64,000 bases of DNA from Isoetes taiwanensis (taxonomy: Eukaryota; Streptophyta; Lycopodiopsida; Isoetales; Isoetaceae), in the NCBI GenBank assembly GCA_021234155.1, contig JAJEKV010000148.1:1332289-1396288 (forward strand). The letters are read 5' to 3'. The notes below the pieces were generated by a model, which did no database searches, had not been told where the DNA came from, and saw only the letters and a program-made list of their open reading frames with translations. This document shows, piece by piece, positions 1-64,000 of the stretch (position 1 is its first letter; each line of letters starts with the position of its first letter). The position numbers and the translations under genes were made by a program.

Positions 1-1224
1 TAAACCGCAATTATGAAGATGAGGCTCTTCCAAGAAGACATCCGGTGGCGATACGGTTGGTGAAAGTGTGGGCACATTTGTAGCATGGCCAAAAGAACGC
101 CCGAAAAAGGTATGTATATTTGGATATTAAAAAAAAAAGAATATATCATATCATCTAGCGTGATGTTGTGAACTTTGAATTCTCGCGGATGGTCTTTAGT
201 CAGTTTTATCAACCCCATGAAACTACACATTAATGAAAATATGTAGTTTCTTGGGGTTGGTCATACCGGCCGGAGGGCATCACAGATTCAATGTTTTCGA
301 CATTGCATATAAAAAAAAAAAACTAAACTAATAGTGTAAAAGTATAGTTTGCATATTCAAAAAAAAATTACATTTCTTCCGCAAAAATGCGCCAGCGCCG
401 AAGTTTGTATTCATATTCTATAGCACGACAAAATCAAAATTCTGACGTGATAAAGTCAAAAAAAGTTATGTACATTTCTTCTTACGCAAAAAATGCGCCA
501 GCGGAAAAAATTCTTTCTATCTCACGCTAAAATTTACAATATGTCACCAGGCCCACTTCATCTGCCCAATCGATCATACAATTCATAATGATTCAGGTAT
601 AAAAGAAGTTCCACAAGAACCGAACCCTCGATATGACGGGATCCTCATCTTCCCTCATGGATGTCGAAGTCTCCAAACCAGTGTTGTATCGATCCCACGA
701 TACTATAAATCAAATCCTTGTACTTATTTGTTGGCATGAGCCTTACTAAGAGCATGAGGAGTCCGATATGTCCATAGATGTGATGGAAGTGTACCCATGG
801 CCCCCGATACAGCCGCCTAATGGATTCTCCAACTCTCTTTGAACGTTTTGAACAAAGACACTCAAGTAATATCTTGTCATGAGGGTCCGAGTTGATGGTC
901 GCCCGGGGAACTAGAACCGGCAAAGTGTATTTGAACCAGCCAAAGGTCCATGCATAAGGAAAATCCATGGCACTAGAACGAGAGAAAGTAATTACACGGA
1001 TCTATTTCACACGCTACCGGGCGCGATTTGTATAGAGCCGTATGAAATTGAAATGCCAAACTAAAACGCGGCCTGGCGCGATTTGATTAACCTAGTGGAA
1101 AACGTAACCCAAAATAGAAATGCGCCAAAGCGATTTCTCCCATTCCAACATATTATTCTAACAAAATGCATAATGCGTAATGCGAGAATTCAAAAATATA
1201 AAAATTAGTTCATTGTTTAGTTCA
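1..1224. other. AT-rich DNA without a recognised gene
   Basis: Sequence with many short A-runs and no reading frame resembling a known protein, apart from one unrecognised open frame at 645-968. Nothing else supportable was seen. Confidence 0.5.
645..968 (-). CDS. Unrecognised 107-codon open frame
   Basis: An ATG-initiated open frame on the minus strand, rich in aromatic and hydrophobic residues, with an HFHHIYGHIG stretch near residue 60. I do not recognise a family. No intron sites or promoter stand out, and no neighbouring frame extends it. It could be a relic of a transposon protein or a chance open frame. The Met start is the only start-like feature. Confidence 0.15.
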   Translation of the reverse strand: MDFPYAWTFGWFKYTLPVLVPRATINSDPHDKILLECLCSKRSKRVGESIRRLYRGPWVHFHHIYGHIGLLMLLVRLMPTNKYKDLIYSIVGSIQHWFGDFDIHEGR

Positions 1225-1470
1225 TTGTTTTAGTTCATTATTTAGAGCAGATAGAGGAAGAGCTAGTGAAGATCTATGATCTATGATCATAGATCATAGA
1301 TCATAGAGCAAGATCATAGAGCAGATATGATCTATGATCATTATTCACTTCATTATTTCAGATCATTAATTAGAACAGATAGAGGAAGAGCTCGTGAAAT
1401 AGAATAACTTCATTATTTTAGATCATTAATTAGAACAGATAGAGGAAGAGCTAGTGAAATAGAATAAGAG
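1225..1470. repeat. Tandem repeat, about 61 bp unit, plus GATCATA runs
   Basis: A unit containing AGATAGAGGAAGAGCT and GTGAAATAGAATAA occurs near 1240, 1375 and 1436. The last two copies are nearly identical and about 61 bp apart. Between the first and second copies lie several overlapping GATCATAGATCATAGA repeats that can form hairpins. Confidence 0.75.
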
Positions 1471-1581
1471 CAGATCATATAGGCAAGATCACAGAACAAG
1501 ATCATAGAGCAGGATATTCTGATTCATGTAAAAGTAACTGATTAACTGATTAAATTAACTGTGGTAAATATGCTGATGCAT

Positions 1582-1675
1582 GTAAAAGTAAATAACATGC
1601 TTTCTGTAAAATAACTAAAAGAATGAGAGTAAAAGTAAATAACATGCTTTCTGTAAAATAACTAAAAGAATAAGA
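1582..1675. repeat. 47-bp tandem duplication
   Basis: The block containing AAATAACATGCTTTCTG is present twice, head to tail, at a 47-bp period with almost no differences, which suggests a recent slippage duplication. Confidence 0.8.
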
Positions 1676-1894
1676 GATACTAACCTATTTGTGTTCTGTA
1701 CCCGAGAATTGAGCCTTTGACTTCGAAAATAAAACCAAAAGATCGAAAACCAAAGTAATAGCAAAGCTAGAAGCCGAGTAGCTTTAACACAAAAACCAAA
1801 GTTATTCAAAGTCGGAGAGATTGTACAGAGCGAAAAACCTTGGAGAATTCTCGCCTACAAACCTTGGAGCCGAAAACAACTTTGAGCCGAAAAC

Positions 1895-2290
1895 CCTAAG
1901 CTCGAAAAAGCCGAAGTTTAAAGCATATAGAAGCCGAAGTTTAAAGAAGATAGAAGTCGAAAAGTCGAGATTGATGCGGATAGAAGCCGAGAAGCAAATA
2001 GAATTCGGGATTGAAGGCATTGAAGTGTCTAGATAGCCGATTGAAGCGGATAGATAGCCGTAAAAGCTCGAAAAGCGGATAGCCTAAAAAGCTCGAAAGC
2101 GGATAGTCAAAAAAGCTCATTTAATGAAGTAGATAGATAGATCGAAGCAGATAGCCGAAAAGCTCCCAAAAAGCGAGCAGAGTTCGAAAAGCCGACCCAG
2201 AGAGTTCGAAGCGCACTGCAGTTTGAAGTTCGAAAAGAGAGACGTAAAAGCTGGAAAAGTGGGAAAGGGATTGTAAACCGGAAATAATAA
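1895..2290. repeat. Short degenerate repeats of the type GATAGAAGCCGAAG
   Basis: Repeated GATAGAAGCCGA and GCCGAAAAGCTC motifs at irregular spacing give several overlapping open frames on both strands. These are best explained by the repeat and not by a gene. Confidence 0.6.
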
Positions 2291-2339
2291 CCGCTTTAAA
2301 ATTTAAAGATCGCAAGCCATAATAACCGGCCTTGAACAT

Positions 2340-2760
2340 TTATTGCAAGGGTTATATAAGTTATAAGATTTAAGGTTAATAGTTTTAAGGTTTATAAGTT
2401 AAGGTTATTAGTTAAGGTTAATATTTTTAAGTTCATAAATAAGGTTATAAGTTTAAAAGTTTATGAATTTGAATTTAGAAGTTTTAAGTTTTAGAAGTTT
2501 TAGGCTAAGGTTATATTTATTGAAGGTTAGAAGTTTTAACCTTACAACTTCTAACCTTAAAAGTGCTAACCTAAAGCCTTAAAGTTGTTTTTAAGGTTAC
2601 AACATTAAAGGTTATTATAAGTTAATATATTATAGGTAAACTTATTATTATTATAGATTAAGTTATTATAGGTTATTAAGGTTATTATTAAGGTTAACTT
2701 TCATTTAAGAACATGTTAGGGAGATGTTATTTGGATATGCTAACTTACTATAGGTTTTAT
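2340..2760. repeat. TTAAGGTTA-rich simple sequence tract
   Basis: Dozens of variants of AAGGTTATAAGTTT make a low-complexity AT-rich tract. It is not the plant telomere repeat TTTAGGG. It directly precedes the DUF7869 element. Confidence 0.6.
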
Positions 2761-2778
2761 TCATTTTAGGTCAATGGC

Positions 2779-3039
2779 ATGCAAAATGCTAAATCCCCAA
2801 GGCCCCCAATGATGGTGATCAAGGCAAAGAAAAATCCCCAACTAATGAAGATGACAAAGATGATGGGAAAGGAAAGGAAAAGACCGAGAAATGAAAAGGA
2901 TGAAGATGACAAAGATGATGGCAAAGGAAAGGAAAAGACCTCAAATGAAAAGGATGATGCCACAGAAAGGAAATTGTACTTTATACTAGGGTCGCATTGG
3001 AAAAACAAAAGGTCAAGATCCCCGCATGCATGCAAATGA
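2779..3039 (+). pseudogene. Lysine/aspartate-rich segment at the start of the DUF7869 element
   Basis: This is an 86-codon charged frame with an imperfect internal duplication: the stretch encoding KDDGKGKEK and its upstream twin come from a roughly 57-bp direct repeat. It immediately precedes the DUF7869 coding remnants on the same strand, so it may be the disordered N-terminal part of that protein. The matching minus-strand frame is a shadow of the repeat. No domain is recognisable, and assignment to the element is inference. Confidence 0.35.
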
Positions 3040-3125
3040 GAGGCGAGGGAGAAGGGATTATTGTTCTAGCAGATCCTATCAATGCAAAGTGAATGATGAA
3101 AGATTAGGGGAGGACAAGGTTAGGT

Positions 3126-5741
3126 GTGGCAATCTCAAAATTATATGACAATTGGAAGGAAAAGGGTTCGTGCAAACAAGAATGCCTAGCTTGTGTGAAG
3201 CAACTAGAGGTTCCAACTATTGTTGCATGGCCTAGGGGGACAAGATTCAACTGGAGGGAACTACACGCGTTTCCTATAGATGTAGAACCATTGTCAATAA
3301 TGTTTACACAAATTGTAGCAAGAGGCCACTTCCAACTTTCAAACATTATCCCACCAAAAGATGTAAGTCAGATTATGATTGTTCTCCTGAAGCCCTGATG
3401 CAGGTTAGAGGAAGTGAATGTTGTTGGGCCTCCTGTATTAGAATGTTCACAATAGAAGAGATGGTGGTAGCAAGAGCTACATATCAGAACATAAGTGTGA
3501 TAGCAGGAGAGAAATTTCATGTACACCATATTTGGCTATGCAATTCGTGATGAAAGATCAAAGAAGAAAAGATTCCCATTGAATGGAAAGTGGATATGTT
3601 CAAAAGCATGGATGGCTATACATGGAATTCCAACCTCTTCTTGGCACAACTGGCAAAAGAGACATGAAAATGGTAGTAAAATTGCATTGCATGGGAACAA
3701 TGGCACAGTAAGGCCTACCTCAAGAACTATAGCGCAAAGGAAATATTTGAAAGATATGTGGATTTCAATGCAGAAAACATGCCACATAAGAGTAAGAAGG
3801 ATGAATGGGGTAGAGTTATTGTTGAAAAGAGATTGTCATCCCATTGTACCCTTAAGAGCATATTAGAGGAAATAAATGCATTTGCCGGGGAACTTGGAGT
3901 GGCCTCTATATCCCGGCCAGTTTTAGTAGGCTATGGAATAGGCATTTCAAGCATGTGACCATAGCAACTTCAAACAACTTTGCCAAGTGCAATTTATGTG
4001 CCAAGCTGAAGGAGACACTAGATAAGACCGTGGCAACCAAGTCTAAGGGCAAAGATAAGGGAACATATGAAGGACCATATGACGGATCAACTATCATGTA
4101 GATCAACTTATTGGATGTGGAGGACCTTATCCGCAATGGAACCTAATAACTATCTATGTATTATACATGATAAAATGGACCAACAGAAGACTTGTCTTCC
4201 ACAATTCAAGTACATTCCTAAGTCATGTGGAAGATCATACCCTTTTTGATTTCAATGACTGGGGCAATATTGCATGGGCGCCTCGAGACCTATTATGGCC
4301 ATTTAGGTTTAGAGTTGTGGAGTGATGGTCCAGATTTTCACATTGGGAGTATCATGAGGTGTTTAAGAAACTATGAGAAGGGTTACAATGGTCACCTACG
4401 GGATCCTACTGACTAGCCGGGCACTACATAGTGCATTGTTGGATGGAACCCCTAATAGTATTGAAAAGTTTAGCAAGGCAAGATTTAGGAGGAATGGACC
4501 TAATGAACATGTTGGAGCTTCAACATCTTGTGCTAAACCTCGAGATCTGCCTAAAGTTCCTCTTGCAACTAGATAATTGTCTTTGGTCAAAATAAGAACA
4601 GTGGATGTTTTCTTTCCTATCCTACTTAACATTTGTGGGTGTTTTTGAAAGAGTCAATTTGGGGTTCCTAATGCCGGGACATACTCATGAGGATGTGGAT
4701 GCATTGTTTGGAAAATATAGTCATGTATTGAGACGCCAGACAGTTACCAACTTTCAGTGCTATTGGAAATATTTCATGGATGTACAAATCCATCTCCTAT
4801 AGGATCTATCATAGAAGAAGTGCCTGATTGGAAGAGTTTTGTGGATGGTTATGCTCTCGACATGGAAGGTCATTCTAGACCTCTTCAATTCACTTTTTGG
4901 GTGAGAGAAGGGATTCCAATCATGCAATGGAAAATGAGACCTTGGAGGAGAAGTGGAGAGGTGGGGCAGCAAATTTGGCTTGAGGGATGCAAATGGCAAG
5001 CCTATGATACCTCCCTGGTCAACCAAAAGCTCTAAAACCAATCAAGAAGTCAAGCAATTGGGATTGACTAAGGATGGCATCAATGACTACATCAAGCATT
5101 GGCAAACTAATTCAGATGACACAAATCGTGCATTGATAGATTATTGGAAGAAGGTGATCAACTTGTTGGATGAGGTAGACACATCCTCTGAAGAGCTGAA
5201 AGAAGGATGGTTCCCTAAAAGTAAGTGGAAAACATTAGCTGGTGCTGACGAAGATGATGGTACCATTAGTAGCATTGTGAAGGCATATGCTCCTCCTCAA
5301 TCTGATAAACACTATGTTGGTCCTAAGAAGGATAGGCCAAAATATCTAGGCATGGATTCTTATGAACCTTCTACTGACGTGGAGTACAACCAATTTGTAG
5401 TAGTAAAACCAACAGATCTAGAGACCTATCCAGTGTGGTTGGGATGGACTATCTCGGATATTTGCAAAGAAGAAGGTGATGTTAACTTCAATAAGGTGCG
5501 CGTGGAATGGTGGTGTCCAAGACATCCGGGTTGAGTAATGTCACCGATAAAGAAAGATATTGATTGTTGGACAAAGAGGTGGAGGAGAAATCCAAGTGAT
5601 CCCGATCTTTGGCTAGACATTGAAACCGTATTGTACTCGTGGACTCCAAAAACTATTCCTAGTAAAACAGCGAGAGTTACAATACCTCAGGATGTAAGGA
5701 ATAAGGTTCTCATATCCTTGGGGATGCTAGTGGAAAAATGA
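3126..5741 (+). pseudogene. Degenerate DUF7869 transposon-type protein, copy 1
   Basis: Successive frames on the plus strand read as one broken protein. Near 3580-3900 an N-terminal part includes CSKAWMAIHGIPTSSWHNWQ and continues in a shifted frame with NAENMPHKSKKDEWGRVIVE. Near 4560-4740 lies the diagnostic core: LLQLDN followed about 30 residues later by VNLGFLMPGHTHEDVDALFG, the LQxDN...GHTHEDxDxxFG pattern of DUF7869 proteins. The C-terminal part (4950-5740) carries SYEPSTDVEYNQFVVVKPTD and a closing CWTKRWRRNPSDPDLW block. At least four frameshifts or stops break it. DUF7869 proteins are abundant in transposon-like loci of non-flowering plants; their biochemical activity is not known to me. 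A related copy lies at 22.1-23.3 kb on the other strand. Confidence 0.8.
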
Positions 5742-6132
5742 AAAACAATTACTATGTATCTTTTCTACAGTTAATAAAAGTTGTGTACTACTTGAGTTCC
5801 ATGATATATGATTTTGTAATTTGAAGTTAAGGTGTGAGTTTATATTCCCGTGTGTGATTATATGTTAACGTCTATTCTAGTCTAAGGGCAACAAAGTTAC
5901 TAAAAAAGTGAATTTAACAAAGTTACTAAAAAAGTGCAATATAAAATTTATCCCAAAATTAAGACATAATCCCAATTTAATTGAATGATGGTTGGAGGTA
6001 GTGTCGGTCTATTCATTCTTCTTAATGGCATTGCATCAAATTTATATGTATGCTTCGTGTTTGATCTGTGTTGTTATATTTGAAGCTGAAATTATAACCA
6101 TTTATAGGTTGCAAAGACGTTTAATATACTAA

Positions 6133-6324
6133 TTCATCCAATTCAATTCTTCACGCAAGCTTATTCTAATAACAGGTGTCACAACAGGGCTTGATCAAGC
6201 CCTTGCACTTGAATTGGCTTCCCGTGGGCATGTTATCATTAGTTGTGGACGTGATGAGGAGAAGCTAGCAAGCTTTGAAGCTCAACTTGTTGATACAAAG
6301 CATCTTTTGAAAGTATCAAGTTAA
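6133..6324 (+). pseudogene. Short-chain dehydrogenase/reductase N-terminal exon or fragment
   Basis: The plus-strand frame reads KLILITGVTTGLDQALALEL and then ASRGHVIISCGRDEEKL. This is the Rossmann NAD(P)-binding start of an SDR enzyme: TGxxxGL glycine motif, then the second-strand xRGHxVIxCxR motif. The glycine motif has Asp where many SDRs have Gly (TGVTTGLDQ). The frame ends at a stop at 6322, but a GT at 6313 (AAA|GTATCA) after HLLK would make a plausible splice donor. It is therefore either one exon of a plant SDR gene whose other exons I could not find, or an isolated pseudogene piece. Confidence 0.6.
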
Positions 6325-8454
6325 TTATAGAAAATAATGTCCTAGATAAAAATGCAAATATCAAGTATAGATAATGCCCATGGTAATACTATGCATGGGG
6401 CATTAATTCAGGTGGTAACCTCTAGGGTCAGATAAATATATGTATATATATTATGCTTTACAAGTAACCTTCCTATTAAGAGATCTACAAATATGATAAA
6501 TGCAATAAAATCTAAGAATTTGAAACTTGAAAAAATGAAAATAATACATAACTAGTAACGGTGCCCGGCGTTGCCAGGCATAAATACGGTTCTAGTTTAG
6601 ATGTTATGTTTCCTTAGTTTGATGCTTGCACCTGAGGATTGAACTTGATTTCTCACATGTATAGATGATGGATCTGGGTAATTAATTGAATTTGCAATTT
6701 TCGTATTCAATGTGATGCTTATTCTTGAATTATTCAGAAATTGGATGTACAATGAAAACCGTATCGATTTAATCCTATGCAATATTCAATTAAAAATATA
6801 TCTCTATAAAAAGGAAAAAAACATGTCAAAATGAAACTTGCATTCATCTTTAAAATAGCCATGAAGAAAATGCCTTTATGAAGGTCATAAAGAAAGGGAT
6901 GATATAAAAAATAGAAATGCTGTAAAATACCTGTAACTATATAGTCAATTTCATCATTATGTAAAATGAGACAGAAATGTGAAGAAGACACCAACACCTG
7001 TAGTATACTTATGGAAATGTGAAGAAGACGCCAACATCTCTGGCATACTCCACTTTCTGGTTGATGCCTTGACCACATTAGCCAAATTCATCATTGTAAC
7101 GACGAAGGATGCACATACTTTGTTTTGTTCATTGTGAATTAAAATAGCAATTATCTACGACATGTCTATTAGTTTCTTAGATGTAAATGCACTTCCTTTT
7201 TACTATCCTATTCTTGCTCATTGTGGTATAAAGATCAAAACAAAGATTAATGTCATTGTCACGTCTTTCAAGGAGTTTAGTGGATTAAACCTAGGCCTTA
7301 AGAAGTTCACATCGGTTGTCCACCATAAAAGCAAAGTTATTGTTTTTTACATTAAATCTTTGAGGCAAATGGTGGCCATTCTTATCCATTGTTGCAATCA
7401 GATGTTTGAACATTGCACATACGAATGAATATTCAAAGCAGAGCTACAATGAAACCTTAGTTGTGACCACCGTGTTCTACTAAAGCACAGAATGTTGAAC
7501 ATTGAGTTGAACCAATTGTCAGTACAAATCTTTTAATATGAATTCATGTCAACAATGTATGCGCATCAATATCCTAGCATCGCATGAGATCTTTTATTAC
7601 ACTTAGGATCATCATCTAATTAAACTAAAAATGGAATAGGGACGACCATGCAATATCTGCCTAAGAGATACCAAGATGTGGTCGTGTTGATATATCGCCA
7701 CTTCTTACACCAAAAAAACAGCAAGAGATCATGAATATTTCTCAGGCCTACTCTGGCCCATACAATGGCCCCATCAAGTTGCCAAATGCTACTAAATGCT
7801 CCCACTTGCCTAGTTAATCTTTCTTCCATCTATGCAATTATATTTTTCCTTTTCTTGAACATTTTTCTATCGCTGCAGTGGCAGCAACTGTGACAAATTA
7901 TCATCTGGTACAGCTATCATCAGCACCTTCGTCTAAACCAAAACCACTACAACATCTACTTCAGCAGGGACTTGAAACAACACATACACATCTATTTTCA
8001 ACAAATGCTATCATGGAAATAAAAGTCTAATCAACACAATTCGATTGTGCATATGAGCTATGCTGCAAAAAAATAAAAAAATCACAAATAGAATTCGATA
8101 CTCCTATCAGCTGAAAATGTAAATGGATCTTGGCTTACATCTAATATCCAAAAATGCATGCATATTTCATGTCGTAGAAAATTTATAATGTGTTGCAAGG
8201 TTTAAATGTTCATTCTTGACCATTGCAGCCATCACACATCAGAAATGGCATTACCCATCATAGACACAATTTTGCATCAGGCTTAGTGCTTCCATAAAGA
8301 GGTTTCCCCGCCCATCTATGTGCTTTGAATAAATCAAATGCAAGTTCTCTTTCGTGGGCTTTGGCAAAACTTGGGCTCAGATAACAATACTGCCCTAATT
8401 ATGCATACAAAATACGGAAGTTCATGCACATAATATACATGCTATTTCCCTCAT
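6325..8454. other. AT-rich intergenic DNA
   Basis: No coding segment could be supported. A short hairpin-prone stretch with TGCCCGGCGTTGCCAGGCA lies near 6562-6580. The open frames at 6.7-7.4 kb have no recognisable similarity. Confidence 0.5.
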
Positions 8455-8460
8455 TCCCAA

Positions 8461-9547
8461 GTGAAAGAGCCCAAGACTATTTCGGATTGGCGTCCTATAA
8501 CATTGCTTTCTACAGTGTATAAGATTTTTGCGAAAGCTCTGGCAGAGAAGTTGTGTGTTGTTCTTGCTGAGTCAATTTCGTCCACCCAAACTGGGTTCTT
8601 GCCTGGAAGGTGTATTCTTGATAATGTTGCAGCGGCCTATGAAGGTATGTATTGGGCAAGGCTAAAGGCCCATTGTATTGTGTATCTCAAACTTGACTTT
8701 GCCAAGGCATATGACAGTGTGGATTGGGGTTTTTTAGAGAAGTGTTTATTGGTTTTAGGGTTTGGTATCCCATTCACAAGAGATGTCATGAAGTTGCATA
8801 CTTGACCAAGATCTGATACTCTTCGGGAGAGCCCCCCTGTTGTCTTTCTGTTGGTAGAGGAGTTCGTCAAGGTTGCCCCTTGGCTCCATTGCTTTTACAA
8901 TAGTGGCAGAGGTGCTTTCACAATTATTTTCTAGTGTCTTTGAGGATGATGTGATGGGGGTCTTCCTATGGAAAATGGCTCTCAAGAAATTATTAATCAT
9001 TATCGAGATGATACCTTTCTATTTTTGAAAGCGGAATCGATAATCTCCAAAATGCAAAGCTTACGCTTGACACATTTTCCTTAGCCTCTGGAGTTTTGGT
9101 TGGTTGGCAAAAGTGTTCTGCTTTGTGGACTCTAGATGATGAAGTCCCACCATGTGTTCTTGCTTACCCCTGGAAGGTGTTGCCTCATGGGAAGGCAACT
9201 AAGCTTCTTGATATCCCAAATTGGGTATTCATGTTTCAACCGATGTTTGGGATGTTATAATCGAGGGGTTGCGGAGGCACCCTTTTTTTGGTGGGATCTG
9301 GCTAAGCTATCTATGCGGAAGGGTAACGGTTGCTAAGCATGTCTTAAGCAACACACATGTCTATATGGCTTCTGCCATTCTTGCTTCCCACTCAAAGTTT
9401 CAGGAGATTGTGGGTGTTGTTAGAAACTTTATCTGGGGTGGAAATGAAGCAGGGGCAGTGGTGAAGGTTGCATGGTTTAAGTGTATAAAACCTAAGTCTG
9501 GCTGGAGGTTTGGGCATGGTGATTTCCATTTGCGAGTAAGGTTATGA
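8461..9547 (+). pseudogene. LINE reverse transcriptase, frameshifted
   Basis: Conserved RT blocks appear in order: SDWRPITLLSTVYKIFAKAL, TQTGFLPGRCILDN, YLKLDFAKAYDSVDW (carrying the first catalytic Asp), then in shifted frames RGVRQGCPLAPLL and the catalytic box as YRDDTFLF (usual form FADD/YADD, both aspartates kept). At 9221-9547 follows GRVTVAKHVLSNTHVYMAS and VRNFIWGGNE, typical of the region after the palm in plant L1-type LINEs. Multiple frameshifts and a stop at 8803 show it is inactive. Confidence 0.85.
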
Positions 9548-10219
9548 TCTCAAAATTCATTTGGCGGCTTCTCGTCGGTAAGGATGATTCTCCGGGTTAC
9601 GGCTTATTGCATGGGCTCTTACCCTCTTGTATCCCTTTTGGTAAAGTCTCACTCAAACTGTTCTTCCATGGTGTTTATTTTATGAGTTGCGGCCTTATCA
9701 TAATGCTTCTCCATTCTTAAAGGGATTGTTAGATTCACGGCACAGTCAAAACTTTATTTCACATCGGTCCAAGCGCGCTTGTGTACGATTGTTTGCACCT
9801 TGTTGGTGGATCCCTCACGGTAGACAATCAACCACTTTGCTTTATAGTGCACCCATTGACTCAAAGGCGTTGGAAAAGTCTTTGGAATCTTAACTATTGC
9901 AGCATGGTATATTTCGAGGCGATTTCGACATGGGAGGCTTTTGATTAAAGTTTCTATTGGGGCGATGGGATAGAGTTCTTTGGCAAAAAGTTGCTGATTT
10001 TCTACAGCCTATTACGCCACACCAAGTAGATATTTTGGTATGGGTTTGTCATGAAGAAATTAAGGAGTGCAAACTTGTGAACTCTATGTATCGGTTGTTG
10101 TTTGATCTTGATATTCTTCCTCCGATCTAATAAGTGGTCTCTTCAACTTCCTCCTCTTCAATGGTAGAAGGTGTGGTCTTGGGCATGGGACAAGCTACTT
10201 CATCCTAAAGTGGAGTTCT

Positions 10220-10669
10220 TTGGTGGCGATTCTTCATAGGTGTCTGCGGGTTAATGTGCTTGTCCATAAGTTTAACACTAGAATATCAAATCGGTGTCCG
10301 GTATGCAAGCGTGGATGCGAGACCATTGAGCATTGCTTCATCATGTGTGAACACCTTAGGCGGTATGGAATTTGGTTGTTTTCCCTTTTTCAGGTTTCAC
10401 TAACAAGTCAACAAGCTGCTTTTGGCAATTTACCCAAGTACACGGACCGAGTTACAAGGCGGGCTTTTCATCTAGCGATGGGATGGTTGCTTTGGACTAT
10501 CGAAAAAAGACGAAGATTGGTAATCTTCAAAGGTCTGGATGTGGCAGATAATCGTGTTCTCCAAGAAGCTCAAGGTTACATTGTAAAGTCGTATCATTGT
10601 TCTTCACTTGCCCCTCGCAAGAGGCGATTGATTTTTGAGGAGTATTTGGATGTGCACTCTTATGCTTAG
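10220..10669 (+). pseudogene. LINE C-terminal zf-RVT domain
   Basis: A 149-codon open frame contains RCPVCKRGCETIEHCFIMCE, a CxxC...H...C zinc-binding cluster typical of the zf-RVT domain at the end of plant LINE polyproteins. It is followed by a conserved aromatic-rich tail and a stop just upstream of the AATAAA and poly(A) tract. It is in a different frame from the RT fragments upstream. Confidence 0.85.
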
Positions 10670-10795
10670 GCAGGTTGTTTCACTCGGTGGGTCTCCGCTT
10701 ATCCGCTGAGATTTTATTCCTGTCTCTGCATTTATACTTGTATTTGACTCTTTGATTGAATAAAATCTGCCGTCCTTCAACAAAAAAAACATAAT

Positions 10796-11280
10796 ATACA
10801 TGCAGGAGGTTTATTATCACCATGTAAGGGAACTGCTTTTTTCCACCAAGCTCAATTGCCCTGGGCCTGAAGTTTGGTCCATTTCCAAAACAGGTATAAT
10901 ACAATACATCTAAATCCAATATGGAGACTGCTTCACGTACCTGGTTAATGAATAAGAAGTATGAAAACTAAAATGATGAAGGCGAATAATTGGATTCTAA
11001 TAATCTAAAGAAAAAAATAATGCATAAACCCTATCTATCTCTCTATGTATCTATCTTATCAAACGAAGATGTAACAACTACCAATGAAACAGAAAATAAA
11101 TAAACACTTATATGAATTATATCATAGAATGCAGGGAGTATTTGATCATCCTAGTTCCAACAGACATCATATTATATAAAGTATTAACTGCATATTGTTG
11201 TGCATGGGCACATATCCTGTAAGTGAGACCGTATCCAAAAGTAACCTGTAATTGAGACATATCCAAAACAATCCTTATGC
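10796..11280. other. Intergenic DNA, no gene seen
   Basis: AT-rich sequence after the LINE tail. No coding or structured feature could be supported. Confidence 0.5.
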
Positions 11281-11285
11281 AATAG

Positions 11286-11311
11286 AATAGAATAGAATAG
11301 AATAGAATAGT
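11286..11311. repeat. (AATAG)n microsatellite
   Basis: Five consecutive AATAG units. Confidence 0.9.
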
Positions 11312-11489
11312 CATCGTGATTTAAGTGATGCTAAATAGAAAAGATAACTTTGAATAAATGAAGACCAGAGAGCTCATGAAATTGAACTCATTAAATTGAA
11401 CAGACAACCTATCTAAATTGCCCCTTTGGAGCCCAGTAAATGCATATAACTTTCTTCATAATAGCTGCATGCCGCATATGCTCAATGAA

Positions 11490-11686
11490 TGCTTGTACGA
11501 TGCGAGTCCAACCTGGCCCCTTCCTTTTAGCCGACATACTCCTAAAACTGAAGAAACTGCTTTGTGCCTTAGGGGCACAGACATTACCATGTAAAAGTAC
11601 AAATAAATGTGCGTACGATGAAAGCCCCTTCCCTGTAGCCTACGTACTACTAAAACTGAAGAAACTGTTTTGTGCCTTAAGGCCAT
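11490..11686. repeat. Imperfect direct repeat, about 80 bp twice
   Basis: Two copies, about 115 bp apart, each contain CTAAAACTGAAGAAACTG followed by TTTGTGCCTTA and preceded by CCCCTTCC. The similar hydrophobic open frames on both strands are products of this duplication. Confidence 0.7.
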
Positions 11687-11699
11687 AGAATTCCTGGCT

Positions 11700-12804
11700 T
11701 CATGGCACTACATGCATCCCCAAGAACATTTTTGATGGATCAAGCCTTTGAGCTGAACTGTTAAAGCCATGGCTTGAGCCTGCTAGGTCTGACTGAGATA
11801 TTATAGTTGAACAAGTGACACAATGAGAAAATGCTGGAACATATGGTAGTAAAGATCATAACAATGCAGGAATCAAATGAAAATCCAATAAATTGACGAA
11901 CCTGGCAAATCATGCTGACATGATTCGAAACCCTGATCATACATGGTACTGCCATGAACACCATATCTACTCATAAGACTCCAGCTTCAAGCATAGCTTA
12001 AAACTCAAAACCCTATATACCAGCCAAAGAAAGAGCCGCCAATTAAATCGTTATGGCCGCACAATATCCGTTGTTGCCACAGAGCCTGGCATGCTGCAAC
12101 AAATACTGAATAAAGATCAAGCTAGTACCAGGATCTACAGAGGTGAGCAAGCAAAATATATTTGTATTTTCCACAGGCCCAGTCTAATCCGGTAAAAAGA
12201 TAATAATATAGATGCTTGAACAAATAATAGCAGAACGTTCATTAATGGAAATCTATAAACTGGAAAAGAATTATAAACCATGGTCACTGCTCCTTTGAAC
12301 CATAGAACTATTTACTGTCATATAGTACAATGGTGATGTACATTCTTGCTATCCTATAATGTAATGCTAAGGCAGAGCCTTATGAGACAACCACGAAGAA
12401 AATCAAAATGAGGAATCGTACCTATAATTGTCATGTTTTTTGTCAAGTCTTTGGTTGGCTTGCCTTGTCTGAAGCTTCTACACTTGTGGCACCTGAATCT
12501 GTGCAAGCACCATCTCTATGCTTAAAAGTATGTCCCGGTTTCTCTGGCCCTTCTTAGATGTTATGCTCCTGGACAGATTGTGCAAAAACATTAGAAAAGG
12601 CTCCATCGCAGGTCACATATGCCCAGATATTAAGCGAGCAGCCTCACCAACTAACTCTATATGGCTCCCAGATAAACAAATCTTCTAGATGAATGGTCGT
12701 CTTAGCAAAAAAAACTCGGCCGATAGAAATAAAATAGCCATTAGAGATGCAAGACAGACTTACGCTCTTGGCATTCTAAAATACATAGTCATTAAATTTG
12801 AAAA
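11700..12804. other. Intergenic DNA with a weak minus-strand coding-like stretch
   Basis: Between about 12,420 and 12,660 the minus strand has two overlapping mostly open frames that could be a decayed exon. Neither frame was recognisable, so no gene is called. The split-direct-repeat element starts immediately downstream at 12,805. Confidence 0.4.
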
Positions 12805-12932
12805 GAATCGCATCGATCCGAGCCATCGGATCGCCATTCTGGGGAGGGACGAGCCACTATATCAGGCTCTTTCCCCTTCCGCACCGGTTATCGGCGTCTT
12901 CTCACAGCAGCTTCCTTCCTTCTCCAAGCTTC
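12805..12932 (+). repeat. Split direct repeat block A1
   Basis: The block starts GAATCGCATCGATCCGAGCC and contains CTTTCCCCTTCCGCACCGG and the tract CAGCAGCTTCCTTCC. It matches 18,043-18,171 over its whole length, with a handful of substitutions and one 1-base indel. Confidence 0.85.
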
Positions 12933-13030
12933 AATCCTCCTTTGTCAATTCTTGTTCCCAATTACCTCAGCAGCTTCCTTCCTTCTCCGAGCTTCAATCC
13001 TCCTTTGTCAATTCTTGTTCCCAATGACCT
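12905..13030 (+). repeat. 63-bp tandem duplication at the end of A1
   Basis: The 63-bp block beginning CAGCAGCTTCCTTCC is duplicated head to tail with about two differences. The A2 copy lacks this duplication, so it arose after the A repeats formed or was restricted to A1. Confidence 0.85.
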
Positions 13031-14109
13031 AATCGTCCTTCACTTCCTTCCCGATGAATCCACCTAATGCGGTCTGTTCATCATAGATCCAGTATTTCAA
13101 CTCCTTTCCGGTGCATCCACCATAATGCGGTAGGTTCATCAGTTTTTAGATGTCTTCCGCCATGTTTCGCAATACTCTGCTGGTTTTCTGCATGTTGTTA
13201 TAGCGATCCTTGGCAAGGTATGACGTATGGCTTTCTTCCCGATTTGCAAGGTATGCGGTATGGCTTTTTCCGTTTACGATGCATGCCAATAGTGAGGTCT
13301 GATTTCTCAAAAGGTTGCATGCTCATAGTCCTATTCCATGGAGGGAGATCGGCGAAATCTGAACTCGATTGTTTTGGGGTTGATTTTGCATGATATGGAT
13401 TTTACTTTCGATGCTATTTTGGCAAATTCTTTTGGTCCCCATTTTTTGTGCATTGGGGTTGCAATTTTTGTTGTCCAGAATCTCTGGCCAGTCGGTTCTG
13501 GTTCTACAGGGGGCATCCCTTTTATCCCTGGTTTGTTCGTGGGGCCTTCCTCCAAGCGTGACCTTTGCTTTCGGCACTATTAATTCACTTATGCGGGAAC
13601 TTAGCCAACATGCGGTGGCCCACATGCAAGGGATCGGTCTTTTTCGTTTTCCCTCAAGCTTTATTGAGACGGGGCCGGAGCTCTATTTCTTTGCATTTTG
13701 TGATTCCACAATGGTCTCGGGATTATGCTCGTTTTTGGTTTCTTGTAAAATGTGATGCAATTTCAGTTGTAGCTGCATTGGATTTGGGCAATCTTCTAAC
13801 CACGACCCAATTAAATCTTGGTTATTCTTTGCTTTATGTTTCTCTCTGTTCCTCCAAGTCCTCGATTGGGCTTAGTCACGGCTCCAATTTGGCTCTATTA
13901 AGTGGTTATTTTATTTGACTTCTTCTTTACCTCTTGATTCGACTCTTGGCTCCATGGAATCAATTTGACGCAATCAGCTCCCCGGCATTGTCTTGAATCC
14001 ATTGTTTTTAGTGCACCTTTTGGCCTTGTATTTCTTACGGATATTACCTTAACCCTCTTGGCATCCGGGACAAATCGTGTTTTGCCATTTGGATTCTTGT
14101 TTTCCACAT

Positions 14110-14300
14110 AGCATCAGGGCCGGATCCGGCTTCCTCCTTTTTTGGCTTGCCTCTGTATCAAACGTAGCCCGCCGGCTTGTTGGAAGCCCCCGCCCACTGG
14201 CGGGCCACGTGGACCAGCGGGGCCATCTGCCGGCTAGATCCGGTGACCGGGTCTAACCGGGCCGCCCGCCCGCCCGTTCACCCTCAGGGGGGAACGGATG
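14110..14300 (+). other. GC-rich island inside the YR element
   Basis: This segment rich in CCCGCC and CCGG (for example GGGCCGCCCGCCCGCCCG) contrasts with the T/C-rich surroundings. It might be a nested insertion or a promoter-like CpG-rich segment. No coding sequence was recognised here. Confidence 0.4.
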
Positions 14301-15459
14301 GGAGCATCCCGATTTAAAGGGTGCTCACCTTTTACACCCCATGGTTTTATATACCATTATCTAATTTTGCTATACATTGCCTTGTTAACTCCTTGGCGGG
14401 ACGTCGATCTTAACCCCATCCGCTTATTTTCAACCCGTAACCCGGCCACGTTCTACCCTAGTCTACTAGGTTGTTTATACGCGACCGAATTTAGTTGGAA
14501 CACGGTCTTGCCTCATACTAACCGGCTAATCTTTGCCCCATAAGATGCACCGGTATTAATTTTTTTTTTTCTGAGCCCTAGGGTCCTCGGGCATACATTT
14601 GTGGTTTTATGGTCCTAGTTCCTTACTCATCCAGGTAACTTAATGTCGGCTTATTGTTCTGTTTTCGTTATTCTTTTTATTTATGACTATTTCATGTTTT
14701 GATGCTAACCTTTGTTACAATGTTCTTCTTCTCAATTCTTTGCTAGGGTATATGCTATGGTTTTGCAATTTGGTTACCACGGTTTTGCCGTGATTACGGG
14801 TTTTCCATTTCCACGGTTTGTTATTTCGTTTTTTAATGTTGAGACTTACAATGTTAGGAGCAGCCATATTTTGGTTTTCACGTTCATCGTTTTTGAAAGG
14901 TTGTTAAATCTTTGCTTGTTTGATACCTTAAGCGGCGAGTTACGCTATTTGCGAGTTTTCTAGTTGCATTTGGCTTTGTTGATGAATTTTATTTGCTAAC
15001 ACTATGTCACTATGTTTTCATTTTCATTTGGCATATCCCTTCCCCTTTTTACTTTATGTTCGGGGATCATGTATGTGAATTGGATTAGGGGTGTTCCATT
15101 CCCAATTTTAAGCTATTTCCTTCCTTTATCCACCTTCACTTGGGTGTCCTTTTTTTTCTCGATGTTGTTTCTTCATATGTTAGCATTCCGGTCATGTATA
15201 TCTTGAATTCCATTTCTTCATCTCTACTTATGTTTGCATTTGCCTTTTCTAAGCATTATCTCTTGGTGCACTTGGTCATGGTCTTGAGTTTTTGTGTCGT
15301 CTTATCATTCACATTTTGCTTATTGGAATCCCCGATTCTATTAAGCTACTCATGTGACCCCTTTCTATTTGAGCCTCTTACGCTTCTCTCCGTTGATTTT
15401 CTATTTTGCAACCCTTTGTTTCTCAACCCATTCCGTTAATGCATCGTTATTTCCAGGCC

Positions 15460-15690
15460 ATGCATTATGGCCCTAGCTTTATTTATACTACGTCTCCGTC
15501 ATTGTATTTTCATTTGTCCTTTTCTCCTATATGGCTCACCCCTTGCACTCCACCCTGACCTAGTCACTCGGACCCCATTTTCTCCGTTTCCTTGGCCATA
15601 ATCTCACCTTTGATTACTTAAGTCTCATTTTTGCTCGATTTCCTGTGTTTCACCTTAACCTTCATCTCCATTTCCATCTTAATTTGCTCT
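15460..15690 (+). repeat. Internal direct repeat, copy 1 (pairs with 16,485-16,690)
   Basis: It shares TATGGCCCTAGCTTTATTTAT, the block TCATTGTATTTTCATTT, and ACCTTAATCTTCAT-like endings with the segment 1.03 kb downstream. Similarity is imperfect, with several indels, so the duplication is old. Confidence 0.65.
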
Positions 15691-16484
15691 TGTGCACCCT
15701 CACTCTCTTATTCCTGTTCCAAACTATTGCTCAGCTCTTATGACTCTCTTTGCTAGGGGCAACCCAGTCCTATTTGGCACCTTGTAGTCCGCCTTTGACA
15801 TTCTTCTCTTTGCCATGTTTTTTTGCACTTTGTCCTGTTTGCATTTGAGCGCTCTTTTACAACTTATTTATCCTTTGAAGCATATTCACCTCATTGGTTT
15901 AGACTTCATGTCGTATTTTCATGTCGCTCGTGCTCCGTGATTGCTTGATTTCCCTTCTGTCCCCTTGCCGATGCTTGCCTCTTGCCATTTAGACTGCTGG
16001 ACTTCAGACGTTGGTATACTTTGTTTTTATTCTCTGGTTTAGGGCATATTTTTAAGTCGGTCCTTATGCATTTGACATCTTGAAAATGGCATTAGAGGTT
16101 ACATTGGAGTTGTTTTTTGGGCAAATTGCATTTACGACATTGTTGGGTCTCTTATTTGTGTACTTATTCACACCTGGTGTCTAGTTTCCTATTGGGTTTT
16201 TATATTTTGGCGTTGTTCCTTCATGTAACCTATTTTGCTAGACGGCAAATTTCTACTTATCACGGTTTTTTCTTCCACCCGCTGGGTGACGCTTTTTCTC
16301 CACCTTCCGGCTTGCCGCTTCCCCGTCATGCATATTCGTTCAGCCTTCTCCTTAGGCGTTCTTTTATATTTTACTTTTCAACAGACGTTCTTCTTTTCTA
16401 ACATGTTCCTTCCGCTAGTCCTTGTCTTTTTTGTTCCTTTATCATGTCCACTACTGTGTTTTTGCTTGAGTATCTCAGACCCTC

Positions 16485-16690
16485 CATATGGCCCTAGCTT
16501 TATTTATAATCCGTCACTTTACCTAGTCATTGTATTTTCATTTATCCCTCTCTACTATCTTGCTTACCTCCTTGCACCCCATCTTGACCTTAGCAGTTTT
16601 GACCCTGATCTTCTTCTTTTTGGCTATAACCTCGCTTTTGACTACTTCACCCTCTTTAACATTAACCTTAATCTTCATTTCTGATTAATT
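16485..16690 (+). repeat. Internal direct repeat, copy 2
   Basis: Second copy of the 15,460-15,690 segment, in the same orientation and about 1.03 kb away. It lies just upstream of the recombinase region. Confidence 0.65.
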
Positions 16691-16854
16691 TTAGTTGGCT
16701 CGATTTATGTTGATTTACATTAACCTTCACCTTAATTTTTCCTCTTAACCTTGCTCTTGTTTGTTCTAACATGTCTACAACCTCTTTCATATTCATTCCT
16801 TCTTTTGCGTTATAATAGCGGACCATATGTGTGGCACTAGCTTTAGTACTGATA

Positions 16855-16955
16855 TGTCGCGGGGTTCCACATGATTTCGAGCTCGAGCTCGATGTTTTGG
16901 CGATCCTCTTCTTCTCACTCTCATTTGAGTGCTGCCATTGACCCGACATGTAGCT
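16855..16955 (+). repeat. Degraded second copy of the YR C-terminal end
   Basis: GCGGGGTTCCACATGAT, then TCCTCTTCTTCTCACTCTC and TGACCCG, match 17,866-17,950 in the same order about 1.0 kb downstream. Translation gives AGFHMI ... WRSSSSHS, paralleling the AGFYMM ... WRSSSSHS of the main copy. Confidence 0.6.
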
Positions 16956-16959
16956 CTTT

Positions 16960-17960
16960 ATGTTTTTCAAAAAATCTTTTGGGATGTTCTTTGTCAATTT
17001 GATTGAATTTAACATGGTTTTATATGTTGTTGTGTACACCCGGTTTGCCTCTCGATTACTTGCTCCTCGGGGAGGTCCCTTTGTTCCCTCGACTTTGCTT
17101 TTTGGTGTTTTCATGGCGCCCCTCTACTCTTCGACTTACATGGCTTTGTTCCGCGCTTTGTTGTTTGGTGCAGCCTCCATGCGTTTCTTATCTCCGGCTT
17201 CCCCCTTTGTTGTTGCCGCCTTTTTTGCCACTCTTCATTATTCTCATCTGTCGCCCTCGTCCATTACTTCGGCCTCTGCTGCAATATCCTTTTTTCATCA
17301 AGTTTTCAACTTGCCCTCCCCCGCTGTTCTTCCTTTACCATCCTTGGCTCGTCAGTCTACTTCTCGTGGAGCTCGTCCCCCTCGCACCGTGCTTCACCTC
17401 ATGCCTCAACATGTTCGCTCTATTGTTCTCCATTTTGCGCCACCCGCGGCCCCGTTCCCTTCTTTGGCCCGTGCTGCCCTCATCGTCCTTTCTTTTGCCG
17501 TTTTTTTACGCATCTCACGGGGCTCGCTCTTAACTGGCGTGATCTTTCTTTTTCGTTTATCGCATGTTGACATTTTTATCCGCCCGTTCCAAAGCGCGAT
17601 CAACTTGCCAGCGGTCATCACGGGTTCTTTAGCCCGTTTGACCGGCTTCACATGCCCGTCACTATTCTTCAGCGTTTGATCTCCACGGTTCTTACCATCT
17701 CCTCGATCCTCCGACAGTTCGCTCCTCCCCCTCTTCTTTGCGCCCTTTATCCTATTCGACTACCCGCTTATGGTGGAGGGATTGCCTTTTGGCTATAGGC
17801 TTGGACCCGTCTCTTTATAGTGCGCATTGCGCTTTCGTGTGGCGGCGGGGCCAAATTTGCCGCTTTCGCGGGGTTCTACATGATGCGGCTTCGTGCTCCG
17901 CGACGCTGGCGTTCCTCTTCTTCTCACTCTCGCTTCGTTGCCCGTGACCCGTCTCAACAT
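16960..17960 (+). pseudogene. Tyrosine recombinase (YR) of the split-repeat element
   Basis: The plus-strand frame from about 17,180 reads like a YR core-binding (SAM-like) domain: SPSSITSASAAISFFHQVFN, then LPSPAV and RGARPPR. The catalytic domain follows with ARAALIVLSFAVFLRIS, where the Arg near 17,509 corresponds to the box I Arg. After a frameshift, PLSYSTTRLWWRDCLLAIGL and DPSLYSAHC give the HxxR-type box (His at 17,825; the Arg spacing is disturbed). After another shift comes AAFAGFYMM ... RRWRSSSSHSRFVARDPSQ, the AG...GRW...Y region. The nucleophile position is Phe (TTC at 17,934-17,936) where Tyr is expected. It would cut and rejoin DNA through a 3'-phosphotyrosyl link; this copy is dead. 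A degraded duplicate of its end lies near 16,850-16,950. Confidence 0.8.
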
Positions 17961-18012
17961 TGGGGTGTCCCCGCGGTTGGGCTTGTAGTTAGGAAGTTCT
18001 CACGGTAGTCGG

Positions 18013-18042
18013 CGGTTTTGTGTCTATTGCGAGTTCCTTCCC
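18013..18042 (+). repeat. Split direct repeat block B1
   Basis: Thirty bases beginning CGGTTTTGTGTCTATTGC, repeated at 19,053-19,082 with two mismatches. The block abuts A2 with no spacer. Confidence 0.8.
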
Positions 18043-18171
18043 GAATCGCATCGATCCGAGCCATCGGATCGCCATTACAAGGGAGGGGCGAGCCACTATA
18101 TCGAGCTCTTTCCCCTTCCGCACCGGTTATCGGCGTCTTCTCACAGCAGCTTCCTTCCTTCTCCGAGCTTC
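18043..18171 (+). repeat. Split direct repeat block A2
   Basis: Second copy of block A, starting GAATCGCATCGATCCGAGCC at the B1 junction. It diverges from A1 just after GAGCTTC. Confidence 0.85.
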
Positions 18172-18286
18172 CCTCCCTTCCCCCACCTTTCGGGGGACCG
18201 CGTCTGTTTCATGTTGTTCACTTTGCATTTACTATAATAATGTTTTTTGCGTCACTATCATGTCATTTGTCATATGTTGTTTTTAT

Positions 18287-18475
18287 TTCCACCTTGAGGG
18301 TGATGCTATTGATTTCCACCTTGAGGGTGATGCTATTTTTTCCACCTTGAGGGTGATGCTATTTTTTTCCACCTTGAGGGTGATGCTATTTTTTCCACCT
18401 TGAGGGTGATGCTATTTATTTCCACCTTGAGGGTGACGCATACTTAATTTCCACCCGCTGGGTGATGCTTTTTCC
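18287..18475 (+). repeat. Tandem array of about 27-bp units (CCACCTTGAGGGTGATGCT)
   Basis: Six copies of CCACCTTGAGGGTGATGCT or its GACGC variant lie between 18,289 and 18,441, followed by a diverged seventh (CACCCGCTGGGTGATGCT). The same diverged form occurs at about 16,275 inside the element. Each unit has a small inverted core. Confidence 0.9.
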
Positions 18476-18681
18476 CCTTCTGGATGCTGATTTTATTTTG
18501 CTCTTCTTTGCAGGGGTTGATTGTGCGGCTTGCCTTGTCCATGCCATGCATGTTAGTTCCTTCTAACCATTTACGGGTATTTTTGGGGTTCTTTTGAGCT
18601 GCTGCAGGTTTTTTGCGGTCGTTTGGGGGTCCTGCTTTTTCGACTCCGCCATCGACATGTCTCCTTCGTCTCTCCGGCGTC

Positions 18682-18846
18682 CGCCATCTTCTGGGGTCTT
18701 GCTAGATTGGTGTTCGCCAGCACATCATCTTTTTCGGTTCTCCAGGCAACACATTCGGGGCTTCTGCCGTCCTCTAGGGTCTTGCTATTTTTGGGTTCGC
18801 CGTCCCTCCATCTTCTTCGGTTTTCCAGGCATCACATTCAAGGTTG
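18682..18846 (+). repeat. About 83-bp tandem duplication
   Basis: The blocks TAGGGTCTTGCTA/TGGGGTCTTGCTA, TTCGCC, TTTTCGGTTCTCCAGGCA and ACACATTC recur in the same order about 83 bp apart. Confidence 0.7.
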
Positions 18847-19052
18847 TTGGCGACCATTTCTCATTAGGGTTTTCCTCGAAAACTCGAGAGGGCGGGGTTT
18901 TTTTATCCCGGTGAGAAGTTGTCGCCATTACCCTTCTATGTTGCATGTGCACATTTCTTTTATGGGGTAGTCCGATATTGTTCCTATGGTCGGCTACCTC
19001 TCTATTCTTCAAACCATTGTATACTGCTGCTGTGATGAATGACAAGCCGGCC

Positions 19053-19082
19053 GGTTTTGTGTCTATTGCAAGTCCCTTCCCA
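19053..19082 (+). repeat. Split direct repeat block B2, right end of the YR element
   Basis: Second copy of block B (two mismatches to B1), followed at once by GAAT, the four bases that open block A. Confidence 0.75.
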
Positions 19083-20046
19083 GAATGAGGCTTAGTAGTA
19101 AAAATGTTGCTCAAGTTGAAACATTTTCCCCCAACAGGTTGAAATAATACAAACCATGAAGCATGAACTCAAGAGCCAAATCCAATTCTAGAAAAGGAAC
19201 AGCAAAATGTACCAACCCAGAAGCAAGCTTCAATGACTTGCTGCACTCCAAAAGAAAGCATCTAGGTCTATGAACACTTGACTTTAGCTTTCAATAAACT
19301 AATTAGAAGATAGAAAACCATAAACAATTACTATAAAAAGCCAAAAGGCTGTATAGGCATAAAGAAGTGAAAGCCATCCATTTCATTTGCTATCCTACCT
19401 CACCTTATCTTCCTCCAAGCATGCCTGGACTCTGAGCCAATATCGTGTTTGACTTCAAACAATGAGTATAATGACGACCATGTTCGAAACAAATCTTGCC
19501 CTCAACTTGATCTTGCAAAAGAAAGAAAGAACCTGATCAACCTATCTTGCTCTAAAAGAAAGAACTAATTTGTCAAGGAAATAGCAAAATGCTGGAGCTA
19601 GTTCAAAATATTGAATTCTAGTATTATTAGATCTATAATACAAAGCACGGATAAATAAATCTCATCTTAGATTCTCGCCCCAACAAAGCCAGTTGACTGA
19701 AACCGATAAGCTAAGGCAGATTAAACAGGGTAATTTGAACTGGATGCAGCCTGCAATAGATACATCAAAGACAAATTGCTATCTTAAATGTCTTACATCT
19801 AACAGATAAAGTGATGCCATACTTTAATAAAAAAAAAAACTTGTACATCTATGCAAGACCCATTCAAGACATAAAAAAATGGAAATGAGCATTGAGAATG
19901 AATAAACTAACTGTCAATAACCGAGCAATTTCATCAATTTATAACTACCAAAAGCTGACAGTCTTGCATGCTAAGGAACTTTTAATCTCTGTTGCAAAGA
20001 AATATTTTAAGGGAAGAAGTAGATTGAGTTAAAGCTTGTTTTATAC
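19083..20046. other. AT-rich DNA, no gene seen
   Basis: No coding or structured feature could be supported. Confidence 0.5.
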
Positions 20047-20585
20047 CTAAAGAGAATAAGGACGTTCCCAATCTGCCATCTTCAGTGGCCATGGAATTGC
20101 CTCTTCTATGCCCCTAACCGTCCATGTTCCTGTAATTTGTATCTGTATGCTGGAGACCACTGCAATAGAATCAAGTGCTCCTGCAAAGAGGTAATGCCCT
20201 ACGTCAACGATTCTTTCTATTAAAATTAATCCTCTCTTCCCAAATCACAAACCTCAAATTTCTCCCAGAGAAGGGAAAAAAAAAAGGAAACCGTGATGCA
20301 ACTAATAGACCATCAAAATAGAAATGCTGCTGCCCAAAGCACCCAAAATCTGGGGATGTTCTCGTTTCTGGCGATCATCTGAATGATCTGAGGCGCCAAT
20401 ATAAGTTTTCCAAAGAGATAGGCATGGCGCCGTAATGTAAGATAGAAAGCTAATCTCTCAATTCTAGCCAGAAACAAAGCTTTGAGCATATCTACCATCG
20501 CCGCCTGAGCAGAAAATCCAAAAAACTCCAAATTCCAGAGTAAACTCCATAGGAGGCATTTGGGTATGTTGAGCTTTTGTGGCAT
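20047..20585 (-). other. Possible fragment of an unrecognised minus-strand gene
   Basis: An ATG-started frame (20,585 down to 20,313) of 90 codons holds two hydrophobic stretches. Further down the strand, TTTGCAG at about 20,181 looks like a splice acceptor in front of a 43-codon open stretch ending GTWTVRGIEEAIPWPLKMAD and WERPYSL, with a stop at 20,047. A second frame over the same stretch is also partly open. I recognise no family. This may be part of a real gene or chance. Confidence 0.2.
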
Positions 20586-20869
20586 GCATGTACGACACCT
20601 GCGATCATCCCAAAAAGGAATCGTCCACAGTCGGACCCTCTTCTCGAAATCATACCAACGTATGAAGATCTAGCCGTCTCCTCAGGCTCACAGGTGAAGA
20701 AGGGCAATCCGAACCCTAATTTTTGGTCCAGTATTTCTTTTTTTTTCATCTCATTTTTGGTTCATCTGGAAAAAATTCCGGCAAACAAAAAACCCCAAAC
20801 CATAGCAAAATAATCTAAAGAAAAAATCTAAAAAGTTTTTGGGGTGTCGGAAAAACCAAATTTAAACAA

Positions 20870-20887
20870 TAGATAGATAGATAGATA
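20870..20887. repeat. (GATA)n microsatellite
   Basis: Five TAGA units in a row. Confidence 0.9.
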
Positions 20888-21130
20888 ACCCATATTTTGT
20901 TGCATAATAAGCACAATTTCATTATAATGGGAAATTTTTAGTAAACTGAAATTTTCTTATTGTAGACTTTATGCGGGGTTGTATACACGTGTACAGTACC
21001 CATGTATTAACACATATGTTGTGTGCACTACATACAGTATCATACACCAACTTCCAAACACAATATGTATGAAAGATAGCAAAGGTTACTGGAGACCACA
21101 GTAGTATGGTCAGCCCCTCCCCTGCGAGGT

Positions 21131-21544
21131 CTAACACATGCAGCCTGTTGTATCCCACCAGGTGGGGTACCTAGACAATATAAAAAATAATTCTAAATAA
21201 TCAATGTTACGGATGAAGAGTGGACCATACTCCATAAACCTTTCGTACTCGTTGTAGTACATGTTAATAAGGCCCCACATGAAGGGTTTAGGGGTTTCAA
21301 GAATGAACTCTGGTATGTATTGATCCAGAGAGTGTGCATAATAACCAAAATAAAGCACCACCCTCAACTGGTTCAGCCTCTCATCCAGATCAATAGGAGG
21401 TTCAAGAATTCCCACTAATGTAAGTCTCCTCCAACATTCAGATGGATTAATTTCCCTCCGTGGTTCATGACCACAAGGAAATCGCTTGAGAATAAAGTTG
21501 ATCAAATCCCTTGCAAGCTCCTTGGTGGGACTGTGGCGCAACAT
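21131..21544 (-). CDS. Unrecognised 137-codon ORF downstream of the second DUF7869 relic
   Basis: An ATG-started frame with realistic amino-acid composition. It begins MLRHSPTKELARDLINFILK and contains RRLTLVGILEPPIDLDERLN and a tyrosine-rich centre. It lies on the same strand as, and about 0.6 kb downstream of, the DUF7869 relic at 22.1-23.3 kb, separated from it by two minisatellites. It may be a second protein of that element or an unrelated domesticated fragment. No domain is recognised. Confidence 0.35.
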   Translation of the reverse strand: MLRHSPTKELARDLINFILKRFPCGHEPRREINPSECWRRLTLVGILEPPIDLDERLNQLRVVLYFGYYAHSLDQYIPEFILETPKPFMWGLINMYYNEYERFMEYGPLFIRNIDYLELFFILSRYPTWWDTTGCMC

Positions 21545-21659
21545 CTACTCCAAGAAATGGTCAAATAACTCACCTTGAGTCGGCCGCAAAGAATGCCTGG
21601 GGCATGCTTGCAGGCTTTCTGGAGTAGCCCAGGGAGTGTCGGAGATTAATCATTTGCAA

Positions 21660-21820
21660 AAGCAAACAAGGAGCAAGGAACACCGAACATGGGGCAAGGA
21701 ACAAGGAGCAAGAAGCAAGGAACACGGAGCAAAGAGCAAGGAACACGGAGCAAGGAGCAAAGAACACGGAGCAAGGAACAAGGAGCAAGGAACACGGAGC
21801 AAGACAAGGGTGAGAAGAGA
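21660..21820. repeat. Minisatellite of GGAGCAAGGAACAC-type units
   Basis: About ten to twelve copies of a 13-14 bp GAGCAAGGAACACG unit. They produce artificial open frames on both strands (Arg-Ser-Lys-Glu repeats one way, Cys/Leu-rich the other). Confidence 0.9.
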
Positions 21821-21854
21821 AAGCAAGGTGAAACAATTTATAGCTGCGGATCCA

Positions 21855-22080
21855 AAAATGCTAAAGTATTATACCAATAATGCGTAAGTATTATATGAAG
21901 TATTCTACCAATAATTCTGAAGTATTATACGAAGTATTATACCAATAATGCTGAAGTATTATACGAAGTATTATACCAATAATGCTGAAGTATTATACCA
22001 ATAATGCTGATAATGCTAAAAATATATCTATAATGCCAATAACGCTGAAAATATACCAATAATGCCAATAATGCCAAATG
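21855..22080. repeat. AT-rich tandem repeat of AAGTATTATACCAATAATGC units
   Basis: At least six variants of AAGTATTATACCAATAATGC and ACGAAGTATTATACC occur in tandem, directly after the purine-rich minisatellite. Confidence 0.85.
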
Positions 22081-22132
22081 CTAGTTATTAATGTATTACC
22101 ATAGCCACTAAAGAAATTACATACAATATGAA

Positions 22133-23345
22133 TCATGACTTTGATTGAGAGCCTTTAGATGATGCTATGTCCCACCACATGTCAACAATGTATTTCGTAA
22201 TCTGAACAGTCTTTGGTCTTTTGCCATTTGCATCACAAGCATAATGTATAGCATCTAACTTCTCATACCTTGAAGGATATGATGGATTGGGTCGCCAACA
22301 TTTAGTTAAGCAATCTGTATAGTCACGACCAACAGGCATCCACCATGATAACCATAATTGATAGACTCAGGATCCAAGATGACATATTCTTCTGTATAGC
22401 CCAACCATGTTGGAGTTTCATCATCTCCAGGTCGTACTAAAACAAACATACCTTTCGTGACATGTGCATGAGGATCGAACTCATCCATAGGCAACACTGG
22501 ACGCCCATCTGCTGGCCCACAATAAGAAGACAAGGTTCTTACAAGAACGGCGTCTTCATCGACCTCTGGAGTAAAGGCAGCTTGCAGAGGTTCTTGCCTT
22601 GTACGCAACCAAAAGTTATCATTTTGAGGTCGCCCTGGAGAGACATCTTCCAAACATAAAAGAATCTCCGTCCAATAATCCGTAGTTGCTTTGTACTGTC
22701 ATGCAAACACACTATCTTCTTGATTTCGTAGAAGGAGTTCCATAATGATATGTTCTTGCTGATGCCATCTGCCAGGCCAGGGAGATCTTTTAATGTCTTC
22801 CTTGGAGGGATATTTTTAGGCACCTCTATTGGTAACGTTGGCTCACCATTTTCATCCTCCTTTCACATTCTTATTCCTTTTTTCGGAATCCACTCTTCAT
22901 GGGTTGGTCTCATCTTATATTGCATAATGGGTCATTTCCCATCCATTTTAAATAAAAATAGTAATGGGTCGGTATGGCCTGTAAGACGTTGGCCTTTATC
23001 AGAAATATATCCCTTGACAAAGCCTTTCCAATCTGGAACTTCATCCACAAAATATAGAACAGGAGACTTTGCATTGCATTTGCTAAACAAGTAACGCAAC
23101 TCAAGCAATGTTAGAGCATCCAATGAACTCATTAAGGTTGAAAGTTCCCAAACAATGCATCAATATTGTCATGAGTATGCCCAACCATCATGAAGCCAAC
23201 CTGAATCTCATCGAATACCTTAAGCCACGTCAAATAAGAAAGATAGGAAAACACGTATTAATTTTTATTTTGACTAGATGCATTATCCAACTACAAGTAG
23301 AGATTTTGAGGAAGAGGATTGAAGCCCTCTAAGTTGGCAATAGAA
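22133..23345 (-). pseudogene. Degenerate DUF7869 transposon-type protein, copy 2
   Basis: Read on the minus strand, NLEGFNPLPQNLYL then LDN (23,340 downward) is followed by FMMVGHTHDNIDALFGNFQP (about 23,195-23,140), the DUF7869 LxLDN...GHTHDxIDALFG core. Next come VLYFVDEVPDWKGFVKGYIS, a variable middle, and a C-terminal block with DCLTKCWRPNPSYPSRYEKL. Each part has a counterpart in the copy at 3.1-5.7 kb (for example VPDWKSFVDGY and CWTKRWRRNPSDPD), so the two are homologous and lie in opposite orientation. Several stops and frameshifts make this copy non-functional. Confidence 0.8.
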
Positions 23346-24879
23346 GATGGGGGCACCACCTCCCCTGTCTGTGCTAGCTTATGCTGCAGTGGTCGAGTAT
23401 CTTTTACGGCTTGCACTAATTTGCAATCTGTAATTTTGGTTCTACATAGATCACCACACTTGTCTTCGTCCAGTAACTCAAGATAGTGTAGAATCCTAGA
23501 AAGTGATCCAACATGTAAGTTTTAGTCGGAATCGCTCAGAACTGAAATCGCCTATAGTTGCACGAAGGTTCGCCAGGGATTTATGTGAGCGCCGAGAAGA
23601 AAGAGCCTGACAACACACATGCACCTTGCAAAATTTCTGCCGAGGCGTCTGAGAAAAGTCGTGCGCCTTATCCGAGCGGCAGCTGAACCAAGCAGGTGGA
23701 GTCGAAAATGCCTAAACCGTGCACGGAAATGTCTGCCTCGTACCATGGTCGCCTTAAGAGGACGACCAGCGACAAAGATAGATCTTTAAATGGCAAAGAA
23801 TATTTTAAAATAATGTCCGAATTCGTTTTGAAAACAAGAGCGACGGTTTCCAAATTAAAGCGGGTGATTCAAATTTGTATTGGCGGCAAGTTCAAATTTC
23901 AAATTGTGAGCGGGATTTTTAAATCTTAGGTTCAAATGTGGCCGGGCTGGGCGGAAGGGCGGGAAATTCTGGAATTTGAAATTTTGGCCCGCTTGGTGCA
24001 TAGATGGCCCGCCACCCCCACGGACGACTGGCCCACCACGGGCCCCTAGTTGGTCGCCTGCAGGACCGTTGAGCGCCTGCGGGCCAAAATTTCAAATTCT
24101 ACAATTTCTCCAGGTTTCCATAGTTATGTCTCTAGGTTTTTGCGCGACCTCATTTGCTATCCGCGAGGAACACTAGCCGCCAGCGCCTCAATCCTAGCCA
24201 TTAGTGCCCAGCGACTAGAGCCCAGTGCCCTGTCGCCTCTACTGGTGCCCATGGTTCTGGATTTTTTAGCGCCTATTGATTAGCGCTCAGCGCCTTGATT
24301 TGTGTAGAACACCAATGTTTTGCCAAAAAACAAAGTGCTCGAGATGGAAACCAGCAAATTCGGAGGCATTGAAGGTGTGGAGACAGTGGCTAGCACCCAA
24401 CCAGTGTGACGTTCCACATATTTATACGCATATTTAAGTATAAATACATGACACGTCACTATGAATAATTAATGGCACATTAATTATTCATAAGCTAAGG
24501 TTAGCTATGTTAATAAATAAATTATAAAGGTGGAAACCTAACCCAAAGCCCTAATTCGAATTTAGGGCTTATCCTAATATTAAAAAGGGCTAAAATACCA
24601 AATTAGTTAATTAGTGACATGCCACCTGGTCCAAATCGATTGGGCAAGGCGGGGTTTCCATTTTGGACACCCAAATTAGGGCTTTTGTGCCCCAATTCGA
24701 ATTAGGAGCAATTAGCCCTCATAATTGTATTTTGCACGTACGAAAACAACATCATATAGTATTCCGCTTGAAATCTTATAGTATTTTGCGAATCTTGTTA
24801 TACAATATAGCAAATTTTGTACTTGCATACCCCACAAACGAGGAACTTTACGTACGGTATAGATTAAGGAATAAGGGGT
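23346..24879. other. Mixed GC-rich and AT-rich intergenic DNA
   Basis: 23.95-24.3 kb is GC-rich, with recurring GCGCCT and AGCGCC motifs. 24.4-24.85 kb is AT-rich. No coding sequence could be supported; the short open frames look random. Confidence 0.5.
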
Positions 24880-25145
24880 GAATATGCCTATCCAACAGCT
24901 CTCGCTGCCCTACGTCACCCCCCTTGTGAATATGCACCCAAACCAAAGGGGATTTAAGGGGGATTTTAATTTAAATGTGTTGGACCCAATGGTTGTATTA
25001 ATTAATGTCAATGGTAGTTATGTGTTGGTTGTTAATGTCAATGGTTGTTATGTGTTGGTTGTTATGTGTTGGGGGATTTAATTTTTACATGTTGGATGTT
25101 AATGGTTTGTGTTGCAAAAAAAAATTTTTTGCCCTTCGGAGACCT
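24880..25145 (+). repeat. Dispersed repeat, copy 1 (related to 32.6-33.0 kb)
   Basis: The segment with CTATCCAACAGCTC, CGCTGCCC, GTGAATATGCACC and AAACCAAAGGGG, ending in TTAATGGTTTGTGTT and GCCCTTCGG, recurs in the same order at 32,857-32,998. Its first part recurs in inverted form at 32,625-32,690. Confidence 0.7.
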
Positions 25146-25369
25146 TAGAGGCGTCCCCCCCCAGGTGTGACAAAAAATTTTAGAATTCAAACCGGAAAAA
25201 AACTAGAATTCATTTGAGGCTTTCATCACTGTAGCTTTTTGAATTTGATGACAATAAAACAAATAGAACATAAGTAAAAGTTACCATAAAGATAGAATGA
25301 TTGATCCCATTATTCGAAAGTCATAAAATTTGCAACACAAAAAAAACCCTGTTATTATACTACATATTG

Positions 25370-26197
25370 TTACTTTTCGCTACAACTATTTCTCTTTCAC
25401 AATGACACCATTGTTTATCAATCCATATGATTTTGAATGCTCCATCTCTAGCTTAAAGGTAATGCATGATTCACCTTATGGTTCGATTAAAGTTTCAAAC
25501 CTACAATATAAATGCATTCTTGTGGCCACTATTTGACTTATCTGCGTGACATGGAAAAGGGCGTGGAATAATCCGCTTTATTGCGTGCATAAGAATCCGT
25601 TTGTTGATTGAAGCTAAAGGTCGGGTTGCTATGAACAATCCGTGACCGGGGAATATCAAGAGTTGGAAGCAAGCAGAGGGCCTAAACTTGAATCTGCAGC
25701 AAATCTTAGGAAGGAAACAAAAGGGGTTTCGCGACACTACATTGTAGAATCGGGAAACCAATACCTCAATAAAAAAAAGACATTATGCTAGCGAAGAAAC
25801 ATTAAAAAATAAATACCTTTGTAAGTGTGAGCAAAAAATCCATCTCGTGGTAGTAAAATCCACTCCGGCAATAAGAATCCAAGAGGGCAAGTACACATGC
25901 ATATGCACACATGCACACATGCACATGCACATGCACTTGCACTTGCACTTGCACATGCACAATACACATGCACACACATGCACATGCATGTGCACATGCA
26001 CATGCATACACATGCGTAGTGTTCATGCACAAACACATGCAGAGAAAGACAACAACCCTCGGATTGTTCCAACCAACGAAAATCAACGGCCCATAAAAGG
26101 TGCATTCTAGAAATACTATTTAGTACACCTCAACGAATACAACAACGAAATCATACAAAAACCATGTGAAAAAACGTATAAAAATCTAAAAGTAACC
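25370..26197. mobile_element. Repeat element R1, copy 1, with a 19-20 bp target duplication
   Basis: This roughly 0.83-kb unit is closely similar to 33,661-34,593. Both copies open GTTACTT ... ATTTCTCTTTCACAATGA and close AATCTAAAAGTAACCCCC. Copy 1 is flanked by TGTTATTATACTACATATT on the left and TGTTATTATGCTACATATT on the right, a nearly perfect 19-bp direct repeat that looks like a target-site duplication. No conserved protein is evident, so it may be a non-autonomous element. It contains a CA-rich microsatellite. Confidence 0.6.
25895..26035. repeat. ACATGC-rich microsatellite
   Basis: Interspersed CACATG and CACTTG units. All the Cys/His/Val-rich or Thr/His-rich open frames here are translations of this repeat. 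Confidence 0.9.
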
Positions 26198-26220
26198 CCC
26201 TGTTATTATGCTACATATTG

Positions 26221-27520
26221 GAGATGGAGGAGGAGAAGCAGCCGCCAGGCGCCCTTCAGTTAGTCGAGACGGAGCGGCCCAAGACCGATTTGACGGTTAG
26301 TCAGTAGGTTACCTTGTTAATTTATAGCATAGCGCCTCTCTGGGGTGTGTCCTCTCTCTGTTTTCTCTGTGGTTTACTTGTTAGGCTAACCCTTGATTGA
26401 TATGGTGAGTATTCTCATCTCTAGTCTCTGTATGTGCTTTGGTAGATGGTTTAGTAGTTCTTTGCTTAGTTAGCACTCCGGAGATGGGGGATTACGGGGG
26501 GTAGAGACCTCTGAGCCCATGTATTGTAGTATACTCCTAGATAGAGCCCTGTATTATTCGCATTAGATGCGGCCTGTGCACAAGAGACTACCAAGTCGTG
26601 GATGCTATGGAATTGCTTAGCACTAGAGAAGGGACGCAGTGGTGAAGTGGGGGTGGGGTCTTGCACGAACATACAAGGCTCCTGGGACTCCTACAGTGGG
26701 CTAGGCCTGATAGCCGGTCACGTAGAGGGCCGAGTATGGGTCTGACACTCCCTGGGTGCAGAGGTGTGACCCGTATGGGGCACCCTGTACTTTGTGTAGA
26801 TTTAGGGGAGTAAGTCGGGTACGGATGCGGGGGTCGCTGATGCGGCACGTATTCTCTAGCTCACCCATGGAACCGCTGTGATCCTGGAAGGGGACGCTTC
26901 CCCGACCCGCCTCATCGGACAGGTCTTCATGAAACCTGGAGTAGGCTCGAAGGGTGATACCTTGAGTCTGCATCTCCGGAAGTCTATAGTGATGCCATAG
27001 CATGATTCGACTCATCTGCAAAGTGTGCACAGGAGGGGCGGATGGAGTGGACAACCCTAGCCGACGTTCAATGCCAGCCAACGCCATGCCAAGATTCGGT
27101 CTGCTGATATCTTGAGACCTAGCCGTCAGTCGATCCTCACTGGAGTCTGAGCCCAGGTAGAACCATGGGTCTGGGGTGTTTTCTCTAGTATTAAATGTAT
27201 CTTCTCTGTTATTATCAGTTGGATGGATGTGCCACCCTTCGTGGTGGTAGTTATGATATGATTATGATGTATGCTAACCTTGTATCCACGCTTCCGCGAC
27301 ATAGGAGCCCCATTGAAGGCGTGAGCCGAATGACCCCTCTGTGTCCTTCACTCGAGCATCTTTCCATAGATGGCACGAGTTAGACGGAGGGCCCTGCTAT
27401 ATGGTTGCCATGGGAGGGGAAAGTCCCCGTATGTATACGCCCGAGCGTCGTATATGTTCTGGGAGCGTCATAACCAGGATCAGGTATGTCTTTTCCTTGA
27501 AGGTTTCTTTCAGTATATTT
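26221..27520. other. Moderately GC-rich DNA without a recognised gene
   Basis: A short frame at 26,224 (MEEEKQPPGALQLVETERPK, followed by a GTTAGT donor-like site) could be a first exon but has no visible continuation. The rest has no recognisable coding content. It may be a decayed LTR-type sequence, but I found no matching repeat within the window. Confidence 0.35.
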
Positions 27521-27526
27521 GGTTGT

Positions 27527-28254
27527 AAATGGCGCCACCGCGCCATTTGACAGCCGGTTACCTCACTTTAGGGTCCTGGTTTGTGTATTAAGTGTAGTCT
27601 AATAGCATCTCGAGTCGGGCAAATGGCCCCATGACTCGAGCAAATGGCGCCTGGCACCATTTGCCAAAATATTGCACAATATTTAGTCTTAAAATGCACA
27701 AATGATGCCATGGCACCATTTGCTTGCCCGATAAAGCCAGCACATATGCTCTAATATAGTAACAAGTTTGGGAATCTACCATAAAAATGTCGTGTCGTGA
27801 GGAAAATGGCGCGGCTGCATATATGCATTGTGTATTTACACCCACGAAGAGTCAATTCGTATGCAAATGGCACCATGGCGCCATTTTCTTGCTAGATTGC
27901 TTCTTCCTTCGTGTAAATATACATAATACATATGGAAATGGCACCATTTGCTCGGTATAGTGCTTCTCCATGGATGTCTATACGGTGCCATTTGCTTGGT
28001 AGAGTGCTTCTTTGTGGATGTCAATACACCCAATTCATATGCAAATGGCGCCATGCATTTGCTCGGTAGAGTGTTTCTCCATGGGTGTCAATACACCCAA
28101 TGCATATGCAAATGGCACCATGGCGCCATTTGCTTGGTAAGCGTGCTTCTTCGTGGGTGTCAATACACCCAATTCATATGCAAATGGCACTATTTGCCTA
28201 TTTGTTCCTCTGATTTTCCAATTAAAATGTCCAAATGGTGCCATGGCACCATTT
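27527..28254. repeat. Palindrome-rich array of GGCGCCATTTGC/GCAAATGGCGCC units
   Basis: About a dozen copies of AAATGGCGCC or AAATGGCACC, in both orientations, many placed head to head so that they form palindromes. AAATGGCG...CGCCATTT lies at 27,527-27,548. A perfect 22-bp palindrome lies at 28,233-28,254 and a 26-bp near-perfect one at 28,108-28,133. From about 27,830 they sit in 80-95 bp tandem units that also hold a second hairpin, GGGTGTCAATACACCC, and GTGCTTCT. Confidence 0.85.
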
Positions 28255-28289
28255 CTTCAGTTGTACCATTACTGACATGCTTCTTTGTT

Positions 28290-30000
28290 TCAGTTGTGCT
28301 TCGCGTGGATCCACAGTTCCAGTCCGAGCAAACAATTATAATGGCAGACCGGAGCTGGTGCATGGAGGCAATGAGGGTGAGCATGTCTGCTCCTATAGGC
28401 TCCAATGAAGACACCAGAAGAGAGCTTTGCTTGTTGGTAAGAGAGATGCCTGGAGAATCTGAAGGAATTTACCAGTCGGGTATCATTATGAACATGAAGA
28501 AGGTTCTCAAGAATGGTCGCAATGATTGGCTCTGAGTGGTCCTTGAGGACACCAATGAACTAAGGATAATTATCTACTATGTGGGCTAGAAGTTTTATGA
28601 CCCTACTCTGATGTTTGCTAGTATTGCCAATGTACCTGGTTAGGCCAAAAAGCAAGGCTGGGTGCTGCCTTCTTATAGCAACTTTGAAGAAGCAGATATT
28701 AAAGGTCCAGATGAAATCTTACGAGGCTATAATATTCTTCGTAGGCGTATGAACAAGTCGAAAAACTCACCTTCATTTGTTGTTAAGGGCCTCCCAGAAA
28801 CCTTCTGTCATTGTGGACACGGCCTGGCTTCGGACAGTTACTAAGAAGAAGTCAAAACAAACTAAAGGGGTTGCTGCAGCAAAAAAAAACTCCTCTTATG
28901 GCACTGAAGATGTAGGCCACGCATTAGAGGAAGCAAAAGCCAATGACAACGTTAAAGGTAAGAGGAAGGATCATAAAGATCCTGATAAAGAAAAGAAAGA
29001 AAAAAGGGATAAGAAACCGAAGAAGAACAGAGAAAAGAAGGTTGGGAAAGGGGTGATCGAAGAGATCGAGGAAAAGAAAAGGAAGAAGAAGCACATGCTA
29101 GAGACCTCTGAAAATGATAGCACCCCTAAAAAACACCACAGACAAATTCAGACACCTAGTCCTGATGCAAGTCCAAGCAAGATGGAAAGGAACACTGAGC
29201 AGGCAACTGGAAGTGGTGGTGACAATCCTGCAAGCCCATCACATACTAGGGATACTGCAGCCACACCAGCCAGAAGAGTCACCTCCAAGCAGCCTAAAGA
29301 GCACAGGCTAACATTGAGAATAGCCCAGCACTCGCTCGAAGTGGTCAGAAGAGGAAAAGGCATAAACAACGTTACAGAAGATCTTTGACCACCGCCATCT
29401 TTTTCCTCTGGGCATCACATTCATCGGATAAACATGTTCAATCTATACTAAGGGCCACCAAATCTAACATCTAGACTAAGGAATATGGAGCACGTAAAAA
29501 TATTAGTGGATTCCTTTTAGAGAGACTCACATCTTGTGTTTACTCCCACTAATGTGATTCCATTTAATCCCATCACAAAGAAACTGGTCCCCTAGAAATC
29601 TGAGGATGACCTCATGGGGATGCACTATTAATATATAGTGAATGGCAATCACTCAGTTATAGCTGCTCAGCTTGTATGTAAAAGACTCGATACATCAAAG
29701 TCCCACGAACAGATGTCAAAGATTTATGAGTTTCGAAATTGTCGAGTCTTATCTAGTGCAGTGAACGAGCAAGAATGCCTACAGCTTAGTAGTAAAGTCA
29801 ATGACATCACTGCTAAGACTATCTTCAAGGAGCCTTACATTGACAAAATAACCCACCTATGGCACCGGTATGCTCTCTGCGGGAAGCCTGATCATCGAGT
29901 AAGGAGAATAATAATCAATCTATTGATCGGAGGAGCCAAGCTTCGGAACATTAAGACTCCATGCTAGAACCGATGGATGGATTTTTGATTCATAGATAAC
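28290..30000 (+). pseudogene. Broken coding region of unknown family with a Lys-rich middle
   Basis: From about 28,290 to 28,844 one plus-strand frame reads like protein interrupted by only three stops (for example NEDTRRELCLLVREMPGES, ADIKGPDEILRGYNILRRRM). A shifted frame then encodes a highly charged segment (KEKKEKRDKKPKKNREKK, nuclear-localisation-like) with a Pro/Ser-rich tail ending at 29,388. A third segment (29,638-29,967) contains VNGNHSVIAAQLVCKRLD and a 90-residue tail. I do not know the family. The layout suggests a decayed transposon-associated or retro-copied gene. The palindromic array lies directly upstream. Confidence 0.45.
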
Positions 30001-32012
30001 AGGTGGAGATCCAGCTTATAAGCTAGAAAACAGATTGAAAGCGGATAGAGAAGCAGATCGGATCGGTATGATGTACCAGGAAAAAAACATTTAAGTTATC
30101 CCAATGGTTGGAGTTGGCTATTTTAAGTAGGTAAAATGTACTAAGGGGCATGAATTTAGTTTAGGTCAGAGAAATAGCCAGAGTAAGTCTAGCATATACG
30201 GTGATGTTATATTCAAAAACATCCCGAGGATGGTTGGAACAGAATTGAAATAGTAGATAATGGGAGTCTAACTACTCAAGGGTTCTAAATACCGATGAAT
30301 CAACTGAATTAGAATACAAAAACGAAGATCTTAGAAATGAGGAGAAGTATATGTAGAGGAAAAGCTGCCGCCAGAAATGGAAACAGGCATGTCTGCCCCT
30401 TTGCTCCATTCCCATCTATGCACAAATTTACGGCCAGCAATTGCACCAAATTAGGTTAGTGATTGCAGAGCGGATTGTGCTTTGGGGTCTCGGTACAGTA
30501 AGATAATGCAATTGGCTATGGCAGGCAGAGTTGTGCACTTTCTTCGAGAAACCATACCATTTAACTAAGCCCTTTTGCCTTGCTTCTAGGTGAGCTGCTT
30601 CATGGTCCTCTCAGAAAGGAGCCCGTGCAACAGAGACCTCAAACCTGCATAGCATTGAGGATGCAAATGTCAACAAATAGATGCAGAAGAAAATGCAAAA
30701 GAAAGAGCAAAAGCAAGGTGTTTGTTTCTTCTAATTTTTTCTTTGTCCAAAACAGTTTTCCTTTTTCCAATGCCTCTAACAAAGGCAGCATAATTTCTTG
30801 CATCTGTTACAGTAGTTGCAGGACTCAACACTTAGAAACATCACCAAAATCATGCGGCATTGCCAAGCAGGATCAGTATAGGATCCATCCATCACGGGAG
30901 CGAAGAACCACATCAAAGTACATGATTGACGGGAGTTTCCTAGCCTTGCTCAGAAAAGGGCAATTTTTATATGGGACATAAAATACTTCAAATCTAGCCT
31001 CCTCCTCTTTCTTTGCTTTCAGTTGCAGAGCAGCCAAGGTAGGTAGGCTCTTTCATTCATTCATCTCAGCAGGTGTTTGACATTGAACACAAATGTGGCG
31101 AAGCTCATCATGACCATCTAAAATGCATGTAAATGATTATAGAAAATAAAGTAGCAAACTTTTTCCGTGAGGAGAATTTGATGTCATTGCTAACAATCTT
31201 AAAAAATGAAATCTAGAGCTTTATAAATTTGTTCCTGTCCTTTATCCTATGCCATACAATGAATGTGCAGAAAGGAGCTTGTCACAAGAACAAAAAGGCC
31301 ACTTCAGCTTATTCCATAAGCTGCAAACCACAATTTTTCAAAGAACTACATACCCAATTGAAGTTGTAGAAACTTGTTCCCAAGGTATAATGTTGAAATT
31401 GTTTTAGAATGTTTAGAATTCTTTGGCATTTAAATTTAAGTTTTAAATCAACCTCATCATAAAAGGAGCATCAATAAACATGTTCTTTAAGCTCATAGCT
31501 TTTGTTCTCTTATGCCTCAATAATTAGGTCACTACAATATGGTTGTAAAAGACGAAAATGACATTTCAATTATCTTTTGGTATCCAATTCAATTCAATTT
31601 ATATTACTTTTCTCTAATTTCCCTACATCTTTATTTCTATAGCTTTTGACGTGCCATTTTGCTAGTTAAAAAATTCCAAAACAAGTATTCAAGAAATTAC
31701 ACTAAATGTTAAAATGCTACAAATTTGGAATAAATTTTTATGAATTCTATAAAAGTAAAACTAATGATTGATATAGAAAAAATAGTAGAAAATATAAAGA
31801 AATGCTAATATTTTCAAATTAATTACAAAAAATACAAGTATATATTTAAACAAAAGAATAGAAAAGACAACATAAATTAGATTACCTGACAAATAGTTTT
31901 AAAATCAAAGGAAAAATGTAATACATCAAGATCACAATACTTATAATACTTTAAAATATATTAGAATACATAGAATTTGCTAAATATTTATGGTGACTAT
32001 CATGGAGGTTCT
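30001..32012. other. AT-rich DNA, no gene seen
   Basis: An open frame at 30,580-30,981 has a Lys/Arg cluster but no recognisable similarity and no ATG at its start. The rest is AT-rich with nothing supportable. Confidence 0.4.
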
Positions 32013-32385
32013 TTAGTTCTCATGTTCCTCTTCTTCTGAGTCCTCTTCCTCTTCCGCATCAAACGTAGCTAGTCTTGAGACATCCTGTCCATCCCATGGT
32101 TCATCTGAATTTTCAGTGTGGCAAAATAGCACAACTTGCCCATATGTCGAGTCAATGCACATTTCTTTGGCATCTGGCAATCGATGATATAGAGCACGCT
32201 ATATAGTCAAGCGCACTTCAGAAAATCACATGTACTTACAAAATTTATCTTAAGTGTCTTTCTGCCTCTAGGTCCTAACTTGATGGTTCGATGTCGGCCT
32301 TTGGAATAAGTCTTGCCTTCGTGGCAGCCTTCATTCCATTACTGCCACTCATCTCCCCCCGCGTCTGTTTCCATGACTACTAGAC
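32013..32385 (-). pseudogene. Decayed coding segment with acidic C-terminus, family unknown
   Basis: On the minus strand, a frame starting METDAGGDEWQ near 32,370 continues past a stop with HEGKTYSKGRHRTIKLGPRG. After a frameshift comes LPDAKEMCIDSTYGQVVLFC and a run of Glu/Asp ending at a stop at 32,013-32,015. The composition is protein-like and the stop follows an acidic tail, so this looks like the C-terminal part of a real but broken protein. I do not recognise it; a transposon protein is possible. Confidence 0.35.
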
Positions 32386-32624
32386 AATAAAACATATAAC
32401 ATCTTATATGTACATCTATCACGACATATAAATTGCGTAATATATAGATTCTCACCCCTCAGCTCTTTAAAATTGCTTTGTATTTACATTTGACTGGGCC
32501 AACATCCTCCTCCTCTGTGCGATTACTTGAAGGATAGGTAACCCTTACATGATATCCAAACTAGAAAGGGACTTCAAAAACGATAAATTTTTGGTCGAAT
32601 TGTACATACCGCCCAGAGTTGCAC

Positions 32625-32998
32625 TATGCATATTCACACGGGGGTGACTCCGGGCAACGTGAGCTGTTGGATATGCATATTCACGACTATATTCTTTGAT
32701 TTGGACCGTAGATAGCGATCCTCGTTTGTGGGTATGCTCGTGCAAGTTTTTTTATACTGTATAATGAGAGTTGCGAAATACTATAAGATTTGAGGCAATG
32801 TACTCAATTGTGTTGATTTCATGCATGTATTATACTGTTTTAGGGGGTATAAAAAGGGGCTCTCGCTGCCCCGGAGTCACTCCCGTATGAATATGCACCA
32901 AAACCAAAGGGGGTTTTAGGAGGAATTTAATTTGAAGTGTTGAATGTAATGGTTTGTGTTAACTAACAAATATTTTGGCCCCTTCGGGGCCTTGGGGA
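32625..32998. repeat. Inverted repeat made of two copies of the 24.9-kb repeat
   Basis: The minus strand of 32,625-32,690 and the plus strand of 32,857-32,915 both carry GCTC-CG-TGCCC-GGAGTCAC-CCCGT-TGAATATGCA with a few differences, giving a pair of inverted arms around about 170 bp. The right arm continues as AAACCAAAGGGGG ... TTAATGGTTTGTGTT and ends with GGCCCCTTCGGGGCC, itself a perfect small hairpin. Confidence 0.65.
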
Positions 32999-33660
32999 TG
33001 GTGTAGAGATGGATGAAGAAAGTTGATGTATCCAACCAACCATAATGACAACACATCAATAGAATCTTTGCCATGTGCAGGTGGTGGTTGCGCTGATGGT
33101 GGCAGGACTAATTGAGATCTTCATTTATAGGGTTCTCTGGTACAGTAATAATGTTTGGATCAACATCGTGTTGACTTCAGGTGTCGGAGGAATGCCATGT
33201 GGAATTGATGGATTGGGAGATTCTATAGTCTGCATTAACATAAAGGAAAGAAATTGGTTAGATTGATATTAATTTAGAAAATATAACTTTAATAGCGAAA
33301 TCAAATTGAATCAAATAAAAGCTTTTGACACTAATATGCTCTACAATAATATTTTATTCACAAACCTTTAGTAGCGAAATAAAATTGAATCAAATAAAAG
33401 CTTTTGACATTGATATATGCTCTACAATAATGTTTTATTCACAAACCATTGCATGAACATCAATGTTACTCTGCAGTAAAAATTGGTGAGGTTTATAAAG
33501 AACCAGTGACACTTTCTTAAGGGTTGACTGGCTTTGGCTTAATAGGTGAAGAGAATCAGCTAGTTTGGTGATGTGGAGTAGGTTTCCTGTAACGATCGGT
33601 GAAGCGAGATCAAGGGTAGAGGTTTTGAAGCAAGCTTGCTCTGTTAGCGTTCCATGTGTT
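32999..33660. other. AT-rich DNA with a local duplication
   Basis: The segment with AATCAAATAAAAGCTTTTGAC and CTCTACAATAAT...TTTATTCACAAACC occurs twice, about 70 bp apart (33,299-33,445). No gene was recognised. Confidence 0.5.
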
Positions 33661-34593
33661 GTTACTTCAACTACAGTTATTTCTCTTTCACAATGAAACT
33701 ATTGTTTATCAATCCATATGATTTTAGATGCTCCATCTCTAGCTTAAAGGTAATGTATGATTCACCTTCTGGTTCGATTAACGTTCCAAACCTACAATAT
33801 AAATGCATTCTTGTGGCCACTGTTTGACTGATCTGCATGACTCAAAAAAGGGCATGGAATAATCCGCCTATTGTGTGCACAAGAATCCGTTTATTGATTG
33901 AAGCTAAAAGCTAGCTGCAATGAACAATCCGACAGACCAAGAATATCCAAGGGTTGGAAGCAAACAGAGGGCCTAAACTCTAAACTCTTTTTGAATCTGC
34001 AGCAAATCTTAAAACAAATAAAGGGAAGGAAAGAAAGGCGGGTTTTGCAGCACTATATTGTAGAACCAGGAAACCAATAGCTTGTAAAAAAAACCATTAC
34101 GCTAACTGAAGAAACATTAAAAAACAAATACCTTTATAAGTGTGAGCAAAAACTCCACCTCGTGGTATGAAAAATCCACTCCAGCAACAAGAATCCTAGA
34201 GGGCAAGTACACATGCACATGCACACATGCACACACATGCACTTGCACTTACACATGCACAGTATACATGCACATGCATACACATGCACATGCACGTGCA
34301 CGTGCACGTGCACATGCACATAGATACACATGCACATGCACATGCGCATGCACATGCATACACATGCACGTGCACGTGCACATGCACATGCACATGCACA
34401 TGCATACACATGCGCGGTGTTCATGCACAAACACATGCAGAGAAAGACAACAACCTTCGGATTGTTCCAACCAATGAAAATCAATGGCCCATAATGGGTG
34501 CACTCTAGAAATACTATTTAGTACACCTCAACGAATACAACAACGAAATCATAGAAAAACCATGTGAAAAAACGTATAAAAATCTAAAAGTAA
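33661..34593. mobile_element. Repeat element R1, copy 2
   Basis: Same unit and orientation as 25,370-26,197, with a longer internal CA-rich microsatellite. It opens GTTACTTCAACTACAG and closes AATCTAAAAGTAACCCCC. Only a short TGTT is shared by its two flanks, so its target duplication is less clear than that of copy 1. Confidence 0.6.
34207..34435. repeat. ACATGC/ACGTGC-rich microsatellite
   Basis: Alternating purine-pyrimidine CACATG and CACGTG units over more than 200 bp. Such sequence can adopt Z-DNA-like structure. All the long overlapping open frames here are translations of it. Confidence 0.9.
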
Positions 34594-34603
34594 CCCCCTG
34601 TTG

Positions 34604-35678
34604 TTGTCTTAGATATTCTGTCCCATGGCCCTGCGCGGTCTCTGTGGACGTTAAACTAATGGTTGTCTGTGTGCCTATTTGCCTGCATGCCTACAAGCCT
34701 GCCTCTCTGTATGTCTATCTCTCTATCTATGTGTGTGTCTGTATGACTATCTAAGGAGAATCAAAATAGGTTTTCTTCAAGTCGAAGGAGAATGGAAGGA
34801 GTTTTGCAATTTCCATACCGTTGATGCAAAAATATCAAAATAGTTTAAAATACATTTAATTGATGTGGCACTACACATGGAAATGCTAGAATTGAGCAAA
34901 CATTTTACCTCAGAAAAGGCAAGCCTGCTAAAAATACCACATTGAAAGATAGCACAAGAAAATTAACATGATATGCTAGGCGAGAATATGAGGATATGGG
35001 AAAAGCTTAAAGTCAAGCTCCACACAAAATTACGAAGAACAAGGTGCTGCCGCACCAAGGCTTGCCCTATGAAGGGGAGAAAATAGAAGAAAGCAAAGGA
35101 ATAAAATCGATTTCGGATATGCAGAATCAGAAGAAACGGTGCAACCCCAATTGTTCCATGATCGAAATTTTCTGGCTCTACAATCTATCCTCTATAATGT
35201 GTTCTGCATGCAATTTCAAATACACGCATGCCATGCAAGCTACTCTTGAAGGAATATCTATGACTGAATTCAATATAAAAAGTAAGGTTGGATTTCCACT
35301 AAAGGTAGTAGCAGTATTCATTTAAAATAGAAGCCAGGGAAATACACATGTCATATTCTGCCATTCATTCCTCTTTTAAGTTGAATGTTATATTTCGATG
35401 GCAATAGAAAGAAGAACGACAAAAAATAGCTAAAAATCGGTTACTATTGTCTCTACGTTGTTGTTAATGGAAGGCTTTCGAGTAGAAAATGCCGATAATT
35501 CAAAATTTTTTAATATTACCGTCTGGAAATTATGAGGCGACGTTGTTATGAAGCCTGCCATTAGTGGAAATCAGGCCTAAATGGGAATTTTGAATCTTTG
35601 TTTTCAGGTATTATCTTAGAACATCCATTTAAGATATTCTATAGATATTCCAACTTCTCGCTATCTCCATCATCTATT
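34604..35678. other. Intergenic DNA, no gene seen
   Basis: A short CTAT/CTGT-rich run lies near 34,680-34,750. A 93-codon open frame at 35,044 has no recognisable similarity. Confidence 0.5.
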
Positions 35679-36714
35679 TTAAATATTTCGCAGATATTGT
35701 GGCTTCCTTGTTACCATTCCTGGTAATCGTGTGGTGGGCAATCCAAAAAGTCTAGGGAAAATTCCAATTATACCCCTCAAGTTTGCAAAAATTCCAAAAA
35801 ATACCCTCCAAATGAAGACATTTTTGGGAAAATGGTAATAGAATTTTTGTTGCTCCTTAAATTCAAAAGTTGGCGGCAAACCAAATAGAATCGTCCTCAT
35901 GTCGGGCGACATGCAGTGACTAGGGTTCAACAGCACTCTCCAGGCAGCCCGAACACGATGCTCATTGATATGAGCCGTGTTTGAAGGGATGATCCAGGAA
36001 CTAGACAAGGTAAATTTTCCAGATCGAATCATCCTAGCCAAGGTATACAATAGACTAGCAGTAAACCTACGATTCCCATGGTAATTCACAAAATGTGCAG
36101 CTCGATTCAAGAGGTTCTTATGGTCAAGCACAACAAGGTTCTTCGTATCACCAGCTCCCCATCTCAAATAGAGATCTTTTCCTTTCTCAATAGCAGCTTC
36201 ACTCACATTATGGAGATGACCAACATAATGGACTTTCCCAACATCCTTCATGCAGTACCCAATCATGCCTTCAAAACAATGAAGACGACTGTTTTTAAGG
36301 GCTTTACATACCAAAATCACACCCGGTGGCTTTGAAACCCAATTGAAATCCTTTTTTATAGCATCATTCATGGCCCTTGGGGCTCTTGAACCGAGATCTA
36401 AAAACAGCCTGGCAGTGCAAGTGATCAACACTTGCACCACGCTCCATGGCCACAGCTCCAGCCAAACACCTTCGATTGCAAAAGCCAACAAGAGCATCAT
36501 AAAAAATCGTAAGCACATCTTGCCCAGACAAACCCAAGGTGACACTGACATCTATGGCACTCCAATCCTGACCAAGAGAACAACCAGCAGCATGTCCCCC
36601 AGTTTGAGGCTCTTCAGAAGAGGAGCCGATTTTCAAAGAACTCAAAGAAGGAGGCACAGACCAAGCAACACCCTTTCCATTCCTCGCTGCTCTCTTCAAA
36701 GACATCACAAACAA
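35679..36714 (-). pseudogene. Rep-type HUH endonuclease (Replitron-like or related), frameshifted
   Basis: Two minus-strand frames join into one Rep-like protein. The upstream frame (36,714 down) has VTLGLSGQDVLTIFYDALVG and then AMERGASVDHLHCQAVF, in which H-L-H (about 36,425-36,415) fits the HUH metal-binding motif. After a frameshift near 36,400 the second frame gives RAMNDAIKKDFNW and FEGMIGYCMKD, which carries a Y-x-x-K-D motif like HUH motif III, with the Tyr as predicted nucleophile. A long conserved-looking tail follows (WGAGDTKNLVVLDHKNLLNR, then RMIRSGKFTLSSSWIIPS, HRVRAAWRVL), ending at 35,679. The order HUH then YxxK about 60-70 residues later is that of single-Tyr Rep nucleases. 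No helicase domain or element ends were found. The link to Replitrons is inference; the motifs are seen directly. Confidence 0.7.
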
Positions 36715-37217
36715 AATAAAAGCAGCAAACCCGGCTTACCTGTGACAGAAATCTGCTGACACAAAACTGGAGATGGCTTTCCGAACAACCAAGACGACAC
36801 CTCCTTGATACGTGGCCCAAAAGCGAAACAATAGCGAGCCAAGACACATACGGCCGCCATCGCCATTTTCGCCATCGCACCTCGGATTAACGTGAGAACT
36901 CCCAGTTCCGACCAACCCAAGCACAGATGCCAGCCCTAGATTCCCGTATTTCGAATCCATAGTGCCACCATCATTTCCTACCGTATTTTCATACGAATAC
37001 CCATACTAACCATTGGAAACCTAGGTTATAAAAATACCATTTGTAATTTTGGCTACACAACTCCCAGTCCAGCGAACCAAGTCAACATATGCCTGCCTAG
37101 GCCTACATTTGCCGGTGGAATTAAAAAAAAAAGGAAGAAGGATGATGCCGCTAATTATTCTACTAAGCTAATGAGGTGGAGCCCTGTCCCGGAGGATCTT
37201 TGAAACATTGTCGTGGG
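36715..37217. other. Region between the HUH relic (-) and the Nudix gene (+)
   Basis: Minus-strand frames up to 36,960 could include the 5' part of the HUH protein but are not recognisable. 36.96-37.2 kb would hold the Nudix promoter. No clear TATA box was seen. Confidence 0.4.
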
Positions 37218-40200
37218 ATGCTGCTTCGACATTGCTCAACAATTCTCTTGGCTGTGTGGCAGCACAATTTCTCACGCCCATTCTTGCTTTCTTGCTCCAA
37301 AACCCATACTTCAGTGCGCTGCTTATCAGGTAAATTATGTGCTCTTCTATTTGCCATAATTGGAAAGGCTCTATCTTTTTGCAATGGAATCGGTGAATTC
37401 ACTATTTGATAAGGAAAGCAATGAACTAACTATATTGTTATTCGCCTTCTTAGTATCCCCATATTTCTTTATATCAATAATTAATTTAAGTTCTTTGAAT
37501 GCGTATGTAGCAGTGCTCCCTCCAGAAATTTCCCCCTCTTTTCCAAATTTGGATCTTGGACACTGATTTACTCCTTCCTGAGATAATTTGAATGTACTTA
37601 AAAGTCAACAAGCAATGATAGAGTATTGTTTTCCAGGTGCTTTAGATCAGAAGGATTCAAATCTGAAGTCAGCCAGGAGAGATATGTCATCTTTAGGGCA
37701 GTCGTCTTCATCCTCATGTCCATTGCTAGAGGCTTCAACATGTGCTGCCAATGTTGATGTCCATATACAATATCTTGCAGCCCAAGAAGATGCATATGAT
37801 GGTGTGATTGTTGATCCAGCATGCTTACCTTCTGATGTCCCAACTTTTGTTGCTCAACTTCGTTCCTCGCTCACATTTTGGAAATCTAAGGTGCAAACTG
37901 TGTTTGAGTATAAGTTAATGCATAAAGTAATAGAAAGGTCCTGCCTAGATTATACAAAATGTCGGCTGCTAAAGGCTATACCTAGAATCACCAGGAAAGG
38001 AAGATGGCTAACACAGCATAATTTTGTAACGGTTCTTAGATAGATATTAAGCAGCATATGGCAATATCATGGAGACTTGTATGTCCATGCATTCAGATAT
38101 ATGATGAAAACTACAACAGCACATTTTGAATTTATTACTAGCATGGATCAAATTAGATGTAAGGACCATACGGGTAGCACAAGAATACTGATGGGTTGTC
38201 ACTGTGATGGCAGGGAAAGAAGGGTGTCTGGCTGAAACTACCTATTCAAAGTGTAGCTTTTGTTGCCCCTGCAGTTGAGGTAAAGAGCATTGGTTTCATC
38301 ATAAATGCGAGTATTAAAAGTGGGGAACTCTAAGGATTGGTGTATAACTTTTACAGGCAGGATTTACTTATCATCATGCAGAACCTTCATATTTGATGTT
38401 GGTACATTGGATTCCTGAAACGCCATGTATGCTTCCTGCAAATGCTTCCCATCAAATAGGGGTTGGAGCATTTGTCTTAAATGATAAAGAGGAGGTATTT
38501 CACATTCTGTCATCTGACAAAGACCCATCATAGAGAAGGTTATCTAATCCGAATTTACAGGTGCTGGTTGTGCAAGAAAAAAATGGTCCATTAAAAAATC
38601 TTGGTGTATGGAAGATACCTACTGGTGTGGTCAATCAGGCAAGTGCTAGATCTTATAGGATGCATGGTTATGAATGAGCAGCAAGGTTCTACGAAAAATA
38701 TTGCAGTTCAGGGGACAATAGAAGAAAACTTCATCTTTGGCAACTTAAAGCTATATTAATCTTCGTATCAGCCTTTGCCTCTTGAATCGTTGCTTGGCAT
38801 CTTTTTTTTATGCTCATTTTACTTGCTTAGGAACTTGTGGGATTAACTCATTTTATACTGCTTTTTGAGCTGAAGTGCTGAAGAAGCAATGACCACCCTA
38901 ATTCGCCCATTTTATAGGTCCAAACTAGCAGGCTCGGCCAGTGTCAGTTTTCAAACTAACATATAAAATTAAGTGAACTGTTATCTCATTATCACACTCT
39001 GAAGCTGTGATCTAATTTAATCCTCCCCTGACCTTCTATTTCTGTATCTTTTTGAACATAATTGTTTCTGTCTAGAGAATATTTTCACAGAATATTGATG
39101 AGACATTTAGAAACTTGAGATACATTTACCTGTGCTGGAAACAATGAAACCGTATAGATCTGGAAACAAAATCTTCTGAGACGGTATAAAACCTACTCGG
39201 GCAAAAAATTATAATGAAGGGTTTGTTCAGTCATAGTTCACAGCTTTTTGCTTTGGACCTTTCATCGATGTTGGAAAAATATAGAAAAGCATGCATTTGT
39301 GTCGTTTATCATACTTACTCAGGTGCTTTCTAATTAATCATAGCCCAGTATAGAAATCCAGACTTTCTTACGATAAAACCGGATATGGTGGCTTCATTGA
39401 ATCTAGGTAAATTTTTATTTATGTTTTTTTTGCTCAAATTACAGAATAGGCAGCCTCTTGAACTTTTTGTTTGCAGGCAGAGGATATTTTTCAAGGAGCT
39501 ATACGAGAAGTCAAAGAGGAAACTGGAGTAAGAATTCAGCCTTCTGTTTTAGTTGGTTTGACTACAAGAATGCCAACTTATATTTTACATTGTTTCGACA
39601 GATCAATGCAGTTTTTGAGCAAGTTCTTGGTTTCAGGTTGGTTCTATGTAATGCTTGGTTCATTTGTGGATTTAAAGATTTAGATTACTAACCCGTGGAT
39701 TTTGGAGACTGGTAATAGCAATTCTTCCCCAAGCTTCACTTCACCACTCTTCGTGGCTTATTCTAGAATTATCTAGCCAGGCGTTGAAGATGTATCCTAT
39801 TCATGCACGGCTCGAGACGTCTTGTTTTCTTTACTAAACGAACCCTAATCATACCAACCATCTGTATCGCCTAGAAAACTCAAACTTGAGACCTGTTGTT
39901 TCTGTACTAGCTGTGGTGTTCCCTAAGCATGCCAGCTGCCCAAGGGGAACCCTTTATTGCCCCAGACCTTAATCCAAATCCATCTATGATCAAGAATGCC
40001 CCACCCCTAGACCTGGCATTTTTTTAACTCAATTCAAATCTGCTAGAATAAATGTCATTTTTTTTCGCACCTATGCTGCATCAAGAAAGAAAGAAAGATT
40101 ATATTAACGTCTACGAGAGACCGCTTGGGTCTATGAGACCAAATATACATCAATCATGTCCAGCTAGGGGCGCATTTGCAGCCACCTAGAGATATTGCAT

Positions 40201-42644
40201 AAAAAAGGAAAAAGAAAACTAAAACAATGAGATTAAGAAACTTTTGTCTTCTTGGCCACGGGCTCAAAGTATAAAGTAATGTCAGACTTGTTTTCTCTTT
40301 TGAAGGACTGCTTATGTTTATCCTTTACCGTCCGCTTTCTTCTTCTCGACACTTTCATGGTTACTCCTTTTGAGATTGGATGAGATGGTCCGGGGAGAGA
40401 ACCTGCCTTCCGTTTATTATCATTATCACCTCCAATGAGAAAGAAAGTGATCAGTCTTTGCGTAGGATCGTTTTCATGTCCCGCTCTTCCCCCAGCTTGC
40501 TCCTTTAATAGATTTCTTCTATGCACCGTCATTTGGTGAAGAAAAAGAGCTATACATTTCTGATCCTCATAGGCGATCAGTTTGGAGAGGGAGGTAGGTT
40601 CCCGAAATAGGCAATGGAATCTGCCCGTATTTCATAATAGACTGGACATGTGAAGATGAAATGTTCCTCTGACTCAATTACATTCAAGTGACATAGTCTG
40701 CAGATTCTTTTCGAAAGCTCCACCTTCGGGTCTACTAGCACGACCAGCTCAGATCTCGAGCTGATGAGATGAGACCCTGAGCTGACCGATAGCATGTCTC
40801 ACCTTATGTGCGAGGTGAATATTCAAATATCCTGGTAATTTCGATGAAACCATCTTCATTGATCTCAAGGAAGTGATCTTTGTAAAATTGCATCTTGGTA
40901 GGAAGATCACTTGGGGTTAACCATGTCCTTGATATGTATAAAATTTCCAGATCGTGCCGTATGAGCTGGTTCTTCTCTTTTTCAAGTCTCTTTTTTGCTC
41001 CAGGTTTTACCGCTGTATTAGCTGCAGCTACATTATGTTGAAAGGGGGGCAGGTTTCCCAAGCCAAATCCTAAGGAAGCAGCCCATTGCGATGCTTTTGC
41101 GTACCAACATTCCTGCACTCCCTTTTCAGCCAGATCTTTGGAGCTCTTGAGAGCAATCCATGGAAGCCTGCATTGGCCTTGCTGCGAGGACCCGAGTTGG
41201 TGCACTTTATGCAAAAAGGAGACTAACTGGAATGCTGCGTCCAGTTGAAGCGGAGTGGCTGAAAATTCTGCCAATATGATTGAATGTGGCACAGATGCTT
41301 TGCTCATAATCATTTTGGAGAGGAACTGAGTAAAAAAAAAGGGGGGGACCTGTGAACTTTCAGGAAGAAGGATAGCTTTCACAAGGAATGAAATTTCTTT
41401 GTCCAGCCTAGCTCATCTATGCATTTATATCCAAGACGCAGAAAACCCTTTTCCCTTTCAGATTGTTCCTCGATTTGTCAGCAAATGAGAAATTCAAGAC
41501 GTTTCCGCAATAGTTCCAGATTAGGATTATTTACAGTTCTAGAAACGGAAACAGTTCCAAATTTTATTAGGCTGATGGTGATGCAGCACATACAAAATTC
41601 TAATGACCTTAGGCTGCAGATATATATTGGTTATTCAACATAATAGGAGCAGTCTTGTTTCTTCTGTCTGCGAAAATCATTTGAAATTTTAAGAAACTGT
41701 AGTTGAGATATTGCAAATGGATTTATGGATCACTGGATATAGTCAAAGATTTAAAGATAGCTGACTCACTCAGAGTAGTGGATATCTTCTATCATGTAGG
41801 CTAGCCAGGAGCAGAGCTAATTTTTTAAAGGTGATAATGCAAAAGCATCTGAGTATTGAGAATGGCTCTCTCAGACAGCAAGAAAACAAGAAACAGAAGA
41901 GAAGCTAACTTGAAGGACAAAAACTAGAGTACAGTCTTTTATAGAACGAATGCCCATAATAGATCTCTATATGCAACTGCCACGCCATTGGTCCTGCTGA
42001 TGTGCACAAATATGGCTAATACTTTAACACTGAGTGCTAGATTGATGTGATTTCAGCATCCCTCAATAAGGAGGCCTTGCAAAGAAATTTACCTAACTGA
42101 TAACAATTGAAGGATAACCTAACTGATGGCTCATTGCTTAACCCATGGATGAAATGCACAAAGCACTTGGAAGATAACAGCTATCTGACATGACAAACGG
42201 GTGATTGCATGAAAAGTTTCCTTGACCTGCTTATAATACTCAAGCATGATTTCCTCTTACTACATTTGTTTCATAAGTAATTGGCTGAATTACTATCAGG
42301 CAAAGTCATCATGTACAATTTGGCAAATCGGATATTTTTTTGATATGCTTCTTGAGACCAACATCTTCGAAAATTGTGATACAGGAATCGGAAATACAAG
42401 CCGCCAAGGTAATGCTGATGTTTTCACTTTCCTGGAACAATTGGATTACTACATTGACTTCTGTTTGTATTAACAGTGGATGCCAGTGGATGAATATATG
42501 GATCAGCCTTTTTTCAAGAATAGCAGATCAAGGAAAAGGATGATGGAAATATGCATAAGATATGCAAAAGGAGAATATCAAGGCTTTTCACATGAGGCCT
42601 CACATCATGGAAAGGACGCATATCTTTACTGTGCAAGAATATGA
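37218..42644 (+). CDS. Nudix hydrolase (plant NUDT2/5/6/7/8/10-type), nine exons
   Basis: Exons: 37,218-37,329; 37,637-37,890; 38,214-38,279; 38,357-38,494; 38,561-38,638; 39,477-39,527; 39,602-39,636; 42,300-42,408; 42,477-42,644. They sum to 1,011 nt, 336 residues plus stop, with consistent phases. Residues 1-37 (MLLRHCSTILLAVWQHNFSR...) are basic and acid-free, suggesting an organelle presequence. A pre-Nudix region (AYDGVIVDPACLPSD, GKKGVWLKLPI) precedes the Nudix domain. The Nudix box at residues 212-234, G-x5-E-x7-REV-x-EE-x-G-I, is complete and split by introns. KSDIFLICFLRP and ESEIQAAKWMPVDEYMDQPF close the fold. The family hydrolyses nucleoside diphosphate-linked compounds such as ADP-ribose or NADH; the substrate here is not known. 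Intron 5 appears to use a GC donor (CAG|GCAAGT), exon 7 is only 35 nt, and intron 7 holds a LINE. The start is the first ATG giving a continuous exon 1. Confidence 0.85.
40060..41440 (-). mobile_element. 5'-truncated LINE, copy C, inside intron 7 of the Nudix gene
   Basis: On the minus strand, a frame from about 41,430 to 40,804 reads LDKEISFLVKAILLPESSQV then MIMSKASVPHSIILAEFSAT and LQLDAAFQLVSFLHKVHQL, the post-RT region of an L1-like family. It is followed by a zinc-binding block RICRLCHLNVIESEEHFIFT then CPVYYEIRADS (40,577-40,795). A basic tail frame lies at 40,233-40,532. The plus-strand T-run at 40,060-40,067 marks the poly(A) end. It belongs to a different LINE lineage from copies A and B. 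It lies antisense to the Nudix gene within a 2.66-kb intron, so the gene can still be spliced around it. Confidence 0.8.
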
Positions 42645-43554
42645 CTTCGCGTGCACCAATATGATGCTGATGAAGCTGTCTCCCCACAAAGGAAATAATA
42701 CGCTTCATTTAATCACTCTCTTGACTCCTCTCTGTGTTTATGTGAGGATGAGTGATTTAGTGAGTGTGTAATGTGCTTTTTACTTATAGCAGTTATATTT
42801 GACCTAGATTCAGGTGATTATATACTTTCAGCCTGCAGTAAGACATACATGTATTTATGTTGTACGATGAAGAGATAGTAGAGATGCATACAATACACCT
42901 TGAAAAATAAATCTTGGCTAGATATTATAATCTGAGGCCTCTGAGCAGGAGGCAACTGGTTGTGCTTAGTGAATATTCTGTTAAGTGTGGTAACCCCGCT
43001 TTAGTGTTTGGATTGAGAGAGAGATGCAGCTTCACTAGACACAGCTTTGCCATGATTTTCAAGGAAGCTTATCCAGCATAAGGTCCTGCTAGCATGCTGA
43101 GCAGAACTGCCAACTAGCCAGCTCTGTTTTGCAAGAGCAAGCGCTACAGTATCTGAAATCGTTTGGGGTGGTAAACATTAGTCAGAAGGAATGTCAAAAA
43201 TACCTTTTTTTTAGGGATTTGAAAACTCAAACGTTGCCTGTTTGCATTTCACGTTCCTATTCATTTTTAGTTTTTGGGAATACAAGATGGTTACATTGGT
43301 TCTGAGCATTGCATAATCAAATTCATACCAAATCTAAACACATCTTTCATAGCTTATAGCTGGGTGAATTATTCCTTTCGTGGAAGAATAATTAATAACA
43401 TATTTATATTTATATAACATAGCAGAATATGATTGCATGTTTCCCAAAATTTTTGCACATTATAAAGAACAAAGAGGCACCATCTATCGCCCACATCCAA
43501 ATCACTACATAGAAACACATCACACCCATTAGAGAACATCATGGTAAAAAGGCC
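42645..43554. other. Convergent 3' region between Nudix (+) and ARF (-)
   Basis: There are 910 bp between the two stop codons. An AATAAA at about 42,905 could serve as the Nudix polyadenylation signal. No other gene was seen. Confidence 0.5.
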
Positions 43555-44793
<1,239 letters not shown>

Positions 44794-44834
44794 TTATGAG
44801 CCTTAAATAAATCTTTTGGATCATGAGCGAAATA

Positions 44835-44910
44835 AACATATATTTATAGCACGTCGAAAAGGCCAAGTGGCCACGTATCTCTAGGCCTTTCATATGCCGC
44901 CACGTGGAAG
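44835..44910 (-). promoter_or_regulatory. Predicted ARF core promoter: TATA box and G-box
   Basis: On the minus strand, CTATAAATATA (TATA at about 44,849-44,842) lies about 75 bp before the ARF start codon. A palindromic CCACGTGG (44,900-44,907, a G-box) and another CCACGT-containing site near 44,870 lie upstream. These match common plant promoter elements; function is inferred. Confidence 0.5.
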
Positions 44911-46689
44911 GCCACGTTATGGAATCCAGAATAACTCGAGGGAAGCCAAAAAAGAAAAAAAAAACTCGAGGTCGCTGTTATGACCCAGTTGCAGCGGCCT
45001 CTTTGGGTCCTCGATGCCTTTGTGTATCCTGGATTCTTGGTTTTCATACATGGCTCCAGGGAATTCTGAGTCTTGTTTATGAACATTCTTCCCACATTCA
45101 AGCATTGTTTTTATTCTTGTTCTTGTGTAACGAATAATGCATTCTGGTGCAGGACACCCAGATTTTTACTTGATATTGGAAATGATTTGCGGTTTCTTTT
45201 TGTTTTCAATTTGTTTTGGCAATAGGTCTTCAGTCTTTGTGCCACTGTAAATTATGTGGTGTACACATATATGACTTATTGTGCACATTTAGCAGAATAT
45301 TGCAGGGCAGTATGTTAAACTTCCCTTTGTACTTCTTTGGGAACTATGCTCATGTTTCGTCATATGCTTTGTGTTTCTATTGCTGTTTGTGTTGTGGTTC
45401 TGATTTTTTTTTATTGCTATTTGTGTTGTGTTTGTGTTGTGGCTGTAACTAAGTATAGGATTCGCAAACATTGTAATTAAGTTGTAGATTTAGGTTCTAA
45501 TTAACAAATTTAGAGTGACTAGAGTTGCCACAAATTGCTTTGAATAACAATTTATTTCTTTGCCATCTATAAACGAGAAGAATATCTCAATTTGCATGCT
45601 GATGTAAATGATCTCATGGATGCAGTAGATTATTTGGTAAGAAAGGCACTGCCATTTTAAACTCCTTGGAATGTTGTGGATTGATTGATCCCTTGTTTAA
45701 CAAAACATTCAGATACCTGTCCCCTTTTATTCTTCATTTACCAATGAGTTCAGCTCATCAAGCATCTATACAAAGTAAGTTCGATTCTGCTGCAGATGGA
45801 ACAGCTTAAGTCAGGGCATCATGAAGGTAAAAATCTGTCAGATGAAGTTTATGCCCTGAACTTAAGGATTATTCCAACACAGTCATGCAAAGGTCTTCAC
45901 TATGTTTCTTACCTTCTAATCTACTCAAAACCTTGAAATTGAGCTTTTTCTACTCTTAATCAACCTTCTTGAAAGTGTTGTGATCAATTAATGTTGTGAC
46001 TTTACAAGCCAAGATTCAACAGCATGTTCTTACAAAATGAGTGGACGTTAATTGAATTAAACAAGTGAGTCGAAGTTAATTGAATTAAACAAGGTGTTGT
46101 CACACACAGGGTTGCCCCTTTATGGAGAATTCATCCCACCACACATGGTTGCTTGCATCAGAGCATGCCAGGCCTGGAAAAATGCACATCAACCATGATC
46201 CCCCATATCTTCCTGCTCCACAACAAGCCATGTTTGCAGTCTCAAATCTTGCAAAGCATATACACTACACATTATGAGCAATTCTATCCAGTTAGATATG
46301 AAACTGCCAATCTGGTAGCAATATACCTCAAAGGCAAGTGGATTTTCGACAATTTGCTTCAAGGAATCATATATAATGCTTAGATCTGGATATTTCAGAG
46401 ATAATTCCTCAATTTTGAGACCTAAAGTTGCATTGTACTCCGCTTGATCAGGTAGTTAATGTAAAAAATGCAAGTCCCATCACTGCTGTAATATTCATAC
46501 AAGAAATATGGGGCACATCCTAAGGGTTCGATGCGACAGTTACTACCTTACGGATGGCAACATCATAGAGCACCTGAGAAAGAAAATAGAATTAATTAGA
46601 TGATCCCTTTAGAGAAGGAGAATAACCATGACAAGTATACTTGTCTGAATTTGTGATGTCAATTCGGCTACAAGCAAGGTGTTTTTTAG
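44911..46689. other. Intergenic DNA with weak exon-like pieces
   Basis: Short plus-strand stretches at about 45,570-45,640 (REEYLNLHADVNDLMDAVDY then GTAAGA) and 45,797-45,895 (CAG before MEQLKSGHHE) look like exon fragments. A stretch near 46,110-46,195 contains YGEFIPPHMVACIRACQAWK. No family is recognised and no gene model can be built. Confidence 0.3.
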
Positions 46690-46990
46690 TGGCCCCGGCG
46701 GGTGAGTTGGCCACACATTCACATTTTTCAAAAAATAGTCGGCGGCACTAGAGTAGGATGCATTCTCACCATGAGCAAAGGGTGGTGGCTAGTTCATAGC
46801 ACCAAATTATTAAATTCATTTCATAAGTGGCCAATTTATCATTTGCCAAGTCTTCATAACCATAGGGCGTGGCCATCTGAAAATGTTATCCGCATTAAAA
46901 ACCTACTGGGGTGGCCATTTAAACCATGGAATAATTGTAAATTTATAGGGTTGTGGCCAGGCCCTATAATGGCCAATTGTAGAGACACAA
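46690..46990. repeat. Cluster of TGGCC motifs upstream of the hAT transposase
   Basis: At least seven TGGCC occurrences (AGTGGCCCC, TTGGCCACA, AGTGGCCAA, CGTGGCCAT, GGTGGCCAT, TGTGGCCAG, ATGGCCAAT) fall within 300 bp, starting at AGTGGCCCCGGCGG. Subterminal clusters of short motifs are transposase-binding sites in hAT elements. Attribution to this element is inference. Confidence 0.4.
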
Positions 46991-47424
46991 TTTCGCCACT
47001 TGTAGGGGCTAAATTTTGTTTGAGTTTTTAGACCTAAATTCCCAAAGTATTTTTTGATAATATATTATTTTTTCAATTTTGTTGATTCGATTTTGCAGTT
47101 GCATCCCTAATCCAGTCCACCATCCTCTCTTCATTGTCTCGGCTAAAATCAAAGGTTAGTTTTCATTCACCAAGTACCTGCAATAAGTGTTTTTGTTAGA
47201 TCCATGCTACCAAATCCACAGTTGTGCTTATGTCTACATTCAAACAATCTTTTAGTAATCTTAGTTAAAGAATGAAGCACGAATTTGTTTTTTACAATTG
47301 CATCAAGATCATAGAAACTAGAGACCTACTCTGCTCAACAAATTTTGATTGTATTGTTCTGATATTGTCATATTTACTTAAATTGTAGAGAAATTCTTGT
47401 AACTAATTTTTATATGTTGATACA

Positions 47425-50057
47425 GCTATAATAGAGGGAACTTCACAGAAGAGAATAAGTGAATTCTTGGGAGATGCGGCATGCAGGACTAAACGACGGA
47501 TTACAGTATCATCTGCTACCTCCAGCTTCATAGACCAAATTGAAACAGTTAATGAAGGCTACACATCTACGGACGACAAGGACTATGATCCTGCCGAGTT
47601 GACAGAAGACTCACACAATGAGATAGAATGGTGAGAAGATGAATTGCATGGTGTAGACAATGCTAGAGAGAATCATATGCATCTACATAGTGATGAAGTA
47701 GTCCATATGCGAGGACCATACAAGGAGAGGAAGGCTAGCCGATGGGATGCCAATAGAACCTTCAAGAATGATTGGCTTAGAGAGTATCCTTTTATCGAGC
47801 CAGTGGAGGTGGATGGGCGCAAAATGGTAAAGTGTACAATCTGTTCTTGGAAGAACAAAACAGAGAAACTATTACAGCCAAAGAAGAATAATATTGATAG
47901 GCATGTTGGTAAGTTAAAGAAGAAGACCATAGAGGAAGGAGTTAGTAAATATGTTTTTGTTGGTTGGGAAAGTGCTGAGAAGAATGTGCATGCACGTAAT
48001 GCACAATTATACTATAGGCATGAGCATCAAATGAAGGAAAAGAAGAACCGGACAACCAGGATGCATTGTATGTTTAAAAAGGCAGAGATGTTAGCGTTCG
48101 AGGCTAAATACATTCAAATGAGAGTTGTGCTTCATTTGCTCCAGCAAGGGCGACCAATGAAAGATTTTCCAGAGCATGAGATGTTGAATGTAGCACACAA
48201 GCTGCCAAACACTCCAAGGTGCCACTGGTCCAAAAATTCAGATTGGGAATTTGCAACATATATGTCCTTCGTTGCGCTCGAGGATGGCCGATTTAAGATC
48301 ATTTTTGTTGCAGCATACTAATTGCTTGTTGTGTATTTGAATATGTTGCAGGATCTATGTTTTTAGCGTTATCCTTGGACGAAGTTATAGCCAATGACAA
48401 TACATCATGGCTATGTATGCACCTTTATAATGTGATAGATTTTCGCAGAAGATTTTATTTTTTGAGCATCTCAAAGTTGCGTTTAGATTCTACAGCTGAA
48501 ACCCTTTTTCCGGTTGTACAAGAGAAATTGAAAGAGGTTGCGGATCTGAGTTTCAGTGATTGCGCAAGAAAGATGGTTTGTTTTGGTACAGATGGAGCTA
48601 GCGTTATGACATGTTGCAGGAATGGATTAGCAATTAAGTTGCAGACTAGTTTCATGCCTTATATGGTGGCTATTCATTATATGGCGCATCGCACAAATCT
48701 AGCTTTCAAAATTATTTCAAATTTTGCTTGTGTTCAAAAAGTTGAGAATCTTGTACGAGCAGTCAACCAGTTTTATTGCCGCAGTCCACAAGTTTGCTCA
48801 TTTCCAGCAATTTTCAATTGGATTAACTGAGGGGTTGAGATTGCTAAAGGATGTGGAAACTCGTTGGAACTCTATAACCTTGCCTATTCGTAGATTATGC
48901 AATGAATATGTGTCTGTTGTAGGAGCTTGTGCAGAGTTAGCTGATCAGAATGAAGCAGTAGCAATGGAGTTGTTTGTACTTCTTACAGATGTTGAGACCT
49001 TATTATCTCTCTATGCTCTTATTCCGTTGCTCAGGGAGTTAACCTTTTTGATTAAACACGCTCAGGATTAGACCATTTATATCCCAGAGTATTCGATTGC
49101 AAGAAAGGTAGCATGCACAAAGCTTGATAAAATGTATGTTGGAGACGATTGCTTTGACAAAGACGATGACAAAGACGAGGCATTTTATAGATGGCAGAAT
49201 TTGGTTTCCTTGCAGGAAGGAAGGAATTTCTTGGCATACAATGGGAGTGGAGCCTTGTGCATGAATGTAAATGAACAGTACTATCTTGGGCATTATAGGC
49301 AGAGAGGTGGACGAAATAATCATATGCGGAGGATGGAAGTGCAAGCAGCAGATTTTAATTCACTTATTTCAGCCACAAGAATAGAGATGAATTCTGTGGC
49401 AACATGTCTATCCTCTGAGTTGCGATCAAGATTTCCTCGTGATGAACTCTTGGATGCTTTAGGTATTGTGTTTCCTAATTTTTGGAACAATATTACGGCA
49501 CATGAGGTACCTTTTCACAGATTTACCACTAACTTAGGAGTCTTGCGTGATCACTTTTGTGTTAAGCATGTGGTTGAAGGAGTAGAAATTGATGGAATAT
49601 TAAATCTAGAAGCATTGAAAGAATAGTCAGGATTATTCGGGTCTACTATGTATGCTCAATTTGGCCTGTTAGAAGAGCCAATGGAGCAGGGTGCAGTTAC
49701 ACGATTATGGGTTATCTGAAGGCTGCTATAAGCGAGTATATTAAGTTGGCAAATCTAGTTTTGACAATGATTCTTGGTAGCGTGGAAGATGAGCGAGCTT
49801 TCAGCTCACTTTCTTTTATAAAGAATAAGTTGCGAAACAGATTGGATGCAAAATTAGATGTTACCCTGCGTTTATTCAAACGTGAACACTCTTTGGAACC
49901 TTTTCCATTTGACCGAGCTTTTCAAATGTGGAAGGATGCAATGAGTAGAAGAGGAACTACCTCTGTGCATGAGATACGGCGTGATGATGATAATGTTCCA
50001 AACATTCAAGATCAGCCAGAGTTAGATGTCAATGCATGGCATGTTGGAAACCTCTAG
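47425..50057 (+). pseudogene. hAT-family transposase, broken
   Basis: After a possible splice acceptor at 47,424 the frame reads KRISEFLGDAACRTKRR, passes one in-frame stop at 47,632, and continues with a BED-like zinc-finger region (VKCTICSWKNK ... NNIDRHVGK). From 48,357 comes the catalytic region: DEVIANDNTSWLCMHLY, KMVCFGTDGASVMTCCRNGL and YMAHRTNLAFKIIS. A frameshift near 48,770 leads to LLKDVETRWNSITLPIRRL. A stop at 49,069 and another frameshift follow. The C-terminal dimerisation block is at 49,770-49,860: SVEDERAFSSLSFIKNKLRN. The layout matches plant hAT transposases of the ZNF862/DUF4371-like type. At least four disruptions make it non-functional; nucleotide-level preservation is otherwise good, so the insertion is fairly young. 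Confidence 0.85.
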
Positions 50058-51511
50058 AAAAGGTATTTTTTCTGATTTTTATTTTTGCATTTACTAAATG
50101 AATTTTCTAGAAAGTATTTGCAATAGTTTAATACAGTTCTTACAAGTACACGTTGCACACTCTTGAATAGCATAATACATTCTTCAAAACTTATGATTAT
50201 ATTGTACTGCACAGAAAAGCTTGTAACAGTTTTTTGTAATGTCACTCTACATGGCAAAAGCATATCAGCGTGTATCTCTGATCCAATCTTTGTTATTTTC
50301 TAGATACTGCTGGTGTAGACAGATATGCAGATAATGCGCATTTTTATTGGACATGATATGGTTGAAGTGCTGCCAAACAATCATCAAGTAAGCATATATT
50401 CTGAAAGTTAAATACAATGCAAAATCCTGGCAGCAAGCTTGGTCTTAGTATATTGCAGCAAGCTTGGTCTTAGTATATTTCAACAAGCTTTACGTGTCCA
50501 ATCTTGCTATATGATTATCAAAATTTCTTGTACTGCTAGCATCCAGTAGTATGAGATGATGTGAATCCTGTTTCTCTTTTAGCAGGCCTTGTTATACAAG
50601 CAAGGTTAATAGATAGCAGAAACACATGTCAAAACCATTTCTAAGTCTGTGTATTTCTGATATTTGTTTTCTGGCATGCAGGACACATTCAATGTTCGAA
50701 AACAAGAACAAAACCAAAATCGACATTTTATACATGTTTATTGGAACCTGTTTGTTCTACAGTTCTGCTAGGTTGAATCAAACTTTGGTTTCCTTTTTGA
50801 TGATGATGATAACTTTTTGTTTGCTATGAAATTCCTTCTGTTTTGTCAAGTCAAGTTTTCATCTGTATAGGGTTTCTTTCAGCCTAATCGTAAACCATTC
50901 TTTTTGTGGTTCATAAATGGTCGAACCATTATTTTCATGTATTCAGGACACAGATATATGTCTTTAGAAACTCAGAAATAGTTGGACCAAGTGCGATTTA
51001 CATGTTTATCTTTGGATTTCTGATCAGCACTGAAATGGAAATTGGAAGGCTCTATGCTTGAAGCCTGTGCTTTTCTGTGATCCGATCTACAGTTGCAGCC
51101 GATGCTACTGGTTTTGTAACTATCCACTCAAAGATCCAAGTTTTACCTTGTTCAGAGCTTGTTCAGAGTTCACTTGGCTTCTGTTCATCGGCTATTTAAA
51201 ACCTATTTGAATTTTTAATGGTTTGATTTCGACCTGTTCGACCTTATGGTATTTGAGAATTTCAAGCATGGGTTTATGGGTTTATGGATTTATGGGTTAT
51301 TGTTGTTTTTGCACATTTTATAACAGTATGTGTGTATATTTGGGCAGCTCTTGGTATGCAGTGGAAATAATTTGTTTATCTTGATGTTATTGTGCTTTCT
51401 AGTAATTAATGTTTAGACCCATAAAGTTTACCTATGTTTGCTTTAGTTAGGGCCCGAAGGGCCCAAATGTTTTTTTAATATAACAATAACACACAACTAC
51501 CATTCACATTA
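50058..51511. other. AT-rich DNA after the hAT coding region
   Basis: It contains a 25-bp tandem duplication (GCAGCAAGCTTGGTCTTAGT type) at 50,430-50,479. A short GGGCCCGAAGGGCCC hairpin at about 51,450 resembles the end of the 32.9-kb repeat. No gene was seen. Confidence 0.5.
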
Positions 51512-54109
51512 TTTTTTTTTTTTTGAAGAACTGTGTCAGCAATATATTAAAAGAATGGTAATGTTACAAAGCAAGTGAGGAGGAAGGAGAACTGCCCCAA
51601 AGAGACAGTGATACCTCGACACTCCACAACAACTGCAACTCTCTCACTGTACAAACTGGCCATCACCATCTACCACACCCAAGAAGTCCCGCCAAATGGA
51701 AAACTTCCGCTCTACTAATCCCGGGAACACCAAAAAGCTTTATAATAGCTTGTACCTGAGTCGAGGAATCAGAGAGGCCGCAGTCATTGAATCCCCGAAA
51801 GATCCACAACCGCCGCTTCCAAATCAACCACACCAACCAAGCCCGCATACGGATGCAAGGCTTGCTTTGTCGTCTGGCGGCCAAGCACCGGGATATACAT
51901 GAAGCGGCAATTGTTGGCTATTCAATCTCACCAAACAGAGCCACGACCCAATCCTGGGCAACCCGCAAGTGAGGGCATAAAACGCATAATGCTCCACGGT
52001 CTTCGATGAAGGCCACAACAAGGGCAAAGAGGGCTCACACCCGGCCTAAACCGACTCACAAGGACATTCACCTTTTGATCTGGCGGTGCACCACACCGCC
52101 ACAGAAGCACCCGAACCCGGTGGGGAAGTGAGCTCCATGTCCACGCCCAAACCGAAGCGCCATCGAGAACCCGGAAGCTGCAGAGACCACTTGCCCGAAG
52201 GGGCAGAGTGTCATGAATAGCCAACACCCGGTAACAAGACCGCACAAAACAAGAAGATACAACATCGGATGAACCTTCCAAAACGCACCACCACATCACC
52301 ACGAGGGACTATAGGTATGTGTAGCGGAATACTCCCCGCCACTTGTTCCCGGATAGCCGGGCCATCGTCCTTCGAAAAGCGAGCTCGAAGAACTCCACAA
52401 AGCTAGGCGACCATCCCAATACCAATCCTCCAAGGTGAGCCTGGCCGGCTTCGCCTCCAACGGCTGCGCGTCGAGCATGCACGCGGTGGGCAACCAAGGG
52501 CAGAAATGCTTGGGGGTAGAGGAACCCACAAGAAAGGAGAAGAGTGATGATAAACCGAGGCATAATCTAGCTGGAAGAGCACACGCGCCGCGTGATCCCA
52601 AGCCGCCGCAACACCCGTGAGAAAAGGGGATGCATGTGGGAAAGGCGGGAGACCATACAGCGGTGCCGGGGGGCAACTCTACATGCATGAGGCGACTTTC
52701 CAAATGCCACACAATGGCTAAGAGATTGCCACAATAGTGCCGCACCGAGGAGAAGATGCTCCATCTGCGAGAATGCTCCAAATAAACTTAGAGACCAACA
52801 CCTTACTATGCGATTGCCAAATCGAGAATGGCCAAGCCCCCCATCCTCCGGGGGAGACACTTCCACCAAGCCACTTTAACAAAGCCCCTTCATCATCCCC
52901 GCCCACACAAAATTTCGAACAATCTTATCCAAAGCCACGTATCTTACCCTCGAGGAGCTAAACATGAGATGCTGTATACACATGAGTGCTACAAAAATGC
53001 CCGACTTGGCAATAGTGATCCCACACGCCATGGACAACTTGCTACCCTTCCACCAATTGAGGTGTGTTTCGCAACCCCCCGCAAAATCTCATCCACACCC
53101 TCCCCATGGAAACATCCCTCCAAAGGGAATACCCAACGACTTAGTACACACATTACACGGAAGCACCTTCCAAGGGAATAGAGCCAAACAAGGGGGCGGA
53201 GTCAATCTGGGCCCATAATCTGGAGCATTTGCCCCAATAGTGAAGAATGCACGAGGCCAAGGAGAAAGTATCCAACAAACCCTTCACATTCAGCAAATTT
53301 CTCTCTTACGCCACCAAGAAGAGAAAAAGTGTCATCGGGCGAAGCCCCGGTTAATAATCTGCTGACTACCATCCCGCATAAAGCCCATCCACCACCCCCT
53401 CCTCCACCGCGGACCAAAACAATCGAGGCAAAGGCCTCGCCACAATCGTAAACAAAAATGGTGCCAAAGGGCACCCACGGCCTTACCCTACGCCTAAGGA
53501 GAAAAAGGCGGAGGGTTCACCCTGGCACCACCGAAGTAGCGTCGGCGACCTATGCAGCTTCATGGATCTCTCACGTAAAGCGTGGACCCGCCCAACGCTA
53601 ACATCATGGCGCATAAGAACTCCTAAACGGACACTATCATAAGCTTTGGCAAAGTCAAGCTTAAGATAGGCAATGCCTTGACTCGTTCTCTGGCCCAATA
53701 AAGGCCCTCATAAAATTGCAACATTAGTCAAAATGTTCCTCGAGGGAACAAACCCGGTCGCACCTTACTAATGGAAGAAGTCCAACCGGCTTCAACTTTC
53801 GGCCGGGACTTTTCGCCAATAATCTTGTACGTGAGAGGACAACAAGGATATAGGCCTCAATCATTAATAGTAGAAGGTGCTTAACCTTAGGAATCAAGGA
53901 AATGCATGCGGTATTCAAGATCCTATCCATGTGAGAAGGCTGCGGCAACTCAAGATACACACAGTACACTGAGACTCACCCCCTCCCAATAAGTGTGAAA
54001 AGAACTCCACGGGGATGCCATCCGGCCAGGACATTTATCCTTGGCCATGCACATACATGCCTCAGCTAAATCCTCTACGGAGAGCTCACGCTCCAAGCTC
54101 TCCGCGTTG
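51512..54109 (-). mobile_element. LINE, copy B, interrupted at 54,109 by a CACTA element
   Basis: The plus-strand T-run at 51,512-51,524 marks the poly(A) end. Read on the minus strand from 54,109, the RT starts with MAKDKCPG and GIPVEFF-like sequence (partly frame-shifted). It continues with AYLKLDFAKAYDSVRLGVLM (about 53,640-53,690), a connection region with FPHRVRVLLWRC, and a zf-RVT remnant CPCCGLHRR ... SIMRFMP (52.0-52.1 kb). The tail has WKRRLWIFRGFNDCGLSDSS near 51,780. It is the same broad LINE lineage as copy A (shared YLKLDFAKAYDSV and tail). It is rich in frameshifts. The 5' part is missing because homology stops exactly where the CACTA terminus begins. Confidence 0.85.
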
Positions 54110-54560
54110 CACTACAAGGGATGCGTCGGCGTCCAACGGCGTGGCGTCGTCGATGGCAGCCGGATCGTCGTCGTTGATCAGCGACATCGTCGTTCAACGG
54201 CGACAACGTCATTTCGGCGTCGTTCAACGACGGTCATCGAGGCGGCGATGGTCCGGTTGCACTGCGTGGCATGGGTACTGCTGCCAAGGCTGGCAGGCCT
54301 TCGTGTCAAACACGTCAGCTAAACGTCGTTCAACGACGTTTCCAGAAGCCCGGCGTCAGCGTCGGCGTCATGCGTGGAAATGGGCAGTTGCCAAGCTGGC
54401 GGCCTGCGTGTCAAGGCAGCGCCGGCGTGCCGTCGTTGAACGGCGTTACTGCGGCCCGGCGTGTCACGCCCCGCACTGCGTGGCATGGTGCTGGTGCCAA
54501 AGGCTGGCACACTGCGTGTCAAGACCGTCACTTAAACGTCGTTTAACGACGTCACACGAA
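54110..54560. repeat. Left subterminal repeats, CGTCGTT/AACGACG palindromes
   Basis: Many copies of GGCGTCGTT, GTCGTTCAACGACG and GTCGTTTAACGACG (perfect or near-perfect palindromes) follow the CACTAC terminus. Such clusters are the usual transposase-binding regions of CACTA elements. Confidence 0.75.
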
Positions 54561-55129
54561 GGATTTTTTTTTTTTTTTTGCCAAATAAAAACCCTAACCC
54601 TACATCCACGTTATAAGTGGATCCATCGATGCTTCTTTGTTATTCTTATTTTTTGAGTGTTCTTCCCTATCTTGCTATAATGGTCGGCGGGTTGAAGACC
54701 ACCTTCGCGATATGTTCCTTCTAGCGGTAATCCTCCTCCTCCAAGGGAAGACAACTCCGGCCAACCCCCGCTTCTCCGTACGAGAACCCTCCCTTCACCA
54801 TCATTGGCAAAGATGAGTGAAAAGGAGAGCCGATTGCACTAACATCTGGCGTTCCATGCGGGAACGATGGTAGAATGGCTCACCGAGCCAAACAAAAGAA
54901 AGCGACATTAATGGTGGGATAATGATGCAAATGGTTGCATCAAAGCATCGCGTCCTCGGGATGGACATAAGTAATGTATAAGCTTTTTTTTTATGAATGG
55001 AAACAATAAGTTTTTTATCTATTTGTGTTGTCGTTGTATAAGCTTATTTTATGAATGGGAACAATCGGTATTTTTATTTATTTGTGTTATTTGTATTGTA
55101 TGTTGTTTACGTTATGTTAAACAATCCAC

Positions 55130-55320
55130 GGTTGGTCGTTTAACGGCGTTATGATCATTGGCGTCGTTAAGCGGCGTCATGATCATCGGCGTGGCATATG
55201 AGGGGGCATCGAGGCGGTGCAAAAGCGATGTGGCATGCCTAGGTGTCGGTCGGCGTCGGCTTGGCGTCGTTAAGCGGCGTCCCGCGAGCGTCGATAAACA
55301 ACGTCACATATGGCGGGGAA
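55130..55320. repeat. Second cluster of GGCGTCGTTAAGCGGCGTC repeats
   Basis: GTCGTTTAACGGCGTT, GGCGTCGTTAAGCGGCGTC (twice) and CGATAAACAACGTC continue the subterminal repeat family about 1 kb inside the element. Confidence 0.7.
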
Positions 55321-55519
55321 ACGGCCCTTTCGGGTTATTTACTTGTTATTTTTCACTTTCGTTTGTTTTGATTTTTTTTTTTGCGCCCGTGGGTCTTCAT
55401 AAGGTAAGATCTACGCTTTAATCTTTGTGTTAGAGTTAAACACCTCCAAATGCTAATAGATTAGAAGATTGAATCTTGAAAGTATGTTAAAAACTTGAGG
55501 GATGCATGATCAAAGATGC

Positions 55520-55690
55520 TGAAGTGGGTTCCATCCCGAATGGAGAAGACTAAATGTATCGGGTTTATGCACCTCGAGCGAAGTTTCAATCTTCATAGAT
55601 TACAAAAGATTTGAAAGGTTCGTGAATATAAAGGTCTTGGTGCGACTCCATTTCAAATGGAGAGGACTAGATGTATCGGGTTCGGGCACC
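55520..55690. repeat. Imperfect 120-bp duplication
   Basis: The block GACTAAATGTATCGGGTT (variant GACTAGATGTATCGGGTT) occurs twice, preceded each time by AAATGGAGA or GAATGGAGA. In one frame the two copies encode related peptides ending KCIGFMH and RCIGFGH, so this may be coding. Confidence 0.6.
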
Positions 55691-56080
55691 CTTCAATCAA
55701 ATGCTTTCTAAATATCATAAGCGTTGTATGAATCTGAATCTTAAGAATAAACATTTGATAAAATCAGAAAAAAAAACATGGATATTTATAATTATTATAT
55801 TATTACATGGTTTTATTAATATTTTATTGTTTACTAGAAAAACAACATGGACGAGCGTCCGGAAGGAATTTGAGCGTAAAGTGGGGAGAAAGCTTTGAAA
55901 AGTTACATGGCGACTAGCATAAAGAATGTTACCCCAACAATTGCCACAAATAGTCCAATTAGACCCGGTGGACCTAGTCTTCCTAGGGTGGGGTGGTGTG
56001 CATGAAATGAATGCCCCGATGTATGTACCATAAACATGTTTGAATGATTAGTTAACTTTATATCTTGATGTTTTTTTTTT

Positions 56081-56263
56081 TTGCGGTTGTACTTGGTGAG
56101 GCGGTTATATTGCAATTGTTCGATGTGCAAAGGACAAATAAAGCGGATGAGAAAAGCGTCCTCGACCATGTTGAAATATGGTGAATGCGGAACAAATCCG
56201 GTGCTCGGACGCACATGTGGGGTATTCCAGCGAGGTATAATACACGAATCTTATGAGCGATAA
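56081..56263 (+). pseudogene. Cys-rich block preceding the SET-like region
   Basis: The frame reads LYCNCSMCKGQIKRMRKASS then TMLKYGECGTNPVLG. The spacing CxCxxC...T-x-x-x-YG resembles the zinc-binding segment near the N-terminus of CACTA transposase-associated proteins. It is short and isolated by stops; the assignment is tentative. Confidence 0.4.
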
Positions 56264-56639
56264 TCAACTACTCTCATGTACTTGAATCGATGTCTTAACT
56301 TAGTTTGCTTGTATTTTGTTAGGAAGAAATTGAGAATGAAGTGAGCTTCGAAGCGGTATATAGATTTTGGGGTTATGTTGTCATTGGAAGTAGATGATGT
56401 TGATACTATGAATCGTTCATAGAAAACCCTACAAAAAAAAGCCATCAACTTCCTCAAAGAGTATCCCATTCACGTGATAGAACTTCGTCGTGCAATGGCG
56501 TTGCCAAGATTGGAGGGAATGACAATGTTCATCAAAATTGGAATGTACTAGATCATGTCGAAGAAAATAATCTTCCACCTTCACTAGTCCATTTGGTCCG
56601 ACCCTTCTACGGATAAAGATGGTAAGAAATTCAATGCAT

Positions 56640-57163
56640 GGCCTAGAGGCAAGCCAATTATTTATGGGGAGCAATTTACATATTGGGGTGGCGGTACATG
56701 ATTAAAATAGTCGAGGGTCCCGGTGCTGGCACAGGATTATATATTATGACTAGTGTGAAAGTCAAAGATGAATATTTGTTCCTTTAATGCCATATGTAGG
56801 TCACGAATATAACTTCGGACACTTGGCATAAATTGAGTAAGCATCGGTGGCGCATGCTCATCTATGGCCTAAATTCAAATGCCGCGAACAATATCCAAGC
56901 CCGGTGACTACATAAGCTTCACATATATTGATGGTAGATCCCTCGGTTGCATGGAAACCTTCTTTGCTTTTATTAATAGCTCTATCGAGAATCTGAAGCT
57001 ACCAATTGTGAATTTGTCGAGGCAAACAAAGACCAAGAAGAGATTTTTTAGCCGTAAAATTGGCCGGAGATATATCATGGTTTATGCTATAAAAACTTTG
57101 TGTATTGGTGATGAATTGTTCATTGAATATGAATACGGTAGACCAATCTGGGAGGTCCTTTGA
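56640..57163 (+). pseudogene. SET-domain-like segment inside the CACTA element
   Basis: The frame from 56,879 reads YISFTYIDGRSLGCMETFFA then FINSSIENLKLPIVNLS, and after a basic linker RRYIMVYAIKTLCIGDELFI then EYEYGRPIW. This follows SET-domain order: the IDGRxxGN...RFINxS...PN region, then VxAxxxIxxGEELxxxYGxxYW. The canonical N of the GN motif and H of NHS are changed, and upstream sequence contains stops. SET domains methylate lysines using S-adenosylmethionine. Here it is a relic on the same strand as, and 0.4 kb upstream of, the TNP2 coding sequence, inside the element's left boundary. It is either a captured host domain or part of the element's own protein set. Confidence 0.6.
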
Positions 57164-57526
57164 TGATGTACTCAAATTACTCATATAATTTTTTTGTGAA
57201 TGCACCATTTTTCTTCTTCTTCTTGAATTCTTCTTCTTCTTCTCTTGGAATGAGATTGCACATATTGAAGATAAATGTGTATTATATCTTCAATATATGC
57301 TTTGATTATGACATAAAATTTTATATTTGGATTCGTTATTAAATGCTTAAAATTTAACAAACACGGGCTCTCAATGTATGTATCAATCAATCGCATATAT
57401 TTCGTTTAATCGGCGTGCGGGGTAGGCAAGTGGATATAAGACCACATCAAAGCGTCTTGAATTGGCGACATCAAAAGTCATTGCGGATAGCGAGAATTAG
57501 AATACATTGAGCGGTATGGTACAAAC

Positions 57527-59160
57527 ATGGGCACTGCGCATAATGAAGAGTACAATGATGAAGATGAGCAGGAATCTGATGATGAAGATGATGACAATGC
57601 CCCTATGGGCGACTTCATGGAAGTTGAAGAACCCATAGCCGACATGTTAGATGCATTTGGCCCAATCTTCGACAACGACCTAGATGGCGATATAAATACT
57701 CCTAACGATGGTCATGAAGATCCGTTTTTTTATTGGAGGCGCATAAAGCATTATATCGGTGCAAGCATATCTAGATTGGCGACATCTTTATTGATATTAA
57801 ACCTTCAAGCCAAATTCAAATGGAGCAATGCGGTGTTGCGGCTTTGTTAGAGTAAGTACAATTGCAATCACTTGACTTATTGAATTTGTAGTTGAATGTA
57901 TACGTAAAAGATACGTTTTTTATCTGGGTTATTGCAAGAGAAAATACTCCCACAAAGGGAACACTATGCCCAAAAAGTAGCGAAATAAAAATATATTGGC
58001 GACTCTTTGGTTTAGGCTACCATAAGATTCACGCTTGTCCAAATGATTGCATGGTATATTATCGGATGACATCTACAAGAACACGAAACATGCCCTAAAT
58101 GTGGTGCCTCTAGGTACAATGCACGGATGCCAAGGGAAAGACCGTCCCGATGAAGGTGGTTAAGCTACTTTCCATTGATCCCTCGCATAAGGCTATTGTT
58201 TTGATGTGAATCTCTAGCAGCTCATGGGTTGGTGTGCGCTAATCGTCAGTGACAATGTACTCAGCGTGGTTAGTATTTGCAAGCAATGGAAGCATATTGA
58301 TGAAACATGGCGAATTTGGAAGAGCCCGCGAAATCTCAGATTAGGGTTGGCAGCGGATGGTGTTAATCCTTATGGGCGTCAATCGACCCGGCGTGGTCAA
58401 CTTGGCGGTAGTGTTGATCAACTATAATTTACCACAGTGGTTACTCATGAAGACTAGCCATTTAATGGTAGTACTATTAGTTCGAGGGACCGAAGAAGCG
58501 GAAAGTCTAGATCCATATCTGAAAATAGTTATTGATGAGCTTTTGACATTGTGGAGTGAAGGTATTGAAGTTCACGATGTCTCAAAGAGAACTTCGTCTT
58601 TGAGCGAAGATTTACCTTGAAACAATCTTAATGTGGACAACGGCGATTGGCCTGGTTTGTATGAACTCTACGGACTCCAAGTGTGCGGATATGCGGCATG
58701 TCACTTGTGTGGGTTTGAACAGTTGAACTCGCCCGGTCAGCGGCATTGCACAAAAATGTCTATGCAAACTTCAAGAGATATCGCCAATGGAAAAATCGAC
58801 TTCGATCACGTGGGTCAAAAGAGAAAAACATTACCTTGAAGAGCCTCCCAAAAAGGTTGACAATGAGAGATTGGGGTAACATGTGGGATGCATTTGAAGG
58901 AAATAAGGTTAAAGGAATGAAGTGGAAAGCATCCTTCTTCCTTCTACCCTATTGGGCGAATTGAAGATCCATCATCTTCTTGATCCCATGCACATCTTTA
59001 AAAACGTTTCGGCGTCTATTTGGAAGCATGTCACCGGACGTAAGGACACAGCGATGCAGCACGAGAAGATCTACAAGAAGCTGGATCAAAATCTAAAGCA
59101 TGGTTAAATGTCGAAGAAGGAATAAGGCCACAAGTGGATTGGATCGTGCCTAGAAAATGT
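57527..59160 (+). pseudogene. CACTA TNP2 transposase (Transposase_21), broken
   Basis: An acidic leader (EDEQESDDEDDDNAPMGDFM) precedes the transposase proper. YHKIHACPNDCMVYY (about 58,020-58,065) and KCGASRYNARMPRER match the Cys-rich start of TNP2, and WLSYFPLIPRIRLLF follows. At about 58,320-58,380, PRNLRLGLAADGVNPYG carries the DGxNP motif with the first catalytic Asp. Then come YNLPQWLLMKTSHLMVVLL and YLKIVIDELLTLWSEGIEVH. HHLLDPMHIFKN (about 58,970-59,000) matches the CLDxMHxxKN motif with the second Asp. Frames change several times, so the gene is dead. TNP2 cuts CACTA ends during cut-and-paste transposition. Confidence 0.85.
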
Positions 59161-59960
59161 ATGAAACCCGTTTCGAAGCGATCAAGGCAATAAAGACTCC
59201 GACAGGATATATGCATTCGTTGCGTAATTGTTTCTCTAACGAAGGGGAGTTAACTGGGTTGAAATCTCATGATTGGCATAAGATGTTGCAGTTTGTTATG
59301 CCTATTGTTCTGAGGGGTCGTCTCGCCGACGGTCCACTACATGCAATATGTCTCCTATCAGAGTTTTCGAGGTTCGATGCAGTTTAGAAAACACTTCGAT
59401 CTTTGAACTCTCACTTAACTTTTTTCTTTCTTAAATCATATTTAGATGGATTACAAGGAAGGAGATACCGACAAATGAAATTGCGGACATGCGAACTAAG
59501 GTCGTTGAGGCATGTTGTATGCTAGAGAAAGAATTCCCAACAAGTTTTCTGGACATACAAACTCACTTACTAGTGCATTTAGTGGGCCGAAGTAGAGCTT
59601 GCGAGGCACAACAAATCCTAGATGGATGTTTTATATAAGCGGCTTTACGAAGGTCCTCAAGGACTTAAAATGCGTCGAGAAAGCAAGGCGAGGAGGGTTG
59701 CATGGCGAGGGTTGGTTGCACGAGAGTCATTATTCTATGTCCTTAGAGTTCTTGGCGATCTACACCCCAATGCTCCACGATTATGGACCCGATGAAGACA
59801 CTCCAACTATAGTTGGAGAAGTTCGAAGGAAGACCCGCGAGAAGAAATTGTTCACACTAGAAGAACAGGGCAAAAAGTCAATAAGTTTCTCATCTACAAC
59901 TCCACTCCCATGGAGAAATGGATAAAAAAAAATACGAGGAAGAAAAAATAAAAGAGATGA
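59160..59960 (+). pseudogene. DUF4218 domain of the CACTA transposase
   Basis: GLKSHDWHKMLQFVMPIVLR followed by GRLADGPLHAICLLSEFSRF matches the GLKSHDxHxLLQxLLPxxLRG opening of DUF4218. CMLEKEFPTSFLDIQTHLLV (about 59,517-59,580) is the second conserved part. It sits immediately downstream of TNP2, as usual. Confidence 0.8.
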
Positions 59961-60235
59961 GGGGAGAAGGCGGCTATCGACAAAAGAATGCATAAACAAC
60001 CACTTCGGATCATCTAGGGGGTCCTGCAAAGTGAGATAAACAATAAATGGCTGCTTTCGAACAACTAGAGATGGCAAGGCAGCGTGGCGAACATGTTTCT
60101 AGCGAAGAATTTGCATATGCTAAAGGCGTGTCACTATTTGTAAGTGCAACTTAATAGCATATAATTCCACGAGTTTAGTTCGTTATTTTTGAACATTTGT
60201 TCCTTTACTTTGTAGTATAATTCATATGCATCAAT

Positions 60236-60765
60236 ATGGTCTTACGGTGCTCACTTTTCGGCGACAAAGTGTGGATCATGGCAAGCACTTATGATTGTGG
60301 TATATCGGCAAAGTTTAAATACGGTTGCGGTGGTAGTACGGACCCAAACCCAATCGAGGCAATGTTGGAATGGATTGGTACTATAAAGACTATCATGGAG
60401 GTTGATGTCGGTAGTGCATTCAAAACAATGTTGTTTGATGCGAATGGTTTGATCTTGTGTGTCTTGGTGCTCATGCCGCGATGCATAAAAGATCGAAGTG
60501 GCTTTTGTATTCACTAGATTCAACTTCGTCGGTATCGTGGTCAAGACACACTTTCGTGAGGGGTTGAGCAATGTGAACAAGTATGTTTACTTGGATGCAA
60601 TAAAATTTATATATGTCATTAACAAAGGAACTAATGTAATAGAGGTTTTGTAGGTCACCTTAGTTCGGATCCTTTGCAAGATCGGTGGTGGTTCGTAGTT
60701 CCATGTAAGGCTCGCTCCCCCGCATATTTGAAGGTGAAGAAGAGATGGCGGTCGAATAGGGAGGT
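60236..60765 (+). pseudogene. DUF4216 domain of the CACTA transposase
   Basis: STYDCGISAKFKYGCGGSTD (about 60,280-60,360), then an IMEVDVGSAFKTMLFDANG stretch and, in a later frame, DRWWFVVPCKARSP follow DUF4216, the last domain of many plant CACTA proteins. Frames are shifted and the end is unclear. Confidence 0.7.
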
Positions 60766-61814
60766 TGGGGGTTGAGGCAGACTATTGTCATGATAGAAGA
60801 CTACCATCGATTGAACCTTCATTACTTTATTATGATTATTATATTTTCTTCCCACATATGAATAAAAAATACTTTGGCATCGCGAGAATTTGTGTATACT
60901 ACAAACCATATTAGGCAACATTAGTATTGCAACCCGAAGTTATCATAGACATTTATGCCAAGTTAATTGGCATCCTAGTATAGACCTATGGCTTTGCAAG
61001 CGCCCGTCGGGGCAGTTCTACATCTGGTTAATTACAGCTTTATGTTTAATTAATCATAAAATGTGAAGATTCCTTCAAAATGCAAGATTCATATACAAAA
61101 ATCATATATGTATTCCCTTCAAAATACAAAATTCATATAAAAACCCATACACAATTCAAATACACAAAACAAAGTGGATGCGATTGCACATCTAGTGGTA
61201 TATATCGGCATCGATTGTGATCCCCTTCGCTTGGCTCGAAGGTGCTCGGCGGTGATTTCCTCCACCCGTCGAGAACAAGCCTCGAAGCATGGAATCAAGC
61301 CCTCGGCGTGGTGTGCATTTCCCCAAGGAATTCATAATACGAGCACTTCCGCATGCCACTGGTTGGTGCAGGTGCAACTTTTGAAAGTAGGGCTTCAGCA
61401 AATGTTTCCCTTCCCAAAGCCCCTATCCTCTAGCATCACGGGCCAAGCACATGAGCTCACCATGCATTTCTTCAGGGCACTTTCGAGCACGTATTGGGAA
61501 AGGTTCGGCCTCCGATATCTGGCGAGGTCTTTCTTCCGCCCCTATCCGCGGCTTTGTCATGGCTTGCTTGAACTTCGACCTTTCTTGGGTTAGGTTAGTC
61601 TCTAGCCACTCAGGCGGAAGCGGTTCGGGTGCTCAGCCGGCGCACCGGCCTCAGTGCGACATCAGCGGGCATGCATCGGGGAAAGCGGCCATAGGTGGTG
61701 AACTCCGGCGAAGGAGGAGGAAGGAAAAAAAAGGCGAAGGAGGGAAGGGCCGGAGAAAGGCGGAGGACTAATAGGGCAATATATATGGCATCTCGACATC
61801 TGAAAACAAAACAA
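60766..61814. other. CACTA interior, no recognised domain
   Basis: A 139-codon plus-strand frame (61,174-61,593) and a 106-codon frame ending in a basic RRRRKEKKGEGGK tail are open, but I recognise neither. A second CACTA protein is possible. Confidence 0.35.
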
Positions 61815-61920
61815 AAAACTGGCGTCGTTATAGCCCGAGAAACGTCGTTATAGGCGTCGTTAAGCGACCTTTAAGCGTCGTTAAGCGGCGTCTATCGTCT
61901 TAAAGCGGCGTCTCGTTCTT
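61815..61920. repeat. Right cluster of CGTCGTTAAGCGGCGTC repeats
   Basis: At least five copies of GTCGTTAAGC, GTCGTTATAG or TAAAGCGGCGTC lie in about 100 bp. They are the same family as the repeats at 54.1-54.6 and 55.1-55.3 kb, which ties this region to the same element. Confidence 0.75.
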
Positions 61921-62189
61921 TAAAGTCATCGGCCCGGCTTTCATTTTCCCATTTCTTTTATGATTTGAGTATTGCGAGCGATCCTCGGATCCTAGTTTTT
62001 CATTGCGGTTATTGTGAGTTTTCTTTATTGCTTTTTGGGATACATGGCCATGGAAGGTATGCTTCGGCTTGAACGGATGAGGAGGAGATGAGGATTCAAG
62101 AAGCGAGAGATATGGAACTGTCTTCACAAGTAAGGCTACACTCGTAGTTTATACACTTTATTGTATTTTATCTATTTTCTAATCTATAG

Positions 62190-62600
62190 CTTGGTGTAGG
62201 GCCGTCGAGGGCATGAGAAGGAAGGGAATCCTCACAAGTGAACCCCCTCCTCCCACTTTCGAAGATGAGGACTATGAAACAACGATCCATCGGATGAAAG
62301 TGTTAAAAAAGTATGTGATTGGTGAGAAGCACCGACCAAATTGCTAGGAACCAGGTGGTACCCTAGCATGATGAGGGTGCTTCTTGAAAAAGATGGTCGG
62401 GTTTTTGGAAGCACCACCGAGGGCGACATTAACATGATACTAAGCGTCGACATATGCATGGTGATGCGGAACATACTGACATGGAGCTATGGTTCAAAGG
62501 GGATGGACAAGTGGAGGACTTCACGATAGAAACCATAAGCCAAGCTCGGGAGGGTATCTTTGAATTGTTCAAAGTGATCTTTTGTTCAATAAACCTATGT
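62190..62600 (+). pseudogene. Coding-like fragment, family unknown
   Basis: Plus-strand frames with protein-like composition (for example PSMMRVLLEKDGRVFGSTTE) change phase and end without recognisable domains. It may be a decayed part of the CACTA gene set. Confidence 0.25.
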
Positions 62601-63289
62601 TTTGTACATTGTTATATTTTCTCTTGGGTACAATCTAGCATTGATACATATGCATGAACATGATCGAAGGATTCTTGAAGATATTTTGCATTCTTACGTT
62701 GGATATCGCCTTCTTGATTCGATTTGCCATTTCGAACTGAGGTTTTGCGACATTTCGACTTGAATTTGGTAGAACCCGACGAGATTATTTGTGGTTTGGA
62801 CTCTCGTAGCTCTTACAAAATGGGACACTTCCATGTTCTAAATCTTTCAAATGCACATTCTTAGAAGTTTGTGATGGGCCGGTCGGCTTGGATTTTTTCT
62901 CCAACGTGATAGAAGCGACCACTAAATTTATGTTTCTTTGTGGCTTGAAGTCAAGCTGCATCTTCAAATCTTCCAAATCATTTCGGTTGCCTACGCCAAG
63001 CGGGCTGCCCCGGCGATTCTAATGCTAACCCTTTGACCTAGACCTTCTCCAAAATTCGAAAATTGGGCGTGTCTGCTGGAGATGAATTAGGGATCGGTGG
63101 CAAAAATCAGAATTTATTTTAGGTGCAATGCATTAATTATGAATTTAATCGTGTGTTGCCCTTTGCAAAAAGCCCCCGACTTCTAATTGCCACATCCGGG
63201 AGGAGGACGGGTCCAAACTCCGTTCCGTCGGTTCCCCTTGCTATGCGTTTCGGCGCGGCTTCCGACCCGCGTTCCAAGTGCAGACTAGG

Positions 63290-64000
63290 ACTTCGGCCCC
63301 AAAAGCGTAAACCCTTCTAGAGCACGGCAACTCCGCGGGGTTTCACGTTTGGGAGGCCCTCTCCTTGTCGAATTAGTAGGGACCCTAGCGGCGTGTCTTG
63401 AAGTGGAGTTGGGGTGTTGGCGCCGAGGCGCGGACCCTAAAATCCCTCGGGGCTGCTTTCCCCAATTTTCCTCTCCCCAAGGCCACGGGGAAGGGCGGGC
63501 AACCTCCCTCTCGGGAACCCGCGATTTGGCTCTGCCAATGGACTCGAAACGTTGACATTGCCACAGGGACCAAGTTAGTGGCCAAAGACCAGGACTCGGC
63601 CCCAAAGCGTAAACCCATCACTTCGTAGTCAAGCGGCCAACCCATGCGGGGTTTTCGTGGAGGGCGTTTGTGTTTCCTTCTTTTCGGGACCCGTAACTTG
63701 CTCCCTAGGGACTTTGCCGCCATGTCTCAGGAAGTGGGTTGGGGTGTTGGCCATTCGAACATCCCGGTGCGCCCGGACACTAAAAGGGACCCCTACAAAG
63801 GGCTGCTTGCCCCGAATTTGACAAGTTCCCCAAGGCCACGGGGAAGGGCGGGGACCCTCCAAAAGGGGCTTAAGCTCCCTAGGAGGATCAGCGATTTGAT
63901 AAGGCCAATGGACTCGTGGGGTGACAAAATGCCGACATTGCCCCGGGGATCAAGTTTGCCTGGGGGCTTTTGGATCCCGGATCCGGGGCGGCCCCTCTCC
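63290..64000 (+). repeat. GC-rich tandem repeat, about 300-355 bp unit, running off the window
   Basis: Two units share CGGCCCCAAAGCGTAAACCC, GGTTGGGGTGTTGG, CCAAGGCCACGGGGAAGGGC, GCGATTTG, GGCCAATGGACTCG and GACATTGCC in the same order. The offset grows from about 300 to 355 bp because of indels. The overlapping long frames on both strands are by-products of the repeat. The array may continue beyond the window. Confidence 0.75.

Follow-up and report, generated by a model that had tools for sequence, protein, structure and literature searches.

Tyrosine-recombinase retroelements with split direct repeats and a covarying junction hairpin in the lycophyte Isoetes taiwanensis

PAT-like retrotransposons (Pat1, Toc and Kangaroo; order DIRS) have split direct repeats and encode reverse transcriptase (RT), RNase H and methyltransferase (MT) domains together with a tyrosine recombinase (YR), and the elements described here from Isoetes taiwanensis are alike in these respects. 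Toc of algae also belongs to the green lineage and has split direct repeats, and Toc1 is an RT-less element. The hosts of PAT-like elements given in the available parts of the literature are nematodes, other animals and chlorophyte algae, whereas the Isoetes elements are found in a lycophyte. According to the relevant passages of PMC4157794, Pat1 has a zinc knuckle in Gag, as in the Isoetes elements, while Toc has no zinc finger, unlike them. Internal repeats downstream of YR are taken here as the echinoderm form of Pat1, the available text of the source saying only that their placement differs from that of the nematode form.

Ngaro and VIPER are also alike in their split direct repeats and in the internal pair downstream of YR, but according to the passages of PMC4157794 that treat them they have no MT domain, whereas the Isoetes relatives have an MT-like domain. 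In DIRS1-like elements the RT-RNase H-MT region is homologous: the external element L084 aligns with the Isoetes frames over RT, RNase H and the MT-like domain (28%, E 1e-66, 624 aligned columns), but it has inverted terminal repeats in place of split direct repeats. L084 came from a scan of bacterial genomes and is probably eukaryotic contamination. Among streptophyte retroelements, KnitGypsy-Dnmt3 of the charophyte Klebsormidium nitens is said, in the part of its description available, to have DIRS-structured repeats; it combines Gypsy domains with Dnmt3, whereas the Isoetes elements have a DIRS-type RT-RNase H and a tyrosine recombinase.

In a 2011 survey of 274 genomes, DIRS1-like elements were undetected in streptophytes, as far as its available text states. 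Passages of PMC4157794 report Dirs1-like elements as present in Viridiplantae, with three plants as outgroups, and the repeat table for the fern Ceratopteris, in the portion available, contains 361 "DIRS" fragments (45 kb); these two records count against novelty. Neither PAT nor DIRS elements were found reported for Isoetes in the available main texts of PMC3266345, PMC4157794, PMC6681497, PMC5890265, PMC8775202, PMC6890710, PMC8566536, PMC10541799 and PMC3537659, whose supplementary repeat tables may list them. Several diverse lineages in one land plant show that streptophytes do have elements of this kind, and these lineages are material for studying how they integrate.

Anatomy of the window element

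The window is the whole stretch of DNA that was analysed, 64,000 nucleotides long. A first-pass annotation of it had described direct repeats split in the order A1 ... B1A2 ... B2 and had compared them with elements not usual in flowering plants; the host is a lycophyte, not a flowering plant. The repeats are real (Table 1), with 94.6% identity between A1 and A2 over 129 columns and 93% between B1 and B2 over 30 bp. The start given for B1 (18,013) was correct, while that given for B2 (19,053) was one base late and is 19,052. B1 abuts A2 and a degraded tyrosine recombinase lies just upstream, as the annotation had read it.

Table 1. Features of the window element
Feature	Position in window	Strand	Remarks
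Whole non-autonomous PAT-like element (probable class)	12809..19086	+	6,278 bp; from CGC of A1 to last base of CCCAGAAT; limits common to other copies
Target trinucleotide AAT, left junction	12806..12808	+	AAT at 18 of 23 distinct left ends
Block A1	12805..12932	+	Begins with 4 bases of target/core
Perfect inverted repeat CGATCCGA-GCCA-TCGGATCG within A1	12814..12833	+	Inner stem of junction hairpin
TATA-like motif in A1	12858..12863	+	From alignment of copies; putative promoter
Interior with no RT or Gag match	12933..16980	+	Common to RT-less subfamily L002, L005, L006, L008; not in L001 or L010
Decayed tyrosine recombinase	17008..17969 (about)	+	tblastn with L007 YR, two pieces, 62% and 39%; upstream of B1
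Block B1	18013..18042	+	Repeat in self-comparison; abuts A2
Block A2	18043..18171	+	Abuts B1
B1/A2 junction	18031..18088	+	Decayed version of conserved hairpin
Tandem repeats (unit 26-27 bp) in the A2-to-B2 tail	18275..18440	+	
Block B2 and terminal octamer CCCAGAAT	19052..19086	+	30-bp B2 repeat itself 19,052-19,081

The terminal blocks A and B are direct repeats, and none of the six inverted pairs in the region (18-32 nt, 70-83%) is terminal. The perfect inverted repeat within A1 is equalled by 13 of 5,000 simple shuffles. The bases 3' of TATAT differ among copies, yet A1 and A2 agree there in 9 of 10 copies compared; in the window copy, A2 diverges from A1 after the first base following TATAT.

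The RT and Gag frames of L001 had no match in the window interior (tblastn, E 1e-3), the interiors of the two copies share only scattered matches of at most 39 bp, and a Pfam scan of the long frames of the window interior matched nothing relevant. The catalytic motif of tyrosine recombinases is R, HxxR, H/W, Y; by eye these residues are present in the relatives and broken in the window copy, whose frameshifted remnant has Phe at the position of the catalytic Tyr. The window copy is thus non-autonomous, with RT absent and a frameshifted recombinase that has lost its tyrosine.

Genomic copies, ends and empty sites

Block A has at least 41 matches in the genome (best 40 of 1,803 candidates scored) and the 3' recombinase region at least 40 (best 40 of 629 scored), which speaks against a chance arrangement in the window. 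The order A1 ... B1A2 ... B2 is kept in 8 of the 10 other copies fetched (L001-L003, L005-L008 and L010). In L004, B2 was not found within the stretch fetched; L009 was considered as a circular permutation, and it carries an inverted tail and is called rearranged only.

The limits of the window element were placed at 12,809, by comparison of 23 distinct left ends, and at 19,086, by comparison with right ends of further copies. Other genomic copies end where the window element does, and these common boundaries together with the genome matches rule out both copies with other ends and a satellite unrelated to the recombinase, the two outcomes that would have told against the annotation. The end of B2 followed by the start of A1 gives the sequence of the internal B1A2 junction. 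The element's CCCAG is absent from all 23 distinct left ends, whereas it stands at 10 of the 13 right ends in those copies that were read at both ends.

Paralogous empty sites show precise insertion adjoining AAT. For the window insertion, the empty site matches at 92% over positions 37-218 of the joined-flank query, spanning the junction at 109, as judged from the identity and extent of the match. An empty Copia target is 214/215 identical, gapless, in two places, and an empty LINE target is gapless over 211 bp at 97, 96 and 95%. A paralogous empty site was also found for L003, and a search for that of L002 found none.

A1 and A2 of the same copy are closer to each other than A1 and A2 across copies (reached by 0 of 20,000 permutations), a comparison that partly mirrors subfamily ancestry and in which misregistered or mutated starts of L005, L006 and L010 add differences. 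Three A2-type blocks beside flank (L036-L038) were considered as permuted copies but are not called so, L081 being a solo A-tail-B2 and L079 and L080 having no B2 in the piece fetched. L082 and L083 have merely other sequence after A.

Coding capacity and classification

Relatives with the same ends encode a Gag with a zinc knuckle, an RT-RNase H-MT-like ORF and a recombinase, and the proposal of a land-plant lineage of tyrosine-recombinase retroelements with split direct repeats holds for them. Pfam gives RVT_1 at 4e-14 in L001, and Phage_integrase at 3.8e-8 in L007, 6.8e-10 in L016 and 1.4e-9 in L017. The zinc knuckle, read by eye, is CSFCGRSRHTAENC in L001 and CTFCGRGNHSIERC in L016, and its Pfam match is weak (zf-CCHC_5, E 0.2 in L016). 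L016 represents a second lineage, with an RT frame of about 55% identity, the same layout and A1 and A2 identical at 169 of 171 positions. The A1/A2 identity and the open frames suggest that some Isoetes lineages were active recently.

Eleven RT frames, picked for openness, were scanned at E up to 10, with RVT_1 found in 11, RT_RNaseH_2 in 10 and Dam in 9 of them. In codon comparisons the RT-RNase H-MT-like ORF is under purifying selection: dN is below dS in 55 of 55 pairs, with finite ratios of 0.05-0.22, one of the eleven frames (L076) having an inner stretch out of frame relative to the others and L077 (longest frame 343 aa), fetched with them, being left out.

We propose, with a probability of roughly 0.9, that the window element, decayed and non-autonomous, belongs to a PAT-like (order DIRS) family of tyrosine-recombinase retrotransposons that has several lineages in Isoetes taiwanensis, with autonomous-looking members that have a zinc-knuckle Gag, RT-RNase H-MT-like domains and YR. 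The PAT-like assignment, as against Ngaro or VIPER, is made because split repeats occur together with an MT-like domain, and thus from layout and domain content, not from a tree. The first-pass annotation had named Ngaro, VIPER and PAT together for this layout, and it is the PAT side that is retained.

The family might instead be Ngaro-like or VIPER-like, with split direct repeats, an internal B1A2 downstream of YR and no methyltransferase. The available text of PMC4157794 gives the repeat layout as common to PAT, Ngaro and VIPER, and the Dam matches are below threshold: the best has an E-value of 0.0054, that of L016 is 0.12 (12.5 bits against a cut-off of 28.1), and L001 has none at E up to 10. 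However, the stretch after RNase H is strongly conserved across lineages, most frames return Dam there, and it aligns with the L084 domain that itself gives Dam at 1.1e-5. A Dam-like methyltransferase domain is called in this stretch by homology and not by the cut-off, and a Ngaro-like or VIPER-like identity appears improbable.

Still less likely is a Crypton-like DNA transposon, an RT-less tyrosine-recombinase element that reached the same end structure independently. The annotation had offered an element without RT as its second possibility, which is true of the window copy and its subfamily only, the relatives that share the A and B blocks having RT, RNase H and the MT-like domain. Within this subfamily, YR frames of 261 aa (L005) and 330 aa (L006) persist, as they would in a Crypton-like element. 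However, clear selection on this YR was looked for and rejected, since dN/dS is 0.77-0.94 among L005, L006 and L008 and looks relaxed (frameshifts bias it towards 1). Moreover, RT-bearing L001, L007, L009 and L010 match the window copy at 84-86% identity in YR, B1A2 and tail, and RT-bearing copies have the same ends. Contamination or misassembly can practically be dismissed: the plant was grown non-axenically and the genome authors removed non-plant contigs, but the ten fetched copies lie on contigs of 7-30 Mb, and two of them sit inside Copia and LINE copies that are both present empty elsewhere in the genome.

For the PAT-like family, the cycle would begin with RNA made from the TATA-like motif in A. 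During reverse transcription the internal B1A2 would serve as a template on which the ends B2 and A1 are rejoined, by which A1 and A2 would become copies of one another, and a product carrying the B-A junction would result. The recombinase would then insert this product adjoining AAT through an exchange at AAT|CGC, after which the element would be bounded by A1 on one side and by B2 on the opposite side. Mobilisation in trans is presumed for the window copy, which has neither RT nor a working recombinase.

No relative turned up when IMG/VR was scanned with the RT alignment. The recombinase of a DIRS-type element has been proposed, in the available text on the subject, as the origin of the plant ALOG developmental regulators. 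An ALOG-type DIRS element was considered and rejected here, as YR gave no ALOG match in L007 (E up to 10) or in L016 and L017 (E up to 1), and none of seven ALOG matches in the genome coincides with a locus of the scored YR list.

A hairpin at the B1/A2 junction

At the B1/A2 junction the sequence folds into a long two-stem hairpin with an unpaired spacer between the stems, and the AAT|CGC crossover is at the inner end of the outer stem. In three copies from two lineages the folding energies are beyond those of 200 of 200 shuffles; z is -0.90 in the window copy versus -3.65 in L007, -5.47 in L016 and -8.48 in L017. The available descriptions of known PAT elements leave such a covarying hairpin unmentioned.

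The outer stem covaries between lineages, with a score of 0.337 that none of 500 shuffles reach and that is at most 0.150 when the stem is slid. This comes from alignment A4, in which stretches of alignment A3 were recut to start and end at the stem arms, so that the alignment is fitted to the structure. It has 11 rows, with L087 excluded (misaligned by MAFFT in A2), L092 one column out and L094 not used. In A4 the cells paired, the cells changed on both sides and the covariation score exceed 500 of 500 shuffles. Within the outer stem, 5 of 15 pairs are changed on both sides, which 165 of 500 shuffles also reach, and the count of further pair types is reached by 478 of 500. In A3, where the lineages are out of register, there is no covariation support, with one pair changed on both sides and 68% of cells paired, fewer than in the +1 slide. 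The inner stem differs in sequence between lineages and is kept as a stem, and a third lineage, L087, has its own version.

It is fairly probable that the hairpin has a function in RNA or reverse transcription, or that it represents an inverted pair of double-stranded recombinase-binding sites, both compatible with a PAT-like element. The junction sequence sits inside the presumed transcript, and covariation would preserve a hairpin in RNA or DNA and an inverted repeat in duplex DNA alike, giving no means of telling one from the other. Against this, the crossover is at the inner end of one outer arm and not midway between two, and the outcome at the element ends is polarised.

Integron attC sites and the CTX phage attP form a two-stem hairpin with an unpaired spacer, cross over at the inner end of the outer stem with about three bases of target identity, and give a one-sided outcome. 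By analogy, the B-A cDNA junction of the Isoetes elements might fold into the two-stem hairpin, the recombinase exchanging one strand at AAT|CGC with an AAT target and replication resolving the product, as in the folded single-stranded insertion of integron cassettes and CTX phage. We hold this as a doubtful possibility, considered because of the hairpin energies, the covarying outer stem, the kept inner stem and the polarised ends. The likeness lies in the hairpin, the place of the crossover, the short target identity and the one-sidedness; the use of a single strand in Isoetes is what we infer from it, and no relation by descent to these bacterial systems is claimed. Whether the integrating intermediate is a duplex circle or a folded strand becomes directly testable, given that a covarying hairpin sits at the crossover.

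A junction of this kind was not picked up by our scripts in L088, L095, L096, L097 or L100 (1.2-kb pieces), and at L085 the junction is shortened.

Fixed ends of the family

The window copy contains two pairs of split direct repeats in the order A1 ... B1A2 ... B2. The repeat coordinates and identities bear out the layout proposed in the first-pass annotation, with B1 adjoining A2, and the degraded tyrosine recombinase (YR) that it had placed just upstream of B1 proves to be a frameshifted remnant.

Repeats and recombinase remnant of the window copy
Feature	Position in the window	Remark
A1	12,805-12,932	94.6% identity to A2
A2	18,043-18,171	directly adjoined by B1
B1	18,013-18,042	93% identity to B2
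B2	19,052-19,081	pair of B1
Recombinase remnant	~17,008-17,969	two pieces, 62% and 39% identity to a relative's open recombinase frame

A search of the genome with A gave at least 41 matches (40 of 1,803 candidates scored); a second one, with the 3' part of the recombinase, gave at least 40, and the 40 candidates scored out of 629 all matched. Ten further copies were fetched for layout comparison, and the A1 ... B1A2 ... B2 order is kept in eight of them; B2 was not found in the fetched stretch of L004, and L009 is a rearranged copy. A1 and B2 had been taken as the element's ends, and the copies do share fixed limits, with homology beginning at the CGC of A1 and ending after CCCAGAAT of B2. 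When the B2 end is joined to the A1 start, the product is CCCAGAATCGCATCG, which equals the internal B1A2 junction. The exact CCCAGAAT is found in 16 of 20 right ends fetched separately, among them L047, in which another A follows directly, and L046, whose right flank is identical to that of L006.

A1 and A2 of the same copy have common variants, for example in the bases after TATAT. Their mean difference in ten copies is 3.5 columns within a copy versus 5.5 between copies (0 of 20,000 permutations as low), a signal to which subfamily ancestry adds.

Several copies have unusual arrangements. In element sense, L009 (595-2464) has A2 and the tail first, then the inverted tail and inverted A2/B1; Gag, RT and YR follow, with B1 next to the right flank. 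The left end of L006 (570-791 as fetched) has a partial A (58 bp), then B and a full A, a short junction repeat that perhaps comes from a template jump. Three copies at G000:C1019 ~19.61-19.65 Mb of the same genome (L021, L023, L024) have an identical left flank and thus were probably duplicated along with their surroundings. L081 (with L038) consists of A-tail-B2 between flanks without interior, the counterpart of a solo LTR.

Insertion sites and the junction hairpin

AAT lies directly 5' of CGC (or a mutated CGC) in 18 of 23 distinct left ends, a count from which L021 and L023 (both duplicating L024) and L027 (duplicating L035) were removed and which includes L036-L038, from A-tail copies without interior or of uncertain kind. 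Judged from the reading of their frames, the target of L008 is Copia-like and that of L005 LINE-like; the joined flanks of L008 match two places on the same contig without gaps (214 of 215 bases), and those of L005 align without a gap along 211 bases in three matches of 97, 96 and 95% identity. At the level of the alignment, the window copy has a paralogous empty site with 92% identity across the junction. Insertion is precise and adjoins AAT.

At the right end of L003, the target octamer CACATAAT stands where CCCAGAAT is expected, and this octamer is present once in the empty paralogous site L104, so L003 contains an 8-bp duplication. The ends of L002 resemble those of L003, and a search with the joined-flank query found no empty site for it. 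In 13 copies with both ends read, the element octamer is never at the left end; at the right end, nine copies have CCCAGAAT and one has CCCAGAAC, two (L002, L003) repeat the target octamer of their left end, and one is ambiguous.

Folded as single-stranded DNA, the B1A2 junction forms a hairpin with two stems: the outer one, at most 15 pairs long, is separated by a short unpaired stretch from the inner one, which ends in a four-base loop. The z-scores are -3.65 for L007 (lineage 1), -5.47 for L016 (lineage 2) and -8.48 for L017; for each of these three, 200 shuffles gave no fold of equal stability. The decayed junction of the window copy has -0.90. In all six lineage-1 copies tested, window copy included, both integrated ends fold less well than the junction.

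Eleven distinct junctions were aligned after trimming to the arms of the stem. Of the cells in the outer stem, 89.1% are paired and 18 are changed on both sides; covariation scores 0.337, against a maximum of 0.150 when slid. Each of these values was reached by 0 of 500 shuffles, a test that related rows can pass without any structure. Both-side changes in 5 of 15 pairs were reached by 165 of 500 shuffles, and ten further pair types by 478. These counts go back to few independent events, chiefly those of lineage 1, of its subgroup L091/L093 and of lineage 2, and no covariation support came from an earlier alignment that was out of register. L087, a third lineage, has a hairpin with a different inner stem and stands outside the covariation count.

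The crossover AAT|CGC lies where the outer stem ends on its inner side, and the junction may be a folded single-strand recombination site, though this is the less probable reading. It is fairly probable that the hairpin instead reflects inverted duplex sites or a role in RNA, both of which predict equal covariation; the points in favour of the folded single strand are the polarised ends and the crossover position. A duplex exchange over the three bases of AAT only would explain the polarity of most ends without a single strand; the octamer duplication argues for a longer overlap, at least in L003.

Coding capacity of the window copy and its relatives

In the window copy, SRFVARD replaces the catalytic motif SRYVLRD of the relatives, so the catalytic tyrosine is lost. 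No match to RT or Gag was found there by tblastn with the L001 frames (E 1e-3), nor any relevant Pfam match in nine long frames; this copy is non-autonomous. The same interior recurs in L002, L005, L006 and L008 (~88-95% in long pieces) and is not shared with L001/L010, where only scattered matches of at most 39 bp were seen. A third interior type is common to L003 and L004. The recombinase of the RT-less subfamily has a dN/dS of 0.77-0.94 (among L005, L006 and L008, biased by frameshifts), as would be seen for a decaying passenger. Differing sequences follow A1 in the A blocks of L028, L031-L034 and L039, which suggests several more non-autonomous interiors. The strands are strongly biased in composition: the sense strand of window 12,806-19,087, L001, L003 and L010 has 14-18% A and 37-40% T, and the flanks 26-36% A.

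Autonomous-looking relatives exist. L001 contains an open frame of 665 aa with RVT_1 (4e-14) and weak RNase H matches, but no Dam match in the same Pfam scan, and a separate frame with a zinc-knuckle motif; the recombinase frame of L007 (331 aa, 330 scanned) matches Phage_integrase at 4e-8. The genome has at least 58 matches to PF00589 (148 of 246 candidates scored) and at least 77 to the 665-aa protein (67 of 9,455 scored), the latter including a second lineage at ~55% identity. In its member L016 the RT frame is 677 aa long and the recombinase frame 326 aa, and a zinc-knuckle frame is present as well; A1 and A2 are identical in 169 of 171 columns, and the B repeats measure 42 bp. In 11 RT frames chosen from the match list for being open (L076 partly out of frame internally), RVT_1 is found in all, and nine also match Dam under an E limit of 10, the lowest value being 0.0054. 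All 55 pairs have dN < dS, with finite ratios of 0.05-0.22 and dS saturated in over half.

Classification and related elements

With split direct repeats, a methyltransferase-like (Dam-matching) domain after RNase H and a zinc knuckle, the family very probably fits PAT, nearest Pat1 as described in PMC4157794. Within the Ngaro/VIPER/PAT class proposed at first, the methyltransferase-like domain points to PAT and not to Ngaro or VIPER, which lack it according to the same paper.

DIRS1-like elements "remain undetected in streptophytes" according to a survey of 274 genomes, in which chlorophytes and animals are the hosts of the PAT-like families (PMC3266345); Dirs1-like elements in Viridiplantae are mentioned in PMC4157794, and a Ceratopteris repeat table contains small DIRS amounts. 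Neither of the two genome papers on Isoetes (one is PMC8566536) has "DIRS" in its main text. In the openly available literature searched, supplementary tables aside, we found no land plant for which an autonomous-looking PAT-like family is described.

A complete-looking DIRS1-like element with inverted terminal repeats, L084, lies on a contig in a bacterial bin (JAJDDB010000011.1, labelled Phycisphaerales bacterium), most likely as eukaryotic contamination. Its RT frame aligns with that of L016 at 28% (E 1e-66), from RT through RNase H to the domain resembling a methyltransferase; in L084 this last domain matches Dam at 1.1e-5 (25.6 bits, cut-off 28.1).

No ALOG match was found in the recombinases tested, and the seven that the genome contains all lie away from the scored YR matches, so an element of the ALOG donor type was rejected. 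A separate tyrosine-recombinase family, not of PAT type, is found in L015:2167-3399 (-) and L018:1314-2564 (+), with frames of 411 and 417 aa matching Phage_integrase at 6e-8 and 1e-7, which resemble Crypton-derived proteins. Several matches in the PF00589 list are similar to these frames.
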